DNA of 40,037 bases from Acidobacteriaceae bacterium (GTDB lineage Bacteria; Acidobacteriota; Terriglobia; Terriglobales; Acidobacteriaceae), in assembly GCA_025355505.1 (NCBI GenBank), contig JANXZM010000060.1, positions 1-40,037 of the forward strand. The letters are read 5' to 3'. Position numbers and translations under genes: made by a program. The notes under the pieces were generated by a model. The model made no database searches. It saw only the letters and a program-made list of their open reading frames with translations, and was not told the DNA's origin. Positions 1 through 40,037 of the stretch are shown here, piece after piece; the stretch's first letter is position 1; each line of letters starts with the position of its first letter.

Positions 1-16
1 GTAGTGTGTCCCGAAA

Positions 17-50
17 CCGCCGCATCGCTCCCACGGAGCAGATGCGGCGG
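17..50. repeat. Strong stem-loop at window start
   Basis: Positions 17-26 pair perfectly with 41-50 (CCGCCGCATC against GATGCGGCGG). Inside them GCTCC (27-31) pairs with GGAGC (35-39), leaving a 3-base loop and one bulged A at 40. The result is a stem of about 15 pairs. Only a weak T-rich stretch follows (about 54-65), so it could be a terminator of an unseen upstream gene or a dispersed palindromic repeat. The rest of 51-298 shows no gene. Confidence 0.55.
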
Positions 51-298
51 GTCGTTGTATCTTTCTGAGCTGTATAAAACCGCTGGACGCCTTTACTTCC
101 GGCGCCGAGCGGTTGCAATCAGAACTTGTTCAGACGTTCCCTAAGGTGTATTGTCCCAATTTCATCAACCACAAAGGGCGCGAAGTCACACTACAGATGT
201 AAATCCTTGCGCGTTTCCTTCGTGGTGAATCAAGACCTACCTATTCGCCAACGAAAATTTGCCCTGCGTTGTACCATGAAAACGCACCAGGAAAACGC

Positions 299-2815
299 AT
301 GCTCTTCGTGCCCAATCCCGTGACCCACACCAGTTCGCGCCTGCTCGAGTTCGAAAGCTTGCGCGACCTGCTCGCCGGCTACGCCACGTCGCCTTTGGGC
401 CAGCGCCGCATCGCGGAACTGGCGCCTTCGCTCAACCACGCCTGGATTGAAACCCAGCAGCAGCTGACCACCGAAATCCGCGAGTATCGCCGAGTCGGCG
501 GGCGTTTCGAATTTACCGGCCTGCCCGAAGTCAAAAGGCTCATCGACAAATCCCGCATTGCCGGAGCCGCCCTGGAAACCACCGAGATTCGCGACGTGGT
601 CCTGGTAGCCGACCGCGGATCCGAGTGGCGCGAAATCGTCCGTCAACCTCCCGCCGCGATGCGTTCCGAGTGGATTGTGGTAGCCAAGCTTTCCGCCGGC
701 ATCCAGGATTTCACCGCCTTTCTGCGCGCGTTCCACAACAAAATTCTGCCCGACGGCACGCTTGACGATCGCGCTTCGCCCGGACTGTACCGCATTCGCC
801 GCGAGATCGAGAAGCAGAAGCGTCAGATCCAGGAATCGCTGCGCGGTTACCTGCGCAAACTAGCCGAAGGCGGCACCGTCCAGGACGAACTCATCACCAT
901 CCGCGGCGAGCGCTTCGCGATTCCTATAAAAATCGAACAGAAACGCCGCGTGCAGGGCGTAGTGCACGGCGCCAGTTCCAGCGGACAAACTGTCTTTGTC
1001 GAACCGCTGGAAACCATTGAGCAGAACAACGAGCTGGTCCGCCTGCTCGATGAAGAACAAGCCGAGATCCATCGCGTCCTCTTAGAAATGACGCGCCAAA
1101 TCGGCGAAAATTCCGAGGCAATCCTCGAAGCCGCCGACATCCTGGCCGAACTGGAACTCCAGTTCGCCAAAGCCCGCTTCGCCGAAGACTACAACTGCGT
1201 AGCCGTGAGCCTGTCTGAAGGAGCAAGCGTCGAGCACGGAACTTCGAACCAGCAAGAACCACGTGGGGACGGGCGCCCTCGCCTCCTTCTCCACCGCGCC
1301 CGCCATCCTCTGCTAGAGCGCAATCTAAAACTAAAGAACGCGAAGATCGTCCCCGTCACCATCGAGATGGAAGGCGACCATCGCCAGCTGGTAATCACCG
1401 GACCCAACACCGGCGGCAAAACCGTGTCTCTGAAAACGCTAGGCCTGTTAGCGGTGATGGCCCAGTCTGGCATTCCCGTTCCCGCGGACCGCGCTGATAT
1501 GCCGGTTTTCGACGCCATTTTGGCCGACATCGGCGACTATCAATCCATCGAGCAGAATCTCTCGACCTTTTCCGCGCACGTGACGAACATCGATTTTATT
1601 TCGCGCACCGCGACTGCGAATTCGCTGGTGTTGCTCGATGAACTAGGTTCTGCGACCGATCCCGAAGAAGGCGCGGCGCTCGCGGTTGCCATCGCCGACC
1701 ATTTTCGAAAAGTCGGATGCATGATCATTATCTCCACCCATCACACGTCGCTAAAAGTGTATGGCGCGAACACGCCCGGAGTTATCAACGCCTCAGTGGG
1801 CTTCGACGAAACGACGCTGCAGCCCACTTATGAACTGAAGATCGGCGTTCCCGGAGCTTCCGCCGGAATCAATATTGCGCAGCGACTGGGACTGAATCCC
1901 GAAATTATTGCATCCGCGCGCTCGCGTCTGGGCTCGCAAACGCAAGACGTTGGACGCTTTCTGGATCGTCTGCACGCCGACTTGCGCGATTTAGAAACCG
2001 AGCGCTCGCGAATGAAAGCCCGCGAGCAGGAACTTGAGCACGAGAAGTCGCAACTGGCTAACCAAGGCCGCAAAGAGCAGCAAGCCAAAATCCGCGAGAT
2101 GGAAAACAAGCTGGAAGCTCTGTTCCGCGACTTCGAATACCACGCGCGTGAAACCGTGAACGCCGTGCAAGACCGCGCCGCCGCGCAGAAACTTTCGAAA
2201 GACGCCGAAGGCCGCATCGCCAAAATGCGCCGCGAGTTCCGCGAGCAGTTCGATTCCACCGTAGTGGCGCACGCCACCGGCGCCGATCGCGGCGACCCAA
2301 ACGCGCAACCCAGACTGGTGAAGCACGTCTCCGAAGGTGACACGGTGAAGCTCAAGTCGCTGGGCCGCGCCGCCGTAATAAAAAAGAAAGTCGGCGACAA
2401 TCACTTCGACGTGGAAATCGGCTCGATGAAAATGCGGATCAACCGCGAAGACATCGCCGAAGTGCTGGCGAGCGCGCAAGGAAAGATGCAGCAGCAATCT
2501 TCGCCCGTCGAAGCCGCGCGCTCCCGGGGAATCACCGTCAAGCTCCAAAACGAAATCAGCGATCTGAACACGCCCACCGAAATTAACGTCATCGGCCGCA
2601 CCGTGGATGAAGCCACCAGCGAAGTCGAAAAATTTGTGGACCGCGCGTTTCTAGCCGGAATGCCGCGAGTGCGCATCGTCCACGGCAGCGGCATGGGCAT
2701 CTTGCGCAAGGCCCTGCGCCAATATCTGCAAAAGCACCCGCACGTCGAGTCCGTCACGGAACCCCCTTCCAACGAAGGCGGCGGCGGAGCCACGCTGGTG
2801 GAGTTAAAGGTCTAG
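299..2815 (+). CDS. mutS2: Endonuclease MutS2
   Basis: MutS2 is a MutS-like ATPase with a C-terminal Smr nuclease domain; family members act in recombination control and ribosome rescue rather than mismatch repair. The protein is about 838 residues. A MutS core comes first, then a Walker A loop GPNTGGKT near residue 368 (from position about 1400), a Walker B region LVLLDELGSATDPEEG, a long charged coiled-coil stretch (residues about 540-660), and an Smr domain at the end with the HGSGMG motif. I prefer ATG 299, preceded by AGGA 7-8 bases upstream, over an in-frame TTG at 269. An extra segment encoded at about 1215-1290 sits just before the conserved ARHPLL stretch; it has no counterpart in the MutS2 proteins I know and contains a copy of a dispersed palindromic repeat. 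Otherwise the gene looks intact. Confidence 0.93.
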   Translation: MLFVPNPVTHTSSRLLEFESLRDLLAGYATSPLGQRRIAELAPSLNHAWIETQQQLTTEIREYRRVGGRFEFTGLPEVKRLIDKSRIAGAALETTEIRDVVLVADRGSEWREIVRQPPAAMRSEWIVVAKLSAGIQDFTAFLRAFHNKILPDGTLDDRASPGLYRIRREIEKQKRQIQESLRGYLRKLAEGGTVQDELITIRGERFAIPIKIEQKRRVQGVVHGASSSGQTVFVEPLETIEQNNELVRLLDEEQAEIHRVLLEMTRQIGENSEAILEAADILAELELQFAKARFAEDYNCVAVSLSEGASVEHGTSNQQEPRGDGRPRLLLHRARHPLLERNLKLKNAKIVPVTIEMEGDHRQLVITGPNTGGKTVSLKTLGLLAVMAQSGIPVPADRADMPVFDAILADIGDYQSIEQNLSTFSAHVTNIDFISRTATANSLVLLDELGSATDPEEGAALAVAIADHFRKVGCMIIISTHHTSLKVYGANTPGVINASVGFDETTLQPTYELKIGVPGASAGINIAQRLGLNPEIIASARSRLGSQTQDVGRFLDRLHADLRDLETERSRMKAREQELEHEKSQLANQGRKEQQAKIREMENKLEALFRDFEYHARETVNAVQDRAAAQKLSKDAEGRIAKMRREFREQFDSTVVAHATGADRGDPNAQPRLVKHVSEGDTVKLKSLGRAAVIKKKVGDNHFDVEIGSMKMRINREDIAEVLASAQGKMQQQSSPVEAARSRGITVKLQNEISDLNTPTEINVIGRTVDEATSEVEKFVDRAFLAGMPRVRIVHGSGMGILRKALRQYLQKHPHVESVTEPPSNEGGGGATLVELKV
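1260..1283 (-). repeat. Dispersed palindromic repeat copy inside mutS2
   Basis: This stretch, read on the minus strand, matches the repeat at 4342-4367 and 27987-28012 with only about three differences over 24 bases. Here it is translated as part of MutS2 (residues around EPRGDGRPRL). See the finding on repeats in coding frames. Confidence 0.6.
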
Positions 2816-3006
2816 CTACTCATCGGCGCTGTAGTTTGGCCGTTTACTATCTTGGCAATATTTAGTTAGTATGGATGCGAAGGCCGGTCCGCCCGCCGAA
2901 GGGCGTTGACAGAACATGGCACAAGCCCACAAAGTCCCTGAATGAAGAACAATCCTCTCCCGCGACTCGATGGACGTCCTGATATCCGGGAGTTGCTGCT
3001 ACCGCA

Positions 3007-3951
3007 TTGTCGCCTGGGTCGCGGCGACCTTTGGACCGACCCGCTTTCGGGTACAAGGTGGGTTGTCTCGATGCAGCGAATCCTGACGACATAGCGAAGC
3101 TCATGGACGGCAGTAGGGCGGCCCTGGCTATCCACGACCCACCCTATAATCTTGTCGCTTTCAAAGAAACGAGCATCGGCGAATTCACCGCGTCGTGCGA
3201 ACGGTGGGCGCGAAGCACGCTGGGCTGGCTGGCCCCGGACGCTTCGCTCTACGTCTGGCTTGGAGCAGACCAGACGGATGGGTTCCAGCCGTTGCCCGAC
3301 TTCATGATCATGATGCGGTCACTCCCAGTAACCGCCCGCAGCTTTATCACCATGAGAAACCAACGTGGTTACGGTACGCAGAAGAACTGGATGGCCGTCC
3401 GGCAGGAGTTGCCTTACTACACAATGGGTAGGCCAGTCTTCAATGTAGAGGCGGAATACACCGACATCCCGAAAATTCTTCGGGGGTACTACAAGAAGGT
3501 CAATGGCACGATGACGGAAAACATGGAGCGCAGTCGATCTGAAAACATTCGGGCGGGCAACGTGTGGGTGGATATTCAACAAGTTTTCTATCGGATGGAG
3601 GAGAACGTTAGCGGTTGCTACGCACAGAAGCCCTTAAAGTGTATTGACCGAATTGTCAGAGCATCGTCCAACATCGGCCAGTTGGTCGTTGACTTCTTTG
3701 CTCATTCAGGGACTACGCTGCTGTCCTGTGAGATTTCCAAGAGGCGGTGCTTCACGATAGACACGGACCCGGTTTTCTGCGAGATCGCAATTCGGCGGCT
3801 TGAACATTACCGCAAGACTGGTCAGTTTGGTTGGCAGAACGGCCACGCTTTCGAGGACAACATCCAGGTTGAGTTTGAACGAGTCCCAGAAGAGCCGGTC
3901 AGCGTGAAGCCGTTGGCGACACCTCCTGTCACTCAAACCCTTTTTTTTTGA
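3007..3951 (+). CDS. Beta-class DNA methyltransferase, N-terminus likely frameshifted
   Basis: This is a DNA amino-methyltransferase (N6-adenine or N4-cytosine). The catalytic DPPYN motif lies near the N-terminus (residues about 45-49). The SAM-binding FxGxG-like motif, here DFFAHSGTT, is near the C-terminus and is followed by EISKRRCFTIDTDP. The order motif IV, recognition region, motif I defines the beta class. The frame opens with TTG 3007, but its first 14 or so codons look unlike protein. ATG 2942, directly after a stop, opens another frame reading MKNNPLPRLDGRPDIRELLL and ending at 3094. One extra base in the GGG run near 3051-3053 would join the two frames into a continuous protein (DPLS then GYKVGCLDAANP). 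Either the sequence lacks a G or the gene has lost its natural start. No restriction gene is recognised beside it, so it may be an orphan methyltransferase. Confidence 0.85.
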   Translation: MSPGSRRPLDRPAFGYKVGCLDAANPDDIAKLMDGSRAALAIHDPPYNLVAFKETSIGEFTASCERWARSTLGWLAPDASLYVWLGADQTDGFQPLPDFMIMMRSLPVTARSFITMRNQRGYGTQKNWMAVRQELPYYTMGRPVFNVEAEYTDIPKILRGYYKKVNGTMTENMERSRSENIRAGNVWVDIQQVFYRMEENVSGCYAQKPLKCIDRIVRASSNIGQLVVDFFAHSGTTLLSCEISKRRCFTIDTDPVFCEIAIRRLEHYRKTGQFGWQNGHAFEDNIQVEFERVPEEPVSVKPLATPPVTQTLFF

Positions 3952-3953
3952 TC

Positions 3954-4233
3954 ATGGAAAAACTCAAACAAGAATTGGACCGGCTAATTGCGCCGTTACC
4001 GAACGAAGCCGGTTTCCATGGGAAATTGGAGAACCTCTTCTCGGTTTACCCGTTCAACGAGTACGAATACATCATTCAATAAGTATTACTCTGGCGGGCA
4101 GCACCGTGGGAACGTTGGCGAGGGTCAGTTACACCTCAGGCGGGACAGCATTAAGGAATTTGCAAAGTACGAAATACGTTCTACCGATCTACTCCAAGCC
4201 ATACGTAAAGCATACAAACGGCAACATTCTTGA
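3954..4233 (+). pseudogene. Small frameshifted gene after the methyltransferase
   Basis: An ATG at 3954, two bases after the methyltransferase stop, opens a 42-codon frame (MEKLKQELDRLIAPLPNEAG...) that stops at 4080-4082. Protein-like sequence then continues in the next frame to a stop at 4231-4233 (ending ...AKYEIRSTDLLQAIRKAYKRQHS). One indel around 4068-4080 would give a single protein of about 92 residues. I do not recognise the family. The tight spacing suggests co-transcription with the methyltransferase, so it could be a remnant of a partner such as a specificity or restriction protein. Alternatively only the 42-residue piece is real. Confidence 0.4.
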
Positions 4234-4341
4234 CGACTACGCCAGCGGCGCTGTGGTTTCCCTTTCCCGAGAAGTTATTTGCTTTTTATTCGCCTTGTGA
4301 CATACTGCGTTGCGGGCGCTGCCGAGCTTCGCTCGGATGAA

Positions 4342-4367
4342 CGGACGAGGGCGTCCGTCCCTACGTG
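4342..4367 (+). repeat. Dispersed palindromic repeat, copy 1
   Basis: The core is ACGGACG, AGGG, CGTCCGT followed by CCCTACGTG. The same 26 bases recur at 27987-28012 and with two changes at 36554-36579; a diverged inverted copy lies in mutS2 at 1260-1283. All except the mutS2 copy are intergenic. This one sits upstream of dnaB, preceded by a second small palindrome (GCCGAGC, TTC, GCTCGG) at about 4321-4336. Confidence 0.7.
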
Positions 4368-4515
4368 TTTCCGGGAAATGCGTGACGTGTTTTGTGGGAA
4401 TGCACGGGAGCTGAGCCGGCCGAAAATAACTTTATTTCGACCCGGTTTTCCTGCTGTGCTCCTCATACGTCCACAGGCAAAAATAAATTACGATGCAACG
4501 CACTCACTAAACATC

Positions 4516-5880
4516 ATGGCGACTCTGGAAACCACTATCGGCCGTTTGCCGGCGAACATCGAAGCCGAGCGCTCCATACTGGGCGCAGTGCTGCTCGACA
4601 ATCACGCCTTCAACGACGCCGCCGAGCACCTGAAGCCCGAAGACTTTTCCATCGACTCGCACCGTCGCATCTACTCGCGCATGATGGATCTGGCCGAATC
4701 TTCGCGGCCTATCGACATCATCACGCTGGTCGAAGAACTCGAGCAAAAGAAGGATCTGCAAGCGGTCGGCGATGTCGGCTACATCTCCGGACTGCTGGAC
4801 GGCGTACCCGACCGGCCTTCCATCGAGCATTACGTTCGAATCGTCCGCGACAAGGCTATTCTGCGCGGGCTGATCAACGTGGCCAATACCGCCATCGCCA
4901 AAGCCAGCGAGCAGGCTGAACCCGCTGACGAGATTCTTAACGACGCCGAAGCCGCCGTCTTCCAGCTCTCCGAGAAGCGCATTGGCAAGGGCTTTCAGGG
5001 GATCAAGGAGATTGTCCGCAATTCTTTTGGATCGGTCGATGCCCTGCTGCAACGCGGACAGCGCATCACCGGCCTCGCCACGCACTACACCGATCTGGAC
5101 GAGATGACTAGCGGGTTCCAGAAATCCGATCTGGTGATTCTTGCGGCGCGGCCTTCCATGGGCAAGACGGCTTTTGCCATGAACATCGCCGAGAACGCCG
5201 CCATCGACGACGGCAAGGTGGTCGGCGTCTTCTCGCTTGAAATGTCAAGTGAGGCGCTGCTGCAGCGCCTGCTCTGTTCGCGCGCCATTGTGGATGCGCA
5301 AAAGATGCGCACCGGCTCGCTCTGGGGCGACGACATGAAAAAAATCGTCCGCGCCATGGAGGAACTCTCCAACTCGCTTCTGTTCATCGACGACTCGCCC
5401 GGCATTTCCCTGAGCGAGATGCGCGCCAAGGCCCGCCGCCTCAAACAGTCGCAAGGGCGTCTTGACCTGCTGGTCGTCGACTACCTGCAGCTCATGTCCG
5501 GCGGCAGCAAGCGTTTCGAGAACCGCACCCAGGAAGTTTCTTCCATCTCGCGCGGATTGAAAGCCATCGCCAAAGAACTTCAGGTTCCCGTCCTTGCCTT
5601 GTCGCAGCTTAGCCGCGCTCCCGAAAGCCGGGGCGGCGACCATCGGCCGCAGCTCTCCGACCTGCGCGAATCCGGCTCTATCGAGCAGGACGCCGACGTC
5701 GTTATGTTTATCTTCCGCGAAGAGATCTACAAGCAGGACGACCCCGACCTCAGAGGCCGCGCCGAAATCATCATGGCCAAGCAGCGCAACGGGCCGATCG
5801 GCAAGTTCAATCTGGCGTTTTTGCACAATTCCACCCGCTTTGCCAATATGATGGAAGGCAACAACGAGCCCGGCGAGTAG
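4516..5880 (+). CDS. dnaB: Replicative DNA helicase DnaB
   Basis: DnaB is the hexameric replicative helicase that unwinds DNA at the fork and recruits primase, whose gene dnaG is at 14993-16978. From ATG 4516 the protein has 454 residues, normal for the family. It begins with the typical N-terminal domain (LPANIEAERSILGAVLLDN). A RecA-like ATPase core follows with Walker A in ARPSMGKTAF (residues about 210-220), Walker B LLVVDYLQLM, and the ELSQLSR-like stretch ALSQLSRAPESRGGDHRPQLSDLRESG. The frame stays open upstream to 4279, but that part runs through the repeat at 4342-4367 and lacks DnaB similarity, so I reject it. No intein is seen. Confidence 0.96.
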   Translation: MATLETTIGRLPANIEAERSILGAVLLDNHAFNDAAEHLKPEDFSIDSHRRIYSRMMDLAESSRPIDIITLVEELEQKKDLQAVGDVGYISGLLDGVPDRPSIEHYVRIVRDKAILRGLINVANTAIAKASEQAEPADEILNDAEAAVFQLSEKRIGKGFQGIKEIVRNSFGSVDALLQRGQRITGLATHYTDLDEMTSGFQKSDLVILAARPSMGKTAFAMNIAENAAIDDGKVVGVFSLEMSSEALLQRLLCSRAIVDAQKMRTGSLWGDDMKKIVRAMEELSNSLLFIDDSPGISLSEMRAKARRLKQSQGRLDLLVVDYLQLMSGGSKRFENRTQEVSSISRGLKAIAKELQVPVLALSQLSRAPESRGGDHRPQLSDLRESGSIEQDADVVMFIFREEIYKQDDPDLRGRAEIIMAKQRNGPIGKFNLAFLHNSTRFANMMEGNNEPGE

Positions 5881-6451
5881 GCCGGTTGATCTGACGTAGA
5901 GACGGCCAGCCTCGGCTGTCCGGCCCCCCGCGATAAAGACCAGCAAAGTCCGCCAAATCCCGAGGCTGAGAGGCCGCTACCCTGTGGAAAAGGCTGTGGA
6001 TGCAAAGGTCGGCCCCCTAAATCCAGCGGCACCGACCGGTTGGTAGGGCTTTTGGGGGACACTCGGGGCCATTCCTAAAACCATGTTTCTAAGTTAGTTA
6101 ACTCTGGTTCGCGGGCCAATCGGCGGAACCGCTTGCGAATCAGCACTTTCGTCACCAAATCTGAGATTTGCACATAAACCGAAAGGGCGTCCCTGGCATC
6201 CCGACCGGCTGGCGCTGGCGCAACCCGTTCGTGCAAGGCCTGCCACGGTGCGCGATAACCGGGGTTCTGGCGGCGCATGCTTTGTCGGCAATCGTTTGAA
6301 CTGAACCTTGCGGACAGCATCGTCAACTCGCCAGTTGTTGGACGCCGCGTACTATTCTGGGCAGGAGTTCCAAGGCCTCATCTGGCCGACAAGCACCATC
6401 CAAAAACGCCGCATTTTTTGCATGGCGCCGCTCGCATGGCGCGGCGCAAGC
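5881..6451. other. Intergenic stretch without a clear gene
   Basis: About 570 bases separate dnaB from the kinase gene. A repeat-like piece occurs at about 5896-5927 (GGCCAGCCTCGGCTGTCCGG), related to the inverted repeats around plsC. A minus-strand frame at 6075-6326 (83 codons, ending ...RKRFRRLAREPELTNLETWF) is arginine-rich and unrecognised; it may be spurious. One TTTTCCACA DnaA-box match occurs on the minus strand near 5990, but no cluster is present. Confidence 0.4.
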
Positions 6452-6457
6452 TATAAT
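6452..6457 (+). promoter_or_regulatory. Putative -10 box of the kinase gene
   Basis: A perfect TATAAT ends 11 bases before ATG 6469, so transcription would start roughly at 6463-6466. That leaves almost no untranslated leader. No good -35 element is seen at 16-18 bases. Confidence 0.5.
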
Positions 6458-6468
6458 TGCGCGCACTA

Positions 6469-9024
6469 ATGACGCTCACTTCTGGCATGAAACTCGGGCC
6501 CTATGAAGTTCAATCGCCGCTCGGCGCGGGCGGTATGGGCGAAGTTTATCGCGCGCGGGACACGCGGCTGGGGCGTGACGTTGCGATCAAGGTGCTGCCC
6601 GAAGCGCCGGCCACGGACGCCGACCGGCTGCGGCGTTTCGAACAGGAAGCGCGAACGATTGCAGCCCTCAGCCATCCGAACATTCTGGGAATCCACGACA
6701 TCGGCACCCACGAAGGTTCCCCGTTTCTAGTCAGCGAATTTCTTGAAGGACAAACGCTGCGGGAGAAACTCGATACGGGGCCGCTGCCGGTGCGGCGCGC
6801 GATCGAGTACGGGCTCGGCATCGCGCAGGGACTCGCAGCGGCACACGAGAAGGGAATCGTGCACCGGGATCTGAAACCGGAGAATATTTTTGTCACGCGC
6901 GACGGACGAGTCAAAATTTTGGATTTCGGGCTGGCAAAGCTGGTGCGTCCGGAGGAAGGACACGAAACCGTACTGACTCTGACGAGTCCTGCGACCTTGC
7001 CGGGTATGGTCATGGGCACCGTCGGCTACATGTCGCCGGAGCAGGTGAAGGGGGAGGCGAGCGACGCGCGATCGGACATTTTCAGTTTTGGCGCGGTGCT
7101 GTACGAAATGCTCACGGGCAAACGCGCTTTCAAACGCGAAACATCCGCGGAAACGATGACCGCGATTTTGCGGGAAGATCCGCCGGAACTGAACGACACA
7201 GGCTGGCAAGGTCCGCTGGGACTGCAGCGGATCGTCGGCCGATGCCTGGAAAAGAACGTCGAGCGCCGCTTCCAGTCGGCCAGCGATCTGGCGTTTGCCA
7301 TTGAATCGCTGAGCGGAACCTCGGCAACACTGCGGATAGAGTCGCCGAAAGCCAGGCGAGCATGGCTGCCGTGGGCGGCGGGGGCGCTGGGCGCGTTGGC
7401 GCTGGGAGCAGCGGTGTGGTCGGTGGGCCAGTGGTCGGCCGTAAAACCGCAGGCGAAATTCACCCGGCTGACCTATCAGCAGGGCTATCTCTCGAATGCG
7501 CGCTTTGCGAAAGACGGCGGAACGGTGGTCTATAGCGCGCAGTGGAACAACGATCCGCTTCAGGTCTACTCCGTCCGGACGGAATTTCCGCAATCGACGA
7601 AAGTGGATTTGCCGAGCGCGGCGCTGCTTGCCCTTTCCTCCAGCGGCGATATGGAACTTTCGGTGGATCCGGTGCAAGAGTCGAATTTTTTGAGTGGAAC
7701 AATGGCGCAGGCGCAGATGGCCGGGGGTACGCCGCGTGCGATCGAGAAGGACGTGATTGCGGCGGACTACGCCCCGGATGGTAAAACCCTGGCGGTGGTG
7801 CGTAAAGCAAACCGGAAAGTGCAACTGGAGTATCCGGCGGGGAAAGTGATTTATGCAACCGCCGGGTACCTTGATTATGTACGCGTGTCTCCCTCCGGTA
7901 AGGAGGTCGCATTTATGGAACATCCGGTGTACGGAGATGACCGGGGCTGGGTGTCCGTGGTGGATGCCGCGGCGAACCACAAGCAGCTCACCAAGGAATT
8001 TTCGACGGTACAGGGGCTGGCGTGGTCGCGAAACGGCAAGGAAATCTGGTTCACAGCCGCCGATTCGACGGATCGGCAGCTACTTGGGGTGACCCTCTCG
8101 GGAAAGCAGCGGCCAATCCTCACGACGCCGCAAGGGACGCGGCTTCTGGATATCGCGGCGGACGGCCGCGTGCTTTTTTCCAACGAACAGCAACAGACGG
8201 AAATCGCGGGCATCGACCCGGCAACCGGAAAAGAGCGGCGTGGGCTGGAATGGTTCAATGGGTCGACGGCGGTGGACATTTTGCCGGACGGGAAAGCGAT
8301 TGTATTTAATGAATGGAGTGGGCCGGCAGGCCCGTTATATCTGGTGATTTACCGGAAACTGGATGGCTCCGCGCCGGTGGCGCTGGGAGCGGGCGCGCAC
8401 CCGAAATTTTCAGCGGACGGAACAACAGCTGCGGCGGTCCTTCTGTCGCGACCGCCGCAGGTGGGGCTGAACCCGATCGGAACCGGAGAAAGCCGGAGGT
8501 TGCCGGTGGGAGAGATCGTGAGTTTGAAGGATATGGCATGGTTCCCGGATGGAAAGCATCTGCTGCTGACTGGGGCTATGGAGGGGCAGCCACTGCGGAC
8601 ATACGAGATGGATCTGGAGGGGGGAAAGCCGCAGGCATTGGGCCCTGCCGACTTTACCGGGGTCGCCGTCGCCCAGGATGGAAAGCGGGTCGCCGGGCGG
8701 AATGCCACAATGGAAGCAGTGGTGTTTGATCGGGAAACACAGAAGGTGCAAGTGATCCCGGGCGTCGAGCCCCGGGAAGAATTTCACAAATGGACGAAAG
8801 ATGGACAAGCTCTGTTAGTGTCCTCGGCGACACCGTGGGAAGCTCGGATGTATCGGGTGGAAGTGGCGACAGGAAAGCGGACGCTGCTGCAGACGGTGGA
8901 GCCAAGCCAAAAAGCGGGTTCGGCAAGTGCCGTGAGGCTTTCATACGCCGAGGGCAGCAAGACGTATGTTTACAGCACCGTGCGGATCCTGGGGACCTTG
9001 TACGTGGTGGAAGGATTGGAGTAA
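6469..9024 (+). CDS. Membrane Ser/Thr protein kinase with TolB/WD40-like propeller
   Basis: This is a PknB-type eukaryotic-like kinase of about 851 residues. The N-terminal cytoplasmic kinase domain (residues about 10-285) carries the glycine loop GAGGMGEVY, the VAIK lysine, HRDLKPEN, DFGLAKL and GTVGYMSPEQ, so it should be active. One membrane helix follows near residues 300-320 (LPWAAGALGALALGAAVW). The remaining 500 or so residues form repeated beta-propeller blades (ARFAKDGGTVVYSAQ, ADYAPDGKTLAVVRK, VSPSGKEVAFME, WFPDGKHLLLTG), probably an outside sensor. Such kinase-propeller fusions are abundant in Acidobacteriota. ATG 6469 is preferred to TTG 6457, which overlaps the -10 box. The signal and substrates cannot be told from sequence. 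Confidence 0.92.
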   Translation: MTLTSGMKLGPYEVQSPLGAGGMGEVYRARDTRLGRDVAIKVLPEAPATDADRLRRFEQEARTIAALSHPNILGIHDIGTHEGSPFLVSEFLEGQTLREKLDTGPLPVRRAIEYGLGIAQGLAAAHEKGIVHRDLKPENIFVTRDGRVKILDFGLAKLVRPEEGHETVLTLTSPATLPGMVMGTVGYMSPEQVKGEASDARSDIFSFGAVLYEMLTGKRAFKRETSAETMTAILREDPPELNDTGWQGPLGLQRIVGRCLEKNVERRFQSASDLAFAIESLSGTSATLRIESPKARRAWLPWAAGALGALALGAAVWSVGQWSAVKPQAKFTRLTYQQGYLSNARFAKDGGTVVYSAQWNNDPLQVYSVRTEFPQSTKVDLPSAALLALSSSGDMELSVDPVQESNFLSGTMAQAQMAGGTPRAIEKDVIAADYAPDGKTLAVVRKANRKVQLEYPAGKVIYATAGYLDYVRVSPSGKEVAFMEHPVYGDDRGWVSVVDAAANHKQLTKEFSTVQGLAWSRNGKEIWFTAADSTDRQLLGVTLSGKQRPILTTPQGTRLLDIAADGRVLFSNEQQQTEIAGIDPATGKERRGLEWFNGSTAVDILPDGKAIVFNEWSGPAGPLYLVIYRKLDGSAPVALGAGAHPKFSADGTTAAAVLLSRPPQVGLNPIGTGESRRLPVGEIVSLKDMAWFPDGKHLLLTGAMEGQPLRTYEMDLEGGKPQALGPADFTGVAVAQDGKRVAGRNATMEAVVFDRETQKVQVIPGVEPREEFHKWTKDGQALLVSSATPWEARMYRVEVATGKRTLLQTVEPSQKAGSASAVRLSYAEGSKTYVYSTVRILGTLYVVEGLE

Positions 9025-9132
9025 GGAGTGCGGCGAGCTTCAGGGCTGCTTGACTTCTCTTGAAGCTGCGCCCGGGCTACGGTCAATGATAGACATGGCG
9101 TGGCAACCTGATTCCACCCGTCTGCCAGCCGC

Positions 9133-10941
9133 CTAGCTGCTGCCCTCGCCCACCTTCAACACGGCGAGGAAAGCTTCCTGCGGAATATCCACGCGCCCGA
9201 TGCGTTTCATCCGCTTCTTGCCTGCCTTCTGTTTTTCCAGCAGCTTGCGTTTGCGGGAAATGTCGCCGCCGTAACACTTCGCGATCACGTTCTTGCGGAT
9301 TGCCGGCACGGTTTCGCGGGCAATGATCTTCGCTCCAATCGCCGCCTGAATCGCCACCTCAAACATCTGCCGAGGAATCAGCTCTTTCATCTTAGCCGCC
9401 AGCGCGCGCCCGCGGTCATAAGCAAAATCGCGATGGATGATCGTCGACAACGCATCCACCGGCTCGCCCGCCACCATGATATCGAGCTTCGACATCGGCG
9501 ACGTCCAGTTGCCCGACAGATGATAATCAAGCGAAGCGTATCCCCGCGACACCGACTTCAGCCGGTCGTAAAAATCCAGCACGATCTCATTCAGCGGCAA
9601 CTCGTACTGCAGCATCACGCGCGAGGAGCTGACATATTCAAAGCTCTTCTGCTTGCCGCGTTTTTCCTCGACCAGCTTCAGAATGCCGCCCACATATTCC
9701 TCGTTGGTCAAAATCACCGCGAGAATGACCGGCTCTTCCACCTTCGCGATCTCGCTCGTGTCCGGCCAGCGCGAAGGATTATCCACCTCAATCACCTCGC
9801 CGTTTGTCTTGGTGATCTGGTAGCGCACACCCGGCGCCGTCGTGATCAGGTCGAGATTGTATTCGCGCTCCAGCCGTTCCTGGATGATCTCCATATGCAG
9901 CAGCCCGAGAAAGCCGCACCGGAAGCCGAAACCCAGCGCCACCGAACTTTCCGGCTCGAAAAAAAATGACGAATCGTTCAAACGCAATTTTTCCAGCGCC
10001 TCGCGCAACTGCGTGTGTTCGTGCGCGTCCACCGTGTACAGTCCCGCGAAAACCATCGGCTTGATTTCTTCAAACCCCGGCAATGCATGGATCGCAGGCC
10101 GGTCATCGTCCGTGATGGTGTCGCCGATCTTCGTGTCCGCGACGTTCTTGATATTCGCGATGATGAATCCAACTTCGCCCGCCACCAGTTCGTCGATCTC
10201 GACCGGCTTCGGCGTGAGCACGCCCAGAGCATCCACCTGAAAAACGTGCCCGTTCGACCATAGCCGGATATTCTGCCCTTTGCGCAACGAGCCCTCGAAG
10301 ACACGCGCGAGCACGACAACGCCGCGATAAGGATCGAACCAGGAATCAAACAGCAGCGCCTGCAGATGCCGGTCCGGCGCGCCTTTCGGCGGCGGAACGC
10401 GCTTCACAATCGCCTCCAGCACATCCGGCACACCCTGCCCGGTCTTAGCGCTGATCAGCAACGCATCGGAAGCATCCAGCCCCACCGCGCTCTCGATCAT
10501 CTCCCTGGTGCGCTCGATGTCGGCGCTCTGCAAGTCGATCTTATTGATCACCGGAATAATTTCCAGCCCGTGATTGATCGCCAGATAAGAGTTTGCCAGC
10601 GTCTGCGCTTCCACTCCCTGCGAAGCGTCCACCACCAGCAACGCCCCTTCGCAAGCGGCCAAAGAGCGCGAGACCTCGTAGGAAAAGTCCACGTGCCCCG
10701 GTGTATCGATCAAGTTGAGCTGATAAATCTGTCCATCCAACGCCGGGTACAACATGCGGACGGCATGGGCCTTGATGGTAATGCCGCGCTCGCGCTCGAG
10801 ATCCATCGAGTCCAGAACCTGCTCCTGCATTTCGCGCATAGCGAGCGACCCGGTCAGCTCCAGCAGCCGGTCGGCGAGCGTGGATTTCCCATGATCAATG
10901 TGCGCGATGATCGCAAAATTTCGGATGCGGGCGGCGTCCAT
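9133..10941 (-). CDS. lepA: Elongation factor 4 (LepA) GTPase
   Basis: LepA/EF4 is a ribosome-associated translational GTPase related to EF-G. The protein has 602 residues, the usual length, and starts at the natural [20 protein letters not shown]. GTPase motifs are G1 AHIDHGKS, G2 in RGITIKA, G3 DTPGHVDF and G4 NKIDL. The LepA-specific C-terminal domain is complete ([24 protein letters not shown] and [26 protein letters not shown]). On the minus strand a TAGAAT hexamer lies 12 bases before the start codon (10954-10959), but no -35 is evident. The 108 bases between it and the convergent kinase gene hold nothing recognisable. Confidence 0.97.
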
Positions 10942-11195
10942 GAAGATGAGTCGATTCTAGCAGGCTGCGTGGCAGAGCCCGAGCGGGGTACCAACCCCAA
11001 TGCGAAGAGTGCTTGGGGCAAGCTCGGCTGGGGCGGTTTTCGGCCATATTCGATTTTCACGTTGAAGTAGACCCGGTAGCGAGGAACGCCGTCGTCGGTT
11101 CGGTCGCGACGAGCGATTGTCCCGGCATCGTTACCTTCGTAATGTCCCGTAACTAGGGGCTCCGACCCTACAATCTATCCGTGGGCTTTGGTCCA

Positions 11196-13007
11196 ATGGA
11201 GCATCCGAAGAAGTGCGTCCTCGCCGCAGTGGCGCTGATTTGCGTTCAGGGCGCTCTCTCGCTGTCGTTCCCACGTAGTTTTGGCTTGACGGCGTTTGGC
11301 GATCTAACGCAGTGCGCCCTTCTGGCCGCGGCTTTTTTTTCTTTTCTGTCGAATGCAAGGAGCACCCACGGCCGAACTAAGTTTTTCTGGGCACTGATGA
11401 CTGTGGGTTTTGGAGCATGGCTCTCCGCCCAGATGTTGTGGACCTACTTCGAAGTCTTCCTGCGCCAGGAGGTTCCGAATCCATTCGTTGGCGACATTGT
11501 TCTCTTTCTGCACATCGTTCCTATGATGGCTGCGCTAGCCCTGCAGCCGCACAGCAAGCGGGACGACCATTCTGCCCGCTTCAAGTCTCTGGATTTTCTG
11601 TTGATCATGGTTTGGTGGCTCTATCTGTTCCTTTTCGTAGCCATCGCCTGGCAATACGTTGCACCGAATGATGAGGTGTACGGGCGTTCCTTCAACGTGT
11701 TGTATCTGGCGGAGCATATCGTCTTTCTTTTCGCTCTGGCACTATTGTCGCGACGCTGTATCGGCGCTTGGAAAACCATATATGTACAGTTGTTCGGCGC
11801 CGCGTCGCTTTACGCCATCAGTTCGATTGCGGCCGGTGTGGCCATCGACTTTCACCTCTACTACACGGGCAGCATCTTTGACGTTCCACTGGTGGTAGCC
11901 ATGGGGTGGTTTGCCTACATCGGACTCATTGCCCGAAGCCTGTCGCAAGCAGGTAAATTCCAAAAAACGGCGGCGGCGCGTCCGGGCATGTGGGCCGGGC
12001 GCTTGGCGATGTTGACCGTGTTCTCCACTCCTCTCATGGTCGGCTGGGCGATCTTTGGCGGTAACGCGCCCGAGCCCATTCGCAAGTACCGAGTCCTCCT
12101 GACCCTCTGCACGATGCTGGTGATGGGCTTCATGGCTTTCCTGAAGCAACAGCGACTGGATGGCGAAATGATGCAACTGCTCCAAGAGTCCGGCCAAACT
12201 CTGGAGGAAATGCGTGGACTGAAGGACCACCTGCTCAAGAAGGAGAGCCTGCTGCGGTCCCAAAGCATCGAGCTGCAGCGCAAAAACGTCGAACTGCAAG
12301 AAGCATCCTACACCGACGCTCTCACCGGACTGTGGAATCGCCGCTACCTGGAAGAAACCCTGGCGGCGGAAGCTGGACAAGTCCTGCGCTCGTACCAGCG
12401 TGCCGAAGCATCTCCGACAAGCGTCGTGGACCATCGCGACATTGTCTTTATCATGGTAGATATCGACTGGTTCAAAAGAGTTAACGACGATCACGGCCAC
12501 AACACCGGCGACACATTGTTGCGAATGGTGGCCAAGCGTCTTTCGCGGGTCATGCGCAAGTCCGATGTCCTGATCCGGTGGGGCGGCGAAGAATTTATGA
12601 TTTTGAGCAGATCTACCGATCGTTCTGAAACAACAATTTTTTGCAGGCGCATCCTCGACGCGATCGCCTCCGAACCCTTCGACCTCACTGGCGGCATCGA
12701 GGTGCGCAAGACCTGTTCCGTAGGATGGGCGCCCTATCCGTGGTCTCAGGGCGCCTATGAGGCAATCTGTGCCGAAAAAGTAATCGAGTTGGCGGACACT
12801 GCGCTTTACTTGGCAAAGTCAATGGGGAGAAATCAAAGCGTAGGCTTTATTCCTTCCGATCAAGCCCTGGCCGCGCCAAAAAGAATAACCATCGAAAACC
12901 TGCGCAACAAAAAGACGGACTTGATCAAAACTGTTTCCACAGCGAGCGGCAAGAAAATCGCAGGCATCAGCCTCCAGGACAGCGTGAAAAGTTCGACCAA
13001 CCAATAA
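11196..13007 (+). CDS. Membrane diguanylate cyclase (GGDEF protein)
   Basis: Predicted to make cyclic di-GMP from two GTP. The first 310 or so residues contain about eight to ten hydrophobic segments, forming a membrane sensor without a named domain that I recognise. A coiled-coil linker follows (LLQESGQTLEEMRGLKDHLLKKESLLRSQ...). The GGDEF domain starts at YTDALTGLWNRRYLEE; the active site is GGEEF at residues about 463-467. The product-inhibition I-site RKSD sits exactly five residues before it, so feedback control is expected. The tail is serine/lysine-rich and polar. I prefer ATG 11196; an in-frame GTG at 11181 lies only 6 bases after a TACAAT hexamer (11169-11174), too close to be inside the transcript. 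The PilZ-containing kinase at 24662-26932 is a possible, unproven partner. Confidence 0.9.
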   Translation: MEHPKKCVLAAVALICVQGALSLSFPRSFGLTAFGDLTQCALLAAAFFSFLSNARSTHGRTKFFWALMTVGFGAWLSAQMLWTYFEVFLRQEVPNPFVGDIVLFLHIVPMMAALALQPHSKRDDHSARFKSLDFLLIMVWWLYLFLFVAIAWQYVAPNDEVYGRSFNVLYLAEHIVFLFALALLSRRCIGAWKTIYVQLFGAASLYAISSIAAGVAIDFHLYYTGSIFDVPLVVAMGWFAYIGLIARSLSQAGKFQKTAAARPGMWAGRLAMLTVFSTPLMVGWAIFGGNAPEPIRKYRVLLTLCTMLVMGFMAFLKQQRLDGEMMQLLQESGQTLEEMRGLKDHLLKKESLLRSQSIELQRKNVELQEASYTDALTGLWNRRYLEETLAAEAGQVLRSYQRAEASPTSVVDHRDIVFIMVDIDWFKRVNDDHGHNTGDTLLRMVAKRLSRVMRKSDVLIRWGGEEFMILSRSTDRSETTIFCRRILDAIASEPFDLTGGIEVRKTCSVGWAPYPWSQGAYEAICAEKVIELADTALYLAKSMGRNQSVGFIPSDQALAAPKRITIENLRNKKTDLIKTVSTASGKKIAGISLQDSVKSSTNQ

Positions 13008-13022
13008 AGCCACAATAAGAAA

Positions 13023-13044
13023 GGGGCGCGATCGCTCGCGCCCC
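13023..13044. terminator. Bidirectional terminator hairpin between GGDEF gene and rpoD
   Basis: GGGGCGCG (13023-13030) pairs perfectly with CGCGCCCC (13037-13044) around a 6-base loop. It lies between two convergent genes. On the minus strand it is followed by a T-rich stretch, consistent with terminating rpoD. Confidence 0.7.
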
Positions 13045-13068
13045 ACTCTCTGCAACCTGCTTTCTGAC

Positions 13069-14763
13069 TTAGTCTCTGACCCCGTCCATGAATGCCCGCA
13101 GCTTCCGCGAGCGCGATGGATGCCGCAGCTTTCTCAGCGCCTTGGCCTCAATCTGCCGGATGCGTTCGCGCGTCACTGCAAACGATTGTCCGACTTCCTC
13201 AAGCGTGTGCTCCGAACCGTCTTCCAGCCCAAAGCGCATCTTGATGACCTTCTCCTCCCGCGGCGTCAGCGTGCGCAGCACCTGCGAAGTCTGGTCTTTG
13301 AGGTTGACGTTGATCACCGCCTCGGCCGGCGAAACCACCGCCCGGTCCTCGATGAAGTCGCCCAGATGCGAATCTTCCTCTTCGCCAATCGGCGTTTCGA
13401 GTGAGATCGGCTCCTGCGCAATCTTCAGGACTTTGCGAACCTTCGCCACCGGTATGTCCATCCGCTTGGCGATTTCTTCCGACGTAGGTTCGCGCCCCAG
13501 TTCCTGCACCAGCTGCCGCGACGTGCGGATCAGCTTGTTGATGGTTTCGATCATGTGCACTGGGATACGAATCGTACGCGCCTGATCGGCGATGGCGCGG
13601 GTAATGGCCTGCCGAATCCACCACGTCGCATAAGTCGAAAACTTATACCCGCGGCGGTATTCGAACTTGTCCACGGCTTTCATCAGGCCGATGTTGCCTT
13701 CCTGAATCAGGTCGAGGAACTGCAAGCCGCGATTGGTGTACTTTTTCGCAATCGAGACCACCAGCCGCAAGTTGGCTTCAATCAGCTCGCGCTTGGCGTG
13801 CTCCGCGTCCATGTCGCCCTGGATGATCTCGCGCTGCGTGCGCTTGAGCTCCTGGAACAACAGGCCCGCTTCCGTTTCGAGCTTTTCCAGCTCTCCCCGA
13901 ACCGCGCGCGACTGTTTGCGATATTCCTTGCGCTGTTCTTCGCTGCGCGTCGCCTCCGCCCGCTTCTCCAGATTCTGGATCTGTCGATCAAGCGAGCGCA
14001 TCCCGTCGACCGTGCGATTCACGCGGTCGATAAGCCGTTTGCGTTCGTTGTTGGTGAAGCCTAGCTTCCGCACCGCGATCGAAGTGCGTACAATCGCATG
14101 CGCCAGATGAAAACGGTACCGCCGATGATCGCGCGGCCGCTTCTTCTGATTCACCGCCGCCAGTTTTTCCTGGAGCGGCACTATTTTTTTGTAAAGCTTG
14201 TCGAGCGCGTGGATCTTGCCAAGAAATTCTTTCAGCCGCTTGTCCACAATCTCTTCCGTGATTTCCTCTTCGTCAAACGTAACCAGCTCTTTTATCGAGC
14301 GCACGCCCTTCTCGAGGTCCTCCCCCAAAGCTAGGAGTTCACGAATCACAATCGGCGACCGCGACAGCGCCTTGAGCACGCGGTTCTGCCCCCGCTCAAT
14401 GCGCTTGGCGATTTCCACTTCGCCTTCGCGAGTAAGCAAGGGAACAGTGCCCATCTCGCGGAGGTACATACGGACGGGGTCGTTGGTTTTTTCCAGGGCT
14501 CCGGGGGTCAGGTCGAGTTCTACTTCCTCGGAGCCTTCTTCTACTTCCTCGAATTTTTTTTCCAGATCGGTCGTCGGCCCTTTCGAGCTTTCGAGTATAT
14601 CGATTCCCTGGGTACCGATCGTGGTTAGCAGATCTTCCAGGTCTTCAGGAGAGTGCACATCGTGCGGGATAAGGTCGTTGACCTGATCATAGGTCAGATA
14701 TCCCTTCTCTTTGCCTGCGTCGATCAGCTTTTTTATGTCGTCGTACTTGTCATCAAGTGCCAA
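13069..14763 (-). CDS. rpoD: Primary sigma factor RpoD (sigma-70)
   Basis: The housekeeping sigma factor that directs RNA polymerase to promoters. The protein has 564 residues. Region 1.1 is at the N-terminus ([27 protein letters not shown]), followed by an acidic stretch. Region 1.2 is [22 protein letters not shown] non-conserved charged insert spans about residues 170-330. Region 2 carries the -10 recognition and melting residues ([20 protein letters not shown]). Regions 3 and 4 follow, the latter ending in a helix-turn-helix ([33 protein letters not shown]). It lies downstream of dnaG on the same strand with a 229-base gap, the classic primase-sigma gene order. The presence of TATAAT/TACAAT boxes in the window agrees with a standard sigma-70. 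Confidence 0.97.
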
Positions 14764-14992
14764 GCCAGATTATCCTCAGGACGCCCGCCGGTTCGCGGAC
14801 GCCATTCTTCAGCAGTGGGAGTTGTCTCGGAGTTGTGCGCGAGGCGCACAAACTTCAGAAGTATAGCACGCCAGCTACTGTTCTAGCCGACGCAACTTTA
14901 AGTTTGCGCCCCTTCCCCGATACCGTCACCCGCCGTATCTCTTTTGCCGCTAATTCTTTAGATGGTGCCCGGGCCCATTTCGTTCCAAGAAT

Positions 14993-16978
14993 CTAGGATG
15001 CCTTGCTGCCGCCCTCTGCCCCGCTCGGATCCCTCTTGGCAAGCTTCAGACGAACTTTTTCCTGCAAAAGCGCATGCTTTTCCGTCATCGAAAGCCCCGG
15101 GCGCTCCACTGCTCGCTGCACTTCCCCCTGCCGTCGCTCCAGATAGCTCCTCCGCAATCCCCGCACCGCGCCTTCCACGGTCTCGGGCGTCAGCTCTTCC
15201 TCCTCGTGCATGAGGATCGAGGCCAAGAGGCGCCGGTCCTCTTCCGTCTTGGGCAGCGCCATCGGATCCGCCGTTTCGGAGCCGGCCTCGATCAGCGCCT
15301 CGAGCAGCGATTGCGAGGCCAGGCCCTCATACAGCTGCTCCGATTGCAGCGCATATTGCGCCTGCCGTGCGGGATCGAATTCCTCATCCGTTCCTTCGCG
15401 AGACGTGGTCCGCGTACCGCTGGCTAGCATCTCGGTCGCCGAAGCCAGCGCCCGGATCAGGATGCGTTCCGCGCCAGTGATCTGCGTGTCAGGGGTAGTT
15501 TTCACCTGGGTTGCCGACCGGTTGGTGACGACATTTTTCAATTCCTGCCGCATCACCTTGGAATCGATTCCCAGCTTCTGCGCAATTTCGAGCGCCAGTT
15601 CATCGCGCACGATGCGACTGGGTATCCGCTGAATGTGCGGCAGTAGATGGTTGATCGCCTTAATTTTGCTATCCGCGTTCCGCGGCGGAAACTGTACACG
15701 CGCCTGATCGATTAGATAGTCAAAATATTTTTGCGAGTTCTTGATCGCGGAGCCATAAGCTTCCTTGCCCTTGCGCCGGATGAACAGGTCGGGGTCAAAG
15801 CCACTGTCCAGGGTGATGATTTTAATGTTGAATTCTTCTTCGACCAGCAAGCCGAGGGTGCGCTCCGTGGCGCGGGCTCCGGCGGTATCGGGATCGAAGT
15901 TGACCACCACATTTTTCGAGAAACGCCCCAGCAATTTCGCCTGCAGCTCGGTGAACGCCGTACCCGAGCTGGCAATCACATTGTGGAAACCAGCCGAGTA
16001 AACCGAAATGCAATCCATCTGCCCTTCGACCAGGATGGAGTACTCAAGCTTGCGAATCGCGTCTTTAGCATTGTCTATATTGAACAGCGCGCGCGATTTC
16101 GAGTAGATCCCGGTCTCGGGAGAATTCAGATATTTCGGCCCTGCCTTGTCGTCCGTAGAAAGCGTGCGTCCGGTAAAGGCGATTACTTTTCCCTGGTCGT
16201 TGCATATGGGGAACATTACGCGATTGCGGAATTTGGAGTAGATGGCTGCGGGCTGCGGGCTGCGAGCCATAAGCTGCGACGGGTCGCTGTTCGTCGTTCG
16301 CTGATCGTCGTTCGCGTCGGACGTCTCCACCGTATTGTCATCCTGAGCGGAGCGAAGGACCTGCTTTGGCTGCGAGCTGCGACCGGATGGCTGAGTGCTC
16401 TCTTTCCACGAAAAAAGCCCGCTCTCCCGCAGCAGTTCCTCGTCGAACTCCCGGCGCAGCGCGTCGCGCAGCAGGAATCCGGAGTCGGGAGCGTAGCCGA
16501 TGCGAAAGCGGGCAATTGTCTCCGCATCGAGGCCGCGCCCCTTCAGGTACTCGCGAGCACTGGCGCCTTCAGGACGCCGCAGACATTCCTGAAAAAACGC
16601 GGTAGCGCGCACATGCACATCGAGCAGCGCCATCCGGGCCTGAGCGTCGCGCGCCTCCGCCGGACTGGAAAACGTGACCTTCGGCATCGGCACGCCGAGC
16701 TTCTGAGCCAGCAGCCGGACGGCTTCCGGGAAGGTGATGTTCTCGACCTTCCGGACAAAGGCGAACACGTCCCCCGATTCTCCGCAGCCAAAGCAGTGAT
16801 AAAACTGCCGCGTGGCATGCACCGAAAACGAAGGCGTCTTCTCAGGATGAAACGGACAAAGCCCGGAGAAGTTCTGCGCCCCAGCCTTCTTCAGCTTGAC
16901 GTAGTCGCCAATGATGCGGACGATATCCGCCTGCTGCTTGAGCGACTCTTTGAAGTTGTCCGAAGAAGTCGAAGTCAT
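14993..16978 (-). CDS. dnaG: DNA primase DnaG, with an unusual internal insertion
   Basis: DnaG synthesises RNA primers at the fork and works with DnaB (4516-5880). The protein has 661 residues. An N-terminal CHC2 zinc finger is complete (CPFHPEKTPSF and FYHCFGCGESGDVF). The catalytic core includes FRNRVMFPI, the Toprim motifs SILVEGQMDCIS and VVNFDPDTAGARA, and a C-terminal helicase-binding region. Between FSWKE and IYSKFRNRV, where known primases have only a few residues, about 52 codons (16244-16399) encode a low-complexity Ser/Gln/Asp/Pro-rich segment. Its DNA resembles intergenic repeat. The frame is kept and flanking motifs are intact, so the enzyme is probably functional. The start at 16978 matches the family N-terminus. 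Confidence 0.95.
   Translation of the reverse strand: MTSTSSDNFKESLKQQADIVRIIGDYVKLKKAGAQNFSGLCPFHPEKTPSFSVHATRQFYHCFGCGESGDVFAFVRKVENITFPEAVRLLAQKLGVPMPKVTFSSPAEARDAQARMALLDVHVRATAFFQECLRRPEGASAREYLKGRGLDAETIARFRIGYAPDSGFLLRDALRREFDEELLRESGLFSWKESTQPSGRSSQPKQVLRSAQDDNTVETSDANDDQRTTNSDPSQLMARSPQPAAIYSKFRNRVMFPICNDQGKVIAFTGRTLSTDDKAGPKYLNSPETGIYSKSRALFNIDNAKDAIRKLEYSILVEGQMDCISVYSAGFHNVIASSGTAFTELQAKLLGRFSKNVVVNFDPDTAGARATERTLGLLVEEEFNIKIITLDSGFDPDLFIRRKGKEAYGSAIKNSQKYFDYLIDQARVQFPPRNADSKIKAINHLLPHIQRIPSRIVRDELALEIAQKLGIDSKVMRQELKNVVTNRSATQVKTTPDTQITGAERILIRALASATEMLASGTRTTSREGTDEEFDPARQAQYALQSEQLYEGLASQSLLEALIEAGSETADPMALPKTEEDRRLLASILMHEEEELTPETVEGAVRGLRRSYLERRQGEVQRAVERPGLSMTEKHALLQEKVRLKLAKRDPSGAEGGSKAS
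16244..16399 (-). repeat. Repeat-derived in-frame insertion within dnaG
   Basis: This stretch holds a CCTGAGCGGAGCGAAGGA element (16342-16359), a type of short dispersed repeat found in many bacterial genomes. It is flanked by AGCT/GCTGCGGG-rich low-complexity DNA like that seen between genes upstream of folC (about 34040-34066). Read on the coding strand it gives KQVLRSAQDD and an S/Q/P-rich peptide within primase. Confidence 0.65.
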
Positions 16979-17178
16979 TGGCGGCGCACACCGGTCCCGT
17001 AGTGATTATGAGGGTGGAAAGGGCTGAGGGGAAGGTGGCAGGCAGTCAATGTGGTGGAAAACCTGTGATTATTGCAGGTATGCGGTTAATGGTGCAGGAA
17101 AAGCCGGACTGACTTAGTGATCGGGGTGCAGGAGTAGAGAACGCGGGCTCTGCCCGTTAGCCGGTTCAGTCGCGAACA

Positions 17179-17997
17179 TCAGTATGGCCCGAGGAATCTA
17201 ACCCCGTTGAAATGTATCAAGTGCGTTGGAGCGTCGGAAACCCACACCTCTGTCTCCCAAGCGATATCCCGCAGGTAGCGAGTCATGACTGCCTTGGAAG
17301 GAAAGGCTGTGACATAAACCAACCCAGCCGAGGACGTGGCGAATAGATTGGCCAATTCGGCATGGCGTTTGCCGTCAACTGGCCCGTGGCTTGTTACGCA
17401 CTCAATGAGTACCAACCACTGCTTCTCTGGATAATAAAGAACCACATCCGGCATCTTGCCGTGTGCATCTATTATCACGCCCATTTTAGCCAATTGTTCT
17501 TTGGCAAATAGCCCCCACTTTGTGCCTGTGTCTCCGGCATACACGAGCACAGCACCCGGTACAAACCTGGACGCAAACTCCTCAACAACCGCCTTGATGA
17601 GCAAGCTATGCACGCCGCCGCTCAGAGTCAGTTTCTTGCCGTCAAGAGTTTGAACGGGAATGCGGTTCATAGTTCGTTCCATTGCGTACCGCTCCGCCAA
17701 TGTACGACGCGTAGACAGGTAGGTCTGAAGGCCAACTCGCCAAGCGGCGCTTCCATATGCTCTCAGGATTTTCAGGAGCTCAGGTTCAATCTGATAGGCC
17801 GCATGAGGGCTGTTCACCGGCCGTTCAGGTTCGTCGGGGCTGTACAGCGCGATACCAGCCGCAACAAATTGGTGCATCGTTTGTCTTCTAAACGTTTCTC
17901 TCGTGTTGGGGGCGTAGTCCTCCTTGTAATGAATCCGGGTAAAATTTATCACGGGCGTGATGCCCACAACGGACATCGGCCAAAAAGTCTTCGCCAT
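17179..17997 (-). CDS. BsuBI/PstI-family type II restriction endonuclease, short N-terminus
   Basis: The family cuts CTGCAG; specificity here is inferred from family only. Recognisable stretches are YAPNTRETFRRQTMHQFV, RPVNSPHAAYQIEP, AGDTGTKWGLF, HGKMPDVVLYYPEKQWLVLIECVTSHGPVDGKR and IAWETEVWVSDAPTHLIHFNG. The active-site D, E and nearby residues in the PDVV...LIEC block are present. From ATG 17997 it has 272 residues; BsuBI/PstI enzymes have roughly 315-330, so about 45 N-terminal residues are missing. The frame stays open to 18123, but that part overlaps the divergent XRE gene and shows at best a faint match (EALDRPRLQ). The cognate methyltransferase fragment lies at 19491-20079 on the same strand, separated by a plus-strand cassette. 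It may be inactive. Confidence 0.85.
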   Translation of the reverse strand: MAKTFWPMSVVGITPVINFTRIHYKEDYAPNTRETFRRQTMHQFVAAGIALYSPDEPERPVNSPHAAYQIEPELLKILRAYGSAAWRVGLQTYLSTRRTLAERYAMERTMNRIPVQTLDGKKLTLSGGVHSLLIKAVVEEFASRFVPGAVLVYAGDTGTKWGLFAKEQLAKMGVIIDAHGKMPDVVLYYPEKQWLVLIECVTSHGPVDGKRHAELANLFATSSAGLVYVTAFPSKAVMTRYLRDIAWETEVWVSDAPTHLIHFNGVRFLGPY

Positions 17998-18042
17998 AAG
18001 ACTGCTACTTATCGTCTGCAGACGCGGCCTGTCCAAAGCTTC

Positions 18043-18048
18043 TACAAT
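18043..18048 (+). promoter_or_regulatory. Putative -10 box of the XRE regulator
   Basis: TACAAT ends 9 bases before ATG 18058, in the 60-base divergent space between the endonuclease and regulator genes. A CTGCAG site, the sequence cut by this endonuclease family, lies just upstream at 18016-18021. No clear repeated C-box was found. Confidence 0.4.
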
Positions 18049-18057
18049 CCGGCTTTG

Positions 18058-18369
18058 ATGGATCGAAGAATCGCGTTTGGGAGACGGCTTAATGCGATAA
18101 GGAGTAGTCTCGGGTACTCGCAAGAGCGACTCGCAGAATTGGCGTGCTTACACCGGACGTACATTGGTGGTGTTGAGCGCGGAGAGCGCAATATCAGCTT
18201 GGTTAACATTTGGCGCATTGCCGACGCTCTAGAGATCAACCCCTCGGCCCTCTTTGAGCCTCCTCGCGAGGTTGCGGCTTCCAAATCGCTGCCCACCGGC
18301 AGGAGTGTACCTACCGCGAAAGGAACATCGAGGAAGGTCGGCATGTGGACGAAGAGACGGAAGCGATAG
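18058..18369 (+). CDS. XRE-family regulator, restriction control (C)-protein type
   Basis: A 103-residue DNA-binding protein. Residues about 5-65 form a helix-turn-helix of the Cro/C1 type: YSQERLAELACLHRTYIGGVERGERN, then SLVNIWRIADALEINPSALFE. The HRTYIGGVERGERN wording is typical of controllers of restriction-modification systems. The C-terminal 35 residues are basic and polar (ending RKVGMWTKRRKR) with no known fold. ATG 18058 matches the natural start of the domain. Its end overlaps the next gene by 25 bases, so both are translated from one message. It is divergent from the BsuBI/PstI-type endonuclease gene and could repress or activate both sides. Confidence 0.85.
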   Translation: MDRRIAFGRRLNAIRSSLGYSQERLAELACLHRTYIGGVERGERNISLVNIWRIADALEINPSALFEPPREVAASKSLPTGRSVPTAKGTSRKVGMWTKRRKR

Positions 18370-18827
18370 CGGGGGCGGCGCTCGCGGAAGCGAGCCGCAA
18401 TCAGACCGCGAAGAGGGCGGCGCAGATCTTGCTGCGCAGCAACGCTGAGTTTGTCGTGCCAACCGCCAAGCAAAAACGCCTGTTGCTCGTCGAATTCGCG
18501 AGGCGAAATTTCGTCGTCTACGGCAAGGCGTTCGATATAGTTAAGCTTGCCGGTACCGTCAACCTGGATGACGCTGCGGAGATTGAGCATAACCTCGACA
18601 AAATCGTTCTTTGTGAAATAAAGTCGAGCGGTCGCAAGCTGCCTGATGACTTCAGAGGCTACTTCTTCGCGCTGACCACAGCGGAATTGCTTGTAGCCCA
18701 AAATCTTAAGCAGCGTTTCAAATTCATCCTCGTCAACACCGCCACGGGCATGTACATCGAATTGACACTTCAGGAGCTGTTCGGAAGAGCAAGGGGCATT
18801 TATCCGACCTGGAGCATCATGTTTTGA
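18345..18827 (+). CDS. Putative PD-(D/E)XK nuclease-like protein
   Basis: A 160-residue protein. GTG 18345 is preceded by AGGAAGG at 18331-18337, seven bases upstream, a strong ribosome site. An N-terminal helical part leads to FDIV (D64) and, 27 residues later, IVLCEIKSSGRK with E91-x-K93. This D...ExK spacing is what a PD-(D/E)XK nuclease core would show. The conserved-looking tail (DDFRGYFFALTTAELLVAQ, YIELTLQELFGRARGIYPTWSI) resembles unnamed proteins I associate with restriction islands, but I cannot name the family. Translational overlap with the XRE gene suggests a regulator-nuclease pair. No intact methyltransferase lies in the cassette. It could instead be a catalytically dead accessory protein. 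Confidence 0.7.
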   Translation: MDEETEAIAGAALAEASRNQTAKRAAQILLRSNAEFVVPTAKQKRLLLVEFARRNFVVYGKAFDIVKLAGTVNLDDAAEIEHNLDKIVLCEIKSSGRKLPDDFRGYFFALTTAELLVAQNLKQRFKFILVNTATGMYIELTLQELFGRARGIYPTWSIMF

Positions 18828-19067
18828 GATTCGACTCTTGGGATATTAGTTCCAAAGGGCGAGAGCAGTCCGGGTCTGCGATTCCAGAAACCACACTGGC
18901 TCCGAAGAGCAGCAACCTGGGTACACATGCTCTATTCCCGGGAATTTGCGGACGATCATTGATTCTGCTAACGTGCCTCTTGACGCGGGGTGAGGTGTCC
19001 AAATCCATCGTCCGGGTACCGGTTGCGATGCCGGAAACTGGCATGGCCCCTGCTGGGAGGCGACAAC

Positions 19068-19481
19068 ATGACCGAGTTCCGGGTCAGGTGGGAAATTGAC
19101 GAGGACGCAGGTACGCCGCGGAGCGCAGCTAAGCAGGCCCGCGACCGAATGCTTAACGTGAATTCGGTTGCAGATGTGTTTGACGTGGAAAACCCCAAAA
19201 CAGGTCGGGTGACACGGATCGATTTCCACGCCGTCGAATTCGGCCAAAAGCCCGAAGCCGTTATACGGCGCAACGGCCGGTCGTACGACCTGACGCGCGA
19301 GCAGATCACCACCATCCACCAAGCCTTGCGCTTGGCGGTGGACTTCAAGGACAGCTACTTCACGCTTGCCCCGAAAAGTGGAAAGAACGAAAGCATCTCG
19401 GACTACCACCATGGCGATGATGTCGCGCAACGCAAGCGCGAAGAAATCGCACGTGGCCTACTCGACGCGTTTTTTGCTTAA
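19068..19481 (+). CDS. Unknown protein of the inserted cassette
   Basis: A 137-residue protein starting MTEFRVRWEIDEDAGTPRSAAKQARDR. The start is supported by GGGAGG at 19055-19060, seven bases before the ATG. The first 55 residues resemble small proteins of mobile DNA of the form FRVRWEID...A..V FDV; I cannot assign a function. The second half (residues about 56-137) is unrecognised. The stop codon (19479-19481) lies about 10 bases from the point where methyltransferase similarity on the other strand ends (about 19491), so this gene's end coincides with a DNA junction and it may be clipped or fused. The 240 bases before it (18828-19067) show no gene, only a 12-base palindrome ATTCCCGGGAAT at 18934-18945. 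Confidence 0.55.
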   Translation: MTEFRVRWEIDEDAGTPRSAAKQARDRMLNVNSVADVFDVENPKTGRVTRIDFHAVEFGQKPEAVIRRNGRSYDLTREQITTIHQALRLAVDFKDSYFTLAPKSGKNESISDYHHGDDVAQRKREEIARGLLDAFFA

Positions 19482-19490
19482 AGGCAAAAG

Positions 19491-20079
19491 CGCTGCGGGG
19501 CACAATTGCGACGATCTCGCCGCCATCCTCCATCGCTTCGATGGTCAGCGCAAGAAAAGCAGTGTAGAGGTTGACCGTTTCAATACCAGCCTGCCGCAAC
19601 ATTATCCTGTGATCTGAATCACTGTGAATCTTTTTGTAAGGCGGGTTCAGGATTGCGTGCGTAAAGCGAGGTTGCGCGCCCCTCAACAGCGGTCTGCACA
19701 TTGCGTCGATGAAGTCATCCGCTATGACATTGCTACATATTTCCACACCAGACGCACGAGCTGGGGCGCGATACTCCTTCAAGGTGCCGGCCAGGTACGT
19801 TTGCATCACTTCATCGATCTCATAGGCCGCGACTTCAATTCGCTCGACGCCCTTTACTGCCAGGAATCGGTCCAAAAAGGCTGCGGTCAGTGATCCGACG
19901 CCAGCACCAGGGTCGAGCAGACGGATTGTGCTCACCGGTCTGGCTCGGAAGAGGGAGGCCATGTACTTCGCCACGGTGGAAGGCGTCATGAACTGTCCCA
20001 AGGCAGATTTTCGTTTGGGATCAAGCTGACCGTTTGCTGCTTTGCGAATTAGATCGGTTGTGTTTAGCGCTGAAGCCAT
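19491..20079 (-). pseudogene. Truncated BsuBI/PstI-type N6-adenine methyltransferase
   Basis: The first 196 or so residues of an M.BsuBI/M.PstI-like enzyme remain. They include LDPKRKSALGQFMTPSTVAKYMASLF, the SAM-binding motif LLDPGAGVGSLTAAF and the catalytic NPPYKKI. Similarity ends abruptly after GEIVAIVPRS at about 19491; the next residues (AFAFKQKTRRVGHV...) are the antisense of the neighbouring plus-strand gene and the frame runs on to 19360. Full-length relatives have about 500 residues, so the target-recognition half is gone. ATG 20079 is chosen because similarity starts right after it (MASALNTTDLIRKAANGQ). The matching endonuclease is at 17179-17997 on the same strand, 1.5 kb downstream. 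Almost certainly inactive alone. Confidence 0.8.
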
Positions 20080-20309
20080 TTGTGCCGTGAGCTCGGCCCT
20101 AGGGTACACCAATTTCTTCGACAAGAGCGCTGCTTCCGCAGCGCTTCCTGTGGATATTGATAGCAGGTCGTGACGGCGAAGAAAAGGGGAAACAGTGACA
20201 CGGTGGGACGTAGATGTCCTGGTGAGCCGATCGCATGGCAGCAAAAAAACAAATGCGGCCCGGGCCAGCCACCCAAGCCGCATTGTTGTCGTGGACGATC
20301 TGACTGCCG

Positions 20310-20434
20310 TCTTTCGCCGAGGCGAAAGAACATCGCGCAACGGCATTCCGAAGAATGCCATGCCGCGACGCTCACCTGAGGCTTGCGCTTCAGGGTTGCG
20401 ATTCCGCGTTTTCCATCCTTCTCGAAAGAAGGAT
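20310..20434. repeat. Cluster of three perfect short hairpins
   Basis: Three perfect hairpins follow each other: TCTTTCGCC/GGCGAAAGA (20310-20329, 2-base spacer), GGCATTC/GAATGCC (20342-20359, CGAA loop) and ATCCTTCT/AGAAGGAT (20415-20434, CGAA loop). They lie in DNA without a convincing gene (20080-20590). This may be a compound dispersed repeat or a structured RNA. Confidence 0.6.
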
Positions 20435-20589
20435 TTCTTAGGAGGCCGTAAAGCCCGGGCACCGGCACACTGGACATGCGCCGAATTTCCCCCGGTGACT
20501 CACTCTCGAAAATCACCGGCAACGCTGAACCCTTGTTCGGAACAGATTCAGAACATCTCACGCTTTTGACTTTAAGCACTTTGCGGGAG

Positions 20590-21005
20590 CGGAGAGATTA
20601 ACGCAACGGCAAAGTGGGGCTGCGTTGTGTAAAAACTGTGGAGCAAAGAAACTTCCTGTGGAAAGGGAAGGAAAAGTGTGGTTTTATTCGCGCGGCGGAT
20701 CGCCTCGGTGTCTAAACATCCTGCGGAAAAACTGGTTGGGGGAGCAGAAGCACACCTTGGACGCTAAAGCGCTGGCATATTTCCACGGCTTAGCGGCACG
20801 ACTAAACATCCTGCGGGAAAACTCGCCGTGGTGCTTGGTTTTGGGTGGCGCAGCGCTTCAGCGCTGCGATAACTGGTTTGTTTTTAGCGCCGGCTTTAGC
20901 CGCTGCGGTCAGATTGCGGCGCAGAAAGCGTTTTTTCCGCAGCCTGTGAAGTCGTGCCCTTGCCAAAACCGGATTGGACGCGACTTTTCTCAGGCTGTGA
21001 AGTCG
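20590..21005. repeat. Repeat-rich noncoding DNA upstream of ruvA
   Basis: Two near-copies of CTAAACATCCTGCGG(G)AAAACT lie at about 20712-20733 and 20802-20823. A perfect hairpin CGCAGCGC/GCGCTGCG with TTCA loop is at 20849-20868. Two copies of CTGTGAAGTCGT lie at about 20943 and 20994. No reading frame here looks like a protein. Confidence 0.55.
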
Positions 21006-21050
21006 TAAAGCTTGACTTCGCTCCGGTGCGAACTGCGCGGCGGACTGCCG

Positions 21051-21056
21051 TACAAT
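21051..21056 (+). promoter_or_regulatory. Putative -10 box of ruvA
   Basis: TACAAT ends 7 bases before ATG 21064. If used, the mRNA would begin at or next to the start codon. No convincing -35 box. Confidence 0.45.
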
Positions 21057-21063
21057 AGGCGCG

Positions 21064-21654
21064 ATGATTGCGCATCTACGTGGAACGCTGCTGGCGAAGC
21101 GCCCCAACCAGGCGATCGTGGAAACTCACGGGGTCGGGTACGACGTTGTGATCAGCGTGCCGACGTTTACGGAAATGCCGGCGGCGGGCGGTGAAGTTGC
21201 GCTCCACATCCACACCCATGTTCGCGAGGATGCGCTTAGCCTGTATGGATTTTTGCGGCTGGCGGAGAAACAACTTTTTGAGAAGCTGCTGACGGTGAGT
21301 GGGATTGGTCCGAAGCTGGCGATCACTATTCTGAGCGGGATGCCGGCGGACGAGATGGTGGGAGCGATTCGCGGAGGCGACCTGGCGCGGCTCACGCGCA
21401 TACCTGGGATCGGGAAGAAGACGGCGGAGCGCATGGTCCTGGAGCTGCGCGACAAGCTGACGGCGCCGACGGGAGCGTCTGAAATGAGCGCGGCGCTGGC
21501 GAGCCCGGTAGAGGAAGACGTTATTTCCGCGCTGGTAAATCTTGGGTATCAGCGAGCGGCGGCGGACAAAGCGCTGCTGGCAGCGCGGGGCGGCAAGAGT
21601 CCTCAGAGTTTTGACGTGCTGTTTCGCGAGGCGCTGGGATCGCTCTCGAAGTGA
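21064..21654 (+). CDS. ruvA: Holliday junction helicase subunit RuvA
   Basis: RuvA binds four-way DNA junctions and loads the RuvB motor for branch migration in recombinational repair. The protein has 196 residues, typical. Domain I is an OB-fold starting MIAHLRGTLLAKRPNQAIVETHGVGYDV. Domain II has two helix-hairpin-helix motifs (VSGIGPKLAITIL and IPGIGKKTAERMVLELRDKL). Domain III, which contacts RuvB, forms the C-terminal 50 residues (EEDVISALVNLGYQRAAADKAL). Neither ruvB nor ruvC is adjacent in this window. The start is the natural family start and has no ribosome site in front, in line with a leaderless mRNA. Confidence 0.97.
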   Translation: MIAHLRGTLLAKRPNQAIVETHGVGYDVVISVPTFTEMPAAGGEVALHIHTHVREDALSLYGFLRLAEKQLFEKLLTVSGIGPKLAITILSGMPADEMVGAIRGGDLARLTRIPGIGKKTAERMVLELRDKLTAPTGASEMSAALASPVEEDVISALVNLGYQRAAADKALLAARGGKSPQSFDVLFREALGSLSK

Positions 21655-21738
21655 TTCCGGGCTTGGTAATTCACTTTCGGTAAGTCCACGCTGACTGCCG
21701 TGTTACTCGAACCCGTTAATTAAGCCTTTGGAGGTTTT

Positions 21739-22905
21739 GTGCGCAGACGGTCGGTTCAAATCACGCTGTTGGTCTTGGGCATCGCGGTCGCGTTTTTTGT
21801 AACGATTCCGCGGCTGGTGGAGGAAAACCAGAATAAAGTTTTGAAGAAGCCTCCCTATACCGCATCCGACCGGGCGATGAGTCTGCACAAAGAGCTCGTC
21901 ATCGCCGATCTTCATGCCGACTCGCTTTTGTGGGGCCGGGATCTGCTGGAGCGCGGCACCTACGGGCAAATCGACATTCCGCGCCTGTCGGACGGCAACG
22001 TTGCCTTGCAAGTGTTCTCGCTGCCCACAAAGAGTCCGCACGGGTTGAACATTGAGAGCAATGAAGACAAGAACGATGACATTTTCTGGCTGGCAATTGT
22101 GGGCCGCTGGCCGCCCGCAACCTGGACTAGCCTGACGGAGCGGGCCCTGTATCAGGCGCGGCGTCTGCATCAGTTCGCGCGTGGTTCGCAAGGCGGCTTT
22201 GTGGTAATTGAGAGTGCCGCCGATCTCTCCAGTTACCTGGAACGCCGGCAGCTCAATGGCAAGCTCACGGCTGGACTGCTTTCGATTGAAGGGGCGCACG
22301 CGCTTGACGGCAAGCTGGAGAATCTCGATGTGCTGTACCGCGCCGGGTACCGGATGATGTCGCCCAGCCATTTTTTCGATAACGATATAGGAGGGTCGGC
22401 GGCGGGAGTTCATAAAACCGGGCTGACGGAAAAAGGCCGCGAGTGGGTGCGGCAAATGGAAGCGCGGCACATGATTGTGGATCTGGCGCATGCATCGGCG
22501 CAGACGATTGCCGATGTTCTGGCGATTGCCAATCGTCCGCTGGTGGTTTCGCACACCGGCGTAAAGGGCACCTGCGACAACAACCGGAATCTGAGCGACG
22601 ATCAGATTCGCGGGGTGGCGGCGAAGGGCGGATTGATCGGCATCGGGTATTGGGACACGGCGACCTGCGGCACCGATGCGCGGGCGATTGTGAAAGCGAT
22701 GCGCTATGTTTCCGATCGGGCGGGCGTGGAACATGTGGCCCTCGGTTCGGACTTTGACGGAGCGGTCACCGCTCCTTTCGACACGACGGGATTGGTCAAA
22801 ATCACGGATGCCATGCTGTCGGCGGGGTATTCCGAGGCGGAAATCCGGATGATCATGGGAGAGAATGTGGTGAAATTTCTGAAGGCGAATCTACCGGAGA
22901 AGTAG
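21739..22905 (+). CDS. Membrane-anchored dipeptidase, peptidase family M19
   Basis: A zinc-dependent dipeptidase of the renal/membrane dipeptidase family, about 388 residues. An N-terminal hydrophobic segment (residues about 7-24, ITLLVLGIAVAFFVTIP) is a signal anchor, placing the enzyme in the periplasm. Metal-site stretches are VIADLHADSLLW (DxHxD), LSIEGAHAL (the bridging glutamate), VDLAHASAQT, VVSHTGVKGTCDNNRNLSDD and LGSDFDG. GTG 21739 is supported by GGAGG at 21730-21734. It lies 84 bases after ruvA on the same strand but is functionally unrelated. Substrate is not predictable. Confidence 0.92.
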   Translation: MRRRSVQITLLVLGIAVAFFVTIPRLVEENQNKVLKKPPYTASDRAMSLHKELVIADLHADSLLWGRDLLERGTYGQIDIPRLSDGNVALQVFSLPTKSPHGLNIESNEDKNDDIFWLAIVGRWPPATWTSLTERALYQARRLHQFARGSQGGFVVIESAADLSSYLERRQLNGKLTAGLLSIEGAHALDGKLENLDVLYRAGYRMMSPSHFFDNDIGGSAAGVHKTGLTEKGREWVRQMEARHMIVDLAHASAQTIADVLAIANRPLVVSHTGVKGTCDNNRNLSDDQIRGVAAKGGLIGIGYWDTATCGTDARAIVKAMRYVSDRAGVEHVALGSDFDGAVTAPFDTTGLVKITDAMLSAGYSEAEIRMIMGENVVKFLKANLPEK

Positions 22906-22972
22906 CGCAGCGTGGCGCCGGCGGGGGGGTAGTGGGCCAGTTTAGACGGCATGACCACTCCACGCTTGCTTC

Positions 22973-23425
22973 TCAGACCCGGTTCCAAGCCGGGTTCAAG
23001 GTGAAGCGTAAAAGCGCCTCCACTGCCTTATAAGCGGTGGTTTTTAAAAACCACAGCGAGATACGCCCTCCCGCCTGAGCCGCCATGTAAACGAGATTGT
23101 TCAAGCGGCAGTTCGTCTCTTGGCCGCCCTTAAAGCAATTCTTTGGAGAGATGTTTCCGTAGCCCGCATTAAATCTGGCTGAGAGATTGGCGCATTCGCC
23201 CACGTATCGCACTTCCTCGTCAACTTTGAGCACATAGACTCCGCTGTCCTGAAGACGGTTTGCGATCTTGAATTTGCAAAACGGGCCGCCGCCATATTTG
23301 TTGAGAGGGAGATTTCGCGCGTTCTTGTATCGGTCCTGAGGCATGAACAGTTGTACGGAACCGTCTGTGGCTCGCGCAGGGTCGATGTCGCAAACGTGCT
23401 CAAACTCGTAACCGGCGATTTTCAT
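22973..23425 (-). CDS. Stand-alone GIY-YIG nuclease-like protein
   Basis: A 150-residue protein. The middle carries a GIY-YIG core: SGVYVLKVDEEVRYVGECANLSARF gives GVYVL...RYVG and the following arginine; YKAVEALLRFTLNPAWN supplies the metal-binding glutamate and the terminal N. The first 55 residues are an unassigned leader region with QDRYKNARNLPLNKYGGGPFCKF. There is no extra DNA-binding domain. Similar single-domain proteins occur scattered as orphan defence or homing genes; its role is unknown. It sits in a small accessory block with the toxin-antitoxin pair next door. Confidence 0.7.
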   Translation of the reverse strand: MKIAGYEFEHVCDIDPARATDGSVQLFMPQDRYKNARNLPLNKYGGGPFCKFKIANRLQDSGVYVLKVDEEVRYVGECANLSARFNAGYGNISPKNCFKGGQETNCRLNNLVYMAAQAGGRISLWFLKTTAYKAVEALLRFTLNPAWNRV

Positions 23426-23516
23426 CGAGGGCGATGATGACAGCAGGTCGGCAAAAATGCCGATTCAAATGGTCCAAACTACCCGGCGGAGGCTGTGATT
23501 GTCATATTCTTTAATT

Positions 23517-23544
23517 TGTGACATTACTGTATAATCGTGTCACA
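23517..23544 (+). promoter_or_regulatory. Promoter and operator of the vapBC-type operon
   Basis: TATAAT at 23530-23535 is flanked symmetrically by TGTGACA (23517-23523) and TGTCACA (23538-23544), a perfect inverted repeat with a 14-base centre. Half-site centres are 21 bases apart, two turns of helix. A third TGTGACA lies at 23555-23561 just before the start codon. This is a good candidate for autorepression by the toxin-antitoxin complex. No good -35 box is seen. Confidence 0.7.
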
Positions 23545-23561
23545 TGTCGAAAGGTGTGACA

Positions 23562-23813
23562 ATGGAATCTGAAGCTCGATTGCGCGTCAACCAAAACGGC
23601 CGCGTGGTAATCCCCGCTTCTTTTCGCAAGGCTCTGGGCATCAGTCCGGGCGATGAGGTGGTGCTGCGACTCGAGGATGACGAATTGCGGATCACTACGC
23701 TGAAACGCCGTGTCGAGCGAGCGCAGCGGCGCATCCGGCGGTACATAAAACCCGGAAGGTCTCTGGCCAACGAACTCATTGCCGAACGCCGCGAGGCCGC
23801 CAAACGTGAGTAG
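23562..23813 (+). CDS. AbrB/SpoVT-family antitoxin (VapB type)
   Basis: An 83-residue antitoxin and transcriptional repressor. Residues about 5-45 form the swapped-hairpin AbrB DNA-binding fold (ARLRVNQNGRVVIPASFRKALGISPGDEVVLRLEDDELRI). The rest is a basic helix that would embrace the toxin. I choose ATG 23562, after a weak AAAGG ribosome site. An ATG at 23544 lies within the operator and almost at the predicted transcription start. The toxin gene follows with an 8-base overlap, so the two are translationally coupled. Confidence 0.88.
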   Translation: MESEARLRVNQNGRVVIPASFRKALGISPGDEVVLRLEDDELRITTLKRRVERAQRRIRRYIKPGRSLANELIAERREAAKRE

Positions 23814-24192
23814 GATCGTGCTGGACGCTTCCGTTGTGCTGGCGTTGCTCAACAATGAGCCAGGGGCGGACAAGCTGACTCCGGAACTATTGAGCAACGC
23901 CACCTGCAGTACAGTCAATCTTGCGGAAGTGCAGACCAAACTTGTAAGCGCGGGCGGCGCGCCTGATGAAGCATGGGAAGACGCGCTCAGCCCCATTCGA
24001 GAGGCCGCGTACTTCACGGAGGAGCAGGCGAGAATTGCAGGAAGTCTGGTTGTCCAAACCCGCGCCCTCGGGTTGTCATTGGGAGACCGGGCCTGTTTAG
24101 CTCTTGGACTGGCGCTGAAAGCCCCGGTGTATACGGCGGACAAATCGTGGAAGAAGTTGGAATTGGGCGTCAGTATTCATGTGATCCGGTAG
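23806..24192 (+). CDS. PIN-domain toxin (VapC type)
   Basis: A 128-residue PIN-domain ribonuclease toxin. The four acidic active-site residues are visible: D7 in LDASVV, E41 in NLAEVQ, D94 in LSLGDRACLA and D112 in TADKSW. VapC toxins cut tRNA or rRNA; the target here is unknown. GTG 23806 overlaps the end of the antitoxin gene and matches the natural PIN start (SRIVLDASVV); a longer frame from 23779 would add residues not seen in the family. Confidence 0.9.
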   Translation: MSRIVLDASVVLALLNNEPGADKLTPELLSNATCSTVNLAEVQTKLVSAGGAPDEAWEDALSPIREAAYFTEEQARIAGSLVVQTRALGLSLGDRACLALGLALKAPVYTADKSWKKLELGVSIHVIR

Positions 24193-24214
24193 TGGACACG
24201 GGCGGCGCAGACAC

Positions 24215-24508
24215 TTAGTTGCCGACGAAGCGCAGATAGAGGTCGCGATCATGGCGGCAGGTTTCCGCCATGTGCTTCACCTTTTGCCAAGCCTCTAATT
24301 GAGTTTCATCGCGCACGCGATCTTTCACACGATCCCATTCCTTGAGGAAGGGTTCCATCTGGAGGTGGTTGAACACGGTTTTTCCAAACGGATCGATGCC
24401 GCTGAGCAGCAGGAACTCGGCATGGTTGGCGGCGGGAACCACGCCGTGCAGCATAACCCACTCGCTGCGTTCGCCGAGATCGTCTTCGAGTTTCACGACC
24501 AGGGACAT
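24215..24508 (-). CDS. Unknown 97-residue protein
   Basis: I do not recognise the family. The protein (MSLVVKLEDDLGERSEWVMLHGVVPAANHAEFLLLSG...) has normal amino-acid composition, no membrane segment and an acidic/aromatic C-terminus rich in charged helices (MEPFLKEWDRVKDRVRDETQLEAWQKVKHMAETCRHDRDLYLRF). It is convergent with the toxin gene, 22 bases apart. Codon use and length suggest a real gene. The region 24509-24661 upstream holds only a palindromic repeat. Confidence 0.6.
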   Translation of the reverse strand: MSLVVKLEDDLGERSEWVMLHGVVPAANHAEFLLLSGIDPFGKTVFNHLQMEPFLKEWDRVKDRVRDETQLEAWQKVKHMAETCRHDRDLYLRFVGN

Positions 24509-24630
24509 GGCTTAGCCTCACCTGACTGACGCATTGGTACTCGCGGCAATGTAACAGGACCGGAGGGTGTTGTCCAAGACGATCTGTGTATCGAAAGTAA
24601 CAGCGGATGGATGACCGGAGCAGGTGGTCC

Positions 24631-24648
24631 GCGGACAGGAGCGTCCGC
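24631..24648. repeat. Short palindromic repeat GCGGAC/GTCCGC
   Basis: GCGGAC and GTCCGC flank the 6-base loop AGGAGC, just beyond the end of the hybrid kinase gene. It resembles the 4342-4367 repeat in arm sequence and may be a second repeat family or a terminator-like hairpin without a T-run. Confidence 0.5.
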
Positions 24649-24661
24649 GCCACTTACTCGC

Positions 24662-26932
24662 TTACGCTTCGCCGACGTGGGCGCCGTGCTGGAAGTGGTA
24701 TTGGAGAATCTTTGCGGCCAAGGCGGAGGTCACACCCTGCCCTTGGGCTCTGACGGAGCGGACGATTTCTCCGCGACAGATGACTTCGGTGGCCGCAAGG
24801 CCGGCAATTTCCGCCGGCAGCACGAGGCTAATTTCCAGTTGTGCATTCATCTGGAGCAATTCCTGCGCCAGGAAGAGCAAACCGGAGCGGCTGATGTTTT
24901 CGGTGGTGCCGGGGCGCCAGCTTTCTTCACCTAGCGGACGATAGCGCAGCGGCAGATGGAGATTGAAACGGCGAGCTCGGAACGGCGGAACTTTCTTTTC
25001 AGCTAGTAAATTTGAGCCAGTGCGGGATGACATCGCGACCTCCAGGGGAATGGGCTCGGAATCCAGCACCTCCCGGACGCGGTCTTTGAGAACGGGAAGG
25101 CTAAATGGTTTTTGGAGCAAGTTAATGCCGGCGTCGAGCGTGCCGTCGTGACCGACAGCATCCTCGGTGTAACCCGACATATAGAGCACGCGGAGATCCG
25201 GGAGCAGCTTGGTGATGTGCTCGGCCAATTCCCGGCCATTCATGCCGGGCATAATGACATCGGTGAGCAGGAGGTCGATGGTACTTTTGTAGCCGTCGAC
25301 GATTTGCAGAGCGGCGGCGCCGTCTTCGGCCTCGAGGATTTTGTAGCCTTGCGTTTCCAGATACTGGCGGGCGAGACGGCGCAGATTGGTTTCATCTTCG
25401 ACGAGGAGGATGGTCTCCTGCCCATGATCGGCACGGGGAAGGCCGAGGGAGTCCTGCGCGGCGGCGGCGTCTTCGCGGCCATCGACTCTTGGGAAATAGG
25501 CGCGGAAGGCGGTGCCGCGCTGCGGCTGGCTGTCGACGAAAATAAAGCCGCCGCTTTGTTTCACGATGCCGTACACGGTGGAAAGGCCGAGGCCGGTGCC
25601 CTTGGAACCCTTGGTGGTGAAGAAAGGCTCGAAGATGCGTAACTGGGTTTCGTTGTCCATCCCAACGCCGGTGTCGCTGATGGCGAGCATGATGTAGTTG
25701 CCCGCGGTGAGCGGGGTGTGAGTACGCGCGAAGTTTTCATCGAGCGTGGCGTTGGCCGTCTCGATGGTCAGCTTGCCACCTTGCGGCATGGCGTCGCGAG
25801 CGTTCACGGCAAGGTTCATGATGACCTGGTCGATCTGGCCGGGATCGGCACGGACGGCGCCGAGCACGGGGCCTGGCACCATGACAAGATCGATATCTTC
25901 CCCGATCATGCGGGTGAGCATTTTCAGGTTCTCGGCAACGACTTCGTTCAAGTCGAGCACCTTGGGGGCAAGCATCTGTTTTCGGCTGAAGGCCAACAAT
26001 TGCCGAGTCAGCGAAGAGGCGCGCTGGGTGGCGTTGGAAATTTCCTGCGCCGGCCCTCGCAGCCAGGGATCGGGTCCGAGACGCTCGAGCAAAAACTCGG
26101 AGTAGCCGGAGATCACCATCAGCAGGTTGTTGAAGTCGTGAGCGATGCCGCCGGCCAGGCGTCCGATCGCTTCCATTTTTTGCGCCTGGCGGAGTTGCAT
26201 CTCCAGGGTGCGAGTTTCGGTAACGTCTTCGATAAAAATCTCGAAGCTGCCTCCGACTTTGCCGTTTGGAATCGAACGTCCGGAAATGCGCGCCACAATG
26301 GCAGCGCCATCCTTGCGCACGCACTCGGTCGTCAGGTCGTTGAATTCCTTGCGGACGTGAAAATAATCGGCGGTCTGAAACCATTGCTGGGCGTCAGCGT
26401 ACAGGCTTCCCAGATGCCGGCCGGTGAGCTCGGCGGCGCTCGCATAACCAAACATGCTGACCAGCGCGGGGTTTGCGTCCTGCAGAATTCCGAGCGCATC
26501 GCAGCGGCAAATGCCGTAAGGCGCGTTCATCACCAGCGAGCGAAAGTTGCTTTCGGACCGGCGCAGGCTTTCCTGCGTAGCGCGGAGAGCGGCGTTGAAC
26601 CAGCAGATGAGCAGGGCCACGGCGAAAAACAAGGCGAGATGGGCGATCGCTCTGTGATACTCGCTTGGAGTCTGTTCTCCGGTGAACGAATAGTAGGCGC
26701 TGACGGTGAGCGCAAAAGAGGTGGCGGCGAGTCCGGGCTTCCATCCTCCGTACCAGGCGCTGACCATCACGGCGACGGCAAAGACCACGAGGCGGCTCTC
26801 CGCGATGTCGGAAAAAAACAAGGTTGGAATGAGCGCGAGGACGGTGCTGAGGAGTGCGACTCCGTAACGCAGGATGGGAGCGCGCGACGGAGCTACGACC
26901 AAGCTGCGGATGAGGGGGAGTTTCACTCGCAT
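24662..26932 (-). CDS. Hybrid sensor histidine kinase with receiver and PilZ domains
   Basis: A 756-residue signalling protein. Residues about 20-115 hold four membrane helices resembling the DUF4118 (KdpD-like) module. A PAS domain follows (about 125-240), then a HisKA dimer domain with phosphorylated H265 in [11 protein letters not shown], and an ATPase domain with N-box [19 protein letters not shown] and [12 protein letters not shown] receiver domain (505-625) has D558 in [13 protein letters not shown]. The C-terminal 110 residues look like Pil[13 protein letters not shown] and [10 protein letters not shown] match its two motifs, but the second arginine of RxxxR is replaced (RRFNL), so cyclic-di-GMP binding is doubtful. 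No response regulator gene is adjacent; phosphate may pass to a distant partner. ATG 26932 is the first good start. Confidence 0.9.
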
Positions 26933-27157
26933 GGCCTCATGCTATGCGCAGACCGCGCGCAGAGCGAGTTACGCTAGTCCACCGCGATTTTCTGGCGGCA
27001 CAGTGGCCAGAGGTACACCTGCCAGGCACAGCTTATTCCACACAACCTGGGGGCAACGTCTAAAAGAAAAGAGCAAACACCCTGTCCATAGCCTAGTCTC
27101 AGATGCGGCTTCGCACAAAACTTACTGGTGCAAGTCGGCAATAAGGGAACATAGACC

Positions 27158-27188
27158 TGCAACACGTTCTGCAACAGGACTTGCAACA
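27158..27188 (+). repeat. Three TGCAACA repeats at 12-base period
   Basis: TGCAACA begins at 27158, 27170 and 27182, exactly 12 bases apart, about 65-95 bases before nadD. The 319-base gap 26933-27251 contains no gene that I can support. Confidence 0.6.
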
Positions 27189-27251
27189 TTGCCCGGCAAA
27201 CGACGAAACTAACGGGGGCATTGCAGTGAAAATCGGACAGGGAACATCGGA

Positions 27252-27929
27252 ATGAATATCGGCCTTTTCGGCGGCAGCTTCGACCCCATCCATCGCGGAC
27301 ACCTGGCACTGGCCCAGGCGGCCGCCAGCCGCTACTCTCTGCGGCAGGTGCTCTTTGTGCCGGCGAATGTCCCTCCGCACAAACAGAAACAGCCGCTCAC
27401 TGCATTCATCCATCGTTATGCCATGGTGGCGCTCGCAACGCAGGATGAACAGGGATTCGTGGCGTCGCTGCTGGAGGCGCCGGAGGTTACGGCGCACGGT
27501 GGGGTGAACTATTCGATCGACACGGTTCGACGCCTGAAACAAACCTTCAAGAAATCCGACCGCCTTTTCTTTCTGATCGGGATTGACGCTTTCCGCGACA
27601 TCGCGAAATGGCACGAGGCGCGCGCGCTTCTGGCGGAATGCGATTTCATCGTGGCCAGCCGTCCCGGATATTCATTGCGCGACGTGGCCGAGTCGTTGCC
27701 GGAAGGTTTGCGGCCTCCGGCGGCGGTAACTCGTCCGTTTCATGAGCAGCCCGCAAAAGGCGATCTCGTCCTTCCCGGGGTCACGCTGCACCTTCTGGAG
27801 GGAATTCAGCAGAACGTTTCCGCCACAGCGATTCGGGCGGCGGCGGCGCAGGGCAAGCCACTCGGACAATGGCTGGACCCGCGGGTGGCGGATTACATCA
27901 AGAAACACCGACTGTATCGTGGGAAATGA
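27252..27929 (+). CDS. nadD: Nicotinate-nucleotide adenylyltransferase NadD
   Basis: NadD joins nicotinate mononucleotide and ATP to form deamido-NAD, an essential step of NAD synthesis. The protein has 225 residues. The nucleotidyltransferase signature GGSFDPIHRGHL is at residues 7-18, and the second motif VSATAIR (family ISSTxIR) lies near the C-terminus. PHKQ and the substrate loop IGIDAFRDIAKWHEARAL match the family. It stands upstream of rsfS, a neighbourhood kept in many bacteria. The ATG is the natural family start. Confidence 0.96.
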   Translation: MNIGLFGGSFDPIHRGHLALAQAAASRYSLRQVLFVPANVPPHKQKQPLTAFIHRYAMVALATQDEQGFVASLLEAPEVTAHGGVNYSIDTVRRLKQTFKKSDRLFFLIGIDAFRDIAKWHEARALLAECDFIVASRPGYSLRDVAESLPEGLRPPAAVTRPFHEQPAKGDLVLPGVTLHLLEGIQQNVSATAIRAAAAQGKPLGQWLDPRVADYIKKHRLYRGK

Positions 27930-27986
27930 TTCGCGAAGTAGAAGGCCTGGGCGCCTGGCTTGGCGTTGCCGATGCGCGCAGCTGGA

Positions 27987-28012
27987 CGGACGAGGGCGTC
28001 CGTCCCTACGTG
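27987..28012 (+). repeat. Dispersed palindromic repeat, copy 2
   Basis: Identical over 26 bases to the copy at 4342-4367. It lies in the 118-base gap between nadD and rsfS, directly upstream of a TACAAT hexamer (28030-28035) that ends 12 bases before the rsfS start. Confidence 0.7.
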
Positions 28013-28047
28013 GGTTGTGATGGGCGGGTTACAATCAATAATCCCGT

Positions 28048-28521
28048 ATGAAGAAAAAGAACGACCTCAAACTCCAGGTGAATGAAGCCATTCTTGCCTG
28101 CCAAGACAAACAAGCTGACGATGTCGCGATTCTCGAACTGGAAAAAGATTCGGGAGCGTTCACCGACTATTTTGTGATGTGCAGCGGGACCAACCCGCGG
28201 CAGATCCAGGCGATCGCCGATGCAGTGGATGAGCGGTTGGAGGCACTGGGCCTCCGCGTAACTCACGCCGAGGGCTACAAACAGGCGGAGTGGGTGCTGC
28301 TCGACTACGTGGACTTCGTCGTCCATGTTTTCTCCGAGAAAGCGCGCCAGTTCTACGATCTGGAACGGCTGTGGAAGTCGGCCAAGCGGCTGGAGCCGGC
28401 GGAATTGATGGCGAAACCGAAGCTGCGCCGGGCCGCGATTGTCAAATCCACGACCACCAAATCCGCAACCGCCAAGACCGCTTCCCCGGCGCCCAAGAAG
28501 ACGCGCAAGAAGAAGGCCTGA
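28048..28521 (+). CDS. rsfS: Ribosomal silencing factor RsfS
   Basis: RsfS binds ribosomal protein uL14 and keeps the subunits apart when nutrients are scarce. The protein has 157 residues. The core (residues about 10-115) is typical: KQADDVAILELEKDSGAFTDYFVMCSGTNPRQIQAIADAV and EGYKQAEWVLLDYVDFVVHVFSEKARQFYDLERLW. The last 35 or so residues form a Lys/Thr/Ala/Pro-rich tail (KSTTTKSATAKTAS...KKTRKKKA) beyond the family core and probably disordered. The next gene starts one base after its stop. Confidence 0.95.
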   Translation: MKKKNDLKLQVNEAILACQDKQADDVAILELEKDSGAFTDYFVMCSGTNPRQIQAIADAVDERLEALGLRVTHAEGYKQAEWVLLDYVDFVVHVFSEKARQFYDLERLWKSAKRLEPAELMAKPKLRRAAIVKSTTTKSATAKTASPAPKKTRKKKA

Positions 28522-28522
28522 A

Positions 28523-29371
28523 GTGTCATCTTCGAATCCAGCCCCGTGGAGTTCCTCCTACCGCCTGGTGGCTGCGGAAAAGTGGAAGGCAAAATCGGCG
28601 GTGCTGGGCAACGCGGTCACAGAAGCGCTTGTGGAATACTCGCATCCGTTGCCTGGTATGCTGGTTCTCGATCTAGCCACCGGCACCGGCGAACCGGGGA
28701 TCAGTCTGGCGCAGCGCGTCGGTCGCCTGGGCTCGGCGGCAATGGGTTCGGTCACGGCGGTGGACCTAAGTTCGGAACTGCTCGAAATTGCCGCCGACCG
28801 AGCCCGGAAGAAGAAGCTCTTAAACTTCACGACCCAGCAGGCCGACGCGCACCATCTGCCGTTTGCCGACCACAGCTTTGATCTCGCCACCTGCCGCTTT
28901 GGGGTGATGTTTTTCAGTGATGCCCAGCGAGCGTTGGCGGAACTGCACCGCGTGTTAAAGCCCGAAGCTCGTGCCTGCTTTACCGTCTGGGGTCCGATGG
29001 AACAACCGTATTGGCAATCTACGATGAAGATTGTGCACGGGCATGTGGGCGGGGCAATGCTTCCACCGGGGGGAGCCGATCCTTTTCGATTCTCGGCCGC
29101 GGGCTCTCTTGCAGATGCGCTCAGCGCCTCGGGATTTCACGAGGTAGAGGAGTCGATTCAAAATCTTCCCTGGACTTGGCCGGGAGACGCGGAAGAAGTT
29201 TTCGAATACGCCTGCGCCGTGACAGCTCCATTCCGTCCGATGCTGGAACGGGTTCCGGCAGAACAGTGGCCGGTGATCCGCGCTCAGGCGAAGGCGGCGA
29301 TCGAGCGCTATCGCGTGGGAGATGAAATCCGGTTCGGTGCCGACGTGGTTCTGGCGTCGGGAAAAGCTTGA
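28523..29371 (+). CDS. Class I SAM-dependent methyltransferase (UbiE-like)
   Basis: A 282-residue enzyme of the Methyltransf_11 type. Motif I is VLDLATGTGEPGISLAQ, motif II VTAVDLSSELLEIAADRA, and motif post-I/IV LPFADHSFDLATCRFGVMFFSD. The substrate cannot be deduced. GTG 28523 follows the rsfS stop by one base and has GAAGG seven bases upstream, so translation is coupled to rsfS. A longer frame from 28439 overlaps rsfS and is rejected. The gene lies within the nadD-rsfS-rlmH cluster but its link to ribosome maturation is only contextual. Confidence 0.88.
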   Translation: MSSSNPAPWSSSYRLVAAEKWKAKSAVLGNAVTEALVEYSHPLPGMLVLDLATGTGEPGISLAQRVGRLGSAAMGSVTAVDLSSELLEIAADRARKKKLLNFTTQQADAHHLPFADHSFDLATCRFGVMFFSDAQRALAELHRVLKPEARACFTVWGPMEQPYWQSTMKIVHGHVGGAMLPPGGADPFRFSAAGSLADALSASGFHEVEESIQNLPWTWPGDAEEVFEYACAVTAPFRPMLERVPAEQWPVIRAQAKAAIERYRVGDEIRFGADVVLASGKA

Positions 29372-29390
29372 TCCGCGGAAGCGGAAACCT

Positions 29391-29846
29391 GTGAAGATCA
29401 AAGTGGCATGGATTGGGAAGACGAAAGAGCCGGCAATCCAGGCTCTGACCGACGAGTATTTGAAACGCATCGCGCGCTATGCCGAGGTTGCGGGCCTGGC
29501 ATTGAAAGATGAAGCCGCAATTTTATCGCTGGCAAGCGGCGAGCGGCAGCAGCAGCGGCAAAGTAAAGAGCGACACAAGCTGATTCTCCTCGATTCGCGC
29601 GGGAAGCAGCTTTCATCGGAAGATCTGGCCGAGTTTCTGGAGCGTGAGCAAGTGAACGCGATACCGCTCGTGTTCGCGATTGGCGGCAGCGACGGCTTCA
29701 GTGAAGAAGCCCGGCGCCTCGCCGGGTTCGCGCTGTCTCTCGGAAAGATGACGCTGCCGCACGAACTGGCGCGCGTGGTTCTGCTCGAACAGCTTTACCG
29801 TGCTTTCACCATTCTGAAGAATCATCCCTACCATTTGGGACATTAA
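29391..29846 (+). CDS. rlmH: 23S rRNA pseudouridine-1915 methyltransferase RlmH
   Basis: RlmH is a SPOUT-class enzyme that methylates N3 of pseudouridine 1915 in helix 69 of 23S rRNA. The protein has 151 residues, close to the usual 155-160. The knot-forming SAM site is visible as PLVFAIGGSDGFSEE, and the conserved C-terminus is LGKMTLPHELARVVLLEQLYRAFTILKNHPYH. I choose GTG 29391 (VKIKVAWIGK), which fits the family N-terminus MKIKL; the frame is open to 29322 inside the previous gene. It is the last gene of the cluster; the 158 bases after it hold no gene. Confidence 0.95.
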   Translation: MKIKVAWIGKTKEPAIQALTDEYLKRIARYAEVAGLALKDEAAILSLASGERQQQRQSKERHKLILLDSRGKQLSSEDLAEFLEREQVNAIPLVFAIGGSDGFSEEARRLAGFALSLGKMTLPHELARVVLLEQLYRAFTILKNHPYHLGH

Positions 29847-30004
29847 CTGGATGGTAACGAGGCAGCGGCCAGTCAGCCGCTTTCTCGCGAGCTCGATTCC
29901 CAGCCCCGATGTACGTTTGGCAGCTTCACACGGGCGCGAAACTGCTTTAGTGTATTTCCAGACAGGCGAAACCAGTCTGAATTTGTAGGCGAGGCCCTCC
30001 CCCA

Positions 30005-30172
30005 ATGAAAAACCCGTACGAAGTTTTACGAATCAAGGAGCAGGAGATGTTGCGAGTCCGCAAAGAGATGGACGCTCTGCGGATCGCGGCACGCCTGCTC
30101 GGCGCCGAGGACCCGGGCGCAGCGAATGGCGAAGGTCAGCCTAAGCTGCAACGAGTCGTCGAAATGCCCTAG
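30005..30172 (+). CDS. 55-residue helical small protein
   Basis: ATG 30005 opens MKNPYEVLRIKEQEMLRVRK... and ends ...LQRVVEMP with TAG at 30170-30172. Residues about 8-33 form a leucine-heptad coiled coil (LRIKEQEMLRVRKEMDALRIAARLL), followed by a short polar tail. I recall proteins of this shape from Acidobacteria, but function is unknown to me. It is followed 26 bases later by a clean intrinsic terminator, which supports an independent transcript. Leader 29847-30004 lacks an obvious promoter. Confidence 0.65.
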   Translation: MKNPYEVLRIKEQEMLRVRKEMDALRIAARLLGAEDPGAANGEGQPKLQRVVEMP

Positions 30173-30198
30173 ACGATCGACTCCCCCGTTTGACTCGA

Positions 30199-30234
30199 GG
30201 CGGACGGAAGCCAAAACCGTCCGCCTTTCTTTTG
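30199..30234 (+). terminator. Intrinsic terminator after the small protein
   Basis: GGCGGACGG (30199-30207) pairs with CCGTCCGCC (30217-30225), loop AAGCCAAAA, then TTTCTTTT. Nearly the same unit recurs at 31567-31598. Confidence 0.88.
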
Positions 30235-30308
30235 TCAGAAACCCGTTTTTGCTTAGCTGATATACTTCCGCGCGAATGACCACACGATTTCAACTGCGCA
30301 GAGGTTAT

Positions 30309-31529
30309 ATGGCACGTCTCCTGTTCACCCTAGCCCTGGCTTTTTCCGCCATCTATGTTCTGGCGCAATCTCAGGAGCAAAAAGCGGCAGTACCCGGACA
30401 CTACCTCTTTGCCTGGACCGGCGACGCCGCGGGCAAGGGCAACGACTTTCTCGCGGTGATCAACGCTGACCCTGCGTCGCCGTCGTATGGACATCTGGTG
30501 ACCACCGTCGTCACCGATCAGCAAACGATGTACGCACATCACACCGAATACACGATGCCCGCCAGCGCGATGCTGTTTGCCAACGATCATGATGCGGGCC
30601 GGACTTTTATCTTCGATGTCCGCGACCCGCTGCATCCGAAGGTGGCGACTTCGTTTACCGACATGGCGGGCTACATGCACCCGCACTCCTTCCTCCGCCT
30701 TCCCAACGGGCACGTGCTCGCCACCTTCCAGCATCAGCACGCGCATCACCGCGAGAGCGAGGGGCAAATGGGCACCAGCGGCGGACTGGTGGAGATTGAC
30801 GATCAGGGCAAGGTGATTCGCGCCAGCAGCAATGCGGATCCGGCCTTTTCAGATACCCTGCTTTCGCCTTACGGGCTGGTCGTACTTCCCGACCTGGATC
30901 GGGTCGTCTCCACAAACTCCTCCATGCACGACGACGATATCTTTCGTGGCGTCACCTATCAGTTATGGCGTCTCTCCGATCTCAAGCTGCTTAAGACGGC
31001 ATACTTCGATGTGGGGGAGAATCACTACGGCCAGATCAGTCCGGAAGAGCCTCGCCTTGGCCCGGATGGATCGATCTTTGTGCAAACCCTCGGCTGCGGG
31101 ATCGAGCACATCACCGGTGTCAAAACCGACGAGCCCAAGTCGCAACTGGTGTACACCTTTCCCGGCAACTGGTGCGGGGTTCCCACCATCGTGGGGCATT
31201 ATCTGATTCAGAGCGTGCCCGTGACGCACAGTTTGATCGTGCTCGATATCACGAACGGGGTGAAGCCTGTGGAGGTCTCGCGCCTGAAGATCAGCGATAC
31301 CTTCAAGCCACACTGGACCGGATGGGACGCCAAGACCCAGCGCTTGGTGGTGACAGGCAGGGAGCCTCGCCTTTTCCTGGTGAAGCTGGACCCGGCGACC
31401 GGCGACCTCTCCATGGACGACACTTTCCACGACGCGGACGGAAAGGTTGGCTTCAACTTCGAACAACGAGAGTGGCCACACGGCTGGAAGGGATCGGGCC
31501 TGCCACACGGAGTAGTTTTCTCGCGCTGA
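30309..31529 (+). CDS. Secreted SBP56 (selenium-binding protein)-like propeller
   Basis: About 406 residues. An N-terminal signal peptide (ARLLFTLALAFSAIYVLAQS) predicts export, with cleavage near VLA-Q. The mature part shows the layout of the SBP56/methanethiol-oxidase family: histidine-rich stretches HHTEYTMP and HPHSFLRLPNGHVLATFQHQHAHH, then a propeller with VSTNSSMHDDD, YQLWRLSDLKLLKT and VQTLGCGIEHI. The histidines could bind a metal such as copper. The match is to overall pattern, so the exact reaction is unsure. ATG 30309 has AGAGGT just upstream; ATG 30276 gives a longer N-terminus and lies too close after TATACT (30261-30266). Terminators bracket the gene on both sides, so it is monocistronic. 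Confidence 0.65.
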   Translation: MARLLFTLALAFSAIYVLAQSQEQKAAVPGHYLFAWTGDAAGKGNDFLAVINADPASPSYGHLVTTVVTDQQTMYAHHTEYTMPASAMLFANDHDAGRTFIFDVRDPLHPKVATSFTDMAGYMHPHSFLRLPNGHVLATFQHQHAHHRESEGQMGTSGGLVEIDDQGKVIRASSNADPAFSDTLLSPYGLVVLPDLDRVVSTNSSMHDDDIFRGVTYQLWRLSDLKLLKTAYFDVGENHYGQISPEEPRLGPDGSIFVQTLGCGIEHITGVKTDEPKSQLVYTFPGNWCGVPTIVGHYLIQSVPVTHSLIVLDITNGVKPVEVSRLKISDTFKPHWTGWDAKTQRLVVTGREPRLFLVKLDPATGDLSMDDTFHDADGKVGFNFEQREWPHGWKGSGLPHGVVFSR

Positions 31530-31566
31530 ACGCGAAACTAAAGATCAACTCCCCATTTGACTCGCA

Positions 31567-31598
31567 GGCGGACGGAAGCCAAAACCGTCCGCTTTTTT
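31567..31598 (+). terminator. Intrinsic terminator after the SBP56-like gene
   Basis: GCGGACGG (31568-31575) pairs with CCGTCCGC (31585-31592), followed by TTTTTT. The loop and about 25 bases upstream match the terminator at 30199-30234 closely. Confidence 0.88.
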
Positions 31599-31616
31599 GT
31601 TTGTCGCCACACTTGG

Positions 31617-31841
31617 TCATCTTTTCTTTTCATCGAAACCCGCCTCGTCGATATCACCTTCAAACATCGCTTCAATCGGCTGCTGGAAGAGCCGCGCAAT
31701 GCTGAAGGCCAGCGGCAGGCTCGGATCGTACTTCCCCGTTTCAATTGCGTTCACCGTCTGGCGCGAGACGCGCAGGCGCGCCGCCAAATCCGCCTGCGAC
31801 CACTCGCGTTCTGCTCGAAGCACTCGGAGTCGGTTTCGCAT
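31617..31841 (-). CDS. Small XRE-family regulator
   Basis: A 74-residue helix-turn-helix protein (LRVLRAEREWSQADLAARLRVSRQTVNAIETGKYDPSLPLAFSIARLFQQPIEAMF). It is of the short type (YgzD-like) that usually accompanies a gene for a small membrane protein. Here the membrane gene lies directly upstream on the same strand but is frameshifted (31963-32223). A GGGAG-like ribosome site precedes the ATG. The palindrome at 32253-32272 upstream of the pair is a candidate operator. Confidence 0.9.
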   Translation of the reverse strand: MRNRLRVLRAEREWSQADLAARLRVSRQTVNAIETGKYDPSLPLAFSIARLFQQPIEAMFEGDIDEAGFDEKKR

Positions 31842-31962
31842 CGCCCGCTACGCTCCCTGCGCTGCACGAGACGCCAAGGGCTCCAACGTTTTGGCGGAGA
31901 TTCGTGGTGTGGTCATCGGCACCTCCAGGCGCAAAACACATACGCGTAGCTTCACAGAAGTA

Positions 31963-32223
31963 TCATCGAACTTCCAATGTCATCCCCCGCTGCGTGGTGA
32001 ATTCCGGCCCGTTCCAGTCCAGCTTACGCAAACGTGAGGAACAGCGTGGCCATGAAGGCAATGAATACCGACTCATGCCAGATTCGCTTCTGCAACTCGT
32101 CCTCTTTCTGGATCGTATGCACCAAAGCCACCCAGAAGAAAAGTGAGGGATAAGCGGCAACAGAGTCAGCAGACGTGGCAGCGGATGGCCTAATACTATG
32201 GTTGGGAAACCACCCGACCGCAT
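31963..32223 (-). pseudogene. Frameshifted small membrane protein, partner of the XRE gene
   Basis: From ATG 32223 the frame reads MRSGGFPTIVL...LPRLLTLLPLIP, then protein-like sequence continues in another frame near 32145 as SLFFWVALVHTIQKEDELQKRIWHESVFIAFMATLFLTFA and hits a stop near 32026-32024. The pieces fit together as the beginning of a multi-helix membrane protein (two hydrophobic segments around an acidic DEL..RI loop). One indel near 32140-32150 and another near 32025 would be needed. The remainder down to the XRE gene (31842-31962) shows no intact continuation. Confidence 0.5.
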
Positions 32224-32230
32224 AACCCGA

Positions 32231-32272
32231 AATGTAATGCATACGTGTCAATATGTAAAGTCAGCTTTACAT
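32231..32272 (-). promoter_or_regulatory. Promoter and palindrome for the XRE/membrane-protein pair
   Basis: On the minus strand TTTACA (32254-32259) and TACATT (32231-32236) are 17 bases apart, acceptable -35 and -10 boxes. A perfect palindrome ATGTAAAG-N4-CTTTACAT (32253-32272) overlaps the -35 box and is a likely repressor site. The predicted transcript would start within a few bases of ATG 32223. Confidence 0.55.
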
Positions 32273-32335
32273 TTCAGGACAACTCCACCCTTTTCAAACA
32301 GATCGAGCTCTGCTCGCTATCCCGCGGAAGCACGG

Positions 32336-32365
32336 TTGGCACGGTGATTCCCGTCCGCGTACAAT
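32336..32365 (+). promoter_or_regulatory. Sigma-70 promoter of cobO
   Basis: TTGGCA (32336-32341) and TACAAT (32360-32365) are separated by 18 bases. The -10 ends 15 bases before ATG 32381, giving a leader of about 8-10 bases. No cobalamin riboswitch fits in the space to the upstream promoter. Confidence 0.6.
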
Positions 32366-32380
32366 CATAAATTCTCCGTT

Positions 32381-32917
32381 ATGTCGGATCTTCGCCGTGG
32401 TCTCATCATCGTGAATACCGGCCCTGGCAAGGGGAAGACCACGGCAGCCATGGGGACGGCGCTGCGGGCGGTGGGGCAGGGGATGCGCGTCCTGATGCTG
32501 CAATTTCTAAAGGGCTCGTGGCATTACGGGGAGCTTGATGCGGTCAAGGCTTTCGGTGACAAGTTCATCCTGAAGCAGATGGGGCGCGGCTTCGTGAAAG
32601 TCGGCGCCGAAAAACCGGACCCTGAAGATGTGCGGATGGTGGAGGAGGCCTGGGCCGAGGCCAAGAAGGCGATCCAGTCCGGCGAATGGGACCTGGTGGT
32701 GCTCGACGAAATCAATTACGCCATCAGCTACGGTATGCTGGACCCGGCGAAAGTGGTGGAGTCGCTGGCGCGGAAGCCGGAGATGGTGCACGTCATCTTG
32801 ACCGGAAGGAATGCGCATCCGACAATTGTCGAGCTTGCCGACACGGTGACCGAAATGCGCCAGGTAAAGCACGCTTATGAGAAAGGTGTAATGGCGCAGA
32901 GAGGAATCGAGTATTGA
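32381..32917 (+). CDS. cobO: Cob(I)yrinic acid a,c-diamide adenosyltransferase
   Basis: CobO/BtuR transfers adenosine from ATP to cobalt(I) of corrinoids, making the coenzyme form of vitamin B12. The protein has 178 residues. A P-loop NTGPGKGKTTAAMGTALRA lies at residues about 12-30, followed by LMLQFLKGSWHYGEL, the Walker B-like LVVLDEINYAISYGML and ILTGRNAHPTIVELADTVTEM. All are typical. No other cobalamin gene is near, so it may serve corrinoid salvage. The CDS is separated from accD by 92 bases of AT-rich imperfect inverted repeat (32918-33009). Confidence 0.94.
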   Translation: MSDLRRGLIIVNTGPGKGKTTAAMGTALRAVGQGMRVLMLQFLKGSWHYGELDAVKAFGDKFILKQMGRGFVKVGAEKPDPEDVRMVEEAWAEAKKAIQSGEWDLVVLDEINYAISYGMLDPAKVVESLARKPEMVHVILTGRNAHPTIVELADTVTEMRQVKHAYEKGVMAQRGIEY

Positions 32918-33009
32918 ATTGATAATTTGCAATTGGTAATTTAAACCCTTTCGGTTGGGTGTGCGGGGTTTAGGTTTTCAATTACAAATTTCCAGATTAC
33001 AAATTCCCC
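32918..33009. repeat. AT-rich imperfect inverted repeat between cobO and accD
   Basis: AATTTGCAATTGGTAATTTAA (about 32929) is roughly complementary to a TTACAAATTTCCAGATTACAAATT-like stretch (about 32982-33007). It contrasts with the GC-rich surroundings. No gene fits here. Confidence 0.4.
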
Positions 33010-33852
33010 ATGACTTGGTTCAAGCGACAATCCGGTGAGCTGGACACTTCGGGCGAGAAGAAAGTACGCACCGAGGGGCTGTGGGTGAAGTGTGACAGCT
33101 GCCGGCAGATTATCTGGAAGAAGGATCTCGAAGACAATCTCAACGTCTGCCCGAAGTGCGATAAACACTTCCGGATCGACGCCCGCGCCCGCCTGGCGCA
33201 GCTTCTCGACGACAATCAATACGAAGTTTTCGATGGCAATCTTGTCTCCACCGACCCGCTGAAGTTTGTCGACCTGAAAGCGTACTCCTCGCGCCTGAAG
33301 CAGGCGAAGGCCGACACGGGACTGAAAGACGCCATCATCAATGCCCGGGGCAAACTGAACGGCCGCGCGGTGATTGTGAGCTCGATGGAATATTCGTTTA
33401 TCGGCGGGAGCATGGGGGCAGTGGTTGGCGAAGCGATTACGCGGGCGATTGAGAAGGCCATGGAAACGCGGACGCCGATCATCATCGTCTCGGCGTCGGG
33501 TGGGGCACGCATGATGGAAGGCGTCATCAGCTTGATGCAACTGGCGAAAATCTCCGCCGCGCTGGCGCGTTTAGACGCGGCGCGGGTCCCGTACATTTCG
33601 GTTTTAACCGATCCCACCACCGGCGGCGTGACCGCATCGTTTGCCATGTTGGGCGATCTCAACATCGCCGAACCCGGCGCGCTGATTGGCTTTGCCGGGC
33701 CGCGAGTGATTGAGCAGACCATCCGGCAGAAGCTGCCGCCAGGTTTCCAGCGCTCCGAGTTTCTCCTGGAACACGGAATGCTTGATGCCGTGGTCGCGCG
33801 CAAGGAGTTGAAAGCGTACATCGCGCGGGCGCTGGAGTTCATGGTGGCCTAG
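33010..33852 (+). CDS. accD: Acetyl-CoA carboxylase carboxyltransferase subunit beta
   Basis: AccD forms, with AccA, the carboxyltransferase that makes malonyl-CoA, the first committed step of fatty-acid synthesis. The protein has 280 residues. An N-terminal zinc ribbon has C28, C31, C47 and C50 (VKCDSC and VCPKC). The crotonase-like core shows FIGGSMGAVVGEAITRAIE, SASGGARMMEGVISLMQLAKI, VLTDPTTGGVTASFAMLGD and EPGALIGFAGPRVIEQT. folC follows 217 bases later, a common order. accA is not in the window. Confidence 0.97.
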   Translation: MTWFKRQSGELDTSGEKKVRTEGLWVKCDSCRQIIWKKDLEDNLNVCPKCDKHFRIDARARLAQLLDDNQYEVFDGNLVSTDPLKFVDLKAYSSRLKQAKADTGLKDAIINARGKLNGRAVIVSSMEYSFIGGSMGAVVGEAITRAIEKAMETRTPIIIVSASGGARMMEGVISLMQLAKISAALARLDAARVPYISVLTDPTTGGVTASFAMLGDLNIAEPGALIGFAGPRVIEQTIRQKLPPGFQRSEFLLEHGMLDAVVARKELKAYIARALEFMVA

Positions 33853-34069
33853 AGTAGCTCTTGCCTCTTAGCTTTCAGTTTCGTTCCTCAGTTCTCGCTC
33901 GGCGAGGCCAATCTAAGGCGCTTACCGTCAAAAACATAAATGCCTGCCGGGTTGCGCTATTGCCCGCTCAGTGCATGGTTTGACTTTTGAGTGTGGTTTT
34001 CTGGATAGCCTGGAAGCAAAGATTGAAACTGTACCCTGAGAGCTGATAGCCGAGAGCTAAGAGCTGACC

Positions 34070-35425
34070 TTGTCCTACGAAACCGCAGTCGCGCAGATGT
34101 ACGCGTTGGGCCACGAGTTGGCGCAGACGCCGTCGCACAAGTTCGATCTGGCGCACATGCGCATCCTGCTGGCGGCACTGGGACATCCGGAAAATCGCTT
34201 CCCCACGGTGCTTGTCGCCGGCACCAACGGCAAGGGTTCGACGGCCGCGACTCTGGCATCCATCCTGCGGGCTTCCGGGCTGAAGACGGGGCTCTATACT
34301 TCGCCGCATCTGGTTCGCATCAACGAGCGGATTTGCCTCAACGGCAAGCCGCTCGCGGACGACGATTTCGCAATGCTCCACGATGTAGTCGGCCGCACCG
34401 CCGAGCGGCTGGTTGGAGAAGGCGATCTGCCGTGGCATCCCAGCTTCTTCGAGATGCTGACGGCGATGGGCTTTGAGTATTTCGGCCGGAGCCGGCCCGA
34501 CATGGTTGTGCTGGAGGTCGGCATGGGCGGGCGTCTGGATGCGACCAACGTGGTTGAGCCGAGACTCAGCATCATCACGGACATCGCGCTCGATCATCAG
34601 AAATATCTGGGCGAGACTGTCGCCGAGATTGCGCGCGAAAAAGCGGGGATCATCCGGCCGGGCGGGATCGTGGTTACGCTGCCGCAATTGCCGGAAGCGA
34701 ACGACGTGATCGGAAACGCTATTTTGGATGCGGGCGCGCGCGCGGTGAATGCTGTGCCCTATGTCCCGCCGGTATCGCCGGGAAGCGCGAGTTGCTTATG
34801 TGGAAGTTGGAATCGTTATCCACTTGAAGTGATGGGTGCGCGAATCATGGTCGAGTCGCCGCTGGTAGGCCGTCATCAGCTGCGCAACCTGGCGCTGGCG
34901 ATCGCTGCGGCAGAGGAACTGCACAACCAGGGAACGGTTCAGATCACGCCGGAGACGATTGCACAAGGCATCCGCGAGACGCATTGGCCGGGGCGTTTCC
35001 AGGTGGTGCCGGCCGCGGGAGGCAATCCCGAGTATGTGCTTGATGTGGCACACAATCCGGCGGGAGCCTGGGCGTTGCGCTCGACGCTTTCGGCGGCTTA
35101 CCCGGATTTGGGCAACGGCCGCGAGATCACGATGGTGTTTGGAGTAATGCGGGACAAGGCGGTGCAGGAAATTACTGAAATTCTGTTCCCGATCGCCGGG
35201 CGCGTGATCGTGACCCACGCCAACAACCCGCGCTCCGCGAGTCCGGATGAGATTCGGCGGGCAGCGGCGCGAGTGGCAGCCGGCATTGATATGGAAGAGG
35301 CCGAGGATGTGGCGTCAGCCCTGGACCGGGCGCGAAAGGTTGCAGGACCCCGCGGCTTGGTCGTAGTTACCGGGTCGATTTACATTGTAGGAGAGACGAT
35401 GCGAATGCTAGACGTCCGCATCTAA
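34070..35425 (+). CDS. folC: Folylpolyglutamate/dihydrofolate synthase
   Basis: FolC adds glutamate to dihydropteroate and/or folates, an ATP-dependent Mur-ligase-type reaction. The protein has 451 residues. The P-loop VLVAGTNGKGSTAATLASIL is near residue 46, followed by GLYTSPHLVRINERICLNG, VLEVGMGGRLDATNVV, the catalytic ITDIALDHQKYLG, and the C-terminal domain with VLDVAHNPAGA and VVTGSIYIVGE. TTG 34070 (MSYETAVAQMYALG) fits the family N-terminus; ATG 34097 is the alternative. The 217 bases upstream include AGCTGA/AGCTAAG low-complexity DNA. Confidence 0.95.
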   Translation: MSYETAVAQMYALGHELAQTPSHKFDLAHMRILLAALGHPENRFPTVLVAGTNGKGSTAATLASILRASGLKTGLYTSPHLVRINERICLNGKPLADDDFAMLHDVVGRTAERLVGEGDLPWHPSFFEMLTAMGFEYFGRSRPDMVVLEVGMGGRLDATNVVEPRLSIITDIALDHQKYLGETVAEIAREKAGIIRPGGIVVTLPQLPEANDVIGNAILDAGARAVNAVPYVPPVSPGSASCLCGSWNRYPLEVMGARIMVESPLVGRHQLRNLALAIAAAEELHNQGTVQITPETIAQGIRETHWPGRFQVVPAAGGNPEYVLDVAHNPAGAWALRSTLSAAYPDLGNGREITMVFGVMRDKAVQEITEILFPIAGRVIVTHANNPRSASPDEIRRAAARVAAGIDMEEAEDVASALDRARKVAGPRGLVVVTGSIYIVGETMRMLDVRI

Positions 35426-35485
35426 GTACGGGTGCAGAAACGGGGCTAGTCCGGTCTCGCTTGGCTCAGGGAAGACGCGGCCCGC

Positions 35486-36373
35486 GTGAAGAAGTTTGAA
35501 AACAAAACCTTGAATAAGATCGCCACAACTGCGGGGCCCGAAAAAGAACGGGCCGAGTTGCGCTCGGCTGGACAGCCGGGGGCGGCTGTGCCTGCGTGGC
35601 CCGGGAAGCGCCCCGCAGCTCGCCCCAAAACCCGCCATGGCTGGCCGAGCCGCCTGCGCTCGTACTATATTCTTGATCCGCTGATCTGGGCTTACACGCT
35701 GATTCTGGGCACGCTTTCTCTGATCTGTTCGCTCTTCGACCGCAACGGGCTCATCCAGCACAATTTTGCGCGCCTCTGGTCGTGGCTCGTCATGAAGACG
35801 ATCCTCTCGCCGGTAAGAGTCACGGGCTTGGATAACAGTAACTTCGACAACTCCAAACCTCGCGTCTATGCGGTAACGCACGCGTCGGCGCTCGACATCC
35901 CGATCCTCTACGTCAATTTGCCGTTTCAATTTCGCATCATTTTTAAGAGTGAATTGCTCGCGTATCCATTCGTGGGCTGGCATTTGAAGCGCTCGGGGCA
36001 AGTCTGCATCAACCAGCAGAATCCGGCGGCTTCGATCGGCGCCATCAAGTCCGCTCTGCGGAACTTGCGCAGCGCCATGCCACTGGTCATCTTTCCCGAG
36101 GGCGGCCGTACGCGAGATGGCCAGATTCAACCTTTTCTGCCAGGCGCATTTTTTCTGGCAATCAAGGCGCAGGCCGATATCATTCCGATTGCGCTTGTGG
36201 ACACTTTCGACCTGCTGCCGATGAACACCTACCACATCAAGTGCCAGGCGCTGGAGATGCGAGTTGGTGAACCAATCTCCACCGCCGGGTTGACCGTGCA
36301 AGATACGGACGATGTGTCAGCCAAAGTAAAATCCGCGATCGAAGCTCTGCACTCCGCGCCCAGAACTGCGTAG
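35486..36373 (+). CDS. plsC: 1-acyl-sn-glycerol-3-phosphate acyltransferase
   Basis: PlsC acylates lysophosphatidic acid to phosphatidic acid in membrane-lipid synthesis. The frame gives 295 residues. After a hydrophobic anchor (LIWAYTLILGTLSLICSLF) come motif I HASALDIP (H-x4-D), motif II around FKSELLAYPFVGWHLKRSGQVCINQ, motif III FPEGGRTRDG and motif IV IPIALVDT. The first 50 or so residues are basic and low complexity and include a piece encoded by an inverted-repeat element (35568-35589). Conserved sequence begins near LRSYYILDP. The true start may therefore be later, for example GTG 35588, instead of GTG 35486. Confidence 0.88.
   Translation: MKKFENKTLNKIATTAGPEKERAELRSAGQPGAAVPAWPGKRPAARPKTRHGWPSRLRSYYILDPLIWAYTLILGTLSLICSLFDRNGLIQHNFARLWSWLVMKTILSPVRVTGLDNSNFDNSKPRVYAVTHASALDIPILYVNLPFQFRIIFKSELLAYPFVGWHLKRSGQVCINQQNPAASIGAIKSALRNLRSAMPLVIFPEGGRTRDGQIQPFLPGAFFLAIKAQADIIPIALVDTFDLLPMNTYHIKCQALEMRVGEPISTAGLTVQDTDDVSAKVKSAIEALHSAPRTA
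35568..35589 (+). repeat. Left inverted repeat, inside the plsC frame
   Basis: Twenty-two bases that reappear as an exact reverse complement at 36376-36397. The unit itself is partly palindromic (GACAGCC, GGGGGC, GGCTGT). Confidence 0.75.
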
Positions 36374-36375
36374 CG

Positions 36376-36397
36376 ACAGCCGCCCCCGGCTGTCCAG
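36376..36397 (-). repeat. Right inverted repeat, just after plsC
   Basis: Exact reverse complement of 35568-35589, beginning two bases after the plsC stop codon (36371-36373). A related piece lies at about 5896-5927. It could form a hairpin serving as a plsC terminator-like element, though no T-run follows. Confidence 0.75.
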
Positions 36398-36553
36398 GCG
36401 AACTCAGCTCGTCAGCGCCGCTGACAATTTCCTCCATCATCCGTCATAATCTTCTGTTCGTCTTGATTCTGGAGGTGTCATGAAGTCCCTAGGTGCGCAA
36501 AACGCGTCCGGGTTTTCGTCTCCGCTTTAGCTGCGCAGTTCCGCCCCGCCGGG

Positions 36554-36579
36554 CGGACGAGGGCGTCCGCCCCTACGCG
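36554..36579 (+). repeat. Dispersed palindromic repeat, copy 3
   Basis: Differs from the copies at 4342-4367 and 27987-28012 at two positions. It lies in the 252-base plsC-thrS gap, about 50 bases before the thrS start. No T-box leader is evident in this gap. Confidence 0.7.
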
Positions 36580-36625
36580 ACCTGATGATAAACTTAGACG
36601 ATTCAGCAGAATACAAGGCCTATCC

Positions 36626-38572
36626 ATGTCCGACAGCATTCATCTCAAGCTCCCCGACGGCAGCACCAAAGAAGTCGCGAAGGGCACCACTGCGCTCGAC
36701 GTTGCCAAGTCCATCAGCCCGCGTCTCGCCGACGCCGCTCTTGCCGCCAGGACAAATGGCGGCCTGATCGACCTAACCCGGCCGCTCGACCAAGACACTG
36801 ACCTGCGCATCCTCACCGACCGCGACCCCGAGGCGCTCGAAGTCTATCGGCATTCCTCAGCACACCTCCTCGCCGCCGCTGTGCTCGAACTTTTCCCCGA
36901 GACCAAGCTCGGCCACGGTCCCGCAACTGAGAACGGATTTTTCTACGATTTCTATCGCCCCACTGCATTCACGCCCGAAGATCTTGTGCAGATCGAAAAG
37001 AAGATGCAGGAGCTGGTCCAGCAGAACCTCCCCTACGCCCGCGAATTTCTGCCGCGCAAAGAAGGTCTCGAGAAGTTCAAGGGTGAAGGCGACTTCATGA
37101 AGTGCCATTTCATCGAGCAGTTCACCAAGCCCGATGAGACAATTTCGATCTACCAGACCGGCAAGTTCCAGGATTTCTGCCGCGGTCCCCACCTGCCTTC
37201 GACCGGGAAAATCAAAGCCTTCAAGCTGCTCAACATCGCCGGCGCCTACTGGCTGGGCGACGAAAAAAATCAGCAACTGCAACGCATCTACGGCACAGCG
37301 TTTTTTTCCAGGAAGGATCTCGATGCCTACCTGACCGGCATCGAAGAAGCGAAGAAGCGCGACCATCGCGTGCTGGGCAAACAACTCGACCTGTTTTCCA
37401 TTCAGGAACTCGCCGGACCGGGCCTGATCTTCTGGCATCCCAAGGGCGGCATCATCCGCAAAGAGATGGAAGACTGGATGCGCGAAGAGTACCTGCGCCG
37501 CGGCTACTCGCTCGTCTATACGCCGCACGTGGCGCGCCGCAATTTGTTTCATACCTCGGGCCACGAGGGCTACTACTCCCAGAATATGTTCGACGCCATG
37601 GAGCTCGACGACGCCGAATATCGCCTCAAGCCCATGAACTGCCCGGGCCACATCCTGATCTACAAAGATTCGCTGAAGTCCTATCGCGATCTGCCCGTGC
37701 GGTTGGGCGAACTCGGCACCGTCTATCGCTACGAGCGTTCGGGCGTGATGCACGGCCTGCTGCGCGTCCGCGGCTTTACTCAGGACGACGCTCACATCTT
37801 CTGCACTCCGGACCAGATTGAAAACGAAATCGTCGGCTGCCTGGAGTTCGCGCTCGCCGTGCTGAAGGCCTTCGGCTTCGACCGGTTCCAGACCGAGCTT
37901 TCCACCTGGGATCCGAATGACAAGAAAAGCTTCCTCGGCACTGAAGAGCAGTGGAACCTGGCCAACCACTCGCTGGAAAACGCGCTGAAAAAACTGAACA
38001 TCGAATACAAGACCATCCCGGGCGAAGCGGCGTTTTACGGACCGAAAATTGACGTGAAACTAGTGGACGCCATCGGACGCCTGTGGCAGCTCTCAACCGT
38101 GCAGTTCGATTTCAATCTGCCGCAGCGCTTTCAGCTCGAATACGTAGCCGAAGACGGCACCCGCAAGCAGCCGCTGATGGTCCACCGCGCGCTCTACGGG
38201 TCGGTCGAACGCTTCTTCGGCGTGCTGATCGAGCACTACGCCGGAGCGTTCCCGGTATGGCTCTCGCCGGTGCAGGTGGCGATGATCCCAATCGCCGAGC
38301 GGCATTCGGAGTATGCGGAAAAAGTCGCGTTGCAACTGCGGGCGGCGGGAGTGCGCGTGGAAGTCGATTCGCGCAACGAAAAGATGAACGCAAAAATCCG
38401 CGAACACGCGATGCAGAAAGTGCCGTTCCTGCTGGTGGTCGGCGACAAAGAATCGGAAGCCGGCAAAGTTAACGTACGCAGCCGTGGAAAAGAAAAGACG
38501 GAAGACGTGGGTACCGGGGAATTCGTGGAAAAAATCAAGAAGCTGATCTTGGAGAAGAGCCCCTCTTTGTAA
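36626..38572 (+). CDS. thrS: Threonyl-tRNA synthetase
   Basis: ThrRS charges tRNA-Thr with threonine and removes mischarged serine. The protein has 648 residues. Domains in order: TGS (residues 1-62), editing/SAD domain with HSSAHLLAAAV and CRGPHLPSTG, class II catalytic core with motif 1 around GGIIRKEMEDWMREEYLRRGYS, MNCPGHILIYK, motif 2 RLGELGTVYRYERSGVMHGLLRVRGFTQDDAHIF, motif 3 MVHRALYGSVERFFGVLIEHY, and the anticodon-binding domain from WLSPVQVAMIPI to the end. All zinc and catalytic regions look intact. ATG 36626 is the natural start. Confidence 0.97.
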   Translation: MSDSIHLKLPDGSTKEVAKGTTALDVAKSISPRLADAALAARTNGGLIDLTRPLDQDTDLRILTDRDPEALEVYRHSSAHLLAAAVLELFPETKLGHGPATENGFFYDFYRPTAFTPEDLVQIEKKMQELVQQNLPYAREFLPRKEGLEKFKGEGDFMKCHFIEQFTKPDETISIYQTGKFQDFCRGPHLPSTGKIKAFKLLNIAGAYWLGDEKNQQLQRIYGTAFFSRKDLDAYLTGIEEAKKRDHRVLGKQLDLFSIQELAGPGLIFWHPKGGIIRKEMEDWMREEYLRRGYSLVYTPHVARRNLFHTSGHEGYYSQNMFDAMELDDAEYRLKPMNCPGHILIYKDSLKSYRDLPVRLGELGTVYRYERSGVMHGLLRVRGFTQDDAHIFCTPDQIENEIVGCLEFALAVLKAFGFDRFQTELSTWDPNDKKSFLGTEEQWNLANHSLENALKKLNIEYKTIPGEAAFYGPKIDVKLVDAIGRLWQLSTVQFDFNLPQRFQLEYVAEDGTRKQPLMVHRALYGSVERFFGVLIEHYAGAFPVWLSPVQVAMIPIAERHSEYAEKVALQLRAAGVRVEVDSRNEKMNAKIREHAMQKVPFLLVVGDKESEAGKVNVRSRGKEKTEDVGTGEFVEKIKKLILEKSPSL

Positions 38573-38640
38573 CAAGCAGCGCTCGGCGATAACCAATCCG
38601 TTGAGGCCAACCCGCATCCATCTTATTAGTAACAAATATG

Positions 38641-38687
38641 TACCATGAAAATCCTCCACTTACTGAAGGATTTTCATGGTATACAAT
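38641..38687 (+). promoter_or_regulatory. Long palindrome and -10 box before the DUF4143 gene
   Basis: Fifteen bases at 38641-38655 (TACCATGAAAATCCT) are the exact reverse complement of 38667-38681, with an 11-base centre. TACAAT follows directly at 38682-38687 and ends 7 bases before ATG 38695. The palindrome covers the place of a -35 box, so it is either an operator or, in RNA, a strong hairpin. Confidence 0.75.
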
Positions 38688-38694
38688 GCTCACT

Positions 38695-39831
38695 ATGATT
38701 GTTCGCATGGCCGACATTGTGCTGGTTCGCGCCGCCTTGAGGCGCAGTCGCGTGGTTGCCCTTCTGGGGCCGCGGCAGTGCGGCAAGACCACGCTTGCTC
38801 GGGAGTTTGTCGCGCCCGATTCGCTGAACTACTTCGACCTGGAGGATCCTCAGAGCCTTGCCCGGCTGACCGAGCCCGACACAGCTCTGCGTCCACTCAA
38901 GAAGTGGGTGGTGATTGACGAGATCCAGCGCCGTCCCGATCTGTTTCCCCTGCTGCGCGTCCTAGCGGACCGGAGACCGCTCCCCGCACGCTTTCTCATC
39001 CTGGGCAGCGCCTCGCCAGATCTGCTCCGCCAATCTTCGGAGTCGCTCGCCGGCCGTATCGAGACTGTTCCGCTGGAGGGTTTCCGGCTTTCCGACCTGG
39101 GTGCCGCTGCCCAAGGCCGCCACTGGCTGCGCGGCGGGTTCCCGCTCGCCTACACGTCGCGAACCGAGGCAGACTCGCTGTCATGGCGGCGTCAATTTCT
39201 TCAGACTTTTCTTGAGCGCGACCTGCCCCAACTGGGCATCACGATTCCGGCATTAGCCTTGCGGCGTTTCTGGAACATGGTCGCCCACTACCACGGCCAG
39301 GTCTGGAACGCGGCCGAGTTGGCTCGCGGGTTGAGCGTGAGCGAGGCCACCGTGCGCCGCTATCTCGACTTGATGGCCGATGTCTTCATGCTTCGGCAGT
39401 TGCCGCCATGGTTTGAGAATCTTGGCAAACGGCAGGTTAAGGCGCCTAAAGTGTATGTACGCGACACTGGCCTTCTGCACGCGCTGCTCGGAATCGCCAA
39501 TCAGCGCGACCTTGAGTTTCATCCCAAGGTGGGCGCTTCGTGGGAGGGTTATGCCGTCGAGGAGGTGCTCAAGTCTTTCCGGCCCGACGAAGCTTACTAC
39601 TGGGCCACGCACAATGGAGCGGAGCTCGATCTACTTTTATTCAAGGACGGCCGCCGCATTGGCATCGAGTGCAAGCGCACCGACGCGCCGGTGCTCACTG
39701 CTTCCATGCGGATCGCGCTCACCGACCTCAAGCTCGACCGGCTGTGCGTTTTATATCCGGGCGATAAGACATATTCGCTGGCAAAGAAAGTGGAGGTTAT
39801 CCCGCTGGCGAAATTCGTGAATGCAAAGTAG
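38695..39831 (+). CDS. AAA ATPase with DUF4143 domain
   Basis: A 378-residue protein of the AAA_14/DUF4143 family, widespread and of unknown function, often placed in mobile or defence contexts. The P-loop is LLGPRQCGKTTLAREF (residues about 20-35); Walker B is KWVVIDEIQRRPDL; the arginine-sensor region is FLILGSASPDLL. A winged-helix part follows (WNAAELARGLSVSEATVRRYLDLM). The C-terminal DUF4143 has GAELDLLLFKDGRRIGIECKR, which reads like a PD-(D/E)XK core (E-L-D...ECK). ATG 38695 is chosen because the longer frame from 38638 runs through the palindrome and -10 box. Confidence 0.88.
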   Translation: MIVRMADIVLVRAALRRSRVVALLGPRQCGKTTLAREFVAPDSLNYFDLEDPQSLARLTEPDTALRPLKKWVVIDEIQRRPDLFPLLRVLADRRPLPARFLILGSASPDLLRQSSESLAGRIETVPLEGFRLSDLGAAAQGRHWLRGGFPLAYTSRTEADSLSWRRQFLQTFLERDLPQLGITIPALALRRFWNMVAHYHGQVWNAAELARGLSVSEATVRRYLDLMADVFMLRQLPPWFENLGKRQVKAPKVYVRDTGLLHALLGIANQRDLEFHPKVGASWEGYAVEEVLKSFRPDEAYYWATHNGAELDLLLFKDGRRIGIECKRTDAPVLTASMRIALTDLKLDRLCVLYPGDKTYSLAKKVEVIPLAKFVNAK

Positions 39832-39915
39832 GCGGCAAGGGAGGGCCTGAGGAAACTCTGATCAAGTTGGCTCCCGGCCAGCTTTGAAGGGGCATGCCTT
39901 CAGGTGTTCAGTCTC

Positions 39916-40037
39916 ATGACATCCTTTACACAACGTTATCAGGACATGCTTTACACTCGGCCCGAGCGAAGCAAGGGCAAGAAGGTAAAGGCAGCCCCAG
40001 CTTGGCAGAGGGCAAATGCCGTGGATCACGATGGATG
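39916..40037 (+). CDS. Partial gene cut by the window end
   Basis: ATG 39916 opens 40 codons without a stop up to the window edge (MTSFTQRYQDMLYTRPERSK...). The composition is basic and protein-like, and CAGGTG lies about 9 bases upstream. Two near-copies of GACATNCTTTACAC occur at its beginning (39918 and 39943). I cannot name it; the first residues of a transposase or DNA-binding protein are possible. Confidence 0.35.
   Translation, partial: MTSFTQRYQDMLYTRPERSKGKKVKAAPAWQRANAVDHDG

Follow-up and report, generated by a model that had tools for sequence, protein, structure and literature searches.

The dnaG gene of an Acidobacteriaceae genome contains a 33-nt REP-like unit that lies in frame within a loop of DNA primase. 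No other part of the gene is as conserved in its nucleotides, although the amino acids encoded by the unit vary. As judged from orthologous sequences, the letters of the unit are substituted at a far lower rate than those of the rest of dnaG or of the flank that adjoins them, and this holds for silent positions too. The presence of the unit in the loop and its frame are read directly from these sequences, and the disorder of the loop is predicted from a structural model. A first-pass annotation of the same DNA had reported that an essential replication gene carries a dispersed repeat within its reading frame and retains all flanking motifs, which the open frame and the primase Pfam domains of the product bear out; the near-absence of silent change in the unit is a property that it did not foresee.

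The window, that is, the whole stretch of DNA that was analysed, is an entire contig of 40,037 bp, and the host genome is a 4.16-Mb draft in 119 contigs (labelled G000). The features relevant to the analysis are the following:

13069 to 14763, minus strand (same as dnaG): rpoD-type sigma-70 gene downstream of dnaG, with Pfam sigma-70 regions 1.1 to 4.
14993 to 16978, minus strand: dnaG, encoding a DNA primase of 661 aa; an open frame with the Pfam domains zinc ribbon, DNAG_N, Toprim and DnaB_bind, matching PDB primases by sequence and by fold.
16237 to 16275, no strand assigned: degenerate heptanucleotide tract (GCTGCGG/GCTGCGA) found in a lag-7 scan and reaching 4 nt beyond the linker end.
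16241 to 16402, minus strand: hypervariable linker of 54 codons (E193-I246), from FSWK to YSKFRNR, based on the comparison of 22 DnaGs of the genus and 8 others of the family and on pLDDT <50 at residues 195-241.
16286 to 16315, minus strand: degenerate heptanucleotide tract encoding ANDDQRTTNS, read from the sequence and in line with the lag-7 excess of the linkers.
16334 to 16366, minus strand: REP-like unit of 33 nt encoding KQVLRSAQDDN (the family's own consensus reads on the plus strand), based on 113 genomic copies, on consensus and edges, and on near-invariance in 13 of 22 genus DnaGs.
16367 to 16396, minus strand: degenerate heptanucleotide tract lying N-terminal to the unit and encoding TQPSGRSSQP, read from the sequence and in line with the same lag-7 excess.

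In G000, dnaG is the sole match of the protein query P0001. An antisense frame of 428 aa over dnaG was set aside for want of a Pfam match, and a gene for a BsuBI/PstI-type restriction endonuclease (17179-18123, minus strand) lies directly upstream.

The insert had been placed at 16244-16399 with about 52 codons; an extra linker is indeed found between FSWK and YSKFRNR, but it measures 54 codons and spans 16241-16402. That other primases are short at this point is confirmed by seven more distant Acidobacteriota DnaGs (L094, L096-L101; L095, which did not fit the search pattern, is left out of these lengths), in which no conserved insert is seen and the linker comprises 8-14 residues. The DnaG linker was read in 8 of 13 genomes outside the genus but within the family and comprises 19-58 residues there; the loop is thus long already in the family, and the REP-like unit is one part of it. 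In the AlphaFold model of DnaG (overall mean pLDDT 82.4), residues 195-241 have pLDDT <50, with strands at 189-191 and 246-248 on either side, so that the linker is predicted to be disordered and to sit at the tip of a beta-hairpin of an otherwise intact primase fold. A Foldseek search with this model ranks solved DnaG structures first, including the ssDNA-bound 3b39, and sequence comparison indicates that the loop directly precedes a strand alignable with solved primases. According to the accessible part of PMC5429622, mutation of W165, R199 and R201 of the E. coli primase and of their B. subtilis counterparts weakens template binding. The equivalents of E. coli R199 and R201, placed by pattern and not by numbering, probably lie in the strand right after the loop.

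The DnaG linker is composed of heptanucleotide-repeat DNA plus one 33-nt unit, and the repeat part turns over fast in both length and sequence. When the unit is removed, the linkers of 22 species match themselves at 0.497 at lag 7, 0.447 at lag 14 and 0.22-0.30 at other lags; the lag-7 match ranges from 0.34 to 0.65 in the individual species and is 0.25 in the remainder of dnaG. A strict heptanucleotide scan of 357 kb yielded zero lag-7 tracts; with looser settings lag 7 gave 12 tracts and lag 14 gave 8, as opposed to 1-3 at lags 5, 8, 10, 11 and 13, with lags that are multiples of three giving 10-23. Two earlier descriptions are refined by these data. The “GCTGCGGG/AGCT-rich spacer” does resemble intergenic DNA, a comparable tract being present at 34036-34066, but its nature is that of a degenerate heptanucleotide repeat. 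Likewise, the approximately 156 nt read as a repeat insertion contain one 33-nt unit, but the rest is hypervariable heptanucleotide linker and not part of a single element.

The 18-mer at 16342-16359 is the sole match in the window at ≤3 mismatches, a result also given by 5 of 100 shuffles, and the conserved unit extends beyond it, reading about TTGTCATCCTGAGCG(A/G)AGCGAAGGACCTGCTTT. Genome-wide, the 26-mer TCATCCTGAGCGNAGCGAAGGAYCTG has 113 matches at ≤3 mismatches and its reversed control 0; the repeat is therefore dispersed, as had been proposed, and its other copies are plentiful. Among the 84 copies first read, the consensus TGTCATCCTGAGCG...CTG includes TGTCAT (columns at least 0.96), the central base is mostly A (79 copies, with G in 3), and neighbouring copies form 16 inverted and 15 direct pairs. 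As DNA, an inverted pair of units folds at -41.3 kcal/mol, compared with -11.2 for shuffles. A lone unit folds weakly (-2.2 kcal/mol as DNA, with 117 of 200 shuffles equally good) into 4 + 2 pairs around mismatches, and a stem pair is broken in two dnaG copies of the genus (G011 and G016). At ≤2 mismatches the unit occurs in 35 of 61 genomes. All 24 genomes of the genus carry it, with 4-187 copies each, as do 9 of the 13 further members of the family and 2 of 10 from the rest of the class, but none of the 14 from the other family of the order. The G000 genome has 8 matches to Y1_Tnp, and a related copy was found at one of the eight loci, about 250 nt away (up to 1.5 kb was read on each side, several loci being cut by contig ends). 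The Y1 transposase frame at L042 has its own long direct repeats (LSGEPGLVEIESQW...) on either side, and these do not resemble the unit. Other repeats were also observed in the window. A second dispersed palindromic repeat, of the GGACGAGGGCGTCCGTCCCTACG type, is present in four copies of 48 nt (4318-4365, 27963-28010, 35549-35596 and 36530-36577), of which that at 4318-4365 falls within the dnaB frame as called, in its N-terminal extension, and two terminator-like hairpins with T runs (30198-30233 and 31566-31601), 92% identical, lie 1.4 kb apart.

Linkers of dnaG were obtained from 22 of the 24 genomes of the genus, G012 and G021 yielding no dnaG match. The unit is not private to the genome in question: it is near-intact in 13 of the 22 genus DnaGs, and five DnaGs of related lineages carry variants of it. 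The best match to its 27-nt core shows 0 changes in 8 genus DnaGs, 1 in 4 and 2 in 1; none has 3-4 changes, G018, in which the unit is interrupted, has 5, and the remaining 8 have 11-16, which is the chance level. Three further linkers (G018, G006 and G020) resemble broken units, G006 and G020 retaining a recognisable end, and 6 of 22 are without any trace. Within the 13 near-intact copies, on which the rates rest to the exclusion of G018, G006 and G020, 3.4% of same-residue codon pairs are unequal within the unit vs 42% in 330 other columns of invariant amino acid; composition-matched draws give 40% (sd 6%), and 0 of 20,000 were as low as the unit. Among 655 nine-codon windows of dnaG, the 13 lowest all overlap the unit. 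By parsimony, the 27 nt of the unit require 6 changes. Sets of 27 four-fold sites require 90.6 on average (never fewer than 56 in 20,000 draws), and at core first and second positions the figure is 0.72 per site. A single tree underlies all of these conservation figures, and 4 of its 19 inner branches have good support. In the five species whose adjoining flank could be aligned, differences amount to 0.024 per nt in the unit and to 0.378 in the 18 nt that follow, and silent divergence is near normal beside the linker (0.41 in the ten codons before it and 0.35 in the ten after).

An ordinary explanation would be that a neutral, disordered linker caught a common repeat and that the apparent freezing is an artefact of picking repeat-like copies. 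Various repeats are likewise present in the linkers of RNase R, DnaE2 and Tgt, and copies are indeed recognised by similarity, which favours conserved ones, so that the distribution of change counts serves as the check. The lack of a half-decayed continuum, with no copy at 3-4 changes, answers this concern: with 8 of 22 copies identical, the distribution is unlike that of drift at a silent divergence of about 0.4, and drift is evident in the flank of the very same molecules. This explanation is regarded as scarcely credible. Only marginally more credible, and still very improbable, is protein-level selection retaining the peptide QVLRSAQDD for a role in primase. Such a role could be suggested by the frame, which the genus copies and the units of the five related DnaGs have in common, and by the position of the loop just before the strand aligned with solved primases, near the template-binding residues described in the available portion of PMC5429622 (a placement by pattern). 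The peptide does not, however, appear to be what is protected, because four of the six changes in the unit alter it (V>G, L>P, V>I and D>H); moreover, the silent sites are frozen, and six of the 22 genus DnaGs do without the unit altogether. The upkeep is therefore inferred to act on DNA or RNA letters and not on the peptide.

The history of the unit bears on two further explanations, in which it only looks old. All 13 near-intact dnaG units carry a GGA core (Ser), and exact copies in 24 genomes number 48 with GGA, the dnaG ones included, vs 713 with GAA; as all 13 share a variant that accounts for 6% of exact copies, one old insertion is favoured over repeated arrival. Homogenisation, by which conversion from genomic copies or fresh insertions would keep overwriting the dnaG unit so that it always appears young, is considered unlikely, although a number of observations would suit it. 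Near-identical copies are plentiful (the 113 noted above), the core of the tgt copies alternates between GAA and GGA, a combination of heptanucleotides with the unit recurs in the linkers of dnaG and tgt alike, and the DnaGs of related lineages carry other variants, that of L088 having a CCC/GGG stem also common in its genome. The uniform GGA of dnaG, set against 48 of 761 exact copies, speaks against it, as does the 2.9-Mb draft genome G065, in which the dnaG unit is the only match to the family at ≤2 mismatches. The variants just mentioned occupy the same place and frame in DnaGs of Ca. Sulfotelmatobacter (L088-L091) and in L093; their inner stem triplets are CCC/GGG, TCC/GGA (twice), CCT/AGG and TCT/AGA, which reflects either pairing kept through two-sided changes or replacement by another subfamily.

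Recent horizontal spread, in which a unit-bearing linker allele recombined between species and the unit is young in an old gene, is judged somewhat more doubtful again. On the core tree the unit has a patchy distribution (8 changes, with 448 of 500 shuffles as low), and the sisters G011 and G001 have unrelated dnaG linkers; both observations suit exchange between species. A loop of this kind can readily lose the unit by deletion, but exchange between species is likely as well. The near-normal silent divergence on both sides of the linker, however, argues against recent spread, and the alignable flank right after the unit has diverged, so that exchanged tracts would need to end at the edges of the unit. 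Conversion and recent spread are thus the weaker readings, given the rare GGA core and the diverged flank.

Copies of the unit were also found in other genes of G000. Of the 113 copies, 104 were read, and six of these are located well inside five Pfam-supported genes: one each in dnaG, tgt, dnaE2 and rnr, and an inverted pair in a penicillin acylase gene; one further copy lies in the tail of a GNAT frame. A codon-usage score called 2 of 84 copies coding (dnaG and rnr) and was not used for these counts, since it missed the DnaE2 and penicillin acylase copies that are evident from open frames and Pfam domains. The penicillin acylase frame (L047:3379-6219) translates the whole inverted pair, shortly before a GSNNWVVSG motif. 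In tgt, a composite like that of dnaG, with heptanucleotides and the unit in the same frame, is present in the linkers of 6 of 16 genomes read (of 24); it is clearest in five genomes, interrupted in G001 and degraded in G000. A pattern for the composite has 9 zero-mismatch matches across the 24 genomes, all of them in dnaG (6) or tgt (3). In five species the tgt unit differs at 0-3 of 27 nt, and downstream same-residue codons differ at 0.26-0.48. RNase R linkers (18 of 24 genomes, L231-L255) hold dispersed repeats that differ by species, of the HPERSEG, HPDPE..EGEG and HDFSRA types, with HPE/HPA..SEG-type repeats in 3 genomes and HPDPE..EGEG in 3. DnaE2 linkers were viewed at 7 of 21 loci; the DnaE2 of G022 contains a copy in the same orientation as in G000. 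These observations show that, in this group, genomic repeats recurrently land in exposed loops of such housekeeping enzymes as DnaG, Tgt, RNase R and DnaE2. Between genes, an orthologous copy about 50 nt after dnaE2, common to G013 and G017, is about as alike as its flanks, and upkeep outside genes is thus neither shown nor excluded by it. The halves of the unit are split by unrelated in-frame sequence in the dnaG of G018 (L012) and in the tgt of G001 (L298), and the dnaG linker of G005 (L019) contains, in addition to the unit and 40 nt away from it, a REP of the CCC/GGG kind. An opposite-orientation motif in G029 (EPALSGAKGP) was considered as a second independent insertion; it matches with mismatches only and is kept as suggestive.

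Taken as a whole, the account that we find about evenly balanced between right and wrong is that of an old REP-like insertion in a tolerant loop, followed by upkeep at the level of DNA or RNA, with the peptide carried along. In an ancestor of the genus, and probably of the related lineages too, an element of about 33 nt would have entered the beta-hairpin loop of DnaG, which was already loose and exposed. The insertion may have been tolerated as one of the element's four stop-free frames matched and the loop would accept almost any hydrophilic peptide. The remainder of the loop is heptanucleotide-repeat DNA with fast turnover, and across the 22 genomes the unit has either stayed nearly unchanged in its nucleotides or been lost outright. 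What the unit has in common with other copies of the family, for example a structure or a factor that binds them, may impose the constraint. A more specific version, offered tentatively and as the less probable side of the question, is that the dnaG unit is a domesticated REP-derived cis element upstream of rpoD, read as DNA or RNA (a structure, a bound protein, a pause or a processing site), with silent positions under more constraint than the amino-acid positions of primase. Counting against DNA- or RNA-level upkeep are the patchy presence of the unit, the fold of the lone unit, which is no better than that of shuffles, and the stem pair broken in G011 and G016.

Several known systems resemble the unit in part. 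The CGTC/TGTC-tagged REPs (Di Nocera et al. 2013), as far as the accessible text of PMC3733652 describes them, share with it a TGTC at one end followed by AT, a short unit and inverted pairs, an occurrence as single units and dimers that are mostly intergenic (here 16 inverted neighbours among 84 copies and 6 of 104 copies genic), and some copies in genes for DNA synthesis or repair. They differ from it in the stem, which is short and interrupted here and comprises 8-9 bp with a loop of 4-5 bases in theirs, and in the tail, which is CTG here, whereas theirs fits CCA. As the tag, the dimers and the location agree and the stem and tail do not, the unit is called CGTC/TGTC-like and is not assigned to that family. 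The REPIN-RAYT systems, judging from the available parts of PMC8049555 and PMC6006769, resemble the present repeat in its inverted pairs, which lie about 50 bp apart and form a long hairpin, in its many near-identical copies and in the 8 Y1_Tnp matches of the genome. The unit is without their GTAG tag, and one of the 8 Y1_Tnp loci has a related copy within the stretch read around it.

The likeness to Rickettsia palindromic elements (RPEs) drawn in the first-pass annotation is apt, as RPE-4 and RPE-6 are included among the CGTC/TGTC-tagged REPs in the accessible text of PMC3733652. As general background, RPEs are translated in frame in known genes and have other copies elsewhere. The likeness is one of mode: in G000 the frame is kept in dnaG, tgt, dnaE2, rnr and the penicillin acylase gene. 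Unlike RPEs, the unit is about 33 nt long, and its genic copy is traceable in 22 orthologues and frozen at silent sites. The same portion of PMC3733652 lists REPs within genes of DNA repair and synthesis (uvrA, dnaE2 and others), and its authors found the relevance of genic REPs to the protein hard to judge; the words “primase”, “dnaG” and “synonymous” are absent from its main text. A literature search, with most subscription papers outside its scope, found no paper on a primase with a Rickettsia palindromic element or on the core of the present repeat. REPs within genes are already known, from the CGTC REPs and the RPEs of Rickettsia, and the dnaG case constitutes a new variant, with which the question of whether genic repeats are selfish, neutral or functional becomes testable at one site.
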